Below, in pieces: positions 1 through 64,000 of a DNA stretch of 64,000 nt. A program made the translations under genes and the position numbers. Within the stretch, counting starts at the first letter, position 1; each line of letters opens with the position of its first letter. The stretch comes from Aquiluna sp. (GTDB taxonomy: Bacteria > Actinomycetota > Actinomycetes > Actinomycetales > Microbacteriaceae). The notes under the pieces are model-generated. The model saw nothing but the letters and a program-made list of their open reading frames with translations, was not told where the DNA came from and ran no database searches. The stretch covers positions 1-64,000 of the forward strand of contig JAGYIJ010000002.1 of assembly GCA_018402685.1 (NCBI GenBank). The letters are read 5' to 3'.

Positions 1-104
1 CTTAGGTCGAGAGGGCCGCAGCTAGATTACTGCGTTGATAGGCGGGATGTGGAAGTGTCGAAAGACATGGAGCTGACCCGTACTAATAGCCCGATAACTT
101 GATA
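1..104 (+). rRNA. 23S rRNA, 3' end (partial; end approximate)
   Basis: Typical 23S 3' terminal sequence (gctgacccgtactaatagcccgataacttgat) directly upstream of 5S rRNA. Confidence 0.85.
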
Positions 105-200
105 CAACTTCAAAATTTGTGCTTGCGTCCACTGTGTGGTTCTCGAGGTATGGTCGAGAACCGAAGATTTATATTGCTTCGATTCACATAACTCAATAGT

Positions 201-319
201 GTTTCGGCGGCCATAGCGAGAGGGAAACGCCCGGTCTCATTCCGAACCCGGAAGCTAAGACTCTCAGCGCCGATGGTACTGCAAGGGGGACCTTGTGGGA
301 GAGTAGGACACCGCCGGAC
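201..319 (+). rRNA. rrf: 5S rRNA
   Basis: gtttcggcggccatagcgagagggaaacgcccggtctcattccgaacccggaagctaag...gtgggagagtaggacaccgccggac: canonical 5S sequence with complementary ends. Confidence 0.93.
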
Positions 320-332
320 TTACTTTAGAAAT

Positions 333-358
333 GGCCACTCCTTATGGGGTGGCCTTTT
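333..358 (+). terminator. Intrinsic terminator of the rRNA operon
   Basis: GGCCACTCC-ttat-GGGGTGGCC hairpin followed by TTTT. Confidence 0.85.
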
Positions 359-390
359 CTATTTAAGCTTGATTCTCGTTAGGAGACATC

Positions 391-1404
391 TTGGATTCAA
401 GATCGAGAAAACCTAAGCCCGAGGGGCCGATTGGTAGAGGTCAGCGCACCGAAACCGAACGCCCCGATTGGCAAAAGCGGGTTCAGCGAGACAAGCCCCA
501 GGAGAAATCCCCACTGGTTCCATCGGAGATCACTCCGGAGGACCTAGACATGAGCGTTCGCGTCCAACTAAAAACCCTGACAGCTGAGAATGCAGAGATG
601 GTTGCCAGACACCTGGCAATGGTCGGTCTACTAATTGACGATGATCCAGGGCTCGCACACAAGCACGCCCTGGCAGCGTCCCGCAGAGCGGGCCGGCTAG
701 CAATCGTCCACGAAACACTTGGCCTCACGGCCTATGCCTCGGGTGATTTTGCGCTTGCCATACGCGAGCTCCAAACCCACCGCAGGCTCTCCGGGTCTAA
801 CGACCAGCTTCCGATTTTGGTTGATGCTGAGCGCGGCATGGGCAGGCCAAAAAAGGCCCTCGAGATAGTCTCGGGCATTGACCGCAGCAAGCTGCCGGTC
901 GGAGTCCGCATCAATCTTGCGATTGCGCTATCCGGGGCAAGGCTCGATTTAGGTGAAGCGCAGCTGGCTCTCGAGGAGCTTGAGATTGCTGAGCTTTCTC
1001 CCAAGAGCGTTTTCCCACAATCACCACTTTTGTTCTCCTCATACGCCGAGGTTCTTAGAGAGCTTGGTCGCGATGGCGACGACTGGGACAAGCTGGCAGA
1101 GCGCGCTAGCAAGGCACTCGCCAATGTCGATGGCGAACTGTTCGAGCTAATCGAAGAGATCAAGATCCCAACCAGCGAAGAGTTTGATCGAACCGCAAAG
1201 AAGCCGTTCGAGAAAAAGCCATTCGACAAAAAGCCCTATGACCGCTCTTCAAGCGATAAAAAGCCTTTTGAGAAAAGACCTTTTGACAAGGACCGCAAGC
1301 CGAGAAGTTCCGATGGCAAGTTTGGCTCCGGTTCAAAGGGCAGGGATTTTGGCAAGGGCAGGGATTCTGGCTCTGGTCGGAGCAGGGGAAATGCTTCTCG
1401 ATAA
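391..1404 (+). CDS. TPR-like repeat protein with basic KKPF[E/D]-repeat C-terminal tail
   Basis: ORF with TTG start; helical repeat-like body; low-complexity tail KKPFEKKPFDKKPYDRSSSDKKPFEKRPFDK...GSGRSRGNASR. Confidence 0.75.
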   Translation: MDSRSRKPKPEGPIGRGQRTETERPDWQKRVQRDKPQEKSPLVPSEITPEDLDMSVRVQLKTLTAENAEMVARHLAMVGLLIDDDPGLAHKHALAASRRAGRLAIVHETLGLTAYASGDFALAIRELQTHRRLSGSNDQLPILVDAERGMGRPKKALEIVSGIDRSKLPVGVRINLAIALSGARLDLGEAQLALEELEIAELSPKSVFPQSPLLFSSYAEVLRELGRDGDDWDKLAERASKALANVDGELFELIEEIKIPTSEEFDRTAKKPFEKKPFDKKPYDRSSSDKKPFEKRPFDKDRKPRSSDGKFGSGSKGRDFGKGRDSGSGRSRGNASR

Positions 1405-2374
1405 CTATGACTCTCTGCTTTTGGACCTCGATGGCGTTGTCTATCGAGGAGGCGAGGCTGTTAGTCACGCTGTTGAGGCAATCAATAAAGCTGCCGAGAT
1501 TCTTAGAGATCGGCTATGTCACAAACAACTCTTCTCGAACACCAAAGGCCATTGCCGAACAGCTCAACGGTTATGGATTAGCGGTCAGCGAGGAGCAGAT
1601 AGTTGGCTCCGCGAGAGCTGGGGCAAAACTATTGCGAGAGCGGATTGCTGCTGGGGCAAAGGTTTTGGTTGTTGGTGGTGAGGGGCTCAAAGCAGAGTGC
1701 CGAGCTGTCGGGTTTGAGATCGTGTCCTCCAGTGCAGATAATCCGGCTGCAGTGATCCAGGGTTTTAGCCCGGATGTTTCTTGGAAGGATCTGGCTCAGG
1801 CCTCCTTTGCGGTTCAAAACGGAGCTATCTGGATTGCGACCAATCAGGACTGGACCATTCCACTTGAGGCTGGCATCGCCCCCGGCAATGGCACTCTGGT
1901 CGGTGCTGTTCATACCGCAGTTGGAATACTCCCGGATTTCGCAGGCAAGCCATTCCGACCAATTTTTGACCAGGCTCTTGAGCAACTTGGCGTTTCTAAA
2001 CCGCTGATGATTGGCGACCGGATTGACACCGATATTCGGGGAGCAAAGCAAGCCGGGATGGATTCCGCTGCGGTGCTGACTGGAATCGCTACCAAAAAGA
2101 GCTAATCGGAGCTAAGCCTGAGGATCGCCCAACTTTCATTTTTGACGACATGCGCGGGCTTTTTGAGGACTACCCCAAGATCAAACAAACCCGTCGCGGG
2201 GTTAAGTGCGGCAAGTCGCAGGTGGAGAAGCTCGGCAACAAGATTGTTTTGGTTTCTGGTGACCCGGACTCTATTGACACTCTGCGCGCTGCCACGCAGC
2301 TAATCTGGAACTGTGGCACGCCAATCTACGGTCTAGATGTCGAGCCAATTTTGTACCAGGGAAGTGAGCGCTGA
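1391..2374 (+). CDS. HAD-superfamily sugar phosphatase (NagD/Gph-like), interrupted by two frameshifts
   Basis: DSLLLDLDGVVYRGGEAV in one frame, IGYVTNNSSRTPKAIAEQL...KPLMIGDRIDTDIRGAKQAGMDS in a second, FIFDDMRGLFEDYPKI in a third; length 984 nt fits +1 then -1. Confidence 0.8.
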
Positions 2375-2481
2375 TGAGGGATCTGGACGCAGAGCTAAAG
2401 CGGATTGAGGCGCTGGAGATCGAAGAGCAAATCAGCGAGTTGGCAAAGCTCATCGAAGAGCTTGAAAACAGTTTGAAGTGA
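2374..2481 (+). CDS. Small conserved-looking coiled protein (35 aa), between the HAD gene and tlyA
   Basis: ATG...TGA: MRDLDAELKRIEALEIEEQISELAKLIEELENSLK; overlaps both neighbours' stop/start codons. Confidence 0.6.
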   Translation: MRDLDAELKRIEALEIEEQISELAKLIEELENSLK

Positions 2482-3275
2482 GCGAGCGACTCGACGTCGA
2501 GCTGGTAATCCGAGATCTGGCCCGCTCCCGCTCTCACGCAGCAACCCTGATTGGTGATGGCAGGGTTAGCGTCAATGGCAAACCCGCCACCAAGCCAGCA
2601 CAAAAGATCCAGCCGCAGGACAGCGTTGAACTATCCGAGGGCGTGGACTTTGTCTCAAGGGCTGGCCACAAACTAGCCTTCGCAATTGATGAATTTGCAA
2701 TCAAGGTTTCCGGGCAATGTATTGATGCCGGCGCCTCCACCGGGGGCTTCACCCAGGTCTTGCTGGAGCGCGGTGCTCAGCAAGTGCTGGCCATCGATGT
2801 TGGCCACGGTCAATTGGTTCCGGAAATCGCAACCGATGCCAGGGTCCGCAATTTAGAGGGCATCAACCTGCGCGATCTCGATCGAGCCCAGCTCTTGGAG
2901 ATTGCCGAGGTTGAAATAAACCCCAGTCTTGTTGTCGCGGATCTCAGCTTTATCAGCCTGACCCTGGTTGCCAAAAACCTCGCTGAGCTCGGTAGAGATG
3001 CGCCTCAGATTTGGCTGATAAAGCCTCAGTTTGAGGTCGGCAAGCACTCCCTGAGTGCTTCCGGAGTGGTGTCGGCATGGACCGAGCGCGAGCGAAGCAT
3101 CTTGCAGGTTCTAGATTCGGCAAAAGAGGTTGGGCTTGGGGTCCAAGGGCTTATCGAATCGCCGATTAGAGGCACCAATGGCAATCGTGAATACCTTGCT
3201 CATCTCTTACCTGGGCGCACGCACGACTTCGAGCTGCTTGAGACAATTCCGGCAATCTGCAAATCGGGGGAGTGA
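2478..3275 (+). CDS. tlyA: TlyA family rRNA (cytidine-2'-O)-methyltransferase
   Basis: S4 domain start (RLDVELVIRDLARSRSHA) plus FtsJ-like methyltransferase (DAGASTGGFTQVLLERGAQ). Confidence 0.92.
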   Translation: MSERLDVELVIRDLARSRSHAATLIGDGRVSVNGKPATKPAQKIQPQDSVELSEGVDFVSRAGHKLAFAIDEFAIKVSGQCIDAGASTGGFTQVLLERGAQQVLAIDVGHGQLVPEIATDARVRNLEGINLRDLDRAQLLEIAEVEINPSLVVADLSFISLTLVAKNLAELGRDAPQIWLIKPQFEVGKHSLSASGVVSAWTERERSILQVLDSAKEVGLGVQGLIESPIRGTNGNREYLAHLLPGRTHDFELLETIPAICKSGE

Positions 3276-3363
3276 TTGGTGATGATTTCTGGTTTTGCTT
3301 GTGGAAACTCAAAACGCATCAACACGGCTTAGTTACTAGTCTGTAAGAGTCGAAAGGTCGCAA

Positions 3364-4263
3364 ATGTCCAGGTTTGTTTTGGTGGTGTCTAACGCCTCCG
3401 ATAAAGCCAATGCGCTTGCGGCCTTGGATGTCTGCCAGGATCTTGAAAAACGCGGATTCCACTGGCTTTTGGATGAAGAGGACTTTGGTCGTCTTGCCAA
3501 CCTTTCGGGCACAGACATTAGCGATCCGCATCTTTTTTCCGCTCAGGAGATCGAGGTAGTTCTCGTTCTTGGAGGTGATGGCTCCATCCTTCGCGGAGCG
3601 GAGCTGGTTCGCTCGCAGGTTGCCCCGATTTTGGGCATCAACCTGGGTCACGTTGGCTTTATGGCAGAGGCCGAGCGCGAAGAGCTGCCAACGGTGCTTG
3701 AACGGCTAGAGAAGCGTGATTACCAGGTCGGCTTCCGCGTCGCACTCGAGGTCGAGGTTTTTCAAGAGGGCGAATTGGTTTTCTCCAGCTGGGCAGTGAA
3801 CGAGGTCACAGTCGAAAAGAGTGCTCGCCAAAGAGTGCTCGAGGTGGTTTTGGAGGTGGATGGCCGTCCGGTTTCTTCATTTGGCTGCGATGGCGTACTT
3901 GTCAGCACGCCGACCGGTTCAACCGCCTACGCATTCAGCGCGGGCGGTCCGGTCATCTGGCCTAATGTGGAGGCGCTTTTGGTTGTGCCGCTGAGCGCGC
4001 ACGCTCTTTTTGCAAGACCGCTGGTGCTCGGGCCTAAGTCGCGGATGGCCATTGAAGTACTCAAGCGCTCACCGGGTGCCGGTGTTATTTGGTGTGATGG
4101 CCGCAGAGCCTTTGATCTTGGACCCGGTGCCCGAGTGGAGGTAAACCAGAGTGCAAGGCCGGTGCCGATGGTGATGTTTGAAGAGCACCCTTTCACCGAC
4201 CGTCTGGTTCGCAAATTTGCCCTTCCAGTGACGGGCTGGCGTGGTCCGGAGGAACAGGGTTGA
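3364..4263 (+). CDS. nadK: NAD kinase
   Basis: LVLGGDGSILRGAEL, LGINLGHVGFMAE, TPTGSTAYAFSAGGPV motifs. Confidence 0.95.
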   Translation: MSRFVLVVSNASDKANALAALDVCQDLEKRGFHWLLDEEDFGRLANLSGTDISDPHLFSAQEIEVVLVLGGDGSILRGAELVRSQVAPILGINLGHVGFMAEAEREELPTVLERLEKRDYQVGFRVALEVEVFQEGELVFSSWAVNEVTVEKSARQRVLEVVLEVDGRPVSSFGCDGVLVSTPTGSTAYAFSAGGPVIWPNVEALLVVPLSAHALFARPLVLGPKSRMAIEVLKRSPGAGVIWCDGRRAFDLGPGARVEVNQSARPVPMVMFEEHPFTDRLVRKFALPVTGWRGPEEQG

Positions 4264-5921
4264 TTTCCGCTCTGACTATTCGCAACATCGGAGTAATCAG
4301 CTCCGCGGAGCTCCAGCTTGGCCCCGGCTTCACCGCACTAACTGGTGAAACTGGCGCAGGAAAGACCATGGTGCTAACAGCCCTTGGTCTGTTGATGGGG
4401 GAGCGGGCCGATGCGGGCAGAGTTCGGACCGGAGAGAAACAACTCTTTGTTGAGGGTCGACTCGATGTCAATGACCCCGCGCTCTTGGAGAAGCTAGCCG
4501 AACTAGGCGCAGAGGTCGAAGCCGAAGAGCTAATCGTGAATCGTTCGGTGAGCTCCGAGGGCAGATCGCGAGCTGCGCTCGGGGGAGCAAGTGTTCCGGT
4601 TTCGCAGTTGGAAGAGATATTTGAACAATTGGTTGCCGTCCATGGTCAAAGCGAACAGCTCAGGCTGCGCTCTAATACCGCTCAGCGCGAGGCCCTCGAT
4701 GGATTCTCCTCCGAGATAGCGAAAGCGCTTGCCAGCTACCAGCAGGTCTACAAACAGTACAAAGAGCTTCAAGCCCGCCTCGAGCGGATGCAATCCGCCT
4801 CCGAGGCTGATCGATTCAAGGTGGAGCGGATTCGAGACCGCCTCTCCCAGATTGAAAAGGTCTCTCCCAACGTTGGTGAAATCGAGGAGCTCACCGAGCA
4901 GATTGAGCGATTGTCCAATGTGGAGTCGCTGCGGGAAGCAAGCGTGAAGGCCCGCGAGGCCTTGAGCTCGGAAGACCAACTTGCCGCAGGTGAAATGATC
5001 GGTATTGCCAGAAAGGCCTTGGAGAGTCAAAGCGATCCGATACTGGTTGACCTTTATCAGCGGCTTGGTGAAATTGGGTCTTTGGTTTCAGAGGTCAATG
5101 TTGACCTCTCTTCCTACCTGTCCGCCCTTGAGGCCGATCCCGAGCGGCTCAACAGCTTGCTCTCACGCAAGGCCGAGCTGGTCTCGCTAGAGCGATCACT
5201 TGGGGCAAGCATTGATGAGCTGCTTGAATCCATCCCGCAGCTAAACGCAGAGCTATTAGACCTCGATAGTTCGGACGAGCAAATCGAGCGACTCGAGATG
5301 CAGCTTGAGGCCACCCTGTCTCAGGCCGCATTCGCAGCCAAAGAGCTAACCGCTGCTAGAAGAAGCGCTGCTGCTCAAGTGTCTGAAGCAGTGAGCAGTG
5401 AGCTGACGCAATTAGCGATGTCAGGGTCCAGATTTGAGATCAGGATCACCGAACTTCCCGATTTGGAACTCAGCGGCAACGACAAGGTGGAGTTTTTACT
5501 TGCCTCTCACCCAGGAGCAGAACCCAGACCGCTGGCTAAGGGTGCCTCTGGTGGTGAGCTGAGCCGCATCATGCTCGCATTAGAGCTGGTTTTAGCAAGT
5601 GAAAAAAGTGTTCCCACCATGGTCTTTGACGAGGTCGATGCAGGCGTTGGCGGTCAAGCAGCTCTTGAGCTTGCAAAGCGCCTCAAGAAACTCTCCGAGA
5701 GCACCCAGGTGATTGTTGTTACCCACCTCGCTCAGGTTGCAGCTTTGGCAGATCACCAGATTAGGGTTTCTAAAGATCTCTCCGGTGATATCACGTTGAC
5801 CTCGGTGGCTGAGCTAAGCGATAGTGAGCGCGAAGTTGAGATTGCTCGCATGCTCTCGGGTAACCCGGATTCTGAGTCCGCGATTAGCCACGCAAAAGAA
5901 TTGTTGGATTCCAGCAAATAA
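4260..5921 (+). CDS. recN: DNA repair protein RecN
   Basis: Walker A GETGAGKTM, C-terminal GGELSRIMLALELVL, VFDEVDAGVGGQAA; overlaps nadK stop. Confidence 0.95.
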   Translation: MISALTIRNIGVISSAELQLGPGFTALTGETGAGKTMVLTALGLLMGERADAGRVRTGEKQLFVEGRLDVNDPALLEKLAELGAEVEAEELIVNRSVSSEGRSRAALGGASVPVSQLEEIFEQLVAVHGQSEQLRLRSNTAQREALDGFSSEIAKALASYQQVYKQYKELQARLERMQSASEADRFKVERIRDRLSQIEKVSPNVGEIEELTEQIERLSNVESLREASVKAREALSSEDQLAAGEMIGIARKALESQSDPILVDLYQRLGEIGSLVSEVNVDLSSYLSALEADPERLNSLLSRKAELVSLERSLGASIDELLESIPQLNAELLDLDSSDEQIERLEMQLEATLSQAAFAAKELTAARRSAAAQVSEAVSSELTQLAMSGSRFEIRITELPDLELSGNDKVEFLLASHPGAEPRPLAKGASGGELSRIMLALELVLASEKSVPTMVFDEVDAGVGGQAALELAKRLKKLSESTQVIVVTHLAQVAALADHQIRVSKDLSGDITLTSVAELSDSEREVEIARMLSGNPDSESAISHAKELLDSSK

Positions 5922-5973
5922 TCTGTCGTGTTGAGTTCTATTGAGAGCCCGCACGCTGATAGATTGGCATTCC

Positions 5974-7639
5974 ATGGCTGATGGCACAAAACTTCCAAGA
6001 CATATCTTTGTCACCGGAGGAGTCGCCTCCTCTTTAGGCAAGGGGCTAACAGCCGCCTCCCTGGGAAATCTGCTTCGAGCTCGCGGTCTTTTAGTCGTCA
6101 TGCAAAAGCTCGACCCCTATTTGAACGTTGACCCCGGGACCATGAACCCCTTCCAGCACGGCGAGGTTTTTGTTACCGATGATGGTGCTGAGACCGATCT
6201 CGATATTGGTCACTACGAACGCTTTTTAGATATCAACCTCAACGCAGCTGCCAATGTCACCACCGGTCAGGCTTATTCGACTGTTATCGCCAAAGAGCGC
6301 AAAGGCGAGTACCTCGGCGACACCGTTCAGGTGATCCCGCATATCACCGATGAGCTAAAGCGCAGAATGCGCTTGCAGGCAACTCAGGACCCAATCCCTG
6401 ATGTGATCATCACCGAGATTGGTGGCACCGTTGGCGACATCGAGTCGCAGCCCTTTATGGAAGCGGCCAGACAGGTTCGTCAAGATGTTGGCCGTGACAA
6501 CGTGTTTTTCGTGCACGTCACCCTGGTTCCATATCTGAAGCCATCTGGAGAGCTCAAGACCAAGCCAACCCAGCACTCGGTGGCGATGCTTAGGTCCCTT
6601 GGAATTCAGCCAGATGCAATTGTTTGTCGCTCGGATCGTGAGCTTCCAGATGCGATCAAGGACAAGATTGCGGCGATGTGTGATGTTGACCGCAGAGCGG
6701 TAGTCACCGCAGCCGACGCGATCTCCATCTATGACATCCCCCAGGTCTTGCACGAGGAGGGCTTGGATGGCTACATCATCAACGCCCTCAGGTTAGAAAC
6801 CAAAGAGGTTGACTGGAACGGCTGGAGCCCGGTTTTGGAAGCGGTGCACCAGCCCAAAGCACGAGGTAACCATCGGTTTGGTAGGAAAGTACATTGACCT
6901 TCCAGATGCCTACCTCTCGGTAACCGAGGCCCTGCGGGCCGGCGGTATTGCCGAGTCGACCAGGGTAAACATTGAGTGGATTAAATCCGATGAGTGCGAG
7001 AACCCCGAGGGCGCCAAGGCGCACCTTGCCGAACTAGACGCAATCTGCATCCCAGGCGGTTTTGGAATTAGGGGCATCGAGGGCAAGCTCGGAGCCTTGA
7101 AATTTGCTCGCGAGAACCAGATACCAACTCTTGGATTGTGTCTTGGGTTGCAGTGCATGGTCATCGAATACGCCAGGAACGTTACCGGCATCGAAGATGC
7201 CACCTCCAGTGAGTTTGATCCCGAGGGTAAAAACCCGGTGATTGCAACCATGGCGGAGCAGGTCGACAAGCTCGCAGCCAGCGACATGGGCGGAACCATG
7301 CGGCTAGGTCTGTATGAGGCAAAGCTTGAAAAGGGCTCGCTCGCTGCGGAAATTTACGGTTCCGAGAGCGCCTCAGAGCGCCACCGCCACCGCTATGAGG
7401 TGAACAATCACTACCGTGATCAGATCGGGCAGAGTGGTCTAGTTTTCTCGGGAACCTCACCAGATGGCCAGCTGGTTGAGTACGTAGAGCTACCAAAGAG
7501 CGTTCACCCCTACTACATCGGCACTCAGGCTCACCCAGAATTCCGCTCCCGTCCAACGAGATCAAACCCGATGTTCCACGGGCTAGTAAAAGCAGCACTT
7601 GAGCGCCAAAAACAGCAGAAGCTGTTTGACGAGAGCTAA
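5974..7639 (+). CDS. pyrG: CTP synthase, frameshifted (+1) near 6856
   Basis: Synthetase half [22 protein letters not shown]; glutaminase half [11 protein letters not shown]...LGLCLGLQ; halves in different frames; total length 3n+1. Confidence 0.93.
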
Positions 7640-7642
7640 GAA

Positions 7643-8539
7643 GTGTCCTCGCCGCTTGAGAGCTACCTGCGGCATCTCACACTAGAGCGCGGGCTCAGTA
7701 AGAACACCCTCGCCGCATATAGAAATGACCTGGACAAGTACTTTGAATTTCTAGAACGGCGCTCATCTGACCCGGTTGCGGCCAGCGCCAAGGACCTCGA
7801 GGAATTCTCGATTTCGGTTGCCAGTTCGCTGAGCGCATCCTCGAGGGCCAGGCTGATGGCTTCACTGCGCGGGTATCACAAGTTCTTAGTGATGGAGAAC
7901 CTGCGGGTTGACGACCCAACCAAGAGACTGCGCGCACCGAAGCTGGCACTGCGACTACCAAAGGCGCTTAGTCAACAGGAGGTAATGCAGCTAATTGAGG
8001 CCTCGGGGCCGGCTCCCGAGGATGAGAGCGCGGACTACCTGCGACTTAGAAACCGGGCAATCGTGGAGCTGATGTATTCAACCGGTGCCAGGGTCAGTGA
8101 AATCGTGAACCTCGATCTCGATGAGGTTGATGACTCGGGGCTAATGCGAGTTAGAGGCAAGGGCTCCAAAGAGCGGCTGGTGCCAGTTGGCTCCTATGCC
8201 AAGGCAGCCCTTGATGCCTACCTGGTTAGATCAAGACCGACACTGGCTGCTAGGGGTGCGGCCAGGGCACTGTTTTTGAACATGCGTGGGAACAGGCTCT
8301 CTCGGCAGTCGATCTGGGAGATCATTCAGAAGGCGGCAGCGGGGCTAGAGAAGGAAGTCTCACCGCACTCTTTGAGGCACTCATTTGCCACTCACCTACT
8401 GGAGGGCGGAGCCGATGTCAGGGTGGTGCAGGAGCTTTTGGGCCACGCCTCTGTGACAACCACTCAGATTTATACGATGGTCAGCGTTGACACCCTCAGG
8501 GAGGTCTATCTGGCTGCACACCCCAGAGCACAGCGGTAG
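7643..8539 (+). CDS. xerD: Tyrosine recombinase XerD
   Basis: SAM-like N-terminal domain, [40 protein letters not shown]. Confidence 0.92.
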
Positions 8540-8556
8540 GCTATGGGAACTAGAAA

Positions 8557-9392
8557 TTGGAGGTCTGGGTGAATCTCTCTTCAAAGACTTTCCCCGTTCC
8601 GGCAAAGCTCAAAGGGCATGGTCCGGCACGCATTATTGCAATGTGTAACCAAAAGGGTGGGGTTGGTAAAACAACCACGACCATCAACTTGGCAGCGGCG
8701 CTCGCAGACTATGGCCGCAAGGTGCTGGTAGTCGATTTTGACCCCCAGGGGGCACTGTCCGTAAACCTAGCTGCTGACTATCAAGATGCCCCAACGATTT
8801 ATGACCTGATGATGTCTACCGCGGTAGACCCAAAGAGCGCCATTCAACAAACCGAGATCGAAAACCTAGACATCATTCCTGCCAACATCGACCTCTCGGC
8901 TGCCGAGATGAACCTCGTTACCGAGATGGGTCGCGAGCGAGTACTCGATGGCATTTTGCACAAGGTCAAAGACGACTACGACATCATCTTTATTGACTGC
9001 CAGCCCTCTCTTGGGCTTTTGACCGTGAACGCCCTGACTGCAGCACATGGTGTTTTGATTCCAATGGCAACCGAGTTTTTGCACTGCGCGGTGTTGCACT
9101 TCTGATTCAAACCATCGACAAGGTCAAGGCCAGAACCAACCCGACTCTCGAGCTCGATGGTTTGATTCCAACCATGCACGACGGCAGGACCCTGCACGCC
9201 AAGGAGGTCCTGGAGCGTCTGCAGGAGGCATTCCCAGGCCAGGTGTTTGACACCGCAATCTCTCGCACGGTCAAGTTCCCAGACGCCACCGTTGCAAGAA
9301 AGCCCATCACGCAATTCGCACCCAGTTCCGACGCCGCCGAGGCCTATCGCAGGGTGGCAAGGGAGCTGGTGAAGCGTGGCAGTGCAGCTTGA
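8557..9392 (+). CDS. ParA/Soj-family ATPase, frameshifted (-1) at 9076-9080
   Basis: CNQKGGVGKTTTTINLAAALA, FDPQGALSVNL, DCQPSLGLLTVNAL; restoring one T gives ATEFFALRGVALLIQTIDKVKARTNPTLELDGLIPTM. Confidence 0.9.
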
Positions 9393-10179
9393 ATCAGATA
9401 TTGATTTCCAGCTCCAGCTAGATAACTTTGAAGGCCCCTTCGACCTTCTGTTGCGCCTGATCGGCAAGCATGAGCTAGATATCACCACCGTCTCGCTGGC
9501 AAAGATCACCGACGATTTTTTGCAATACGTCAAAAAGCTTGACGCCAAACAGGAGATCGATTCCGCATCTGAGTTTTTGGTGGTCGCTGCAACCCTTTTG
9601 GATCTAAAGATCGCAACTCTTCTGCCTCAGGGCGAGGCGGTGGATTCCGAGGATATTGCGCTTTTGGAAGCCAGAGACCTCTTGTTTGCAAGGCTCTTGC
9701 AATATCGAGCGTTCAAGGAGATCGCGGCCTGGTTCGAGTCCTCAATTGACCGAGAGTCCGTCAGGATTCCGCGCCAAGTGAGACTCGAGGAGCAGTATCG
9801 AAACCTAAGACCCGAACTCGAGTGGAGCACGAGCTTAGAAGAGTTCGCAAGCATTGCACAGCTGGCGTTTGCCCCAAAGGAGATTCCAGGAGTTGGGCTC
9901 ACCCACCTGCACGCTCCCAAGGTTTCTATCCGGGAGCAGGCCGGCATCATCATGCAAAAACTCAGGGGCCAAAAGCGCATGTCCTTCAGGGAGTTGATTG
10001 CCGACAGCGCTGACCGCACCGAGTTCGTCGCTAGGTTTTTGGGAATCCTCGAGCTCTACAAAGCCGGAGCGGTCGGAATTAATCAAGAGAACCCCTTTGA
10101 TGACTTCATGGTGATTTTGGAAGATGACAGTTTTGGGAATGAGGCGCTGAGTAACCTTGGGGTTGATTATGCAGACTGA
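9376..10179 (+). CDS. scpA: Segregation and condensation protein A
   Basis: LDNFEGPFDLLLRLIGKHELDITTVSLAKITDDFL. Confidence 0.93.
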   Translation: MAVQLESDIDFQLQLDNFEGPFDLLLRLIGKHELDITTVSLAKITDDFLQYVKKLDAKQEIDSASEFLVVAATLLDLKIATLLPQGEAVDSEDIALLEARDLLFARLLQYRAFKEIAAWFESSIDRESVRIPRQVRLEEQYRNLRPELEWSTSLEEFASIAQLAFAPKEIPGVGLTHLHAPKVSIREQAGIIMQKLRGQKRMSFRELIADSADRTEFVARFLGILELYKAGAVGINQENPFDDFMVILEDDSFGNEALSNLGVDYAD

Positions 10180-10717
10180 CCTCCAACTACGTGCCGCCAT
10201 TGAGGCTCTTCTAACCATTGCCGAGACCCCTTTGGCACTAGTTACCATCGCCGGAGCACTAGAGGTTCCAATCAAAGAGGTAAAGGCCGAGATTGAGGCC
10301 CTGCAACAGGATTACGACCAGGCCCATGATGGTCTCGGCAGAGGCTTTGAGCTTCGCGAGGTCGGGGGAGGCTGGCGACTATTTGTTAGGCAATCTCACG
10401 ACTGGGGCGTGAAGCAGCTGGTCGCCAACGAGAACCCGGCGAAGCTCAGCCAGGCAGCGCTTGAGACCCTGGCGGTTGTTGCCTATCGGCAACCCATATC
10501 TCGTGGCCAGATCTCCTCTATTCGAGGTGTAAATGTTGACTCGGTCATCAGAACCTTGATCTCTAGGGGTTTGGTCACAGAGCTCTACCAAGACAGTGAA
10601 ACCGGTGCCAGCATGTTTGGCACCACCGAACAAATGCTTGAAGTTTTGGGCATCAACACCCTGGCAGAACTGCCAGCGATTAGCCCATACCTACCAGACC
10701 AGGACAACATTGACTGA
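10169..10717 (+). CDS. scpB: Segregation and condensation protein B
   Basis: AAIEALLTIAETPL...LSQAALETLAVVAYRQPISRGQISSIRGVN. Confidence 0.93.
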   Translation: MQTDLQLRAAIEALLTIAETPLALVTIAGALEVPIKEVKAEIEALQQDYDQAHDGLGRGFELREVGGGWRLFVRQSHDWGVKQLVANENPAKLSQAALETLAVVAYRQPISRGQISSIRGVNVDSVIRTLISRGLVTELYQDSETGASMFGTTEQMLEVLGINTLAELPAISPYLPDQDNID

Positions 10718-11450
10718 ATCAGAAGGCGTAAGACTGCAAAAGGCGCTGGCGGCAGCCGGTGTTGCATCCAGAAGAGCATCCGAGGAGATGATCGTCAAGG
10801 GTCGGATCAAGGTCAATGGCAAAGTTATCCGCGAGCTTGGAACTCGCATCAACCCGCTTGAGGACCAGGTGCAAGTCGATGGCCGCCCAGTTCAAATGGA
10901 CCCAGAGCGAATCTACTTTGCCTTCAATAAGCCCAAGGGTGTCACCTCAACCATGAGTGATGAGGGCGGCAAGCGCTGCCTGGCCGACTATTTTGTTGAG
11001 TTCGACCACATCTTCAATGTCGGCAGGCTGGACCGGGAAACCACCGGGTTGTTGCTAATGACCAACGACGGTGAGCTTGCCAATCAACTCCTGCACCCAA
11101 GCTACGAGGTGGACAAGCTCTACGTCGCCAAGGTGATGGGCAAAGTGGGCAGGGTGGAGCTGCAAAAGCTAAAAGATGGCGTCAAGCTCGAGGATGGTCT
11201 GTCAAAAGCGGACCGGGTTCGGGTCATAGATCAAAACGATGCGTTTTCCCTGGTCGAGATTGTGCTGCACTCTGGCAAGAATCGAATCGTGAGAAGAATG
11301 TTCGAGGCCATTGGCCACCCGGTCATCGACCTGACCAGAAAGAGCTTTGGCCCCATTCATCTAAAGGCCCTCAAGCTTGGTCATTACCGTGAGCTGAGTA
11401 AGCTTGAGGTTGGTTCGCTCATGGAGCTGGGCCAGTCTCGAGGCAAATAA
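10710..11450 (+). CDS. rluB: 23S rRNA pseudouridine synthase B
   Basis: S4 domain (VRLQKALAAAGVASRRASEEMI) and NVGRLDRETTGLLLMTNDGELA; likely TTG start overlapping scpB. Confidence 0.92.
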   Translation: MTESEGVRLQKALAAAGVASRRASEEMIVKGRIKVNGKVIRELGTRINPLEDQVQVDGRPVQMDPERIYFAFNKPKGVTSTMSDEGGKRCLADYFVEFDHIFNVGRLDRETTGLLLMTNDGELANQLLHPSYEVDKLYVAKVMGKVGRVELQKLKDGVKLEDGLSKADRVRVIDQNDAFSLVEIVLHSGKNRIVRRMFEAIGHPVIDLTRKSFGPIHLKALKLGHYRELSKLEVGSLMELGQSRGK

Positions 11451-11459
11451 GGATTTCTA

Positions 11460-11822
11460 ATGGCGGTCAGGGCATTTCGCGGAGCTATTCAGCTCGATCA
11501 TGATGAGCGCTCCCACCTTTTGCAGTCCACCGCCGAGCTGCTAACCCGGATGCTGCACGATAACAAGGTCGACCTTGCGGGCTTGATATCAATCACCTTC
11601 TCCGCCACCCCCGATCTCAAAAGCGAGTTCCCAGCAGTCGCTGCCAGGGAGCTCGGACTCGACGATGTTCCACTGATGTGTTTTGTGGAGATGGATGTTG
11701 AAGGCTCAATGCCAAGAGTGATCAGGATCATGCTGCACGCCGAGAGCAAACTGCAGCGCTCTGAGATCAGCCACGTCTACCTCCGTGGCGCTCAGGGCCT
11801 AAGGTCAGATCTAGCAAAGTGA
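11460..11822 (+). CDS. aroH: Monofunctional AroH-type chorismate mutase
   Basis: AFRGAIQLDHDER...LTRMLHDN...ISITFSATPDLKSEFPAVAARELG; matches the B. subtilis-type AroH fold family. Confidence 0.88.
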   Translation: MAVRAFRGAIQLDHDERSHLLQSTAELLTRMLHDNKVDLAGLISITFSATPDLKSEFPAVAARELGLDDVPLMCFVEMDVEGSMPRVIRIMLHAESKLQRSEISHVYLRGAQGLRSDLAK

Positions 11823-12883
11823 AAACCCCAAACATAAAGATTGTTGGGGCTGGCCTACTCGGCACCAGCCTCGGTCTCGCGCTCACCAAACACGGCATTA
11901 CCGCCCAGCTCGCTGACCAATCAAAGGCCAACCTGCGGTTGGCCATTGAGTACGGAGCCGGTCAAGAAACTGGATCAGAGCCAGATCTAGTTGTGGTCTG
12001 CGTGCCACCAGATATGACAGCCGAGGTAATTGCTCGAGAACTTGAGAAGCACCCAAGTGCAACCGTGACCGATGTTGCGAGCACCAAGGCACAGATTGCC
12101 CAAGAGGTCAAAGAGCTCACCACAGAGCACCCTCGCTACATCGGCTCTCACCCAATGGCGGGCAGAGAAAAGGGCGGCCCTGGCAAAGCCAGAGCCGACC
12201 TGTTCTTCGCAAGACCCTGGATCATCGCCGCCGAATCCAACGCAGCTTCTGATCGCATCGAAGAGATTAGAGATCTTGCGCTGAGACTAGGTGCATTGCC
12301 GCAGCAGATGACTCCTCAGGATCACGACAGTGCAGTGGCGATCGTTTCTCACCTACCCCAACTAGCCGCATCACTTGTTGCGGCAAGGCTCAACTCAGCA
12401 AATCCCTCGCACCTAGATCTAGCCGGTCAAGGTCTTCGAGACACAACAAGAATCGCTGCATCTGACCCAGAGCTCTGGCTGCAGATCCTGAATCAAAATG
12501 CAGCTCAGATCGCACCGCTGCTATCAGAGCTATCCAGTGACCTGGACGAAATCAGCAAGTCACTCAGTGACCCAGAGGCAAGCGGATCATTGGCCAAGCT
12601 CCATGCGGTTTTAGAGCGCGGTAACCAAGGGGTCTCAAAGATCCCAGGCAAGCACGGCGGTAAGTATGCCGAGTATGAGCAGGTGACCGTGATCATTGAT
12701 GATTCACCAGGAGCGCTTGCAGCACTGCTCACCTTCATTGGTGAGATAGACGTGAACATCGAGGACCTCAAGCTGGAGCACTCTCCAGGGGCCGAGATTG
12801 GCCTTGTCGAGTTGCAGGTGATGCCATCCTCGGCAAAGCAATTGATTTCGAGTCTGACCGAGTCCGGTTGGCGGTTGGTCTAG
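11819..12883 (+). CDS. tyrA: Prephenate dehydrogenase with C-terminal ACT-like domain
   Basis: IVGAGLLGTSLGLALTKHG, GSHPMAGREKGGPGKARADLF; C-terminal VTVIIDDSPGALAALLTFIGEI. Confidence 0.9.
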   Translation: MKTPNIKIVGAGLLGTSLGLALTKHGITAQLADQSKANLRLAIEYGAGQETGSEPDLVVVCVPPDMTAEVIARELEKHPSATVTDVASTKAQIAQEVKELTTEHPRYIGSHPMAGREKGGPGKARADLFFARPWIIAAESNAASDRIEEIRDLALRLGALPQQMTPQDHDSAVAIVSHLPQLAASLVAARLNSANPSHLDLAGQGLRDTTRIAASDPELWLQILNQNAAQIAPLLSELSSDLDEISKSLSDPEASGSLAKLHAVLERGNQGVSKIPGKHGGKYAEYEQVTVIIDDSPGALAALLTFIGEIDVNIEDLKLEHSPGAEIGLVELQVMPSSAKQLISSLTESGWRLV

Positions 12884-13515
12884 TGGTTTTTGTTATTGCA
12901 GTTGATGGTCCAGCAGGATCTGGGAAGTCAAGTGTCTCGAAGGCAGCTGCCGCTGCCCTCGGCTTTGGCTATCTCGACACCGGAGCTGGCTATCGAGCCT
13001 TCACCTACCACGCCATGCAGCTGCCCGAGGCAACCCTGGATGAGCTCATCGAGAGCTTTGACTACGAGATCACTTTGGACCCGGGCGAACAGCTTGTGAT
13101 GCTCGGGGGAGAAGACATCACCGATGTTATTCGCCAGTCCGAGGTTGCAAACCTGGTCTCAACATACGCGCGCGAACCAAGGGTTCGCGCTTTGCAGCTG
13201 GAGGATGCCAGGAGCAGGGTTGAGTCCTCTGAACTACCCGGTGTTGTGGTGGAGGGGCGAGACATCACCACTGTTGTGTTTGAAGATGCGCCCTTGCGAG
13301 TGCTGCTAACCGCAACCGAAGAGGTTAGGCTTATGCGTCGCGGCCTTGAGCAAACCGAAAGCTCAGAAAACCTAAAGGCCAGAGACAAATCTGACTCGCA
13401 AGTTGTTGATTTCTTCACGCCCAGTCAGGGCGTGGTCTTAGTTGACACCACTGAGTTGAATTTTGATGAGAGCGTGCAAGCGCTCACTGATTTATACCGG
13501 GAGGTGACCAAGTAA
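12883..13515 (+). CDS. cmk: Cytidylate kinase
   Basis: [51 protein letters not shown] start overlapping tyrA stop. Confidence 0.93.
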
Positions 13516-14966
13516 TGACCGATGAGAACATTGAAAAAGCTCGCCTAGAACTTCTAAGAGCAGAGCTTGAAGATTTTGAACTTGAGGAAGAAGATCAACC
13601 CCTTCTAGACCTCGACCTCTCGGAAGAAGAGTTCTCGGGTTATCTCCCAGCACCTCCGGTATTGGCAATCGTTGGAAGACCAAACGTTGGTAAGTCGGCT
13701 TTGGTGAACAGAATCCTCGGTCGCCGCGAAGCGGTTGTTGAAGACAAGCCCGGCATCACAAGAGACCGTGTTTCCTACAAAGCAGAGTGGAACGGTCGGG
13801 ACATCACCCTGGTCGACACCGGCGGTTGGGAAATCGATGCCAAGGGATTAGATCTTTCGGTAGCAGAGCAAGCCGAGGTCGCAGTCGACCTCTCCGATGC
13901 GGTGTTGTTCATTGTGGACGCAATGGTGGGGCCAACCTCCTCAGACGAGCGAGTTGTGAGCATGCTGCGCGCGAGCGGCAAGCCGGTGTTGCTGGTTGCA
14001 AACAAGATTGACGATGCCCACCTGGAGCCAGAAGCTGCATCACTTTGGTCACTGGGATTAGGTGAGCCCTACCCAGTCTCCGCCCTGCACGGCAGGGGAG
14101 TAGCTGACCTACTCGATGCTGTTCTAAAGGTTTTGCCCGAGAAGTCAGCTATCGCCGAGGATGAATTCGCCGGCCCTAGAAGAATTGCCCTGATTGGTCG
14201 ACCGAATGTTGGCAAGTCGAGCCTCCTCAACAAAGCAACTGGCACCAACCGCGCGGTTGTGAGCGACCTTGCTGGCACCACTCGAGACCCGATTGACGAG
14301 CAGGTCGAAATTGCCGGCAAGATCTGGCGCTTTATTGACACCGCCGGTATTCGCCGTCGCCAGCATCGCCAACAGGGTGCTGATTTTTATGCAGCGTTGA
14401 GAACCGCAGCCGCGCTAGAGCGCGCTGAGGTTGCCGTTGTGCTTTTTGATGTCAGCGAATCCATCAGCGAAGCCGATGTCCGCATCGTTCAGCTCGCTCT
14501 TGATTCCGGTCGGGCAATCGTCTTGGCCTTCAATAAGTGGGACGTGCTAGACGATGAGCGTCGCATCTACCTCGAGAAAGAGATCGATTCTGACCTAGCT
14601 CACGTCGACTGGGCACCAAGAGTAAACCTCTCGGCACTAACCGGTCGACACCTTGAGAAGCTGGTTCCAGCACTCGAGGTTGCCCTAGAGAGCTGGGACA
14701 AGCGAATCCCAACCGGCAAGCTAAACGCTTTCTTGTCAGAACTGCAGGCATCCAACCCGCACCCAATCCGCGGTGGTAAGCAGCCAAGAATTCTCTTTGG
14801 CACCCAGGCAGCATCGAGGCCTCCAAAGTTTGTGCTGTTTGCAACCGGGTTTATTGAAGCCGGCTACCGCAGATTCATCATTCGCAAACTTCGCGAGACC
14901 TATGGTTTCGAAGGATCACCAATCGAGATTGGTGTTCGGGTCCGCGAAAAGAGAAAGCGCAAGTAG
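13515..14966 (+). CDS. der: GTPase Der (EngA)
   Basis: Two G domains: [33 protein letters not shown] and [17 protein letters not shown]. Confidence 0.96.
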
Positions 14967-15845
14967 TGAAACCACTAGCGATTGCCCTCAATGCACTCCG
15001 AGGTTTTCTAATCGGAGTAGCGGAGGTCATTCCTGGAGTTTCCGGCGGCACCATCGCACTCATTGTCGGTGTCTACCAGCGCATCATTGATTCAGCTGCA
15101 GCCTTCACCAAAGGCATCCTGCAGCTTCGCACCCTCAACACTGCAGGACTAAAGAGCGAGTTCAAAAAGATTGACCTCGCTCTGCTTTTACCACTCGGCA
15201 TCGGCATGCTCTCAGCAATTGTTCTGGCAGCAGCGGCTCTCGAGCCGCTATTAGAAAACGAACCCGAGATCATGCGGGGGTTGTTCTTTGGCATGATTCT
15301 GGTCTCGCTCTATGTGCCATTCAAGATGGCCTCCAGCATCTGGCGACCAAGGGACTTCGTTCTTGCTCTTGGGGCAGCCGCAGTTGCTTTTAGCCTGATG
15401 TCAATACCAAGAGCCGCGGAGTTTGAGCCAAGTCTCTTTGTCGTTTTCCTTGGAGCCACGGTGGCAATCTGCGCACTCGTGCTGCCAGGTGTCTCTGGAT
15501 CATTCTTGCTTCTAGCCCTGGGTCTTTATGCTCCAACGATTGCGGCGGTCAATGACCGAAACTGGCTCTACCTACTGGTCTTTGTGTTAGGTGCCATTGT
15601 TGGCCTTGGAGCTTTCTCCACACTGCTTTCTTGGCTGCTTGAAAACAAGCGTCGATTGACGCTTGTGATCATGACTGGTTTGATGCTGGGATCTCTCAGG
15701 GCACTTTGGCCATGGCAAGAAGACCAGGGAGGCCTCTTGCCTGCAAGCTAGCCCAGGACCACTAGTCGCACTTGCAGCCGGCGTGGTTGTAGTGGGCGGG
15801 CTAATTCTTTGGCAGGCCAGGATGGATTCTCGTTCGCACCAATAG
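14966..15845 (+). CDS. DUF368 integral membrane protein, frameshifted near its 3' end
   Basis: RGFLIGVAEVIPGVSGGTIALIVGVYQRII, LVLPGVSGSFLLLALGLY; C-terminal helix SPGPLVALAAGVVVVGGLILWQARMDSRSHQ* continues in another frame. Confidence 0.85.
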
Positions 15846-15868
15846 ACTTACTCCCGTTGCTAACGCAA

Positions 15869-15942
15869 CGGGCTGTAGCGCAGCTTGGTAGCGCACTTGT
15901 CTGGGGGACAAGGGGTCGTGGGTTCAAATCCCGCCAGCCCGA
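15869..15942 (+). tRNA. tRNA-Pro (anticodon GGG)
   Basis: Acceptor CGGGCTG/CAGCCCG, anticodon arm CTTGT-CTGGGGG-ACAAG, T arm GTGGG-TTCAAAT-CCCGC; CCA not encoded. Confidence 0.95.
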
Positions 15943-15992
15943 CTCAAAAGTTACCTAGAAATCCCCTTTTCTGAACTAGAGTCGGTCTTATC

Positions 15993-16006
15993 GCCCCAGC
16001 CGGGGC
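15993..16006 (+). terminator. Terminator-like hairpin after tRNA-Pro
   Basis: GCCCC-agcc-GGGGC followed by CTTCCTTT; equivalent hairpin conserved in the second copy at 19370-19382. Confidence 0.6.
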
Positions 16007-16033
16007 CTTCCTTTGGCGTTGACTCGAAGTAAC

Positions 16034-16063
16034 ACTCTCCAGCTGTGCACAGCACCGGAGAGT
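16034..16063 (+). promoter_or_regulatory. Putative Shine-Dalgarno-sequestering hairpin (copy 1)
   Basis: ACTCTCC (16034-16040) pairs with GGAGAGT (16057-16063), which contains the SD upstream of ATG 16071; loop holds palindrome GCTGTGCACAGC. Confidence 0.65.
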
Positions 16064-16070
16064 ATAAGAA

Positions 16071-19000
16071 ATGTCAGCAAGGCATTCCACTCCAACAAGA
16101 AGCAATAGAGCAGTCGCTGTTGTCATAGCGCTGATTGCAAGTCTTTTAGTGCTGGCGTCTCCAAACCTTGAGTCCAAGGCTAACTACCTCTCTTTTGATA
16201 CCAGTGCAATCACCTATAACGACCGAGTTTGCAATCTTGGCGATCCAAACAATCACACCACCAGTGACACAGCTTTTGAGATTTCCACCTCAGAGCAGCT
16301 CTGGGAGATAACCGACTGCGTGTCGAACACCGCAACTATTTACTTTGAACTTGGCGATGACATTGATGTCAGCGATGCCAGCAAAGCAGGAAGCGCGCCA
16401 ACGAACTCTCCAATTGGCTTCAGCACCTCAGCACTTGCCTACTCATTCCGGGGGGTTCTGGATGGAGCGGGCAGGTCCATCAAGAATGTTTCAATGTCTA
16501 GCTCGACATACGGCGTGGGACTATTTGCCGCTTTGCAAAATGCGACCGTTAGCAATCTGATAATTCACGGCGATTTCGTAACTACAAACACCGGAACGAC
16601 TACCACCATGGCAGCGGGCGCCCTGGCTATCACAACCATTGACACCGTGATGCTTCGCAACCTAACAAACTCCTCTTCGGTTTCGGGTTTTGCGAACGTT
16701 GGAGGTTTGGTTGGTTACGCTCAAAATTTGATCTCATTTGAGTCAGTTCGAAATGATGGGACTGTCAGGGGAGAGTCCGTTTCCGTCGGTGGTCTGATCG
16801 GTCTGATGGCCGCCACACCCCGCATCTTAGGGTCTTCAAATACTGGGGCTGTATTTGGCATAACCAGGGTTGGCGGCCTGATTGGTAACTTGCCAGGGGT
16901 TAACGCTGAAATTGTTGACTCCAGCAATAGCGGCACCGTAACCGGCACCGTCCAATTTGTAGGGGGGCTTGTCGGTCATGCACAGGGGAATGGAGTACTC
17001 GTAATGAGCTCCAGCAACACTGGCAGGGTAGACGGAGGCGCAAACGCTGGGGGCCTACTAGGTCACTGTGGCGGGGTATGCAGTGCTCACGGCGCTTCCA
17101 ACACTGGCCAGATTTCCGCGAGTGAAAAAGCAGGCGGCTTGGTTGGATTTGGAATAACGGTGAGCATTTATGACTCATTCAACACCGGCACTGTTTCCGC
17201 AACCTCGCAGCAAGCAGGTGGCCTAGTCGGCTATGCCGATAACCCAACCATCGAGAGGTCTCACAACAGCGCCCGTGTCTCTGGCACCCAAAGCGTCGGC
17301 GGCCTGGTGGGCTGGACTTTGCAAATCCTGAAAATTGACTCCTCACAGAACACTGGAGAAATCACGGGCTCCTTAGGTTCTGTTGGAGGACTGGGAGGTT
17401 GGTTACAAAATCCTGGGGGGAGCGCTCAAATAACCAAATCGCACAACACCGGATCGGTCTTTGGGTCGAATCAGGTTGGCGGCCTGATGGGTTATGTGAA
17501 TGGCGACACCAACCTCGACTCCTCCTCTAACACCGGACCGGTCTCTGGAACTGGATTCGATGTCGGCGGCCTGGTGGGTTATGCAAAGTCCAACGCCAAT
17601 ATCAACTCCTCTTACAACACCGGACCAGTCTCTGGAACTCTCAACAGGGTGGGCGGCTTGGTAGGTCTGGTCGAACAAAACGTAATCGCAACCATCACCT
17701 CCTCCTATAACATCGGTGCAGTCAGGGGACGTAATGAAGTGGGTGGCTTAGTGGGCTTGGTTAGGTCTGATGTCAGACTCACCTCCTCCTATAACATCGG
17801 AACAGTCTCCGGAGCGCAGTATGTCGGTGGCCTGATGGGCTATGCAAGGTCCAACGCCAACATCGACTCCTCCTACAACACCGGACCGGTCTCTGGGTCG
17901 GCTCAGGTCGGCGGCTTGGTGGGTATCGTGGTTCTCGAGGGCAACATCAACTCCTCCTACAACACCGGAGAAGTTTCCGGAACTGGAAATGTTATCGGCG
18001 GACTGGTGGGTATTGCACAGGCCGACGCCATCATCAACTCCTCCTACAACACCGGAGCAGTAACTGGAAATAATGATTTTGACGGACTCGCTGGAAGCGT
18101 CCAGGGCTCCGTCACCACCACATCTGCATACAGCTCAGTGGCATCAAGATACGTTACAGCCAGACCGGCTAATGATATGAAGCTGGCAAGCACCTTTGTC
18201 GGCTTTGACTTCAGCTCCAGCAATCCGGTTTGGGGCTTCGGTTCACCAATTGACAATCAGGGCTTTCCAATGCTCAGAGTCTTTGCTGAGCTCAGCTCCT
18301 ACTTCAGCGACTTTGCAAGATTTTCATCCAACTCGGAGCTAGGTTCACTGGTTCTAAGCCAGGGTGTGCTGTCGCCCACTTTTGCAAGTGCTACCACAAA
18401 CTACGTTGTCAGTCTCTCTAACGATGTGAGCGCTATGACCCTGACGCCCGTCACTTCAGACTCCGATGCCTCAATAACTGTTGAGGGCTCGGCTGTGGCA
18501 TCGGGTAATGAATCTGCAGCTATCTCCTTGATTGTCGGCACAAACACAATCACAATTTTGATTACCGCTGCGGACTCAACCACAACCTCTTACACACTCA
18601 CAGTCTTTAGATCCAATCCACCATCACAGCCCGAACCTGAGGTTGAGGCTGAGTCGCGGCCGGCTGTCTATCTTGGCCCAGTTCTGAATGGACCAATGGA
18701 GACTCACGCGGGGGCTCTGGTTGTCTTCTCCGGGCGGCGCCTAGAAACCATATCAAGAGCTCTTGTCCAGGAAACCCAAATCACTATTGTGTTGAGTTCT
18801 CCCAAATCTTTGGTCTTGGAAATTCCAAGCTCGATGTCACCTGGTAGTTATGACCTGAGGCTGCAATCAAGCTTTGGGCTGCTCACTTTTCAAAAGGGCC
18901 TGAGGGTGCTTGAGAATGCCAGCACAGCAATCGTCATCGAGGCCCTAGATAAGAAGCTCACCGTCGGCGCATTCAAAGGCTTTATCGCCATCTACACCAA

Positions 19001-19190
19001 GGGTTATGAGGGTCAAAGACTCTCAGCCAAGGTTGCAGGCAAGTGGCTGGTTGTTAGTTCCCTAGATGAAACCTGGAGCGGCAATAACTACAGCCGAACA
19101 ATTAGGTCCACTGGTGCCGGTAAGTCAATAAAGGTCCACCTCTACATCGATAGGCAGTTTGTGAGAACCGAAGAACTTAGAACCAAATAG
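16071..19190 (+). CDS. Secreted GLUG-repeat surface protein (copy 1), with cadherin-like beta-sandwich domain and C-terminal TIG-like region
   Basis: N-terminal signal-like hydrophobic segment; many VGGLVGYA / SSYNTG repeats; LSQGVLSPTFASATTNYVVSLSNDVSAMTLTPVTSD...NTITILITAADSTTTSYTLTV resembles PF12733. Confidence 0.88.
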   Translation: MSARHSTPTRSNRAVAVVIALIASLLVLASPNLESKANYLSFDTSAITYNDRVCNLGDPNNHTTSDTAFEISTSEQLWEITDCVSNTATIYFELGDDIDVSDASKAGSAPTNSPIGFSTSALAYSFRGVLDGAGRSIKNVSMSSSTYGVGLFAALQNATVSNLIIHGDFVTTNTGTTTTMAAGALAITTIDTVMLRNLTNSSSVSGFANVGGLVGYAQNLISFESVRNDGTVRGESVSVGGLIGLMAATPRILGSSNTGAVFGITRVGGLIGNLPGVNAEIVDSSNSGTVTGTVQFVGGLVGHAQGNGVLVMSSSNTGRVDGGANAGGLLGHCGGVCSAHGASNTGQISASEKAGGLVGFGITVSIYDSFNTGTVSATSQQAGGLVGYADNPTIERSHNSARVSGTQSVGGLVGWTLQILKIDSSQNTGEITGSLGSVGGLGGWLQNPGGSAQITKSHNTGSVFGSNQVGGLMGYVNGDTNLDSSSNTGPVSGTGFDVGGLVGYAKSNANINSSYNTGPVSGTLNRVGGLVGLVEQNVIATITSSYNIGAVRGRNEVGGLVGLVRSDVRLTSSYNIGTVSGAQYVGGLMGYARSNANIDSSYNTGPVSGSAQVGGLVGIVVLEGNINSSYNTGEVSGTGNVIGGLVGIAQADAIINSSYNTGAVTGNNDFDGLAGSVQGSVTTTSAYSSVASRYVTARPANDMKLASTFVGFDFSSSNPVWGFGSPIDNQGFPMLRVFAELSSYFSDFARFSSNSELGSLVLSQGVLSPTFASATTNYVVSLSNDVSAMTLTPVTSDSDASITVEGSAVASGNESAAISLIVGTNTITILITAADSTTTSYTLTVFRSNPPSQPEPEVEAESRPAVYLGPVLNGPMETHAGALVVFSGRRLETISRALVQETQITIVLSSPKSLVLEIPSSMSPGSYDLRLQSSFGLLTFQKGLRVLENASTAIVIEALDKKLTVGAFKGFIAIYTKGYEGQRLSAKVAGKWLVVSSLDETWSGNNYSRTIRSTGAGKSIKVHLYIDRQFVRTEELRTK
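16690..18090 (+). repeat. In-frame tandem coding repeats (GLUG units, roughly 75-90 bp each)
   Basis: Recurrent GG(C/T)GGC(C/T)TGGTGGG...AACTCCTCCTACAACACCGGA; the last units (17.5-18.06 kb) are nearly identical at DNA level, some spaced 84 bp. Confidence 0.85.
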
Positions 19191-19247
19191 CTATCAAGAG
19201 TTCTGCAGGGCAGGGCTTGTAGATCAATAAGTCTCTTGCTAACGCAA

Positions 19248-19320
19248 CGGGCTGTAGCGCAGCTTGGTAGCGGACTTTTCTGGGGGCAAGGACTGGTTGG
19301 TTCAAATCCCGCCAGCCCGA
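19248..19320 (+). pseudogene. Degenerate tRNA-Pro copy (pseudo-tRNA)
   Basis: Near-identical to 15869-15942 with intact acceptor stem, but one-base deletion and mispairs in anticodon and T arms (CTTTT-CTGGGGG-CAAGG; GTTGG/CCCGC). Confidence 0.85.
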
Positions 19321-19369
19321 CTCAAAAGTTATAAAACCTTCTTATTGGGGAACTATAATTCGCCTTATC

Positions 19370-19382
19370 GCCCCTTCGGGGC
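19370..19382 (+). terminator. Terminator-like hairpin after pseudo-tRNA (copy 2)
   Basis: GCCCC-ttc-GGGGC followed by CTTCTTTT, homologous to copy 1. Confidence 0.6.
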
Positions 19383-19407
19383 CTTCTTTTGGCGTTGACT
19401 CTTAGTA

Positions 19408-19439
19408 ACTCTCTCCATTTGTGCACAGCACTAGAGAGT
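19408..19439 (+). promoter_or_regulatory. Putative Shine-Dalgarno-sequestering hairpin (copy 2)
   Basis: ACTCTCT (19408-19414) pairs with AGAGAGT (19433-19439), same 7-nt spacing to ATG 19447; innermost C-G pair of copy 1 is T-A here. Confidence 0.65.
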
Positions 19440-19446
19440 CCGAATA

Positions 19447-21423
19447 ATGTCCATCAACAACTCCATTCACACTAGAAGCAATAGAGCTTCTTTAGTTGTC
19501 ATTGCCCTGATTGCAAGTCTTTTGGTGCTGGTTTCTCCTGTCTCACAGTCCAAGGCTGATTACCTTACATTCACTAACTACACAACTGATGCTGCGATCA
19601 CCTACAACGACCGAGTTTGTAATCTTGGTGACCCCTCAACCCACTTGACTGCAGCAACAGCATTTGAGATCTCGACAGCTGACCAGCTTTGGGAGATAAC
19701 CGATTGCGTCTCTAGCAGCGCAACCATTTACTTTGAACTTGGAGACGACATCGATGTCAGCCAGGCATCTACTGCACCCACCAACTCTCCAATTGGCTTC
19801 AGCACCTCAGCACTTGCCTACTCATTCAGCGGCGTCCTAGACGGCAAGAACAAGACGATTTCTGGACTAGCTATGTCCACCTCAAGCTATGGAGTGGGCC
19901 TCTTCGCCTATCTGCATAACGCCACCATAAGCAACTTGGTGATTTCCGGAAGTTTTGTCACTACAACCTCAACAATGAACAACCCAGCCCACTCAGCTGG
20001 GTCCCTCGCAATCAGGGCTGACGGAACTCTCTACCTTGCCTCGATTAGCAATCAGGCCAGCGTAAAGGGGTGGAGGGCTGTAGGAGGGCTAGTTGGCTGG
20101 GTGCAGGGCCGATCTGAAATACAGGGATCACACAACTATGGAAATGTCTGGGCCGACCGCTACCTCGCCTCCCATACTGGTGGATTATTGGGTTACGTTG
20201 CTGGGGACTCGACTATCAAGAGTTCTGGGAACTCTGGCGAGGTTAAAGGTAGAGATTATGTGGGTGGCTTAGTTGGCTATTTCCATCAGGGGAGTGGCTA
20301 CTTCGAGAACGCCTTCAACACGGGCTCGATACTGGGTGTTTCTAGTGTGGGAGGCCTCGCTGGGTATGTGCGAATTGACGCCACCATCACTTCTTCTTTC
20401 AACGCAGGAAGCGTGTTGGCCAGCAACTTTTTTGCTGGTGGGCTGGCTGGGTTTGTAAAGTCCAATGCTTACATTGACAGCTCTTATAACACCGGGCCGA
20501 TTGAAAGTTCAGGAGTTGCAGGCGGATTGGTGGGCAGGGTTGGGGACAACCGTGCTTTCGTAGCGGCTTCCTTCAACGCAGGCTCTATCGCTGGACCCTA
20601 CGACGTCGATGGCCTTGTGGGCTTAACTAACTATGCAGTTACCACATCCTCGGCATACAGTTCCTTTGCATCAAGTTTTGTTGCAACTACACCAGTTGTG
20701 GATATGAAACTGGCAAGTACGTTTGTGGGATTTGACTTCAGCACAGTGTGGGGTTTTGGCACCTGCAGTGATAACGGCGGCTATCCGATGCTTAGAGTTT
20801 TTGGTGCCGTGGGTAGCTACTTCAACGCAAGCTGCGGAGTGAACGCGGTTGTTTCTTCTCAGCCTGAGCAAGCCCCGGCGCAAACCCCAGCACCTGTCTA
20901 CTCAGGACCAGTCATCTCTGGAGCACCGTCTGCCATAGCTGGCACTGAGGTCACCTTGACTGGAAACAGGCTTGAGAGTGTTACCACCGCTCATGTTGGT
21001 GGTGTTCAGGTCAGGATCGTCTCTGCACTAGCTCAGTCACTGACCTTGGATATTCCAAGCTCTATGGTTCCTGGAAGCTATGACCTGGTGTTGCAGTCCA
21101 GCTTTGGAACTCTAACTATTCAGAATGGCCTAACAGTGTTGGCTCCTTTGGACACGGGCTCAGTTGTTGAGGCAACCGATAAGAAGCTCACGGTTGTTGC
21201 ACTACAGGGCTTTATCGCCATCTACACCAAAGGTTATGAGGGACAAAGACTCTCTGCCAAGGTTGCAGGCAAGTGGCTAGTAGTTGAATCTCTAGATGAA
21301 TCCTTCAAGGGCAACGACCACAGCCGCACCGTGAGACGAACCGGATCCGGATACAGCATCAAGGTCCATCTCTACATCGATAGAGAGTTTGTGAGAACCG
21401 AGGAGCTTGTGACCGCTCGGTAG
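19447..21423 (+). CDS. Secreted GLUG-repeat surface protein (copy 2), lacking the cadherin-like domain
   Basis: Same N-terminus (NRASLVVIALIASLLVLVSP), GLUG repeats, TIG-like region and near-identical C-terminal tail (GFIAIYTKGYEGQRLSAKVAGKWLVV). Confidence 0.88.
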   Translation: MSINNSIHTRSNRASLVVIALIASLLVLVSPVSQSKADYLTFTNYTTDAAITYNDRVCNLGDPSTHLTAATAFEISTADQLWEITDCVSSSATIYFELGDDIDVSQASTAPTNSPIGFSTSALAYSFSGVLDGKNKTISGLAMSTSSYGVGLFAYLHNATISNLVISGSFVTTTSTMNNPAHSAGSLAIRADGTLYLASISNQASVKGWRAVGGLVGWVQGRSEIQGSHNYGNVWADRYLASHTGGLLGYVAGDSTIKSSGNSGEVKGRDYVGGLVGYFHQGSGYFENAFNTGSILGVSSVGGLAGYVRIDATITSSFNAGSVLASNFFAGGLAGFVKSNAYIDSSYNTGPIESSGVAGGLVGRVGDNRAFVAASFNAGSIAGPYDVDGLVGLTNYAVTTSSAYSSFASSFVATTPVVDMKLASTFVGFDFSTVWGFGTCSDNGGYPMLRVFGAVGSYFNASCGVNAVVSSQPEQAPAQTPAPVYSGPVISGAPSAIAGTEVTLTGNRLESVTTAHVGGVQVRIVSALAQSLTLDIPSSMVPGSYDLVLQSSFGTLTIQNGLTVLAPLDTGSVVEATDKKLTVVALQGFIAIYTKGYEGQRLSAKVAGKWLVVESLDESFKGNDHSRTVRRTGSGYSIKVHLYIDREFVRTEELVTAR

Positions 21424-21486
21424 GCATCTTGAGCTAAATTCACAGCAAACCTCTGTTGCGTGGTGAGCAATGCGGTACGTGTTGCC

Positions 21487-21558
21487 ATGCTTATTTCCAT
21501 AAAGCACAAGAGTCGCAGAGATCTTTTTGAGTCCGGAGCAGTGAGGGGAGTAAATCTG
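21487..21558 (+). pseudogene. Truncated N-terminus of HigB-like toxin, in frame with the HigA-like ORF
   Basis: MLISIKHKSRRDLFESGAVRGVN resembles the HigB N-terminus (pattern M-I-K-S-F-K-H-K-G-L-K-x-L-F-E-x-G-x-x-x-G-V); remainder of toxin absent. Confidence 0.6.
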
Positions 21559-21849
21559 ATGCATAACCCTCCTCACCCCGGTGAGTTGATCAGAGATGTC
21601 TACATGAAGGAATCTCAAGTAAGCCTGCGAAGACTCGCAGAACTCCTTGGGGTAACACCTTCAACTTTGCAGAGATTACTCTCTGCCCAAAACCGAGTGA
21701 GCCCGGAAACGGCAATTCGACTCTCCTTCGTGCTGGGTCGCTCTGCTGAGAGCTGGATGGCCATGCAGAGCGCCTACGACCTCTGGAAAGCCAGGGAGGG
21801 CGTCACTTTCTCGAATCTAACGCCGCTGAATCGGAAGATCGCTTCCTAG
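21559..21849 (+). CDS. higA: HigA-family XRE antitoxin
   Basis: MHNPPHPGELIRDVYMKESQVSLRRLAELLGVTPSTLQRLLSAQNRVSPETAIRLSFVLGRSAESWMAMQSAYDL. Confidence 0.85.
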   Translation: MHNPPHPGELIRDVYMKESQVSLRRLAELLGVTPSTLQRLLSAQNRVSPETAIRLSFVLGRSAESWMAMQSAYDLWKAREGVTFSNLTPLNRKIAS

Positions 21850-22358
21850 TTGCAAAACCTTGGTGAGAGCTTCACAAGCTCAAGCACATAGGCCCTTGGG
21901 TCTAACTCACCCTCTACTTCTGGTTCTTGTCCCTCAGCCAAATCAGCAGTTGCGTTAGCAAGACGCTGCAGCCAGTTGTGCTCAAGACCAGAGGTTGACC
22001 AGGAGAACTTTCCTGGAACGTAGTGCTCGGAGAGTTCGAACCACTCATTGGAGGCATTGGTTAGCTCAGTCACGGCTCGTTCGGGGTCACTTGCTAAGGA
22101 CTCGACTGCGTAGCGGGTTTCTTTAGTGAGGTTTTGAATTTGCTCGCAGTCGCTTTGGCTCATGCCAACGGCTATGTCTCCTGCGGTGAGGGTTCTCACG
22201 ATTACCACAACTGCAACAGCACTGATCGAGACCGTGCTGGCAAGAGAGAAGAGCTTTGATTTGCGCCGTTGCTCTTTCGCAGTCAGTTCACCGCAAACCT
22301 CACATTTGACCAGGTCTGGATGCATGGGAAGGCCGCATCTATTGCACTTACTGTGCAT
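21846..22358 (-). CDS. Zinc-ribbon membrane protein of unknown function
   Basis: MHSKCNRCGLPMHPDLVKCEVCGELT (two CxxC) then a hydrophobic segment; GGAGG upstream of the chosen ATG. Confidence 0.7.
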   Translation of the reverse strand: MHSKCNRCGLPMHPDLVKCEVCGELTAKEQRRKSKLFSLASTVSISAVAVVVIVRTLTAGDIAVGMSQSDCEQIQNLTKETRYAVESLASDPERAVTELTNASNEWFELSEHYVPGKFSWSTSGLEHNWLQRLANATADLAEGQEPEVEGELDPRAYVLELVKLSPRFCN

Positions 22359-22439
22359 CTGACCTCCCCATCTCGATTGTCTCTCACAACACTTTTGGCT
22401 TGGCGTGAATTCCCCTATAGAAGCCCATAGTGTGTAGGC

Positions 22440-22568
22440 ATGAGTGAAAAGCGAGACAAGGATCTTGAGAAGATTTGGAAGCGCATCGGATTGGCACTTT
22501 TTGTCTTGGCAATAGTTTTGGTGGCGGGTCCGCAAATAATCGACCTGTTTGTTCCTGGCTTTCGGTAG
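22440..22568 (+). CDS. Small single-pass membrane protein (42 aa)
   Basis: MSEKRDKDLEKIWKRIGLALFVLAIVLVAGPQIIDLFVPGFR; too short for the supplied ORF track in this frame. Confidence 0.55.
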   Translation: MSEKRDKDLEKIWKRIGLALFVLAIVLVAGPQIIDLFVPGFR

Positions 22569-22676
22569 CTGAAACTTTTGTTCATCAACTAGGCAGACAT
22601 TTTCGTTGTTGTAACCTAGAGCCTCAGCCCGCACCGGAGCCCCGACGGCAAAAATCAAGTTTTCGAAGGGTCTTCC

Positions 22677-23510
22677 ATGTCTAAGGTGCAAATCTCATTT
22701 GAGGTTTATCCGCCGCGCAAGCCTGAGGCCATGGGTGAGTTGCAAGAGGCAATCAAGAATCTCTCCGGCCTTGGTGCTGAATTCATATCGGTGACATTTG
22801 GTGCCGGAGGCTCAGAGACTAAAAATTCTCTTGAGGTGCTGAAATACATCAAAGATCACTCAAGCTCTACTCCGCTTGCGCATCTCACCTGCGTTGGCAC
22901 CACCAAAGAGCAAGCGGCCTCAATTGTTGAAGAGTTTCGAGAGCACGGCATTAGTGACTTCCTGGCTTTGCGAGGGGATCTTCCGCAATCAGGTCAGCTG
23001 CCTCATGGTGCACTCGAGCGCGCGGACCAACTGGTGTCTTTGATTGCAGAATCTCGAACCTCAGGCAAGATCGCGGTTGCCGCATTTCCAAACGGGCATC
23101 CCGAGTCTCACGATTCCAGGCGCGACATCGATGCCCTTTTGGCCAAGCAGGCAGCTGGTGCTGACTTTGCCATCACGCAACTGTTCTTTTATGCCAGCGA
23201 CTACTTTGACTTTATGGAACTCGCCAGATCGCGCGGAGTCACGATTCCAGTGATTCCTGGCATCATGCCAATAATCTCCGCAAAGCGCCTGCAGCGAGTG
23301 CTCGAGTTGACCGAGGAAAAAGAGCCAACGGAGTTAGCACGGGCGCTGAAATCAGAAGAGGTGGGAGCGGCTCGAGAAGCGGGGATTGATTGGGCAGCCA
23401 ATTTGGTCTCTGAGCTGGTTGCTGGGGGAGTTCAGGCAGTTCACCTCTATGCGTTCAATGAGCACAAGAATGTCACCGAGACTCTGAGGCGAGCCGAGCT
23501 GGTTAGTTAG
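22677..23510 (+). CDS. metF: Methylenetetrahydrofolate reductase
   Basis: ISFEVYPPRKPEAMGEL, FISVTFGAGGS, THLTCVG-like and LALRGDLP motifs. Confidence 0.93.
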   Translation: MSKVQISFEVYPPRKPEAMGELQEAIKNLSGLGAEFISVTFGAGGSETKNSLEVLKYIKDHSSSTPLAHLTCVGTTKEQAASIVEEFREHGISDFLALRGDLPQSGQLPHGALERADQLVSLIAESRTSGKIAVAAFPNGHPESHDSRRDIDALLAKQAAGADFAITQLFFYASDYFDFMELARSRGVTIPVIPGIMPIISAKRLQRVLELTEEKEPTELARALKSEEVGAAREAGIDWAANLVSELVAGGVQAVHLYAFNEHKNVTETLRRAELVS

Positions 23511-23534
23511 TTTTCGCTGGTTAGACTCTGGAAC

Positions 23535-24099
23535 ATGTCACTTAGCCAAGAGCTGCGTAGCGTTCCAAATCTGCTGAGCATTCTCAGGCTTTTCATGGTG
23601 CCGGTGTTTTTATACCTTCTGCTGATCGACCAATATGTCTGGGCTCTGGTCGTGATGGCAATCGCTTCGGCCTCGGACTGGTTCGACGGGTTATATCGCC
23701 CGGAAGTTCAACCAGATAACTCAGCTTGGGCAGGTGCTGGATCCCGCTGCCGACAGGTTGTTTATTCTTGCCGCTTTGGTGGGCCTAACGGTCAATGGCA
23801 ACATTCCCGCCTGGCTCGCAATAGTCATAGTGCTCAGAGACCTGATGCTGCTGGCGGTATACCCGGTTTTAGCAACTCACGGCCATGGCCCACTGCCGGT
23901 TCACTTTTTGGGTAAGGCCGGCACCTTTGCACTTCTATATGCACTCCCTCTTTTGTTGATGGCTGACATCTGGCCGCAGGCAGAGTGGTTAGTTTTACCG
24001 CTTGCTTGGGGCTTCACCTACTGGGGAGTTGGCATGTATTGGGTCTCCGGATTCATTTACGTCAAGCAGGTTCGAGATTTGGTTACATCAGCGAAATAA
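23535..24099 (+). CDS. pgsA: CDP-alcohol phosphatidyltransferase (PgsA-like), frameshifted (+1) at 23691
   Basis: SVPNLLSILRLFMVPVFLYLL; removing one T gives SDWFDGYIARKFNQITQLGQVLDPAADRL, the CDP-alcohol transferase motif. Confidence 0.88.
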
Positions 24100-24135
24100 A
24101 ATCCCCTAACATGGAAGCTTCAGGGGAGGAAAATT

Positions 24136-24556
24136 TTGAATCGGGAAGATCAAAGAGGCGACGAGACAGCTCGTTTCGCCGATGACTTGGTCGCCTCTCA
24201 AGCCCCTGTTCTCAGTCCTGAAGAAGCTAGTGCGGTGGCAGCGTTGCCATCTGATTCAGCCCTGCTGATTGTTCACCGGGGTCCGAATCAAGGCTCGAGG
24301 TTTCTTCTAGATCAAGACCTGTCAGTTGCAGGTCGTCACCCAGAGGCAGATATCTTTTTGGATGATGTGACAGTCTCCAGAAAGCACGCGGAGTTTATTC
24401 GTGAGGCTGAGAGCTTCACAGTTCGTGACCTGGGTTCAATGAACGGTATTTTCGTAAATGGTGAGCGTGTGGAGGCTGCAAATTTGGCAGCTGGGCTCCG
24501 AGGTTCTAATCGGCAAGTTCCGACTCACCTTTTACCCTTCGGGCAAAGGGTTGTAA
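24136..24556 (+). CDS. garA: FHA-domain protein GarA, frameshifted (+1) at 24493-24495
   Basis: GPNQGSRFLLDQDLSVAGRHPEADIFLDDVTVSRKHAEF...SMNGIFVN; removing one G gives AGSEVLIGKFRLTFYPSGKGL*. Confidence 0.88.
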
Positions 24557-25236
24557 TGGAAAGCGCAGTAAGAAAACTAGATTCTCATTCCAAGCTCTAC
24601 ACAATCGGTCAGGTGTTGACCGTTTTGAAGCCAGAGTTTGGTGACCTATCTCCCTCAAAACTTAGGTTTTTAGAGGACCAGGGGCTGATCACACCGGAGC
24701 GCACCGATGCCGGCTACCGCAAGTATTCAGAGAACGAGATTGAGCGCATCAAGATCGTCCTCACCCTGCAGCGCGATCAGTATCTGCCCCTGAAGGTAAT
24801 CCGCGAATACCTAGACGAACTTGACGCTGGCAGGACTCCGCTTTTGCCACAGGCCACCCCGGCAACTTTGCGCAAGGGACAGAAGTTTTCCACCGCCCAG
24901 CTCAAAGCCGAGACGGGTCTGGGTGATGTCGCTTTCCGCGAAGCAACCGAGCTGGGTCTGTTTGGAGCTCAGCCGCACTCCTCCCACGAGGTCGAGATCG
25001 CTTTTGCCCTCTCGGCCCTCGAGCAGTTCGGCATTCAACCCAGGCACCTAAGAGGCCTAAAGTCTGCAACTGAGCGCGAGGTTGGAATCATCACCGGTGT
25101 GACAGAGCCGATCCTGCGCAAGCGAGCTCCAGAGAGCTCCGCGCGAGCAGCTCACGTTGCTCAGGAGATCGCAGAGCGCTTTGGTGCAATCCGCTCCCAC
25201 TTGATTGCCCAGGTAATTGAAGACATCGAGTCCTAG
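24556..25236 (+). CDS. ftsR: MerR-family regulator FtsR
   Basis: LYTIGQVLTVLKPEFGDLSPSKLRFLEDQGLITPERTDAGYRKYSENEIERI; ATG overlaps predicted garA TAA (TAATG). Confidence 0.87.
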   Translation: MESAVRKLDSHSKLYTIGQVLTVLKPEFGDLSPSKLRFLEDQGLITPERTDAGYRKYSENEIERIKIVLTLQRDQYLPLKVIREYLDELDAGRTPLLPQATPATLRKGQKFSTAQLKAETGLGDVAFREATELGLFGAQPHSSHEVEIAFALSALEQFGIQPRHLRGLKSATEREVGIITGVTEPILRKRAPESSARAAHVAQEIAERFGAIRSHLIAQVIEDIES

Positions 25237-25321
25237 CCCGACACGCCGAAGGCGTGAGCAGCAACCTTAAAGTAGAACTTGAAGGCAGACTTATCTCTCG
25301 ACACTTTTGAAAGGAGCCGTC

Positions 25322-25834
25322 ATGGACAACGATTCAGCCATGCTGTTTACCGACGGTCTTCCTGCTAACGATCTTGGCTACCGCGGCGCATCCGCCGCAG
25401 CCGCAGCCGGCATCTCCTACCGGCAGCTTGACTACTGGGATCGCACCCAGCTAGTTGTTCCTTCAATCCAGAGCGCTACCGGTTCTGGTTCTCAAAGACT
25501 TTATTCATTCCGCGACATCCTGGTGCTAAAGCTCGTGAAGCGACTTTTGGACACCGGAGTATCGCTGCAGCAGATTCGCATTGCGGTTGAGCAGCTGAAG
25601 GTTGCCGGTATTTCAGATCTAACCAACACCACCCTGATGTCTGATGGCGCCAGGGTTTATCTCTGCACCTCCCAGGACGAGGTCATTGACCTACTGGGCC
25701 AGGGTCAGGGAGTATTCGGAATTGCGGTTGGTCGGGTGCTTCGCGAGGTTGAGGCCACCCTGGTGGACTTTGCTGCTGAGGAAGCTCAGCTGCAGGATGA
25801 ACTAGCTCTGAGAAGAGCTAGAAAAATCTCTTAG
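25322..25834 (+). CDS. MerR-family transcriptional regulator (Rv1830-like by neighbourhood)
   Basis: GYRGASAAAAAGISYRQLDYWDRTQLVVPSIQSATGSGSQRLYSFRDI; GAAAGGAG SD before the ATG. Confidence 0.85.
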   Translation: MDNDSAMLFTDGLPANDLGYRGASAAAAAGISYRQLDYWDRTQLVVPSIQSATGSGSQRLYSFRDILVLKLVKRLLDTGVSLQQIRIAVEQLKVAGISDLTNTTLMSDGARVYLCTSQDEVIDLLGQGQGVFGIAVGRVLREVEATLVDFAAEEAQLQDELALRRARKIS

Positions 25835-26762
25835 CGCCTCGAGAACCAGCGCTTTTTCTTTGCCGCCTTGCGGCTCTCTGGAACAGTCTCTATTACATCA
25901 ATTGGTCCGGTGAAATCTGCCAGTGGCGATGCACTGCCGCGGAGCGCTCTTCCGACAGTTCCCAGCCGCTCGCGCCTGATGTCATCGCGTTCGAGATCAG
26001 AGAGCGCACCGGTTAGTAACCAGTCGAAGCCCTTGGCGATCTCGGCAGCACCTTCGGCGGGCCAGGCGTGAATCGGTCTTGCCGCACCGGTTGATTGCTG
26101 GACCGCTGCTCGCTCCTCGAAGTGTGGCATCAAAAGCTGCTCGCCGAACATCTCTCTGAGCTCCTTGAGCCTGAATTCGTGTTCGTGAGAGGCCGGCCTT
26201 AGTCGGTTCACGACAATACCCAGCAATCTCAGTCGCGGACTTAGCTTGGCGCTGATCTCGTTTATTGCCCTGCGGGCTCGATCGGCGGCAATGACTGAGT
26301 AGAGGGCAGGTTCTGTGACAACGAGTACGCGGTCTGATGCGACCCATGCGGTCCTGGTGAGAGCGTTGATAGATGGGGAGTGTCAATGATTACTAGGTCG
26401 TATTCACTTTCCAGCATTGCTAGCACTTCTTCTAGCTTCCAGACATCGGAGACGGAAGGGGCGGGGTTATCTAGTAGCAGAGACCTTGGGCTTCCGACCA
26501 TCACGTCCATCTTTGAGGACTTGTGCCAACCCGAGGAGACGATGGCCTTGCGAACGGTCTGGATTTTGGGTGCCTGCAGCACTTCGGCAACCGAGGCGGA
26601 TTGGTTATTGGATGCTGCCAGTCCGCTGGTTGCATCGCACTGGGGATCGAGGTCAACCACCAGGGTGTTCAGGCCTTTATTGAGGGCTGCGGAGGCTAGA
26701 CCAAGGGCAACCGTGGTTTTACCCACCCCGCCTTTGAGGGAGCTGACGCTGAGAACATGCAC
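25831..26762 (-). CDS. ParA-family ATPase, frameshifted (-1) at 26375-26378
   Basis: VSSLKGGVGKTTVALGLASAAL...VVDLDPQCDATSGL; restoring one base gives IIDTPPSINALTRTAWVASDRVLVVTEPALYSVIAADRARRAINE. Confidence 0.88.
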
Positions 26763-26826
26763 TGCAATAGGCTACCCTTCTGTAGGGCATGCAAGCCATG
26801 TCGCAACACGGTTTCGGTGAGGTTGA

Positions 26827-29800
26827 ATGTTCAAGAAAATTCTCGTAGCTAACCGCGGTGAGATTGCCGTGAGGGCATTTCGCGCTGCTTTTGAAACCGG
26901 TTCTGGCACCGTTGCCGTCTACCCCTACGAGGATCGCAACTCCGTTCACCGCCTAAAGGCCGATGAGGCCTATGAGATCTCCGCTGAGGGCTCACCAGTT
27001 CGCGCCTACCTCTCGGTCTCCGAGATGATCCGGGTGGCCAAGGAATCTGGCGCAGACGCCATCTACCCGGGCTATGGCTTTCTGAGCGAAAACCCTGACC
27101 TTGCTAGAGAGGCAGCAGCCAACGGCATTACCTTTGTCGGACCCAAAGCAGAGATTTTGGAACTTGCCGGCGACAAGGTAAACGCCAAGGCTGCAGCCAT
27201 CAGGGCTAACGTCCCGGTTCTTGCCTCCTCGAGGCATCTAGTGATGTTGCGCAGTTGACAAAAAAGGCTAGTGAGATTGGCTTTCCGCTCTACGTGAAGG
27301 CAGTTGCCGGCGGCGGCGGAAGAGGCATGCGCAAGGTTGATTCAGAGGATCAGCTGGTGGAATCCCTCGAGGCAGCAATGCGCGAGGCCGAGGGTGCATT
27401 TGGTGATGCCAGAGTGTTTTTGGAGCAGGCCGTCATCAGGCCGCGCCACATTGAGGTCCAGATTCTTGCTGACACCCACGGCAACATCATCCACCTTCAC
27501 GAGCGTGACTGTTCGATTCAGCGTCGCAACCAAAAGGTCGTTGAGATTGCTCCGGCACCAAATCTCGATGACGAGCTGCGTCAGCAGCTGTTCGTGGATG
27601 CGGTTGCCTTTGCCAAGGAGATCGGCTACCAAAACGCCGGCACCGTTGAATTTTTGATCGAGACCTCCGGCCCTAACACCGGCAAGCACGTGTTCATTGA
27701 GATGAACCCACGCATCCAGGTCGAGCACACCGTCACTGAAGAGATCACCGATGTTGATCTGGTGCAGTCGCAGCTTCGAATTGCTGCGGGTGCGACGCTT
27801 GCAGAACTTGGGCTTTTTCAAGAGAGCATCAAGCCGCACGGCTTTGCAATGCAGTGCCGAATCACTACAGAGGACCCGGTGCAGGGTTTTAGACCCGACA
27901 CCGGAAAGATCACCACCTACCGCTCACCAGGCGGAGCTGGAATCAGGCTAGATGGTGGAACTGTCACCACCGGTGCCGAGGTCTCCCCACACTTTGACTC
28001 AATGCTGGTGAAGCTCATTACTCGTGGGCGAGACTTCCGCAGCACCGTTGAGCGCGGCAAGCGCGCTCTGGCCGAGTTCCGAATTCGCGGTGTGGCAACG
28101 AACATTAACTTCCTGCAGGCGGTTTTGGCCGATGAGACCTTTGCCTCCGGCGAGCTCTCCACGCACTTTATTGATGAGCGCCCAGAGCTATTCCAAGCCA
28201 AGGTTTCTAGAGACCGCGGCACCAAGGTGGTGCAGTGGCTTGCCGAGGTAACAGTAAATAAGCCACACGGCTCTCGTGATGGCAAGCTGGACCCCGAGCT
28301 AAAACTGCCGACCATCGATATCAGCACGCCCGCTCCAAGTGGTTCTAAGCAACTCCTAGACGAGCTTGGTCCAGAGGGTTTTGCCAGCTGGATGCGGGAG
28401 CAGAATCGAATCTTGGTAACCGACAGCACCTTCCGAGATGCCCACCAGTCACTGTTGGCAACCAGGGTGAGGGGTAAGGATCTGGTGGCGGTTGCGCCAT
28501 TCGTTGCCCGCATGACTCCGAACCTGCTTTCGGTCGAGGCTTGGGGCGGGGCGACCTACGATGTCGCACTTAGGTTCCTGGGCGAAGACCCTTGGCGCAG
28601 GCTTGAAAGACTGCGTGAGGCACTTCCTAACATTTGCATTCAGATGCTGCTGCGAGGGCGCAACACCGTTGGCTACACCCCATATCCAGAAGAGGTCACC
28701 ACTAGCTTCATCAAAGAAGCTGCCAGCACCGGGATTGACATCTTCCGCATCTTCGATGCGCTAAACGATGTCAATCAGATGGCTCCAGCCATCAAGGCCG
28801 TTCGTGAGGAAACCGGATCGCTTGCCGAGGTTGGAATCAGCTTCACTGGAAACCTTGCTGACCCAGCCGAGAAGCTCTACAACCTCGACTACTACCTAAA
28901 GCTGGCAGATGAGATCGTGTCAGCTGGTGCTCACGTCCTAGCAATCAAGGACATGGCGGGACTGCTCAGGCCAGCTGGGGCAAAGATGCTGGTCACAGCA
29001 TTGCGAGAGCGCTTTGATCTTCCGATTCACCTCCACACCCATGACACCGCGGGTGGTCAGCTGGCAACCCTGCTGACCGCAATCGAGGCTGGGGTGGACG
29101 CGGTGGATGTGGCATCGGCACCGATGGCTGGGACGACCTCGCAGCCCTCGGCTTCTGCATTGGTTGCCGCGCTCAGCCACACCGAGCGCGACACCGAGAT
29201 GGACTTGGATGCCGTTACTGACCTAGAGCCCTACTGGGAGGCAGTTCGCAAGGTCTATGCCCCGTTCGAGTCTGGATTGCCAGGTCCAACTGGACGCGTT
29301 TACCGGCACGAGATTCCAGGTGGGCAGCTTTCGAACCTTCGACAGCAGGCAATTGCGCTGGGCCTTGGTGATCGCTTTGAGCTGGTGGAGCAAATGTATG
29401 CAGCTGCCAACAAGATTCTTGGTCGCCCTCCGAAGGTGACTCCGTCTTCGAAGGTGGTTGGGGACTTGGCTCTTCACCTGGTCGCGGTTGGAGCCGATCC
29501 AGATGACTTCGAGCAGAACCCGCAAAACTACGACATTCCGGACTCGGTGATCGGATTCATGGCTGGAGAGCTCGGCGATCTGCCATTTGGTTGGCCAGAG
29601 CCTTTCAGGACAAAGGTGCTGGCGGGCAAAAAGATAGACATCGGGGTTGAACCGCTAAGTCAAGAGGATCAGCAAAAGCTGAACTCGGGTGATAGCGCAA
29701 CCATTCGCAGCACCTTGAACCACCTTCTGTTCCCAGGCCCAACCAAGGAGTTTGAGCGAATTCGCGAGAGCTACGGCAACCTGGACAATGTCAGCACTCT

Positions 29801-30227
29801 TGACTATCTATATGGTCTTGACACCGAGACTGAGCACGTTGTTGAACTGCGCAAGGGCCTGCAACTCTTTGTTGGCCTTGAAGCAATCGGTGAGGCAGAT
29901 GGCAAGGGTCTTAGAAACGTAATGACCAAGCTCAATGGGCAGCTTCGGCCAGTCACGGTTCGAGACCACTCGATTCAAATCACGACCAACTCCGCTGAAA
30001 AAGCAGATCCGCAAAACCCCACTCACGCAGCAGCGCCGTTTACCGGTGTTGTCACGCTCAAGGTTGAAATTGGTCAGCAGGTCGCAGTTGGTGAAGTCAT
30101 TGCCTCTATCGAGGCAATGAAGATGGAGGCCAGCATCACCGCTCCGGTTGCCGGAGAGGTGAAGCGCTTGGGCATTCAAGGACCCACCCCGGTGGAGGGC
30201 GGCGACCTAATCGCCGTCATCGAATAA
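26827..30227 (+). CDS. pyc: Pyruvate carboxylase, frameshifted (-1) near 27230
   Basis: Biotin carboxylase (FKKILVANRGEIAVRAFRA, GGGGRGMRKV), carboxyltransferase (VTDSTFRDAHQSLLATRVR), biotinyl domain (SIEAMKMEASI). Confidence 0.94.
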
Positions 30228-30237
30228 AAGGAATCAC

Positions 30238-31311
30238 GTGGCAAAAAAGGACTACTCCTCAGGGGAGAATGCGGAGTTCAGCGACCTGGAGCTGGAACCC
30301 GAAGCACCGCTGGCCAGTAATTTGGCACCGGATCTCTCCTCCTATGCCTTGAGTGTTGAAACGCCAGATATCTTCACCGAGCCAGAGCCAGCCTCGATGC
30401 TCACAGCCGAAAGGCTCTTGGAGGACAAGGCCAAGCCAAAAATTGTCCCCGAGGGCTTTTGGCGAAGAGGCGTCTATCACCTGAGCTTTGGCCTGGTGAA
30501 TCTCGGAGACAGCGCCAAGGCCAAAGCACGCAAGCAGCTAGATGCCAGAATCTCGGCAGCTCTTGCTGGCGGAGCAAGTTTTGTCCCGGTACTCACTCGC
30601 AAGGGCGGGGTAGGAAAGACCACGGTCACCACTTTGATTGGCATGGCCATGGCGAGGGTTCGCGAGGACAGAATTCTTGCAATTGACGCCAACCCAGACC
30701 GTGGCACTTTGGCCGAAAGAGTCAAAAAGGGCACCGACAAGACTGTTCGTGACTTGGTGAATAAGGCCGGTGGCATCAATAGCTTCAGCGTCTTTTCCGA
30801 GTATGTGTCGAGAGATCAATCAAGGCTTGATGTGATGGCATCTGAGACCGACCCAATGATGTCGGAGGCGTTCGACGAAGGTGACTACAACGTGGTTGCA
30901 GATATCGCCTCTCGCTACTACAGCGTTTGTCTTACCGACTGCGGCACCGGCATTGTCCACAGCGTAATGCGAGCGATTCTGATGCGGGCCAATGGTTTGG
31001 TTGTGGTCTCCGGTGGTTCCATTGATGAGGCAAGGCTCGCCTCTGAGACTCTCACCTGGCTCGAATCAAACGGTTACGCCGAGCTTGTGAAAAACAGCGT
31101 TGTGGCGCTCAATACCGCAACCTTCGGCACGCAGCTAGTCAAGCTTGAGGAGATCGAGGCTCACTTTGCATCTAGAACCCGCGCCGTGGTGCGGATTCCA
31201 TACGACCCGCAGCTGGCTGCCGGGGCAACAGTCGACTTTGATCGACTGCACCCCGCCACCAAGCAGGCGGCACGAGATCTGGCAGCTCTGGTGGTGGACG
31301 GTCTGGTTTGA
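30238..31311 (+). CDS. MinD/ParA-like ATPase with N-terminal extension
   Basis: VPVLTRKGGVGKTTVTTLIGMAMARVREDRILAIDANPDRGTLAERV. Confidence 0.85.
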   Translation: MAKKDYSSGENAEFSDLELEPEAPLASNLAPDLSSYALSVETPDIFTEPEPASMLTAERLLEDKAKPKIVPEGFWRRGVYHLSFGLVNLGDSAKAKARKQLDARISAALAGGASFVPVLTRKGGVGKTTVTTLIGMAMARVREDRILAIDANPDRGTLAERVKKGTDKTVRDLVNKAGGINSFSVFSEYVSRDQSRLDVMASETDPMMSEAFDEGDYNVVADIASRYYSVCLTDCGTGIVHSVMRAILMRANGLVVVSGGSIDEARLASETLTWLESNGYAELVKNSVVALNTATFGTQLVKLEEIEAHFASRTRAVVRIPYDPQLAAGATVDFDRLHPATKQAARDLAALVVDGLV

Positions 31312-31799
31312 GTGTCAGAGAGATAAGGCTGTTCGGCGATCCGGTCCTGAAATCTCGCTGCAGCGAGGTGCTGGATTTCGACAAGGTAGCACCGCTCGTT
31401 CAAGACCTAATCGACACCACATCACTGCAAGGCAGAGCGGGAGTCGCGGCAAATCAAATCGGTGTTGAACTAAGGGTCTTTGCCTACAACGTCGAAGGCG
31501 AGATCGGCTACCTAATCAATCCGGAGATTGTGAGAGTCGAGGGTGAACCAGAGCTGATTGACGAGGGCTGTCTCTCGGTGCCAGGTCTTTGGCAAAAGGT
31601 AATGCGCCACCCTATTGCCACCGCCAAGGGTTCTTTGATTGACGGCAGCGAGATTGAAATCAGGGGAGAGGGCCTTTTGGCTCAGGCTTTGCAGCACGAG
31701 GTTGACCACCTTGATGGCTATCTATATCTAGACAGGCTTTCGCCTGAGGAGCGAAAGCTAGCGTTCAGAGAGCTTCGCCAACAACCCTGGTTTAGTTAG
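31308..31799 (+). CDS. def: Peptide deformylase
   Basis: REIRLFGDPVL, GVAANQIGVELRVF, DEGCLSVPG, LQHEVDHLDG. Confidence 0.94.
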   Translation: MSVREIRLFGDPVLKSRCSEVLDFDKVAPLVQDLIDTTSLQGRAGVAANQIGVELRVFAYNVEGEIGYLINPEIVRVEGEPELIDEGCLSVPGLWQKVMRHPIATAKGSLIDGSEIEIRGEGLLAQALQHEVDHLDGYLYLDRLSPEERKLAFRELRQQPWFS

Positions 31800-31810
31800 C
31801 TCAGGTTTAG

Positions 31811-33601
31811 TTAGTCCTGGTAGATGCGGGAGACCTGGAGTGAGAAATCCTCCATGACTCGGTTCCGCTTGATCTTCATTGATGGGGTTAGATGTCCCGA
31901 GGCTTCGGTGAGCTCAACATCCAAAATCTCAAAAGCTCGAACCTGCTCGGCCTGGGAGAATCGCTGATTGACCTCGTTGATGGCGAGTTGGACTTCTTCA
32001 CGAATCTTGGGGTGCCGAGTGGACTCAGCGAGGGTCATCTCTTGTTCAATTTCATTGTTCTTGCCCCAAATTGGAACCATCTCAGGGTCTAGAGATATCA
32101 GTGCTCCGATGAAGGGCTTGGCATCGCCAATCACAACCACCTGGCCAATGATTGGGTGAGCTCGAAGCAGGTCTTCAATGGGCGCCGGGGCAACGTTTTT
32201 GCCACCCGCGGTGACGAGTAGTTCCTTTTTGCGACCGGTAATGGTGAGGAATCCGTCCTCGTCCAACTCGCCGATGTCACCTGTTCTGAACCAGTCGCCC
32301 TCAAAGGCATCTCGGGTGGCAGCTTCATTGCGCCAGTAGCCACGCATCACGTTGATGCCGCGCAGCCAAATCTCGCCATCATCGGCAATCTTGATGCCGG
32401 TGCCGGGGAGTGCTCGGCCGACCTTGCCGATCTTCTGCCAGGCGACTCGGCCGATCACGGCCGCCGCCGAGGTCTCGGTGAGGCCATAGCCCTCGAGGAC
32501 AATCAATCCGATTCCCCTAAAGAAGTGGCCAAGCCTTGCACCCAGAGGCGCACCACCTGAGATTGCGTAGCGAACATTGCCGCCCATGGCGGCACGCAGT
32601 TTGCTAAAGACCAGCTTGTCAAAGAGCTTGTGGCGGAGCTTCAGCATTGGCGATGGGCCTGATTTGCTATCTAACGACTTGGAATATGCAATCGCGGTTT
32701 CGGCTGCGATCTTGAAGATCTTGCCCTTGCCGGCTGCCGTTGCTCTGAGCTCTGCGCCGTTATAAACCTTTTCAAAGACCCTGGGCACTGCCAGCAAGAA
32801 GGTCGGCTTGAACTCGGGGAGCACCTTTGCCACCTGCTTGGCATCTCCCAGGTGACCGACCCTGATGCCTGCGTAGATGGCCATCACAGATACATATCTC
32901 GAGAGGATGTGGGCCATCGGCAAAAACACCAGTGAGTGCTGCTGGTCGTTCACAAGCTCCGGTAGTTCGGCTGCCGCATTGCGGCAGTGATCCACAAAGC
33001 TCTTGTGGGTTAGTTCGCAACCCTTGGGGTTGCCGGTGGTTCCTGAGGTGTAAACGATGGTTGCCAAATCCTTGAGCTCAGCGTTGGAGCGGGCCTTTTC
33101 GAGGACCTCATCGGCAATCGCAGCTCCTGCTTGGTGCAGTTTCGTTAGTTCATCAGATTCGATTCGCCAGACTTGGGTGACCTTCGGGGCAACCACCTTG
33201 TTGAAGCGTTCGATGTGGTCATCGTTTTCGACAAAAAAGGCAACGGCGTCTGAATCTTGCAAGATCCATTCGATCTGGGTGGGGGAGGAGGTTTCATAGA
33301 TAGGCACCGAGACCGCGCCGGCATACCAGAGCGCAAAGTCAATAACTGGCCACTCGTAGCGGGTCTTACTCATGATGGCGACTGCGTCGCCAGGCTTGAT
33401 TCCAGAGGCGATCAAGCCCTTGGCTAGCGACATGACTTCATCTAGGAACTCTTGCGAACTGACCTCACGCCAAAGGCCATCAGGATTCTGCCTCGAGAAA
33501 AGCGGCCAGGAGGGGTCTTTACGGACCCTGGTCAAAAGCAGATCGGTGACATTTTCTTTCGGGTTTGATTCCACCAGTAGCGGCACGTCGTAGGACTTCA
33601 T
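31811..33601 (-). CDS. fadD: AMP-dependent long-chain fatty acid-CoA ligase
   Basis: IVYTSGTTGNPKGCELTHKS, GYGLTETSAAAVIG, RTGDIGELDEDGFLTITGRKKELLVTAGGKN. Confidence 0.93.
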   Translation of the reverse strand: MKSYDVPLLVESNPKENVTDLLLTRVRKDPSWPLFSRQNPDGLWREVSSQEFLDEVMSLAKGLIASGIKPGDAVAIMSKTRYEWPVIDFALWYAGAVSVPIYETSSPTQIEWILQDSDAVAFFVENDDHIERFNKVVAPKVTQVWRIESDELTKLHQAGAAIADEVLEKARSNAELKDLATIVYTSGTTGNPKGCELTHKSFVDHCRNAAAELPELVNDQQHSLVFLPMAHILSRYVSVMAIYAGIRVGHLGDAKQVAKVLPEFKPTFLLAVPRVFEKVYNGAELRATAAGKGKIFKIAAETAIAYSKSLDSKSGPSPMLKLRHKLFDKLVFSKLRAAMGGNVRYAISGGAPLGARLGHFFRGIGLIVLEGYGLTETSAAAVIGRVAWQKIGKVGRALPGTGIKIADDGEIWLRGINVMRGYWRNEAATRDAFEGDWFRTGDIGELDEDGFLTITGRKKELLVTAGGKNVAPAPIEDLLRAHPIIGQVVVIGDAKPFIGALISLDPEMVPIWGKNNEIEQEMTLAESTRHPKIREEVQLAINEVNQRFSQAEQVRAFEILDVELTEASGHLTPSMKIKRNRVMEDFSLQVSRIYQD

Positions 33602-33743
33602 TGTTCTCCCCATGTCGAATTGGGAATTACTTTATTCCGTTTAACCAATCCTTCCGAGGTTGCAATCACAAGATTTCCACCCCGAACCTGAATAGAAGCG
33701 ACAAAGCCAATAAAATCAAGCTCTGCCATACAAAAGGAAAAAC

Positions 33744-34691
33744 TTGCTAGCTATTGGAATCGACATTGGTGGCACCAAGATATTGGGTGCCTTGGTTGAT
33801 GTCGATGGCAAGGTGCTAGAAGAGGTCAGGGTGCCATCACCGGCTCAAGATCCTGATCAGATGGTGGAGACAGTTGTCGAGCTCATCGAGAGCATTACCG
33901 CCAAGGCAACCGATGTGATTGCCGGGGTTGGGGTTGCCGCAGCCGGCTTTATCGATGCGGATCAATCGAACATTCTTTACGCACCAAATCTGAACTGGCG
34001 AAATGAACCAATGCGCGAGCGACTGCAGCAGCGGGTGGTGCACCCCGTCTTTATCGAAAATGATGCCAATGCAGCTGGCTGGGCCGAATACAAATTTGGT
34101 GCGGGCAGAGGCTCAAAGGATATGGCGATGCTGACCCTGGGGACCGGGGTTGGCGGGGCAATCATCGCCGATTACAAGCTTCGCCGCGGCGGCTTTGGTA
34201 TTGGCGGCGAGCTTGGGCATGTTCGCGTGGTGCAAGATGGCAGGCTTTGCGGCTGCGGCCGAAAGGGCTGCGTCGAGCAGTATGCCTCCGGCACCGCAGT
34301 GCTTCGAGCCGCTAGGAAGCTTGCGCTAAGCGATGGCCCGATGGGCGAAAGACTGCGAGAGCTTGCCGGGGACTCAGAGCTCAGCGGCAAGCAGGTCTCT
34401 CAGGCGCTTTTGGAGAAAGACCCCGGTGCGACCTCGGTGGTCAGGACCGCAGCCGAGTACCTCGCGCAAGCAATGGGCACGATAGTTGCGGTTTTGGATC
34501 CCCAAGTTTTTGTAATTGGAGGCGGGCTCTCCGAGGCAGGGGATCTGATTTTGGATCCGATTCGTGAGGCGCTGGCAGCAAATCTGCCGGCTCGCGGCTA
34601 TAGGCCGGAGCCGAAGGTAGTGGCAGCAACTTTCAACAATCACGCCGGAGTAATCGGAGCCGCCGATTTGGCGCGGGAATCGGTTGGCTAA
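33744..34691 (+). CDS. ROK-family sugar kinase (glucokinase-like)
   Basis: AIGIDIGGTKILGALVD, ENDANAAGWAEYKFGAGRG, CGCGRKGCVEQYASG. Confidence 0.92.
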   Translation: MLAIGIDIGGTKILGALVDVDGKVLEEVRVPSPAQDPDQMVETVVELIESITAKATDVIAGVGVAAAGFIDADQSNILYAPNLNWRNEPMRERLQQRVVHPVFIENDANAAGWAEYKFGAGRGSKDMAMLTLGTGVGGAIIADYKLRRGGFGIGGELGHVRVVQDGRLCGCGRKGCVEQYASGTAVLRAARKLALSDGPMGERLRELAGDSELSGKQVSQALLEKDPGATSVVRTAAEYLAQAMGTIVAVLDPQVFVIGGGLSEAGDLILDPIREALAANLPARGYRPEPKVVAATFNNHAGVIGAADLARESVG

Positions 34692-34715
34692 GCTTGTGAC
34701 AAAACTGGAGCTAGC

Positions 34716-35402
34716 GTGACTTACTTTTTATTGAAGAACTTTGTTCTCGGGCCGATTCTGAACATTTTGTTTAGGCCCTGGGTCAGAGGCGCTGAGCATG
34801 TTCCAAAACGCGGGGCGGCAATTTTGGCCTCCAATCACCTCTCTTTTGTTGACTCGATCTTTTTGCCACTGAAACTGCGTCGTCAGGTTACCTTTTTGGC
34901 AAAGAGCGACTACTTCACCGGCAAGGGTTTCAAGGGTGCTCTGATTCGCTGGTTCTTCAAGGCAACCGGACAGCTTTCAATTGATCGCACAGGCGGTAAG
35001 GCTTCCGAGGACTCTTTGAACACCGGTCTTGGGGTTTTGGAGCGCGAACTATTGCTGGGTATCTACCCAGAGGGCACCAGAAGCCCCGATGCCACTCTCT
35101 ACCGCGGCAGAACCGGCATTGCCCGCATGGCTCTGGAGTCCAAGGTGCCAGTGATTCCAGTGGCGATGATCGACACCGAGAAGGTAATGCCTATTGGTCA
35201 GAAGTACCCAAACATCCAGCGCATTGGCGTAGTGATTGGCGAACCGCTGGATTTCTCTCGCTTTGCAGGCATGGAGGGTGAGCGCGCAGTGCTGCGCGCT
35301 GTCACCGACCAGATTGTTTATCGCATCATGAGGCTTTCTAACCAGCGATATCAGGATGTCTACGCTTCCACAGTTCGCAATAGGCTTGCCAGAGCAGAGT
35401 AG
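34716..35402 (+). CDS. plsC: 1-acyl-sn-glycerol-3-phosphate acyltransferase
   Basis: AAILASNHLSFVDSIFLP (HX4D), YPEGTRSPDATLYRGRTGIARMAL. Confidence 0.92.
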   Translation: MTYFLLKNFVLGPILNILFRPWVRGAEHVPKRGAAILASNHLSFVDSIFLPLKLRRQVTFLAKSDYFTGKGFKGALIRWFFKATGQLSIDRTGGKASEDSLNTGLGVLERELLLGIYPEGTRSPDATLYRGRTGIARMALESKVPVIPVAMIDTEKVMPIGQKYPNIQRIGVVIGEPLDFSRFAGMEGERAVLRAVTDQIVYRIMRLSNQRYQDVYASTVRNRLARAE

Positions 35403-35411
35403 GGAAAACAA

Positions 35412-36761
35412 TTGAAAGACTTCGGGCTAGATAACTACGTCCATTTAGAGGCAAAACAGCAGCCAACCTGGGCTGATTTAGACAAGCTTGCAAGCGTTCG
35501 CGAGGAGCTTTCCAAGTTGCCACCGCTGGTGTTTGCCGGTGAGGTGGACACGCTTCGCGATCGCATCGCGCAGGCAAGCCGTGGCGAGGCCTTTTTGCTC
35601 CAGGGTGGCGATTGCGCCGAGACCTTTGTAGATGCCACCGCGGATCGCATTCGCAACCGCATCAAGACCGTGCTGCAAATGGCAGTGGTTCTGATGTATG
35701 GCTCATCGCTGCCGGTTATCAAGATGGGCCGCATGGCGGGCCAGTTTGCCAAGCCAAGATCCTCAGACTTTGAAACTCGCGATGGTGTGACTCTTCCCGC
35801 CTACCGCGGCGATGCGGTAAACGGCTACGAGTTCACCGAAGCATCGCGAGTGAATGACCCAGCACGATTGCTGCAGGCCTACCAAACCTCGGTCAGCACG
35901 CTGAATCTAATTCGCGCCTTCACCACCGGCGGCTTCGCAGATCTTCGCGAGGTGCACGCTTGGAACAAGGGCTTCACCGATAACCCCGCGAACAAGGCCT
36001 ATGAATCAATCGCGGGCGATATCGATCGCGCAATGAGATTCATGGAGGCCTGTGGAGTGGACTCGGCAGAGCTCAGAGCCACCGAATTCTTTGTCTCTCA
36101 CGAGGGCTTGCTCTTTGACTATGAGCGTCCACTAACCAGGGTTGACTCTCGAACTGACACCCCATATGTGACATCGGGCCACTTCATCTGGATTGGTGAG
36201 CGCACTAGGCAGCTTGATGGTGCTCACGTTGACTTTTTGTCCAGGGTTAGAAACCCACTGGGCGTGAAGCTTGGTCCAACAACCTCTACCGATGATGTCT
36301 TGGCCTTGATCGACAAGTTGGACCCAGAGCGCGAACCCGGTCGACTGACTTTGATTAGCCGCATGGGTGCTGAAAAGATTCGCGGTGAGCTTCCAAAGCT
36401 CATCGAAGCGGTCAAAGACTCTGGTGCCACCCCGCTTTGGATCACCGATCCAATGCACGGCAACGGCATCACCACCAAGAACGGCTACAAGTCACGCAGG
36501 TTTGACGATGTGATGGACGAGGTTAACGGCTTCTTCGAAGTTCACAAGGCTCTGGGCACCCACCCAGGTGGTTTGCACGTCGAGCTAACCGGCGATGATG
36601 TCGCCGAGTGCCTGGGCGGCTCGGAGCACGTCGATGAGAGCACCCTAGAACAGCGCTACGAGTCGGTTTGTGATCCAAGATTGAACCACATGCAGTCCTT
36701 GGAGCTAGCATTTTTGGTGGCAGAGCGTTTGGTCGAGACCAGGAGAAACGGTGATAACTGA
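35412..36761 (+). CDS. aroG: Class II 3-deoxy-7-phosphoheptulonate synthase
   Basis: FLLQGGDCAETF, GRMAGQFAKPRSS, WITDPMHGNGITTKNGYKSRRFDDVMDEVNGFFEVH, GGLHVELTGDDVAECLGGS. Confidence 0.95.
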   Translation: MKDFGLDNYVHLEAKQQPTWADLDKLASVREELSKLPPLVFAGEVDTLRDRIAQASRGEAFLLQGGDCAETFVDATADRIRNRIKTVLQMAVVLMYGSSLPVIKMGRMAGQFAKPRSSDFETRDGVTLPAYRGDAVNGYEFTEASRVNDPARLLQAYQTSVSTLNLIRAFTTGGFADLREVHAWNKGFTDNPANKAYESIAGDIDRAMRFMEACGVDSAELRATEFFVSHEGLLFDYERPLTRVDSRTDTPYVTSGHFIWIGERTRQLDGAHVDFLSRVRNPLGVKLGPTTSTDDVLALIDKLDPEREPGRLTLISRMGAEKIRGELPKLIEAVKDSGATPLWITDPMHGNGITTKNGYKSRRFDDVMDEVNGFFEVHKALGTHPGGLHVELTGDDVAECLGGSEHVDESTLEQRYESVCDPRLNHMQSLELAFLVAERLVETRRNGDN

Positions 36762-37089
36762 CAAGGTCAGTGATTGGATAACCATCGACCAAGCAGCGCA
36801 GCTGCTAGGTCTATCGGCAGGCAAGGTTCGCAGACTAATCGAGGAGCACTCGCTATTTGCAGTCCGCGTGGACAAAGAGCCCAAGATTCCCGCCCACCTA
36901 ATCATCGATGGCGAACCGCTGAGCTCAATCAGGGGAACACTGCTACTGCTATTGGATATCGGGCTCAAGCTCGAGGAGGCGATCGATTGGCTCTATGAGG
37001 AAAATGACAATCTCGACGAGACTCCGATTGCCGCACTCTTGAAGGGCCACAAGGCTCCGGTCCGAAGGGCTGCACAAACCCTCGGCTAA
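36751..37089 (+). CDS. Rv2175c-like helix-turn-helix DNA-binding protein
   Basis: WITIDQAAQLLGLSAGKVRRLIEEHSLFAVRVDKEPKIPAHLI; neighbour of DAHP synthase. Confidence 0.8.
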   Translation: MITDKVSDWITIDQAAQLLGLSAGKVRRLIEEHSLFAVRVDKEPKIPAHLIIDGEPLSSIRGTLLLLLDIGLKLEEAIDWLYEENDNLDETPIAALLKGHKAPVRRAAQTLG

Positions 37090-38190
37090 CTACTTGTCGC
37101 GGTTTATGACCTTGTCGGCAAGAGCTGCGAGCATGTTTCTACCCTGCTCTGAGATCTCCAGGTTTGCCAAAGCTTCGATCGATCGCTGCGAGTGCTCGGC
37201 GATTAACCGCTCGGTTTTCTCCACCGCACCAGTTTCGATAATGGTTTGCCTCATAAATTCCAGCTGATCGGCTTCGATCTCTCCTGAGCTGAGAAGCTCC
37301 TCGAAGATTCGCTTGACCGATGTTGGGAGATTCTCCAAGGTCAAGGCAATCAAGACCGTGCGCTTACCTTCTCTGAGGTCATCGCCGGCAGGCTTGCCAG
37401 TTTGCTCGGGGTCTCCGAAGACACCAAGTGCATCATCACGCAGCTGAAAGGCAAGACCAAGCGGGATGCCGAATTGGCTAAGCCCCTTGAGCTTTTCGCC
37501 ATCGGCGCCCGAGAGCGCAGCGCCAATCAGAAGCGGCGCCTCTAATGAATACTTTGCGGTCTTGTAGAGCATCACGTTGTTTGCCCTTGCGACCGCTTCG
37601 CCCGGCGCTCTGGTGCTGGCGGCATGCTCCTCTAGAACATCGAGGTATTGCCCGGCCATAACCTCAAAGCGCATCCTGCCAAACTCGTGACGGCAGGAGG
37701 CCTCGGCGGCCTCTTCGGGGCTGTGAAGCAGCGCATCGCCAAAGAGCTCCGAGCTCCAGGCCAGCATCATGTCTCCCACCAAAACCGAGCCGGCGACTCC
37801 GAAGCGCTCTGAAGAGCCGTCATAGCTGTGTTTTTGGTGGAGCGACTCAAAGCGCTTGTGGATTGCGGGTTGACCGCGCCTGGTGTCGCTCTGGTCCAAT
37901 AGATCATCGTGAACCAGGGCTGCGGCATGAAACATTTCTAGTGCTGCAGCGACTCCAACGATGGGGGAGTCGATGCTCAGATCGGCTAGCTCAACCTCTT
38001 TTTGCTGATATCCAGCCCAGGACCAGAAGCAAAAAAGCGCACGAAACCTTTTTCCTCCGGAAAGTAGGGATTGTGTGAAGTCAATTAATGGTTCTAAATC
38101 TTCAGAGATTTCTCTTAGTTCAATTCGCTTGTCGTCACAAAAGTCATCGAGCTTCTGCTGCACAAGCTCTAACAGGAAATCTTGAGGCAC
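37090..38190 (-). CDS. Polyprenyl diphosphate synthase (IdsA/GGPPS-like)
   Basis: LLSGGKRFRALFCFWSW, ALVHDDLLDQSDTRRGQPAIH, LAFQLRDDALGVFGD. Confidence 0.92.
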   Translation of the reverse strand: MPQDFLLELVQQKLDDFCDDKRIELREISEDLEPLIDFTQSLLSGGKRFRALFCFWSWAGYQQKEVELADLSIDSPIVGVAAALEMFHAAALVHDDLLDQSDTRRGQPAIHKRFESLHQKHSYDGSSERFGVAGSVLVGDMMLAWSSELFGDALLHSPEEAAEASCRHEFGRMRFEVMAGQYLDVLEEHAASTRAPGEAVARANNVMLYKTAKYSLEAPLLIGAALSGADGEKLKGLSQFGIPLGLAFQLRDDALGVFGDPEQTGKPAGDDLREGKRTVLIALTLENLPTSVKRIFEELLSSGEIEADQLEFMRQTIIETGAVEKTERLIAEHSQRSIEALANLEISEQGRNMLAALADKVINRDK

Positions 38191-38250
38191 GAGGGATAGC
38201 CTAGCGGCTTGTCTCTGTTTACAATTGAGGGGTAATCGAAGGAGAACCTA

Positions 38251-38598
38251 ATGGCACTATCCGAGAGGGAGCAGAAGCTTCTTGAGGAGATGGAGCGCAA
38301 CCTGCTCCAGGAAGATGCCGGCTTTGCATCCAAGGTCAGGTCGGTGGGTTCTTCGAACAAGAGCGCCGGAAAGCTTGTCGGCGGAGTGCTCGTGACCATC
38401 GTGGGTCTGGGGCTACTGCTGTTCTCGGTTGCCTTGCAGGTGGCATTCTTCGGTGTCGTTGCATTCGTCGTGATGCTCATCGGGCTAGTGATTGCATCGA
38501 GCAACTTCAAGCTCCCGGAGCTACCAAATCTTGGCGATCAACCAAAGGGTAAGAACTTCTTTGAAGACCGCTGGAACCAAAGGTTCAATAACGACTAA
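38251..38598 (+). CDS. DUF3040 membrane protein
   Basis: MALSEREQKLLEEMERNLLQEDAGFASKV plus two hydrophobic segments. Confidence 0.87.
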   Translation: MALSEREQKLLEEMERNLLQEDAGFASKVRSVGSSNKSAGKLVGGVLVTIVGLGLLLFSVALQVAFFGVVAFVVMLIGLVIASSNFKLPELPNLGDQPKGKNFFEDRWNQRFNND

Positions 38599-38614
38599 TT
38601 AGTTTTCAATAACG

Positions 38615-38652
38615 AGGCCTTCCGCAATAGCTGCGGAGGGCCTTTTATTTTT
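38615..38652 (+). terminator. Intrinsic terminator upstream of the dcw cluster
   Basis: AGGCCTTCCGCA-atagc-TGCGGAGGGCCT followed by TTTATTTTTTT. Confidence 0.88.
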
Positions 38653-38693
38653 TTGCCCAATTTGTTATAAAAAGTGTTGCAAATATGCCCTGA

Positions 38694-38719
38694 GTGGAGC
38701 AAAGTGGAGTAAAGTGGAG
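38694..38719 (+). promoter_or_regulatory. Three MraZ-box direct repeats
   Basis: GTGGAG at 38694, 38704 and 38714 with exact 10-bp phasing, upstream of mraZ. Confidence 0.85.
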
Positions 38720-38744
38720 CAAGACTTCGGGGAAGGGGTTAGCG

Positions 38745-39176
38745 ATGTTGCTAGGTACGCATACCCCAAAGCTCGATGACAAGGGCCGCATCTTCCTACC
38801 TTCCCGCTTCCGCGATGAGCTTTCAGAGGGTCTAGTTGTGACCCGTGGCCAAGAGCGCTGCATCTATGTCTTCTCTTCAAAAGAGTTCAAAAACGTCCAC
38901 GAGAAGATTGCCCAGGCTCCAGTCACCTCTGAAGAGGCCCGTCGCTACTTGCGTGTCTTTCTTTCCGGAGCCTCTGATGAGACTCCGGACAAGCAGGGCA
39001 GAGTTTTGCTTCCTCAGATTCTTCGCGACTACGCAGGCCTGAACAAAGAATTGGTAATCATCGGAGTTGGCTCCAGGGCCGAAATCTGGGATGCCGCCGC
39101 ATGGAATGAATACCTAGAGAAGAACGAAGAGTCCTTCGCGAACCAAGCGCAGGAGGTGATTCCGGGATTGTTCTAG
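38745..39176 (+). CDS. mraZ: Transcriptional regulator MraZ
   Basis: [26 protein letters not shown]...[34 protein letters not shown]. Confidence 0.95.
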
Positions 39177-39271
39177 CCCTGCACTTCGGCCCTTGGCCGT
39201 CCCGGCTTTCTTCCCCTAAGCCGGACCTGAGAAAACCAAGCTCTCAGACGGACAAGGACCCAGGTGCAGGG
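39177..39271 (+). ncRNA. Structured leader upstream of rsmH (candidate mraW RNA motif)
   Basis: Outer stem CCCTGCAC/GTGCAGGG; inner hairpins CGGCC-ctt-GGCCG, CCGGCTT-tcttcccct-AAGCCGG, CTGAGA...TCTCAG. Confidence 0.65.
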
Positions 39272-40249
39272 ATGGAAGCCCAAAGGCTTATGACAAAATC
39301 CGCCAACGATCTTCACCGCCCGGTCATGCTGGAGCGCACCATCGACTTGCTTAGACCTGCAATCGAGGGCAAAAAGGCGACCGTGGTGGACTGCACCCTA
39401 GGTCTTGGCGGTCACTCAGAAGCTCTGCTTTCTCAGTTCCCAGAGCTAACAGTCGTTGGTATTGACCGCGATGATGCCGCACTGGAGATTGCAAGCGAGC
39501 GCCTGAAGGACTTTGGCTCCAGGTTCGTGCCGGCAGCTGCGATCTATGACGAACTAACAGAAGTTTTGGCAATGCTTGAAATCGAGAGCGTTGAGGGCAT
39601 CTTGCTGGATCTCGGTGTCAGCTCAATGCAGCTGGACGAACCAGAGCGTGGCTTCAGCTACGCCCAGGATGCCCCTTTGGACATGAGGATGAACCAGGGC
39701 AGCGGTAAGACGGCTGCAGATTTGCTTGCCAGCCTGGATCACGGCCAGCTTGCAAGAATCTTCCGCGATTACGGAGAGGAGCGCTTTGCCTCCCAGGTCG
39801 CCCGCGAGATAGTAAACACCAGGGACGAGACTCCAATTGTTTCTAGCGGTCAGCTCAATGAAATCTTGGAACGGAGCATTCCCCAAGCACCTGGCAAGGC
39901 ATCCTCGCACCCCGGAAAGCGGGTCTATCAGGCGCTTCGCATCGCGGTCAATGACGAGCTTTCAACTCTCGAGCGCGCAATGCCTCAGGCTATCGATGCC
40001 CTCAGCATTGGCGGTCGCCTGGTGGTCATGAGCTACCACTCACTTGAAGACGGCATTGTCAAAAAGGCCTTGCAGCTAGCCGCCACATCATCCACTCCCA
40101 TCGAGATGCCCGTTGAATTGCCAGGAACATCACCGAGTCTGAAGATTTTGACCAAGGGCGTTGAACGCGCCACCGAGATTGAGCTTCACCAAAACCCAAG
40201 GGCGCAAAGCGCCAGGCTGCGCGCTGCTGAGAAGCTGGAGGTGCGCTGA
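39272..40249 (+). CDS. rsmH: 16S rRNA (cytosine(1402)-N(4))-methyltransferase; start could be 39290
   Basis: HRPVMLERTIDLLRP, VDCTLGLGGHSEALL, GILLDLGVSSMQLDEPERGFSY. Confidence 0.94.
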   Translation: MEAQRLMTKSANDLHRPVMLERTIDLLRPAIEGKKATVVDCTLGLGGHSEALLSQFPELTVVGIDRDDAALEIASERLKDFGSRFVPAAAIYDELTEVLAMLEIESVEGILLDLGVSSMQLDEPERGFSYAQDAPLDMRMNQGSGKTAADLLASLDHGQLARIFRDYGEERFASQVAREIVNTRDETPIVSSGQLNEILERSIPQAPGKASSHPGKRVYQALRIAVNDELSTLERAMPQAIDALSIGGRLVVMSYHSLEDGIVKKALQLAATSSTPIEMPVELPGTSPSLKILTKGVERATEIELHQNPRAQSARLRAAEKLEVR

Positions 40250-40767
40250 TGAGAGTATTCATGCTCAGCGCCCAGGAGGCCAGAAAACTTAGGCCCTCGA
40301 TGGTTTCGGCAATCGTATTTATCCTGGGACTGGTCGCGGTTTTTGCCCTGCAGCTGGGTTTGAACATGATGGTCACCCAGGATGCCTACGAGCTCCGTGC
40401 GCTGCAGGCACAAAAGCGAGATTTGGCAACCGACGTGCAGATCATTCAAGAGGAGGTGGCATCGCTTGGCTCTCCGCAGAACCTGGCTGACGCCGCCCAC
40501 CAATTGGGCATGGTGGCAAACCCATCATCGGTTTTGCTAGACATTCAAACAAACCGGGTCTTTGGTGAACCGACTCCGGCCGATGGCGAGAGCCTGGGTA
40601 TTGCAAGTGCGAACCTGGTCGCCAATTCGGCGCTTGGCTCGACCTCAAGGTTTATCACCGCTTCACTACTGGACGCCGAGCTGCTTGCTGGTGTTTCTAC
40701 CGAATCGAACACCGTGGCTGGCGTAACTTTGCAATCAGGACTAATTCCAGCTTCCCCAACCAGATAG
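40249..40767 (+). CDS. FtsL-like septum protein
   Basis: Position between rsmH and ftsI; single N-terminal TM followed by coiled segment. Confidence 0.7.
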   Translation: MRVFMLSAQEARKLRPSMVSAIVFILGLVAVFALQLGLNMMVTQDAYELRALQAQKRDLATDVQIIQEEVASLGSPQNLADAAHQLGMVANPSSVLLDIQTNRVFGEPTPADGESLGIASANLVANSALGSTSRFITASLLDAELLAGVSTESNTVAGVTLQSGLIPASPTR

Positions 40768-40774
40768 GTCAGCA

Positions 40775-42553
40775 ATGGGCGCGCACGCGAAATACTCAAG
40801 GCGATTGGGTATTTTCGCATTCATGCTGGTCGCGATGGTGATTGCTCTTGGCTTCAGACTGGTCGATTTTCAGGTGGTCAGGGCAGAGGAGATTCAGCAG
40901 GCCTCTCTTGATCGTCGCGAGGTAACAAGAACTTTGACGGCCCTTCGAGGCAACATCGTTGATTCCACAGGTCAGGTTTTGGCTAAAACAGTTTTTCGCT
41001 ATGACATTAACGCCGCTCCAAAAAACGTAGGGCCGGTTAGGACGCTGCGAGACGGCGTGATTGTCGAGCGGTCGGTAATGGACATTGCGCTTGAGCTTGC
41101 CCCACTTTTGGGTTTAGATCTCGATGATTTACTCAGCAGGTTAGATGGCGACACCGAGTATGTGAATTTGGCAAAACTTGTTGATGCCGATACCTACAAC
41201 CAGATTCGAGATATGAACGTGCCGTGGATATTCTCGGATCGATTCGCAGATCGGCTCTATCCAAACGGGGCGGTTGCCGGGAATCTACTTGGCTTTGTCG
41301 GTAGCGATGGCACCCCGCTTGCAGGTCTTGAGCGCCAATACAACACCTGCCTTGCGGGCGTGGATGGCCAGGAGACCTATGAGCGCAGCGCTGAGGGTGT
41401 GAAAATCCCAACCTCCAATGTCACTACCCAGCCCATCGAGGATGGCGGCACCCTAAATCTGACTATTGACTCCAACCTGCAGTTCTTTGCCCAGCAGGTC
41501 CTGGCCGACACGGTGAGCGAGCTGAATGCTGAGTGGGCATCGGCGGTTGTGATTGAGGTTGAAACCGGTCGGATCTTGGCTGCGGCCGAGGCTCCAAGCG
41601 TTGACCCCAATGATCCGGCTGCGGTTCCATCGGCTGACCGAGGCAGCAGGATCTTCCAGACCAGCTTTGAGCCTGGATCGATCATGAAATCGATCACGAC
41701 CGGCATGGTGCTGGACAGTGGTGTGGCAAACGAATTTGACACCGTGGAAGCGCCCGACAGGCTGTATCTAGATTTCAACAACGAATACATCAAGGACTCT
41801 TTTGATCACGAGGACTTCACCCTCTCGTTAGCCGGGGTGCTGCGCTACTCCTCAAACACCGGCATGACAGAGTTTGGTCGCCAGATCGATCGCGATGCGC
41901 GCGGTGACTACCTCGAGAAGTTCGGTTTTGGTGTTCCAACCAGCCTGCGCTTTGAGGGCGAGAGTGGCGGAATATTGCGCCCTGCGAGCCAGTGGGATGA
42001 GATGACCAACCTGACAACTCTGTTTGGTCAGGGCCTTGCAGTCACTCCGATTCAGATGGCCTATGCCTACCAGGCATTGGCCAATGGCGGGGTGAGGCTA
42101 GATCCGATTCTGGTGGATTCCTGCACCTCGGCGGATGGCACCGTTTACTACAAACCCAACCAGGTATCGACCAGGGTGATCTCCGAATCTGCTGCAAGGG
42201 TGAACCTTGAGGCTATGGAGAAGGTAGTTGAGTTTGGTGGTGTGGGAAAGACCGCTCGGATACCTGACTACCGGGTAGCCGGTAAGACCGGCACCGCGGA
42301 GATTAGCGAAAACGGTGTCTATTTGGACCAGTACGCAATCTCCTTCTACGGAGTCGCACCGGCAGAGAACCCCAAGTTCGTCGTGGGAGTGACTATCTAT
42401 AGACCGGTTGGGGTTTCAAACTCAGCCATGGCCACTCCGCCATTCAAGGCAATCATGCAGCAGGCCCTCAAGCACTACCGAGTTCCCCCCTCCACCACAG
42501 AGTCAAGAAACATCCCATCTAACCGATATGGCTTAGTCGATGAGAACGACTAG
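40775..42553 (+). CDS. ftsI: Penicillin-binding protein FtsI
   Basis: FEPGSIMKSITTGMVLD (SXXK), YSSNTGM (SXN), VAGKTGTAE (KTG). Confidence 0.94.
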   Translation: MGAHAKYSRRLGIFAFMLVAMVIALGFRLVDFQVVRAEEIQQASLDRREVTRTLTALRGNIVDSTGQVLAKTVFRYDINAAPKNVGPVRTLRDGVIVERSVMDIALELAPLLGLDLDDLLSRLDGDTEYVNLAKLVDADTYNQIRDMNVPWIFSDRFADRLYPNGAVAGNLLGFVGSDGTPLAGLERQYNTCLAGVDGQETYERSAEGVKIPTSNVTTQPIEDGGTLNLTIDSNLQFFAQQVLADTVSELNAEWASAVVIEVETGRILAAAEAPSVDPNDPAAVPSADRGSRIFQTSFEPGSIMKSITTGMVLDSGVANEFDTVEAPDRLYLDFNNEYIKDSFDHEDFTLSLAGVLRYSSNTGMTEFGRQIDRDARGDYLEKFGFGVPTSLRFEGESGGILRPASQWDEMTNLTTLFGQGLAVTPIQMAYAYQALANGGVRLDPILVDSCTSADGTVYYKPNQVSTRVISESAARVNLEAMEKVVEFGGVGKTARIPDYRVAGKTGTAEISENGVYLDQYAISFYGVAPAENPKFVVGVTIYRPVGVSNSAMATPPFKAIMQQALKHYRVPPSTTESRNIPSNRYGLVDEND

Positions 42554-43946
42554 CGAGCTTGCAGAGCAGTTTTCACTCGAGCTCACTGGCACTGCCACGC
42601 TCGAGATATCGGCCGTTTCAATAAACACCCAGCACCTCGGTGAAAACTCACTATTTATTGCTGTCCAAGGCGCGAACTCGCACGGTTTAGATCACCTAGA
42701 GGCTGCTATTGCCCAGGGCGCGGTTGCGGTTCTTAGCGATAAACAAGCCCAGCTCTCGATTCCCAGTTTGTATCACCCAAACCCAAGGGAAATCGCAGGT
42801 TTGGTAGCCAACGAGATCTACGAAACAGCTGATGCCAACATGCTGCTCTATGGAGTAACGGGAACCAACGGCAAAACCTCCACGGTCTACTTCCTTAGAG
42901 AGCTATTAGATGCACTGGGGCAATCCTCAGGTCTTATCTCATCGGCGTTCTCCAGGGTTGGTTCGAACTCGCTACCAGCTGATTTGACTACCCCTGAGGC
43001 CCCCAGAATCCATCAGCTGCTGTCCCAGATGCGTGATTCACAGCAGTTCAGCGCGGCCATCGAGGCATCGGCGCAGGGACTTTCTCGGCACAGGCTCGAT
43101 GGCCTTAGGTTCAGAATCGCTGGCTTCACCAACCTGTCGAGGGACCATCTAGATGACTACCAGGACATGGATCACTACCTAGGCGCCAAGGCCAAGTTGT
43201 TCAATGCTGACCTAACTGACAAGGCGGTTGTTTTCCTCGGTGATGAGTATTCACATTCGCTTTATGAGTCAATCTCGATTCCAAAGGTTGCTATCGGTAA
43301 GGAATATCAGTTCAGTTTTGACAACGGAATACTGATAATTTCAGGCAAGGCCGAGCTAAGCGCCAAGATCGCTATCTCTAGCCTGATGGCAAAGAACTTG
43401 GCCCTGGCAATTGTGATGCTTCTAGAGGATGGCTACGCCCCTGACAAGCTCGAGCGGGCTCTTGGCCTGATCGACACCTTTGTCCCCGGCCGCCTGCAGC
43501 GAGTGTCGATCAGTAAGCCGGCTGTTTTTGTTGACTACGCCCACACCCCGGCAGCGGTTGAGGCTAGTGCCAAAGAGCTTTCCAAAGAGTTTGATGAACT
43601 CACGATTGTGTTGGCGGCTTCTGGCAATCGGGACTCAGGTAAACGCCCCGAGATGGCTCAGGCAGCAGCACTGCATGCCAAGAGGATTATCGTCACCGAT
43701 CAGCACCCCAGAGACGAAGACCCCGCGCGCATCAGAAGCGAGTTAATCTCAGGCCTTCAAGGCTTTGACAACTTTGAAGAGGTTGCGGACCCGGGAGCTG
43801 CGATATCTCGCGCCATCGAACTGACACCAGAAAGCGGCGCGGTTTTGTGGTGTGGGCCGGGTCACCTAAAGTATCGCGAGATTCGTGGGCAAAAGATCGC
43901 CTTTGATGCCATTGGAATTGCCCGGAAGGCTTTGGGTGATGATTGA
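42540..43946 (+). CDS. murE: UDP-N-acetylmuramyl-tripeptide synthetase MurE
   Basis: [31 protein letters not shown], order in dcw cluster. Confidence 0.93.
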   Translation: MRTTSELAEQFSLELTGTATLEISAVSINTQHLGENSLFIAVQGANSHGLDHLEAAIAQGAVAVLSDKQAQLSIPSLYHPNPREIAGLVANEIYETADANMLLYGVTGTNGKTSTVYFLRELLDALGQSSGLISSAFSRVGSNSLPADLTTPEAPRIHQLLSQMRDSQQFSAAIEASAQGLSRHRLDGLRFRIAGFTNLSRDHLDDYQDMDHYLGAKAKLFNADLTDKAVVFLGDEYSHSLYESISIPKVAIGKEYQFSFDNGILIISGKAELSAKIAISSLMAKNLALAIVMLLEDGYAPDKLERALGLIDTFVPGRLQRVSISKPAVFVDYAHTPAAVEASAKELSKEFDELTIVLAASGNRDSGKRPEMAQAAALHAKRIIVTDQHPRDEDPARIRSELISGLQGFDNFEEVADPGAAISRAIELTPESGAVLWCGPGHLKYREIRGQKIAFDAIGIARKALGDD

Positions 43947-45324
43947 GCTAAGCCTTCTTGAGATAACCAAAGCCATTGGCGGAGAACTGGTCGTTGGTGA
44001 CCCCGGCAATGTTGTTAGTGGCAAGGTCTCGACCGACTCCAGGGAGCTCGGCGAGGGGGATATCTTCTTTGCCAAGCTTGGGGAAAATGATGATGGTCAC
44101 AGGTTTTTGCCCGAGGTTCAAAAAGCCGGGGTAGCGCTTGCGATTGTCTCTAAAGAACAACTAGATCTAGATTTGCCCCAGATCAAGGTCGCTGACACGG
44201 TTCAGGCGCTTTCGCTACTGGCTAGTCACGTGCTAGAAAAATTGCGCCCGGGCGGGCTTAAGGTGCTGGGGATTACCGGCTCTAACGGCAAGACCTCGAC
44301 CAAAAACATGCTGGCTCTGATGTTGAGCGAGATAGGCAAGACCTTGAGCCCCCAGGGCTCCTACAACAACGAGGTGGGGCTCCCGCTAACGGTGTTGAGA
44401 CTTGCCGAAGACACCCAGTACTTGATCTTGGAATATGGCGCAGCGGGATTGGGTTCGATTGCCAAGCTTGCGAAATGGACCAAGCCTGATGTGGCGGCGG
44501 TTCTGAAGGTCGGCATGGCCCATGCCGGAAACTTTGGGGGAGTGGAGAACACCGCCAAGATCAAGGCTGAACTTTTGCAGTTCAGCCCTGAGGTTGCGGT
44601 AATCAACGCAGATGATCCGGTCGTCTCTGGATTTTCACCCGAGGGCTCAGCGATTGTGGGTTTTGGTTTTGACCAAAGCGCGGCTATTCGAATCCAACGT
44701 GCGGAGATCGCCCTGAGTGGAACCAATGTGAAGTTGGAGATTTCTGGAAAGAGCTATCATGCGAATCTCAAGATCTTGGGCGAGCACCACGCCATGAATC
44801 TGGCCGCCGCTTTGGCTATGGCCAAAGCGGTTGGAATGGATATGCAGCAGGCAATTACTGCGGTCGAGAACCTTGATTATCCGGAGCGCTGGCGGATGCA
44901 GCTATCCGAGGCAGCCGGGGGCTACTGGGTCATAAACGATGCCTACAACGCATCCCCTGAATCGATGCGGGCAGCGCTGCAAACCCTTGCCACCATTGGG
45001 CGACAAGGGCATAGAACCATTGCGGTGTTGGGTCACATGGCGGAGTTGGGAGAGTACTCAACCGCAGAGCACGATCAGGTCGGAAGGCTGGTGGTGCGGT
45101 ACAACATCGACCAGCTCTATGCGGTGGGTGAGGGCTCGAAGCTGATTCACATGGGAGCCATGCAAGAGGGCAGCTGGGACGGCGAGAGTGAATATCACGA
45201 GACAATCAGCGCGGGTTTTGATGCAATCCGTGAAAAGCTAACCGCTGGTGATGTCGTGCTGGTGAAAGCCAGCAATTCGACGGGGCTGAGATTTCTTGGA
45301 GATGATTTGGCGGGCATGAAGTGA
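43939..45324 (+). CDS. murF: UDP-N-acetylmuramoyl-tripeptide-D-Ala-D-Ala ligase MurF
   Basis: [38 protein letters not shown] overlaps murE stop. Confidence 0.94.
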
Positions 45325-46424
45325 GAGCGTTACTTGCAGCCGGGGGCATCTCGCTAGCGATAGCGCTTTTTGCCACGCCTGGGTTTATTGCAATCTTTAG
45401 AAAGCTGCAGTGGGGTCAGTTCATTCGAGACGATGGCCCCAAGGCTCACCACACCAAACGCGGAACCCCGACCATGGGTGGAATTGTCATTCTCTCGGCC
45501 GCGGTGATTGGTTATTTCTCTGGGAAATTCATAAACGGCGAGACCCCTTCGGCCTCGGCCCTGCTGGTTATCTTCATGATGCTTGGGCTTGGCCTGGTTG
45601 GATTCATTGACGACTTTTTGAAGGTTCGTAAGCAGCAGAGCCTTGGCCTTAGTGGCTGGGCCAAAATCGCCGGTCAGGGTGTGGTGGCGACCATTTTTGC
45701 CGTTTTGGCCCTGCAGTTTCCAAACCGTGATGGCCTAACGCCGGCATCAACACAAATATCACTGTTCCGTGATTTGCCTATCGACCTGTTTATTTGGGGC
45801 AGTGCCATTGGAATGGTTTTGTTTATTGCCTGGATCTACCTATTGGTGGCATCTGCTTCGAACGGTGTGAACATTGCCGATGGCTTAGATGGCTTGGCCT
45901 CGGGGAGTGCGATCTTTGCGATCGGCGCCTACGTCGTGATTGGGTTTTGGCAGTTCAACCAGTCCTGTCGCACGGTTACCGAGAATCTCGCCTCCTGTTA
46001 CGAGGTGAGGGACCCGCTCGATACCGCTGTGATTGCAGCCGCCATTGTGGGAGCCTGCGTGGGCTTTTTGTGGTGGAACACCTCACCCGCTCAGATCTTT
46101 ATGGGCGACACCGGTTCCCTGGGTCTTGGCGGCGCACTAGCAGCGCTTGCGGTCGTCTCCAGAACCGAGTTGCTACTTGTCCTAATTGGCGGCATCTTCG
46201 TAATCGTCACCGGTTCGGTTGTTATCCAGCGGGTGTTTTTCAAGATCACCAAGCGCCGCACCGGGGTCGGTAGGCGAGTGTTCCTGATGTCTCCGCTGCA
46301 TCACCACTTTGAACTCAAGGGCTGGGCCGAGATTACGGTCGTGGTCAGGTTCTGGATCATCGCGGCGCTTTGCGTGGTGGCGGGAATCGGTTTGTTCTAT
46401 GTCGAGTGGATCTACGGCATATGA
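45321..46424 (+). CDS. mraY: Phospho-N-acetylmuramoyl-pentapeptide-transferase
   Basis: [45 protein letters not shown]. Confidence 0.96.
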
Positions 46425-47855
46425 CCCTTCCAGTTAGCTGGCATGGTCAGTGGCAGGGTCTTAGTGCAGTTGTTCTAGGCCTGGGTAAATCAGGTTTCTC
46501 AGTCGTTGACACCCTGGTCGAACTCGGGCGTCAGCACCACCGCAATCGCCCAAGAGGCAGAGCCTGAGATCAAAGACCTTGCAGAGCTAATCGGTGCCAA
46601 GGTCATCCTTGGCGAGGAATCAACGCTGCTAAAAGCACTTGAACCACTTCCTGACTTCGCGGTTGTGTCACCGGGGTTTAGCCCGAACCACCCGCTAGTG
46701 CAGGAGCTGCTAGCGCGCAAGATTCCGATCTACAGCGACATCGATTTAGCCTGGCGCTTGCGCGACAAGACCGACAGGGTGGCTCGTTGGCTCACCGTGA
46801 CTGGCACTAACGGCAAAACCACCACCTGCGAGCTCGTGGCTCACATGCTGAGAACGGGTGGCCAGAGGGCCGTGGCCTGCGGCAATATCGGCAACCCCAT
46901 TTTGGACATGATCCGAGATCCGGAGGGGTTTGATTTCCTGGTGGTGGAACTCTCTTCGTTCCAGCTTCACTACAGCCACGACTTTGAGGCGGAGGTGAGT
47001 GCGTTTTTGAACTTTGCCGAAGATCACCTCGATTGGCACGGTTCGCTAGATGACTACTTTGTTGCCAAATCCAAAATCTTCAATCAAACCAGCGGTGCGA
47101 TCGTGTTCAACGAGGAAGATGCCAAAACCTTTGACGCGGCCAAGGCCGCGGTGGTGCAGGAGGGCGCGCGAGGGGTGAGCTTCACCCTGGGCGTGCCCGG
47201 AAAGTCGATGGTGGGCTATGTCGAGGAATTTTTGGTTGACCGGGCCTTTTTGGCCGAGCGGGCAGATGCTGCTTTGGAAATCGCAGATCTTGATGACCTA
47301 GGGCAAATCGGAGAGATAACCATCCAACTGCGCCAAAACGTTGCAGCAGCAACCGCTTTGGCCAGAGCGGTTGATGTCCCTCCGGTAGTTATCAAGCAAG
47401 CAATCGCAAGCTTCCGACTTGCTCCGCATCGCCAGCAGCTGGTTGCGATCAGGGACGAGGTCAGGTTCGTTGACGACTCGAAGGCCACCAACGCTCATGC
47501 TGCAGCCGGCGCGCTGGCAAGCTTTGAGAGCGTGATCTGGATTGTCGGGGGACTACTCAAAGACGTCGACATCACACCGCTTGTCAAAAAGCACGCCTCA
47601 AGGCTCAAGGCCGCGGTTTTGATAGGTGCTGACACGTCTGAATTAGAGCGGCTTTTCTCCGAGGAACTGCCCCAATTGCCACTTAGAGTCATGACAGGTA
47701 AGCCAATGTCTCAGGTGGTGGTTGTGGCGGCGGAAATTGCAGCAGCGGGCGACACAGTTTTGCTGGCCCCGGCGGCGGCTTCGATGGATCAGTATCGCGA
47801 CTATGCAGACCGCGGAGAGCAGTTTCAAATGGCGGTACAGGGGCTTATGTCATGA
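46421..47855 (+). CDS. murD: UDP-N-acetylmuramoylalanine-D-glutamate ligase, frameshifted (+1) at 46526-46528
   Basis: [22 protein letters not shown] then [20 protein letters not shown] in another frame; [17 protein letters not shown]. Confidence 0.93.
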
Positions 47856-49000
47856 CCGATCTGAAAAGCGCACTCAAGCCCAAGTTTCGAGCCCAATCTA
47901 GGCAGTTCTTTTTGCTCTTGGCGCTAACCATTTTGACGATGTCGCTGGGGCTTGCGATGGTGGCATCTTCGAGTGCGGTGGATAGCTTCAAACAAAGCGG
48001 TGATGCCGGAGCACTGTTCTACCGGCAGCTGCTTTATGCGGGAATTGGTCTTGTTGGTCTGATAATTGCCTCGAATCTGCCGATGGTCTTTTATCGCAGG
48101 TTCGCAGCGGTGCTGATTCTTTCGACTCTCGGTTTGCAGGTGGCCACGGTCTTGTTTGGTGCCGATATCAATGGAAACCGAAACTGGTTGAGCCTTGGAC
48201 CAATCAGCATTCAACCATCCGAGTTTTTGAAGCTGGCAATGGTCATTGCCTTTGCCTATTGGCTATCTCAGCTCAGTGATGACCCAATTCGAAATCGGCA
48301 GATCTGGTTCCGAGTTTTGGCCTACTCGGCGGTGGGCTTGGTCCTGGTCGCCGTCTTGGGTCGCGACCTTGGAACCGGCGTTGTGATGGCGGTAATGCTT
48401 GGCTTTTTGTTCCTGTTTGCCGGCATGCCTTGGTCTTGGTGGTTGAGTATTGCTCTCGGTGGAGCGCTATTGGCGTTCGCACTGATTCAAGCCTCGCCCT
48501 CGAGGCGGATTCGATTTGATGCCTGGTTGAATCCCGACAGTGCCGATCCGCTCGGTGTGCGCTGGCAGTTCGAGCACGGCACCTGGGCGCTAGCATCGGG
48601 TGGAATCTTTGGAACCGGCCTGGGACGCTCAAAGCTCAAGTGGTCCTGGATTCCCGAGGTCGAAAACGACTTTATCTTTGCCATCATTGGTGAAGAGCTC
48701 GGGTTGGTTGGCGCAATGTTTGTCATTTTGCTGTTCTTCTCAATCGGTTTGACCATGTTCCACATCGCCAAAAACCAGACCAACCCCTTCAATCGCTACT
48801 TGGTAATTGGTGTGATGCTCTGGATTGTGATGCAGGCGTTTATCAACATCTCTGTGGTGTTAGGGCTGTTGCCGGTTCTAGGTGTTCCGCTGCCGTTGAT
48901 ATCGGCGGGAGGATCATCACTGATTGCGACCCTGGGGGCAATTGGTTTGGTGTTGGCGGTCGAACGGGACCGCGTTTTGCACCTTGGTCGACGCTCGTGA
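47852..49000 (+). CDS. ftsW: Lipid II polymerase / SEDS protein FtsW
   Basis: NRNWLSLGPISIQPSEFLKLAMVIAFA; multiple TM segments; GVPLPLISAGGSSLIA. Confidence 0.94.
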   Translation: MTDLKSALKPKFRAQSRQFFLLLALTILTMSLGLAMVASSSAVDSFKQSGDAGALFYRQLLYAGIGLVGLIIASNLPMVFYRRFAAVLILSTLGLQVATVLFGADINGNRNWLSLGPISIQPSEFLKLAMVIAFAYWLSQLSDDPIRNRQIWFRVLAYSAVGLVLVAVLGRDLGTGVVMAVMLGFLFLFAGMPWSWWLSIALGGALLAFALIQASPSRRIRFDAWLNPDSADPLGVRWQFEHGTWALASGGIFGTGLGRSKLKWSWIPEVENDFIFAIIGEELGLVGAMFVILLFFSIGLTMFHIAKNQTNPFNRYLVIGVMLWIVMQAFINISVVLGLLPVLGVPLPLISAGGSSLIATLGAIGLVLAVERDRVLHLGRRS

Positions 49001-50070
49001 GGTTTCTGCTAGCCGGTGGCGGCACTGGTGGTCACGTGAACCCCATGCTTGCGCTCGCTCAGCTGCTAAGGGCCGAGGGTCATGAGGTTTATTGCCTTGG
49101 CACCAATCAGGGCCTAGAAGCCAGGCTGGTGCCAGAGCGAGGCTTTGAGCTCAAGGTCATCTCCAGGTTGCCGCTTCCTAGAAAGCTGTCTTTTGCAGCC
49201 CTTTTGTTTCCCTTCCGGCTCCTCGGTCAGATCTTCAAAACCGTTGGCTATCTGCGGGCTCTGAAGATTGATTTCGTGGTCGGTTTTGGAGGCTATGTCT
49301 CACCTCCCGCCTACGTTGCTGCGTTTTTGACTCGCAAGCCCTTCGTGGTTCACGAGGCCAATGCCATTGCCGGCTATGCCAATCGACTCGGAGCCAAATT
49401 GGGCGGCAAGGTTGCAATTGCATTTCCAAATGCAAGCCTCAAGGGCACTTTGACCGGCATGCCGCTGCGGCAGGAGATTGTGGAGTCGGTTGCCGGCTAT
49501 GACAAGGGTCAGGCCAGGGTTGAGCTGGGCTTAGATCCGGTGCTTCCAACCCTGTTAGTGACTGGTGGATCGCTTGGTGCTAAGCGGATCAACGACACCA
49601 TCATTGGATCCTTAGAACAGCTGGGGGCTGCAGGTATTCAGGTGCTGCACATTGTTGGCGAGCGAGCCAATCTTCCCGAGGTCAGAGAGCCGGGGTATGT
49701 CCGAATGAACTACTGCACGCGCATGGATGCCGCGATAGCGGCTGCGAACCTGGCGGTTTCTCGGGCTGGTGCCTCGACGGTGAGCGAGTTCAGTGCCGCT
49801 GGGTTGCCAGCGGTTTATGTTCCCTACCCGGTCGGTAATGGTGAGCAGCGCCTAAACGCGGTGAGCGTCGTTGAGGCTGGTGGGGCCAAGTTGGTCTTAG
49901 ATCAGGACTTCACCCCCGACTTTGTCGCCGAAAAAGTGATTCCGATTCTTTCTCACGCTGCAACCTTGAACCAGATGGCGGCGGCGAGCAAGTCGGTGGG
50001 AATCCCCGACGCAACTCAGTTGCTGAGGGATTTGGTGCTAAAGACAATGGATACTAGAGCCCGTGATTAA
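48997..50070 (+). CDS. murG: N-acetylglucosaminyltransferase MurG
   Basis: RFLLAGGGTGGHVNPMLALAQLLR, VGFGGYVSPPAYVAA, TGGSLGAKRIN. Confidence 0.95.
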   Translation: MRFLLAGGGTGGHVNPMLALAQLLRAEGHEVYCLGTNQGLEARLVPERGFELKVISRLPLPRKLSFAALLFPFRLLGQIFKTVGYLRALKIDFVVGFGGYVSPPAYVAAFLTRKPFVVHEANAIAGYANRLGAKLGGKVAIAFPNASLKGTLTGMPLRQEIVESVAGYDKGQARVELGLDPVLPTLLVTGGSLGAKRINDTIIGSLEQLGAAGIQVLHIVGERANLPEVREPGYVRMNYCTRMDAAIAAANLAVSRAGASTVSEFSAAGLPAVYVPYPVGNGEQRLNAVSVVEAGGAKLVLDQDFTPDFVAEKVIPILSHAATLNQMAAASKSVGIPDATQLLRDLVLKTMDTRARD

Positions 50071-51455
50071 GCCCGACTACAGCCAAAAAGTTCCAGAGCG
50101 TCTCGGAACCGTGCACTTTATTGGAATCGGCGGTGCCGGCATGAGCGGCATTGCGCGGCTAGTGATCGGTGCCGGGCACCAGGTCACCGGTTCGGATGTT
50201 AGAGACAGCCCCAATATCGCGCAGCTCAGGGAACTTGGAGCCAAGATCCACATTGGTCACGATGCGGACAAGCTTGGAAACCCCGACACCGTAGTTGTCA
50301 CCTCGGCGCTTTGGACACACAATCCCGAGCTGGTTGAGGCAATCAGCCGCGGTTTGCCAATTCTGCATCGCTCTGCGTTGTTAGCTCACCTGGCATCAAA
50401 GGCCAAACTGATCTCTGTTGCCGGAGCTCACGGCAAAACCACCTCGACCGGAATGGTAATCACCGCGCTTCACGAACTTGGGGCAGATCCAAGCTTTGTG
50501 AACGGGGGAGTGATCTCCGCGTATGGTGCATCAAGCGGTTTTGGTGCCGGTGAGCACTTTGTCATCGAGGCGGATGAGTCCGACAGTTCCTTTTTGCACT
50601 ACAAAACCGCTGTTGCACTGATTACGAACGTGGATCCCGATCACCTGGACCACTTTGGCTCTCTGGAGGCCTTCCAGGCCGAGTTTGCCAAGTTTGCCAA
50701 TGCCGCCAGTGAACTGGTGGTTATTTCTAGCGATGACCCCGGAGCGGTTGCGGTCAGAGAACTACTTACTCACCCCAGGGTCATGACCTTTGGGCAGAGT
50801 GCTGAGGCGGATCTGAGGGTGGTAAATCTAGATAGCTCAGGCCCAAAGGTGCGATTTGGCCTTAGCTACCAGGGCACCGAGGTCTTCCTAGAGCTCACGA
50901 TTGCCGGCGAGCACAATGCGCTCAATGCCGCCGGTGCTGTTTGCACGCTGGTCGGCCTTGGGTTTGACTTCGAGGCTTCCTGCCGCGGGGTAGAGCTCTT
51001 TGCCGGCACTGAGCGCAGGTTCCAGTTGCACGGGGAAGTCCGCGGGGTTTGTGTTTATGACGACTTTGCCCATCACCCAACCGAGGTTGCCGCAGCCCTC
51101 AGGGGAGCCAGGGCAACGGTTGGGTCAGGGAAGCTAATTACGGTGTTCCAGCCTCACCTTTATAGCCGCACCCGGATATTTGCCAAGGAGTTCGCCGAGG
51201 CTCTTGCTCTTAGCGATCAGGTGGTGATTACCGATGTCTATGCCGCCAGGGAGGACCCTGAGCCAGGCGTGACCGGCGAGACAATCAGCTCTCGGTTCAA
51301 AGATGAGAAAAAGGTTCACTACGTAGCGAGCTGGGACGATGTCCCGGCCAAAGCAGCCCAGCTCGCAGCAAGAGGGTGATTTTGTTATCACGATGGGCTG
51401 TGGCGATATCTTCCGCATGGTTCCGGATTTACTGGGTGCTCTGGAGAAAGAGTGA
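50063..51455 (+). CDS. murC: UDP-N-acetylmuramate-L-alanine ligase, frameshifted (+1) at 51374-51376
   Basis: [31 protein letters not shown]; corrected C-terminus [26 protein letters not shown]. Confidence 0.94.
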
Positions 51456-52225
51456 AAAAGCCCGAACGCGAGATTCTGGGCCAGGAAAAAAAGCGACTCA
51501 AGCGCTCTGAGAAAAAGCCCCCCAAAACCAGCATTGGACCATTTGCCATCTGGGGGAGATTCCTATTGATCTTTGGCCCAATCACGCTCAGTGCGGTTAT
51601 TTTGGCCAGTTTTTTCACACCGATGTTTGCAATCCAGCAAATTGACGTCACTGGCACCGAGCGGCTTGATAAAGCGGCACTGGAGCGCTCGCTTGCGGTT
51701 TTCGAAGAGCGGCCCCTAACCACCATCTCAGAGGCGGAGCTGGCCGAGATACTGGGGCAGTTCCCACTGATAGAGACTTTCACCTTTCAGGCCGAACCTC
51801 CCAGCACACTGAAGATTAAGGTCCGCGAGCGCCAACCGGTTGTGGTCTTAGTCAAAGGTGGCAAGAACTATCTTTATGACCCGGCAGGAGTGCAGATAGC
51901 GGAGGCTGAGGACACCAAGACCTATCCCTTTTTGGTGCTAATTGGTGAACCGCTGGACAACCCAAGGTTCGCTGCCGCAATGGAGCTACTGCTCTCGCTT
52001 CCGAAACCGACCTATGAGCAAATCTTTTCGATCGAGGTGACACCGCAGCTGACCGCTCGTTTGGTCCTCAGGGGCAGCAATAACGTTGTGCTCTGGGGTG
52101 ATGCGACTGAGTCAATCTTGAAAGCAGAGGTCCTAAAGTCGCTGCTTTCAACCGGTATCGAAGACGGGGTGTTGATTGATGTCTCTTCGCCCAATGCCCC
52201 GGTGGTTACTTACCCAGATTTTTAG
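51452..52225 (+). CDS. ftsQ: Cell division protein FtsQ/DivIB
   Basis: Single TM then POTRA-like [21 protein letters not shown]; position before ftsZ. Confidence 0.88.
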
Positions 52226-52318
52226 TTAACCTCTTGTTTACGACACGCCCATGTGGCTCAGGGTTTGCGCGTTGTTTGGGGCCTACCTTCTTGGCGCAAT
52301 TTGAATATCCTGAAAAAT

Positions 52319-52337
52319 GCTAAGCCTCAGCCTTAGC
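52319..52337. promoter_or_regulatory. Inverted repeat upstream of ftsZ
   Basis: GCTAAG-cctcagc-CTTAGC, 27 bp before the ftsZ GTG. Confidence 0.45.
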
Positions 52338-52363
52338 TTTAGGGTTTCACGAGGAGGCAACAG

Positions 52364-53551
52364 GTGTCACAGCCCAACTATCAGGCAGTTATTAAAGTCG
52401 TCGGAGTCGGCGGTGGAGGAGTCAACGCTCTCAACCGAATGATCGCCTCTGGATTGCGCGGAGTCGAGTTTGTTGCCGTGAACACCGATGCTCAGGCACT
52501 TCTGATGTCTGATGCCGACGTGAAGCTCGACATCGGCCGTGACATTACTCGTGGTTTGGGTGCGGGAGCCGACCCAGAGGTCGGCAGACGCGCCGCCCAG
52601 GAGCACGAGGCCGAGATTGAGTCCGCGCTCAAGGGCGCCGACATGGTTTTTGTGACCGCGGGCGAGGGTGGTGGCACCGGAACCGGTGGCGCACCGATCG
52701 TGGCTCAGATTGCCAAGCGCCTGGGCGCGCTGACTGTTGGTGTTGTGACCAGGCCATTCAACTTTGAGGGCAAGCGTCGCGCCGTGCAGGCCGATGAGGG
52801 CATCAGGGCGCTTCGCGAAGAGGTCGACACCCTGATTGTGGTCCCGAATCAGCGCTTGCTCGAGATGAGCAACAAGAAGATTTCCGCGCTCGAGGCGTTT
52901 ATGACCGCTGACGACGTTTTGCGGGCTGGCGTCCAGGGCATCAGCGATCTGATCGTGGTCCCAGGCCTGATCAACCTGGACTTCAACGATGTGAAGTCTG
53001 TGATGCAGGGCGCAGGAAGCGCGCTCATGGGTATCGGAACCGCCAAGGGCGAAGACCGCGCCATCCGCGCCGCTGAAATTGCAGTCTCGTCACCACTTCT
53101 TGAGGCCACCATTGAGGGCGCTCACGGAGTGCTTCTTCTGGTTCAGGGCGCCTCGGACCTAGGTCTTCACGAGATCGACGATGCTGCTCGACTGGTTCAA
53201 GAGGCAGTTCACCCAGAGGCCAACATAATCTTCGGAGCAACCATCGAGGACACCCTTGGCGACGAGGTTCGAATCACCGTGATTGCTGCCGGTTTTGATG
53301 GTGGTGAGCCAAAGCATCGTAAGTTCGAATCAGCTGCGGTTGCAACCGCTGCGCTGGCCTCGGCAGAGGCAACCGCCCTAGATGCGGCTGAGGTTGAGGC
53401 CGAGGCAGTTGAGCTGACTGGTGAGTTGGAATCAGAGCCTGAGGTTTTGGAGGCTCCAGCTCTCGAGTTCGCTCAGTCGAAGCCAGCCGAGGGCACTGAA
53501 ACCCCCGGCAGCTTTGGTGACGATCTAGATCTGCCTGAATTCTTCCGCTAA
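52364..53551 (+). CDS. ftsZ: Cell division protein FtsZ
   Basis: [35 protein letters not shown]-terminal [10 protein letters not shown]. Confidence 0.97.
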
Positions 53552-54240
53552 TGAGTCTTGCCGAGCGATATCACTCGGTTCTAGAACGCATCGGTCAAGC
53601 GGCTCAAAAATCCGGGAGAACCTCAGCTGATGTTGAGCTGGTGGTAATCACCAAAATGCACCCGGCCTCGGTGCCCTTTGAGCTGTATCAGCTGGGCCAT
53701 CGGGTCTTTGGCGAGAACAAAGACCAGGAGGCCAGGCCAAAAGCCGAGGAGTTAGCCGAGCTTGGTGGTAAATCTGCCAGCTGGCACTTTGTCGGGCAGC
53801 TGCAATCCAACAAGGTCAAAAGTGTGCTGAGCTACGCCGATTGCATTCACTCGATCGATAGGCCATCGCTTGTCAAAGAGCTGAGAAAACAGCTCGAGAA
53901 CAATGATTTATCCACAACTGGGTTCATCGAGTTGAACCTCACCGAAGATCCGGGCCGGGGCGGGGTATTGCCTCAAGACCTTGCCGCCCTGACCGAGCAG
54001 CTAATCGAAATAGAGCGCATAGAGATCTTGGGCGTGATGGCGGTCGCCGGGCTTGGGGTGGATCCGAGAGTTGATTTCGAGCGTGCAATTAGAGCCAGCG
54101 AAGAGCTTAGGCGGATCGTGCCGACCGCCACCAGTCTCTCTTTGGGCATGAGTGAGGATTTTGAATTAGCTATCGAAATGGGTGCGACACACGTCCGGAT
54201 TGGCAGCGCAATCACAGGCCCCAGGCCAAATACGGCATAG
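53551..54240 (+). CDS. yggS: PLP-binding YggS family protein
   Basis: LVVITKMHPAS, RVFGENKDQEA, WHFVGQLQSNKVKSV, SLGMSEDFELAIEMGATHVRIGSAI. Confidence 0.93.
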   Translation: MSLAERYHSVLERIGQAAQKSGRTSADVELVVITKMHPASVPFELYQLGHRVFGENKDQEARPKAEELAELGGKSASWHFVGQLQSNKVKSVLSYADCIHSIDRPSLVKELRKQLENNDLSTTGFIELNLTEDPGRGGVLPQDLAALTEQLIEIERIEILGVMAVAGLGVDPRVDFERAIRASEELRRIVPTATSLSLGMSEDFELAIEMGATHVRIGSAITGPRPNTA

Positions 54241-54263
54241 TCTGTAGGGCAAAAGGAGTAGCA

Positions 54264-54650
54264 ATGGGTTTAGCGAATTCGGTCATGTCATTTTTTGGTT
54301 TTGGGTCATCTGAAACCGAGAGTCGCGAGACGCCAAAGCCGCGTGCCGCAGCGCCGCGCCCCAGACGCTCTTCCGATATGTCGGAGATTGTCACCCTGGA
54401 CCCGCAGTCTTACGCTGACGCCAAGGAGGTTGCAGCCAACTACCGCTCGGGAGTGCCCGTTATTGTGAACATTGGATCCATGAGCGAGGGCGATGCCAAG
54501 CGCATGCTGGATTTCATGATTGGCCTAAAAGAGGGCCTTGAGGGTCACCTCAGGCGCGTCACACCCAAGGTTTTCCTGCTTAGCCCAACCAATGTGGCTG
54601 TTACCGATGCAGACCAAGACTCGGACGAACCTGAAGACTTGATGGCTTAG
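54264..54650 (+). CDS. sepF: Cell division protein SepF
   Basis: ANYRSGVPVIVNIGSMSEGDAKRMLDFMIGLKEGLEGHLRRVTPKVFLLSPTNV. Confidence 0.94.
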   Translation: MGLANSVMSFFGFGSSETESRETPKPRAAAPRPRRSSDMSEIVTLDPQSYADAKEVAANYRSGVPVIVNIGSMSEGDAKRMLDFMIGLKEGLEGHLRRVTPKVFLLSPTNVAVTDADQDSDEPEDLMA

Positions 54651-54653
54651 GGC

Positions 54654-54938
54654 ATGAGCTTAGTTGGCCAAATTCTGGTATTTGCTCTCCAGATTTTTTT
54701 CTACCTAATGATTGCCCGATTCATCTCTGAGTTGGTGATGAGTTTCAATCGAACCTGGCGTCCCAGCGGCTTGCTGCTTCCGATTTTGGACATCACTTAC
54801 TCAATAACCGACCCCCCGCTGAAATTTGTTCGAAGGTTCGTTCCACCCATTCAATTAGGGGGAATCTCTTTAGATTTGGCGTGGACGATTGTTTTATTTG
54901 GTGTTTTGATTTTGCAGGGCTTTGCCAGAGCCCTCTAA
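54654..54938 (+). CDS. YggT family membrane protein
   Basis: Two TM segments, DITYSITDPPLKFVRRFVPPI. Confidence 0.9.
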   Translation: MSLVGQILVFALQIFFYLMIARFISELVMSFNRTWRPSGLLLPILDITYSITDPPLKFVRRFVPPIQLGGISLDLAWTIVLFGVLILQGFARAL

Positions 54939-54989
54939 GAGTGAATAACATAGTGCTCAGCACTTAGCCAAAAATCAGAGAGGTGCACG

Positions 54990-55667
54990 ATGGCGTTGAC
55001 GCCCGAAGAAATCCTGAGCAAGAGATTTCAGACCACTAAGTTCCGCGACGGCTACGACCAGGACGAGGTCGATGACTTCCTCGATGAGGTCGTTTTGGAA
55101 ATGCGCAGGCTGGTAGCCGAGAACGCTGACCTCAGGGCCGCTCAGGGTAGCGGCTCCGGCCAGGTTGAAAAAGTTGAGGTTGCGGAGTATCCGGTAGCGG
55201 CAGAGCCGTTAGCGGGGGCCTCGGTTGAGACCGCAGATGCTTCTAGAAGCATTATCGAATTGGCACAAAAGCTGCACGCTGACCACGTTCGCGACGGACA
55301 GCTGAAGCGAGACAAGTTGGTTCGTGAAGGTCAAGAGCAGGCAGCCCGCGCGGTAAGAGATGCCGAGGCCCAGGCTCGCGAGGTCCTAGGCCAGCTCGAA
55401 ATCAACAAGCGAGCAGTTGAGCAGACGATTGAGGATCTAAAGAACTTCGAGTCCGACTACCGCGGCAGACTGCGCGACTACATCGAGGACCAGCTCGACA
55501 CTTTGATTCGCGAGGATGGCTACCAGGCCGAGGCGGAGTCGCAAAGTGCGGTAACTGGTTCGTTCGTAACAGTTCCAGAGCCCGTTTCTGGGGCAGAGGA
55601 GATTGAGGAAGAGCTCGAGGAAGAGCTCGAGGACGAGACTCTAGCCGAGGGTGAAGAGCGCAAGTAG
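54990..55667 (+). CDS. divIVA: DivIVA/Wag31 polar growth protein
   Basis: MALTPEEILSKRFQTTKFRDGYDQDEVDDFLDEV. Confidence 0.95.
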   Translation: MALTPEEILSKRFQTTKFRDGYDQDEVDDFLDEVVLEMRRLVAENADLRAAQGSGSGQVEKVEVAEYPVAAEPLAGASVETADASRSIIELAQKLHADHVRDGQLKRDKLVREGQEQAARAVRDAEAQAREVLGQLEINKRAVEQTIEDLKNFESDYRGRLRDYIEDQLDTLIREDGYQAEAESQSAVTGSFVTVPEPVSGAEEIEEELEEELEDETLAEGEERK

Positions 55668-56151
55668 TCCGGTTCGGCGGAGAATCTTCTTCGCCGTAAC
55701 CGCGCTAATTGTCCTGGCACTTGACCAAACCACGAAGGTTCTCGCAGAGACCTACCTGGCCGCGGGTTCGGTTTCAGTCATCGACGGCCTTCTTAGCTTC
55801 ACTCTTGCCTACAACAAGGGCGCTGCGTTTTCGCTGAGCTTTGGGGCGACCTGGATACTCACGCTTTTCTCGATAGCCGCCGTGATAGCCCTTTTGATTT
55901 ACGGCCCAAAAGCCAAAACTTCCGACTGGTCTTTCATAGCGGGGCTAGTGCTGGGCGGGGCAGCGGGCAACGGCATTGATCGCATCTTCCGACAGCCTGA
56001 GTTCTTCAATGGGCACGTGGTTGATTTCATCCAGATTCCGTTCAACTTCGCAATTTTTAATCTTGCCGACACCTTTTTGGTGATTGGCGTTGCGCTTGCC
56101 ATTTTGCGCACGGCAATGGGGGATGAAATCGGAGGCGGGCGTGCCAAGTAA
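55651..56151 (+). CDS. lspA: Lipoprotein signal peptidase
   Basis: LALDQTTKVLAE, LAYNKGAAFSL, GAAGNGIDRIFR...VVDFIQI, FNLADTFLVIGV. Confidence 0.94.
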   Translation: MKSASSPVRRRIFFAVTALIVLALDQTTKVLAETYLAAGSVSVIDGLLSFTLAYNKGAAFSLSFGATWILTLFSIAAVIALLIYGPKAKTSDWSFIAGLVLGGAAGNGIDRIFRQPEFFNGHVVDFIQIPFNFAIFNLADTFLVIGVALAILRTAMGDEIGGGRAK

Positions 56152-57076
56152 GTTTCTCCCGGTCCCCGACTCGCTGGTCGGGGAGCGGCTGGACAATGGC
56201 ATTGCAAAGATGCTGGGGATTTCAAGAACCAAGGCCCAGGAGCTCATCGCTCAGGGCGCGGTCTTGCAAAACGGTGTGCCGGTTGGAAAATCTGATCGGC
56301 TCCATGTCGACGCCGTGATCGAAGTTGAACTCATTGAGGGACCACCCGCCCTTGAGGTCAAGGCCGAGGATGTCGATGCGCTCAAGGTGATCTTTGAGGA
56401 TGAGCACATGATCGTGATTGATAAGCCAGCGGGGGTGGTTTCTCACCCCTCGGTTGGCTTTGAGGGTCCCAGTGTCCCCGGGGTATTGCTTTCTAGAGGG
56501 ATCCAGCTTGCAACATCTGGCGCTCAGGAGCGCCAGGGCATTGTCCAAAGGCTCGATGTTGGCACCAGCGGTCTGATGGTTTTGGCAAAGGGCGAGCGGG
56601 CCTATTCGGTTTTAAAGCAAGCCTTTAGGGATAGGAGTGTGAAAAAGACCTATCACGCACTCTGCCAAGGGCATCCGGACCCAGCAGCTGGGACTATTGA
56701 CACTCCAATTGCTCGGAGTCAAAAGCATGACTATAAGTTCACGATCTCCGAGGAGGGCAAAAATGCCGTCACCCACTACACAACCCTTGAGCTGTTGCCA
56801 GCAGCAGCTCTATTGGAGATTGGGTTAGAGACAGGACGCACTCACCAGATCAGGGTTCACTTTTCACACTTCCGTCACCCCCTGGTGGGCGACCCGCTCT
56901 ATGGAGCGGACCCAACCTTGGCAGCCAAGTTGAAACTTGATAGGCAGTGGCTGCATGCAAAAAAGCTAGGCTTCAACCATCCGTTATCAGGCGATTACGT
57001 TGAATTTGAATCGGAATATCCAGCTGATCTCCAACTCGCCCTCTCGCAACTTCGAGAAGGTGGCTTGGGGCTTTAG
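56141..57076 (+). CDS. rluD: RluD-family pseudouridine synthase
   Basis: S4 domain RLDNGIAKMLGISRTKAQELI; QRLDVGTSGLMVLAKGERAY; ETGRTHQIRVHFSH. Confidence 0.92.
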   Translation: MPSKFLPVPDSLVGERLDNGIAKMLGISRTKAQELIAQGAVLQNGVPVGKSDRLHVDAVIEVELIEGPPALEVKAEDVDALKVIFEDEHMIVIDKPAGVVSHPSVGFEGPSVPGVLLSRGIQLATSGAQERQGIVQRLDVGTSGLMVLAKGERAYSVLKQAFRDRSVKKTYHALCQGHPDPAAGTIDTPIARSQKHDYKFTISEEGKNAVTHYTTLELLPAAALLEIGLETGRTHQIRVHFSHFRHPLVGDPLYGADPTLAAKLKLDRQWLHAKKLGFNHPLSGDYVEFESEYPADLQLALSQLREGGLGL

Positions 57077-57102
57077 CATTTATCCCCTAGGGAAGGTGAA
57101 GC

Positions 57103-60100
57103 GTGTCAGATAAGTCGTTTGTCCACCTTCACAACCACACCGAATATTCCATGCTCGATGGTGCTGCTCGAATAAGCCAGCTGGTTTCCAAGGCGGCCGA
57201 GATGGAAATGCCCGCAATTGCGATGACCGATCATGGCAACACCCACGGTGCCTATGAGTTCTGGAAACAGTCCAACGCGGTTGGGATTAAGCCCATCATT
57301 GGCATTGAGGCCTACCTTGCTCCCGAATCCAGGCTCTTGAAGCAAAAGGTTCGCTGGGGCGACGGGGGAGATGATGATGTTTCGGGAGGTGGCGCATACA
57401 GCCACATCACTATGTGGTCAACGGACAACGCCTCGATGCAGAACCTGTTCCGACTCTCATCCGAGGGCTATCTCTCGGGTTACTACTTCAAACCCAGAAT
57501 CGATCGAGAGCTACTCAACAAATACGGCAAGGGCATCATTGCTACCACCGGTTGCCCGGGTGGCGAGGTGCAGACCAGGCTGCGCATGGGGCAGTATGAC
57601 GAGGCGCTCAAAACAGCTGCCGAATTCAGGGACATCTTCGGCAAGGGGAACTACTACGTCGAGGTGATGGATCACGCACTGGCAATCGAAAAGCGCGTCC
57701 GTGATGATCTGTTGCGGCTTGCAAAAGATCTGGATCTTCCGCTGGTCGGAACCAACGATTTGCACTACACGAATCAAGAGGACGCTGTTGCCCACGATGC
57801 GCTGCTTTGCGTTCAGGTCGGCAGCAACCTAAATGATCCGAATCGGTTCAAGTTTGAGTCTCAGGAGTACTACCTGAAATCGCCCAAGCAAATGCGGGAT
57901 CTGTTTAGCGAGATCCCGGAAGCGGCAGACAACACCCTTTTGATTGCCGAGCGTTGCGAAATCAACTTTGAAAAGCGGGATCTGATGCCCAGGTTCCCAA
58001 TCCCAGAGGGGCAAACCGAGGCGCAGTGGCTTGAGCGCGAGGTCTGGGAGGGAATGGCTAAGCGCTTCCCCAATGGCTACTCAGACAAGCACAAAGAGCA
58101 GGCCGGCTATGAAATTGATGTCATCATCAAGATGGGCTTCCCCGGCTACTTCCTCGTCGTCTCGGACTTTATCCGTTGGGCCCGGGAGCAGGGGATTCGA
58201 GTGGGGCCTGGTCGCGGTTCGGCTGCCGGCTCCTTGGCCTCTTATGCCCTCGGTATCACCGAGCTGGATCCACTCGAACACGATCTAATCTTTGAGCGCT
58301 TTTTGAACCCCGAACGACTCTCAATGCCAGATATCGATGTTGACTTTGACGATCGCCGCAGACCCGAGGTTATTCGCTACGTCACCGAGAAATATGGCGA
58401 TGACAGGGTGGCGCAGATTGTGACCTTTGGAACCATCAAGGCCAAGCAGGCCCTGAAGGACTCCGCAAGGGTCTTGGCGATGCCCTACGCGGTCGGTGAG
58501 AAGCTCACCAAGGCCATGCCAGCAATGGTTCTAGGTCGAGATGTGTCGCTGGATGATGTCGTCAACGAGAACTCAGAGCGCTACAGCGAGGCGGCCGAGT
58601 TCAGAGACATCATTGCTAACGACCCAGAGAGTGCTCAGGTGTTTGAGCTGGCCAAGGGGCTGGAGTCGCTGAAGCGACAGTGGGGTGTTCACGCTGCAGG
58701 GGTGATCATGTCGGCGGAACCTCTAATGGACGTGATTCCAATCATGAAGCGTGAAGAAGACGGCGCGATTATCACGCAGTTTGACCAGCCTCCGTGCGAG
58801 GAGCTTGGCCTTCTAAAGATGGACTTTTTGGGTCTTCGAAACCTGACGGTGATCGATGATGCCTTAGAGAACATTAAGACCAACCGTGGCCAGAGCGTTG
58901 TGTTAGAGCAATTGGATCTCAACGAGGACCAAAACACCTTTGAACTGTTATCGCGAGGTGACACCCTCGGGGTGTTCCAGCTCGACAGTGACAATATGCG
59001 TTCGCTTCTGCGCATGCTAAAGCCGACCGAGTTTGAGCACATTTCAGCGGTGATTGCGCTGTATCGACCGGGCCCAATGGGAATGAACTCACACACCAAC
59101 TACGCGCAGCGAAAAAATGGACTGCAACAATCCGAGGGCGTGCACCCTGAGTTGGTAGAGCCACTGAGGGAGATCCTGGATCCCACCTACGGCCTGATTG
59201 TTTATCAGGAGCAGGTGATGGCGGCCGCTCAGCGAGTTGCCGGCTACACCCTGGGTCAAGCCGATTTGCTCAGGCGAGCCATGGGCAAGAAAAAGCCGGA
59301 GGAGCTGGATAAGCAATACGAGATCTTCCAAAAGGGAATGCTTGACAACGGGTACTCCGAGGCTGCGGTGAAGGCTCTCTGGGACACCCTGCTGCCATTT
59401 GCCGACTACGCCTTCAACAAGGCGCACTCTGCCGGCTACGGCGTGCTCTCTTACTGGACCGGATACCTAAAGGCGAACTTCCCAGCCGAATATATGGCGG
59501 CACTTTTGACCTCCGTGGGGGATTCAAAGGACAAGCTCGCAATCTATCTAAACGAGTGTCGCAGGATGGGTATCAAGGTATTGCCGCCGGACGTGAATGA
59601 ATCGATAGACGTCTTTGCCGCGGTTGGTGAGGACATTCGATTTGGGCTCGGTGCAGTTAGGAACGTCGGTCACAATGTGGTTTCGTCAATTGTTGAGGCT
59701 AGGTCAGTTGAGAAGTTCAGCTCTTTTGATGACTACCTAACCAGGGTGTCGCAGCAGGCCAGCACCAAGCGAGTGGTGGAGTCCATGATTAAGGCCGGAG
59801 CGTTTGACTCCATGGGTCACACCAGAAGGTCGCTGGTCGCAATCCATGAGGAGGCCATCGAAGCCTGTGCCTCAAAGAAGAAGCAGGCTGCCAGCGGGCA
59901 GATGGATCTATTTGGTTCACTTATGGGAGACGATCCGTCGATAGTTGCAGTGCCGGATCTACCCGAGTGGACTAAGCGTGACCTTTTGGCCCACGAGCGC
60001 GAGATGCTTGGGCTCTATGTCTCGGATCACCCGTTGGCTGGCCAAGAGGCGATGCTCATGCGTCACAGTGACATGGGAACTCTCGCCCTCAAGGAGGGCA

Positions 60101-60594
60101 ATGTCGAAGATGGTGAGACCGTAACACTGGCCGGTCTGATTACTCAGGTCCAACACAAGGTCGCAAGGTCTTCCGGGAACCATTATGGGCAGCTGAGCCT
60201 GGAGGACTTCTCTGGTGAGATAACCGTGATGTTTATGGGTAAGACCTACTTGGAGAACCGGGAGAATTTGCAAACCGACCTCACGGTCTCGGTTCGAGGC
60301 CGGGTCTCTCGCAGGGACGATGGCATGACCCTGCAGGCCTATTCGATTGACGTCCTAGACGCCGGTCGAGAAAATGGCGGAATTCTCAAACTCAGCATGA
60401 GCGAGAACGTCGCTACCAAGCAGAACCTCTTGAAACTTCAGCAGATATTGGAAAAATACCCTGGTCCCTGCGAGGTTCAGGTGAAGCTGACCGCTTCGGC
60501 ACCAAAGCACTTCATGTTGCAGCAACGGGTCGACATAAGTCATGACCTGTTTGGTGAGCTCAAGGCTCTTTTGGGTCCGGACTCGGTTAGCTAA
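57103..60594 (+). CDS. dnaE: DNA polymerase III subunit alpha
   Basis: FVHLHNHTEYSMLDGAARI (PHP), GPGRGSAAGSLASYALGITELDPL, PDIDVDFDDRRR; full length in one frame. Confidence 0.97.
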   Translation: MSDKSFVHLHNHTEYSMLDGAARISQLVSKAAEMEMPAIAMTDHGNTHGAYEFWKQSNAVGIKPIIGIEAYLAPESRLLKQKVRWGDGGDDDVSGGGAYSHITMWSTDNASMQNLFRLSSEGYLSGYYFKPRIDRELLNKYGKGIIATTGCPGGEVQTRLRMGQYDEALKTAAEFRDIFGKGNYYVEVMDHALAIEKRVRDDLLRLAKDLDLPLVGTNDLHYTNQEDAVAHDALLCVQVGSNLNDPNRFKFESQEYYLKSPKQMRDLFSEIPEAADNTLLIAERCEINFEKRDLMPRFPIPEGQTEAQWLEREVWEGMAKRFPNGYSDKHKEQAGYEIDVIIKMGFPGYFLVVSDFIRWAREQGIRVGPGRGSAAGSLASYALGITELDPLEHDLIFERFLNPERLSMPDIDVDFDDRRRPEVIRYVTEKYGDDRVAQIVTFGTIKAKQALKDSARVLAMPYAVGEKLTKAMPAMVLGRDVSLDDVVNENSERYSEAAEFRDIIANDPESAQVFELAKGLESLKRQWGVHAAGVIMSAEPLMDVIPIMKREEDGAIITQFDQPPCEELGLLKMDFLGLRNLTVIDDALENIKTNRGQSVVLEQLDLNEDQNTFELLSRGDTLGVFQLDSDNMRSLLRMLKPTEFEHISAVIALYRPGPMGMNSHTNYAQRKNGLQQSEGVHPELVEPLREILDPTYGLIVYQEQVMAAAQRVAGYTLGQADLLRRAMGKKKPEELDKQYEIFQKGMLDNGYSEAAVKALWDTLLPFADYAFNKAHSAGYGVLSYWTGYLKANFPAEYMAALLTSVGDSKDKLAIYLNECRRMGIKVLPPDVNESIDVFAAVGEDIRFGLGAVRNVGHNVVSSIVEARSVEKFSSFDDYLTRVSQQASTKRVVESMIKAGAFDSMGHTRRSLVAIHEEAIEACASKKKQAASGQMDLFGSLMGDDPSIVAVPDLPEWTKRDLLAHEREMLGLYVSDHPLAGQEAMLMRHSDMGTLALKEGNVEDGETVTLAGLITQVQHKVARSSGNHYGQLSLEDFSGEITVMFMGKTYLENRENLQTDLTVSVRGRVSRRDDGMTLQAYSIDVLDAGRENGGILKLSMSENVATKQNLLKLQQILEKYPGPCEVQVKLTASAPKHFMLQQRVDISHDLFGELKALLGPDSVS

Positions 60595-61115
60595 GAGTTG
60601 TCTTTTAGGCGCATACCCAGCGAGTGATAGCCGCGTTGGAAATAGACCAGTGGCTCGGTGGCACTTCTGAAGCTCTCGGCACTCAAAGCATCAAGCACGA
60701 TCATTGCATTGGCCTCGATCTCGGTGCGAGAGCGCACCTTCGCCACTAGCACCGCAGGAACTTGATGAAAAACCGGAACCGAATTGGGTCCGATTGAAAA
60801 CTCGACATCTGTGAAGCGCTGCTCTTTGTCGGCAGCCATCTTCTCGGCCAGCCAAAGCGTGCCAGCATCCAGCGTGTGGATTGCCACAATTGCCCCCGGG
60901 GAGAGGTGCTTGTAGCTCGATGAGCCCTGGGCAATGTTGAGCGACACCAGCGGTGGATTAGATCCAAGCGAGGTCACCGATGAGGCCGTGAAGCCAATCG
61001 GCTCTCCGTCGTTTGTGACCGAGGTCACCACCGTTATGCCCGAGGCGTGATTGCGGAAAACTGTTTTTAGGGCTTCTGAGCCTTGAAGCGCGAAGCTTGG
61101 GGAATTGTCATTCAT
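60591..61115 (-). CDS. Flavin reductase-like protein
   Basis: FRNHASGITVVTSVTNDGEPIGFTASSVTSLGSNPPLVSLNI. Confidence 0.9.
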   Translation of the reverse strand: MNDNSPSFALQGSEALKTVFRNHASGITVVTSVTNDGEPIGFTASSVTSLGSNPPLVSLNIAQGSSSYKHLSPGAIVAIHTLDAGTLWLAEKMAADKEQRFTDVEFSIGPNSVPVFHQVPAVLVAKVRSRTEIEANAMIVLDALSAESFRSATEPLVYFQRGYHSLGMRLKDNS

Positions 61116-61162
61116 CTCCCGATAAGGTTAGGGCATCCAAATCACTAGAAGCAGGTCATAGC

Positions 61163-62464
61163 GTGCGCAAAGTCAAATTGCCCACCAATTTGGGGGCGAA
61201 TCAGGTCAATAGCTTGATTCCGCGAGCCGCTGTGAGCATCTCAAGTGTGACTGAAGCGGTCGAATCGTTGATTAGCGAAGTTCGTGACGACTCCATGGCT
61301 GCACTCATTAGGCACGCTGAGAGATTTGATGGGGTTGTTCCAACAAATTTTCGTGTCCCTCAACAAGCTATTGATCAAGCTCTTGCAGAGCTCAGTCTTG
61401 AACTCCGCGGGGCAATCGAGGAATCAATTTCCCGAGTCAGAAAAGTATCCCTTGCCACCATGCCCAGCGATGCCAAAATCTCGTTGGCCGAAGGTGCTGA
61501 GGTTTCGCAGGTTTACGTGCCGGTGGAATCGGTTGGGCTCTATGTTCCTGGCGGTAAGGCTGTCTACCCATCGAGTGTGATCATGAATGCGGTCCCAGCT
61601 CAGGTGGCCAGGGTTCCAAGGATTGCAGTTTGCTCTCCGGCGCAAAAAGAAAACGATGGGCTTCCCAATCCCACGATTTTGGCCACCTGCGCACTACTTG
61701 GAATCGAAGAGGTTTATGCAATCGGTGGGGCGAGTGCGGTGGCGGCATTTGCCTATGGGGTTCAGGAGATTGGTCTCGAGCCGGTTCGCCTGGTCACAGG
61801 CCCAGGAAACATTTATGTTGCAGCAGCGAAGCGGGCTTTACGGGGTGTAATCGGTATCGATTCCGAGGCGGGTCCAACCGAGATCTTGATAATTGCGGAT
61901 TCGAGTGCGAATCCTAGATTTGTCGCAGCGGATCTAATCTCTCAGGCTGAGCATGATGAAAACGCGGCGGCGGTCTTGGTCACGGACTCTCAAGAGTTAA
62001 TCGATGCAGTCGAACTGGAGCTTGAAAGACAAATCCCAAGAGCCTCCAACCGAGAGCGGATCGAGGTCTCCCTATCTGGAGAGCAGTCCGCGCTGGTGTT
62101 GGCAGAGAGCATCGATCAGGCGGTTTTTGTAGCCAACGAGTACGCCACCGAGCACCTCGAGATTCACACCCAAAATGCCGCCGAGTTGGCGACGCGTATT
62201 GTCAACGCCGGTGCAGTCTTCATTGGCGAAAACACTCCGGTGAGTCTTGGGGACTACCTGGCCGGGTCGAACCACGTTTTGCCCACTTCGCAGCAGGCAA
62301 AGTTTGGTCCTGGTCTTGGCGTTCACACCTTTTTGAGACCACAGCAGCGAATCCACTACAGCGCTCAGGGCTTGGCCGAAATTGCTGATCTGGTTGATAG
62401 ATTTGCGGTAGCTGAGGGGCTCGGAGCCCATGGCACCGCTGCCAAGATTAGGTTTGAGAACTAA
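61163..62464 (+). CDS. hisD: Histidinol dehydrogenase
   Basis: [49 protein letters not shown]. Confidence 0.95.
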
Positions 62465-62904
62465 TGCACTGTCCATTTTGTAGGAATTCAGACTCTAGGG
62501 TCATTGACTCGCGAACCTCTGACGATGGTTCATCGATCAGAAGGCGCAGACAGTGCCCTGAGTGCCAAAAGCGCTTCACAACCATCGAGACTGCCAGCCT
62601 GATGGTTACCAAGCGCAGCGGGGTCACAGAGCCTTTCTCGAGAGACAAGATAGTTTCTGGTGTCAGAAAGGCCTGCCAGGGCAGGCCCGTCACCGATGCG
62701 GATCTAGCGCTATTGGCCCAGCAGGTCGAAGAGGCCTTGCGATCAACCGGTGCGGCCAGCATTGAGGCTCAAGACATCGGCCTTGCGATTTTGGAGCCGC
62801 TTCGAAACCTGGATCACGTGGCATTCATGAGGTTCGCGAGCGTTTATCAGGCCTGGGACTCGCTCGATGACTTCAAATCCGCCATCGATGAGCTGCGGGG
62901 GTAA
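62464..62904 (+). CDS. nrdR: Transcriptional repressor NrdR
   Basis: [42 protein letters not shown] (zinc ribbon plus ATP-cone). Confidence 0.97.
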
Positions 62905-62910
62905 TAGCGA

Positions 62911-63897
62911 ATGCTTTATCGCGTGGTGTTCAACCTCATTTTCAAGCGGATGGACCCCGAGCTAGCTCATGACCTAGTGGTCTTTGGTCTCAAATTTCTC
63001 TCCGCTATCGGGCTCTTGCGCCCAAGGCGCTCTTCCAGTTCCGAAAAGGTAATGGGTCTGGAGTTTGAAAATCGATTCGGGATGGCCGCCGGCTTTGACA
63101 AAAATGCGGAGCTAATAAAACCGCTTTACGCACTTGGCTTTTCCCACATCGAAATCGGTACCGTTACAAAGCTCGCGCAGCCAGGCAATCCAAAGCCAAG
63201 AATGTTTCGCTTGCCGGAATCAAACGCTCTGATAAATCGAATGGGTTTCAACAACGATGGTGCGGACGAGATTGCCCTGAGGTTGAAAAGTTTGCGTTCT
63301 CAAGGATCCCGGCTTCCGATTATTGGCGTGAACATCGGCAAGAACAAAGACACATCACCTGCCGATGCGCCAGCGGACTATCGCTATTGCACGAAGTTGC
63401 TTGCCCCACTGGCTGACTACCTGGTGGTGAATGTCTCCTCGCCCAATACCCCTGGGCTTCGGGATCTGCAGCAGGTGGAATCGCTGAGGCCGATTCTTGG
63501 AGCGGTTTTGGATGCAGCGGCTAACACCCCGGTGCTTGTGAAGATTGCGCCAGATTTATCAGATGAAGACATCAAGGCAGTCTGCCAGCTCGTTTTGGAG
63601 CTGGATTTAGAGGGCGTGGTCGCAACCAACACCACGATCTCAAGGGCTTTAGTTGAGGGTCAAGTCAATTCACAGGAGCCAGGTGGACTCAGTGGCTCGG
63701 TGCTCTTTGACAGGGCCAACGAAGTGGTGGGGCTAGTTCGATCCGAGCTCGGCAAGGACAAGGTAGTGATTGGGGTCGGGGGAGTGAGTACTCGCGAAGA
63801 CTTCAACAATATGATCAAAGCCGGTGCTGACCTGGTTCAGGCCTACACCGGCTTTGTCTATGGCGGGCCACTCTGGCCGCGCCGAGTAACTAGCTAG
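62911..63897 (+). CDS. pyrD: Dihydroorotate dehydrogenase (quinone)
   Basis: FGMAAGFDKNAELIKPLYALGFSHIEIGTVT, NRMGFNNDGAD, VVNVSSPNTPGLRDLQ. Confidence 0.94.
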   Translation: MLYRVVFNLIFKRMDPELAHDLVVFGLKFLSAIGLLRPRRSSSSEKVMGLEFENRFGMAAGFDKNAELIKPLYALGFSHIEIGTVTKLAQPGNPKPRMFRLPESNALINRMGFNNDGADEIALRLKSLRSQGSRLPIIGVNIGKNKDTSPADAPADYRYCTKLLAPLADYLVVNVSSPNTPGLRDLQQVESLRPILGAVLDAAANTPVLVKIAPDLSDEDIKAVCQLVLELDLEGVVATNTTISRALVEGQVNSQEPGGLSGSVLFDRANEVVGLVRSELGKDKVVIGVGGVSTREDFNNMIKAGADLVQAYTGFVYGGPLWPRRVTS

Positions 63898-64000
63898 CAG
63901 GGTCTAGTGTCGGGGCTCTTAGTCAGAGTCGGGTCGGTAATGATGCTTCCGGCCAACACCTCGTCAACTTTGGCCATGACCTCTGATGGAATCTTCTTGC
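63894..64000 (-). CDS. 3' end of a gene running off the window, possibly an ABC substrate-binding protein (BMP-like)
   Basis: Minus-strand frame ...KKIPSEVMAKVDEVLAGSIITDPTLTKSPDTRPC*; convergent with pyrD; too short for firm assignment. Confidence 0.4.
   Translation of the reverse strand, partial: KKIPSEVMAKVDEVLAGSIITDPTLTKSPDTRPC

Follow-up and report, generated by a model that had tools for sequence, protein, structure and literature searches.

Three described systems lie closest to the element analyzed here, a predicted hairpin over the Shine-Dalgarno (SD) sequence of two tandem genes for GLUG-repeat surface proteins: hairpins in 5′ untranslated regions that sequester the SD, RNA thermometers (fourU, ROSE), and the leaders of riboswitches, ribosomal-protein genes and T-box genes. 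As in SD-sequestering hairpins, the SD arm just ahead of the start codon is paired within the stem in each copy; however, the predicted SD accessibility at this locus is ordinary for the genome, and an effect on translation is putative. As in fourU and ROSE thermometers, a short hairpin covers the SD, but the locus has no fourU motif and no Rfam match, its stem is predicted to be stable at 45 °C, and the gene encodes neither a heat-shock nor a virulence regulator. As in riboswitches and ribosomal-protein or T-box leaders, a terminator-like hairpin precedes an SD hairpin within the leader, whereas an Rfam match, a conserved aptamer core, phylogenetic spread and a matching gene function are all lacking here. 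A literature search on such a leader or hairpin returned nothing on point.

The window, that is, the whole stretch of DNA analyzed, comprises 64,000 nucleotides of an Aquiluna sp. contig. The genome carrying the tandem GLUG locus is a 1.48-Mb draft in three contigs, and it was compared with 22 congeners. On the plus strand, an intact tRNA-Pro (GGG) at 15869–15943, identified by ARAGORN and by Rfam (RF00005), lies upstream of gene 1 (16071–19190), which encodes a 1039-aa secreted-type GLUG-repeat protein with a Cadherin-like domain (Pfam matches: Glug and Cadherin-like). Further along the same strand, a second tRNA-Pro (GGG) at 19248–19321, 91% identical to the first, was identified by ARAGORN and scored below the Rfam gathering threshold. 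It is followed by gene 2 (19447–21423), whose 658-aa product is a paralog of the gene 1 protein, 60% identical over aligned columns. The gene 2 protein had no Pfam match at the threshold used; GGLVG-type repeats like those of gene 1 were seen in it by eye. The duplicated unit consists of tRNA, leader and gene, with a tRNA-Pro (GGG) copy preceding each paralog. The second tRNA-Pro is probably a decaying duplicate; it is full length, and the CCAATAGACT-type sequence that precedes the first copy, and also tRNA-Pro in several congeners, is missing from it.

The wider surroundings of these genes yielded additional observations. The C terminus of the GLUG proteins (~170 aa; window positions 18675–19187 and 20905–21414) matched multi-copy ORFs in all 23 of 23 genomes of the genus, with 1 to 14 matches each, and possibly represents a common domain for anchoring or sorting at the cell surface. 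The 3′ half of tRNA-Pro (GGG), ~51 nt, recurs in tandem in several congeners, either downstream of the intact tRNA or away from it (L033 on G004:C69, 7491–11685; L035 on G002:C3, at 6377, 9334 and 11932; and L044, L045 and L036). Alignment showed a conserved stretch of ~70 nt, with many TGTTCG/CGAACA repeats, ahead of most of these half-copies. The repeat units of L033 span 1–1.7 kb and hold one or two genes each, with no obvious integrase. Their arrangement resembles an array of site-specific insertions at tRNA-Pro, where the tandem GLUG genes of the window also lie.

The original prediction described a seven-pair stem upstream of each gene, a fixed distance of 7 nt between the 3′ arm and the ATG, and a palindrome kept in the loop, and each of these statements agreed with the sequence. 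In the copy 1 hairpin (16034–16063, plus strand), ACTCTCC (16034–16040) forms seven perfect pairs with GGAGAGT (16057–16063); in the copy 2 hairpin (19408–19439, plus strand), ACTCTCT (19408–19414) does the same with AGAGAGT (19433–19439). In both hairpins, 7 nt separate the end of the 3′ arm from the ATG, and TGTGCACA occupies the loop (16044–16051 and 19420–19427). The register of copy 2 is offset by 2 nt from that of copy 1. The SD arm of copy 2, AGAGAG, lacks the GGAG core and is only a weak SD, and the GCUG/CAGC inner stem of the best copy 1 fold is absent from this copy. The predicted folding energies of the 44-nt segments were −15.6 kcal/mol for copy 1 and −10.0 kcal/mol for copy 2, with the SD region mostly paired. 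Both predicted folds therefore hold the SD-pairing stem that characterizes a cis-regulatory SD-sequestering element.

The hairpin forms the 3′ end of a ~80-nt block (copy 1, 15984–16063; copy 2, 19361–19439; plus strand) that is 84% identical between the copies (67/80). Identity was 18/31 (58%) in the stretch between tRNA and block and 2/7 (29%) in the spacer between SD and ATG. In the coding sequences, it was 18/30 (60%) over codons 1–10 and 91/224 (41%) at fourfold-degenerate sites, with 29/55 at those in codons 1–132. The block is thus conserved above the neutral background given by the fourfold sites and by flanks of 29–58% identity, which indicates that something in the leader is constrained. 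By these figures, the copies are old, and constraint on the block looks more likely than recent duplication; a very short gene-conversion tract is an alternative source of its identity. Just upstream of the block, a possible −10 box TAGAGT (15977–15982) aligns with TATAAT in copy 2 (19354–19359), and the block would then be a 5′ untranslated region starting just after this box. A promoter scan upstream of both genes recognized no promoter and no −35. Within the block lies a terminator-like hairpin (15993–16006 in copy 1, where its arms are GCCCC/GGGGC and its T tract is weak; 19370–19382 in copy 2), which could serve the tRNA. Between this hairpin and the ATG, no TANNNT box is common to both copies, so the SD hairpin is probably transcribed.

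The GTTGACTCNNAGTAAC dyad of the block (GTTGACT/AGTAAC) gave no stable fold by itself as an RNA hairpin. RNA pairing therefore cannot explain the whole block, and a DNA-level role for part of it is possible. A transcription factor might bind the two dyads, GTTGACTCNNAGTAAC and CTCTCC..TGTGCACA..GAGAG, with RNA pairing as a by-product. This explanation, which we consider unlikely, would fit the lack of an RNA fold in the first dyad, the adjacency and retention of both dyads with differences mostly in their centres, and the GGGGTATACCCC-type dyad upstream of other GLUG genes of the genome, one of them beside a response-regulator-like gene; however, no promoter was recognized for such a site to overlap, and the genome holds no further copy of the element. 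The dyad of those other genes was recorded as a near-palindromic GGGAATACCCC / GGGGTATACCCC site upstream of two GLUG genes on contig C1 (L060, ~2130; L061, ~2125; minus strand), and a LuxR-type response-regulator-like ORF (L061, 2177–2809) adjoins one of them. This site may be a candidate regulator site for the GLUG gene family.

The two stems differ at their innermost pair, C-G in copy 1 and T-A in copy 2, and this difference had been taken for a compensatory double substitution. We counted pairs on homologous columns, defined by a 58-nt alignment without gaps that runs from GCGTTGAC to the ATG. The results showed that copy 1 pairs columns 19–25 with 42–48 and copy 2 pairs columns 17–23 with 42–48, the 3′ arm being common, so the comparison had been made between non-homologous bases. 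In the copy 1 register, copy 2 retains five pairs unchanged and loses two (U/U at 19/48, C/A at 25/42); in the slid register of copy 2, copy 1 loses one pair, and another is G-U. Neither register contains a two-sided pair change, and covariation between the paralog hairpins was rejected once homologous columns were fixed; this absence of compensatory change among homologs comes from two sequences and has low power. A covariance test across relatives cannot be done, because the element is known from these two sequences only. Copy 2 recovers its 7 bp by shifting two bases along the CUCUCU run. With five random substitutions, the SD arm retained a 7-bp stem in 7.6–8.1% of trials; with two random substitutions placed in the arms, the share was 3–6%. 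The preservation of stem length through a register slide is mildly suggestive and is not covariation. Unaligned, by-eye comparison of stems between paralogs can, as a caution, yield false compensatory change.

The element was found in its own genome as two tandem copies and in none of the other collections searched. A covariance-model search found no recurrence beyond these copies in the 22 congeners, and a DNA search for the leader in the same genomes was also negative. A 400-genome sample of the family gave short, chance-level matches only. A strict motif pattern run across the genome contigs found no further leader, a protein scan of these contigs found no relatives, and searches of plasmids and phages did not find the leader. 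The two further GLUG paralogs on contig C1 of the same genome have different leaders without the element, as do the GLUG genes that four congeners (G009, G010, G021 and G022) carry at this tRNA-Pro locus. Rfam yielded no relevant family for the leader at gathering or permissive thresholds. Neither of the signs by which a riboswitch or leader RNA is recognized, recurrence upstream of related genes in other genomes or a match to a curated covariance model, was found. Among the rejected candidates, the Rfam matches to mir-242_2 and PhotoRC-I fell far under the cut-off, a match of a viral contig (L082) to part of the motif shared no other feature with the leader and seems due to chance, and a low-scoring covariance-model match in L035 (13.7 bits, E 0.37) was set aside.

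These searches bear on the proposal that the leader is a regulated translational switch, namely a thermometer or a protein- or ligand-bound leader. The position of the hairpin over the SD and the conservation of the leader are consistent with such a switch, but no relevant Rfam match was obtained even at the permissive threshold, covariation and relatives are absent, and the predicted stem of either copy persists between 15 and 45 °C, a behavior ill-suited to a thermometer. We therefore regard a regulated switch as improbable. An RNA thermometer in particular is disfavored, since the predicted minimum-energy stem is unchanged over this range and no Rfam thermometer family matched.

We also compared the hairpins with the genome background. 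A stem of at least 7 contiguous bp over the SD region was present in 15 of 438 ORFs (3.4%) and in 1.6% of shuffled leaders; these ORFs came from the window and a 400-kb sample of the same genome, with starts set by rule, some of them wrong. When the 171 ATG genes that carry an SD-like motif were ranked by predicted SD accessibility, the two genes took positions 32 and 41 counted from the least accessible, and the modeled accessibility of both appears ordinary for the genome. These background values are compatible with an incidental hairpin, in which case the leader would be conserved for its SD, the tRNA terminator or its duplication history, and the CU/GA stem would have no role. The breakage of two of the seven copy 1 pairs in the homologous register and the absence of the hairpin from every related gene point the same way. 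However, an incidental stem would regain its length in copy 2 by a register slide in only ~8% of cases by chance, and the block is conserved well above fourfold sites. We consider this explanation possible, though doubtful.

The reading we tentatively prefer is that the SD hairpin in the shared leader acts as a fixed damper on initiation, because the SD arm lies in a 7-bp stem in the fold of either copy, the leader block is more conserved than its surroundings, and two arm substitutions jointly shift one 7-bp register to another. According to this model, the hairpin would be the 3′ end of a ~80-nt 5′ untranslated leader common to the two tandem GLUG-repeat surface-protein genes, and the leader would be transcribed as one unit from the −10 at 15977–15982. 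In the mRNA, the CUCUC arm would pair with the GAGAG arm holding the weak SD, and the hairpin would lower translation initiation at a fixed level. Several results count against a damper: the lack of covariation, the ordinary SD accessibility, a frequency of 7-bp SD stems high enough for them to be incidental, paralogous and syntenic GLUG genes without the hairpin, the restriction to two sequences in one genome, and the GTTGACTCNNAGTAAC part without an RNA fold by itself.

The cis-regulatory interpretation first put forward is thus retained in part: a constrained leader with an SD hairpin in both paralogs stands, whereas the covariation does not (0 two-sided pair changes). The element appears to be a lineage-private leader and at most a minor private control element. 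It is highly improbable, in our judgment, that a private leader RNA selected in both tandem copies slides its register along the CU/GA repeat and switches surface GLUG expression in response to a protein or condition. If the leader controls translation, it would determine how strongly a small actinobacterial genome expresses two large secreted repeat proteins, and it would offer an example of stem upkeep by register slip, which covariation tests miss.
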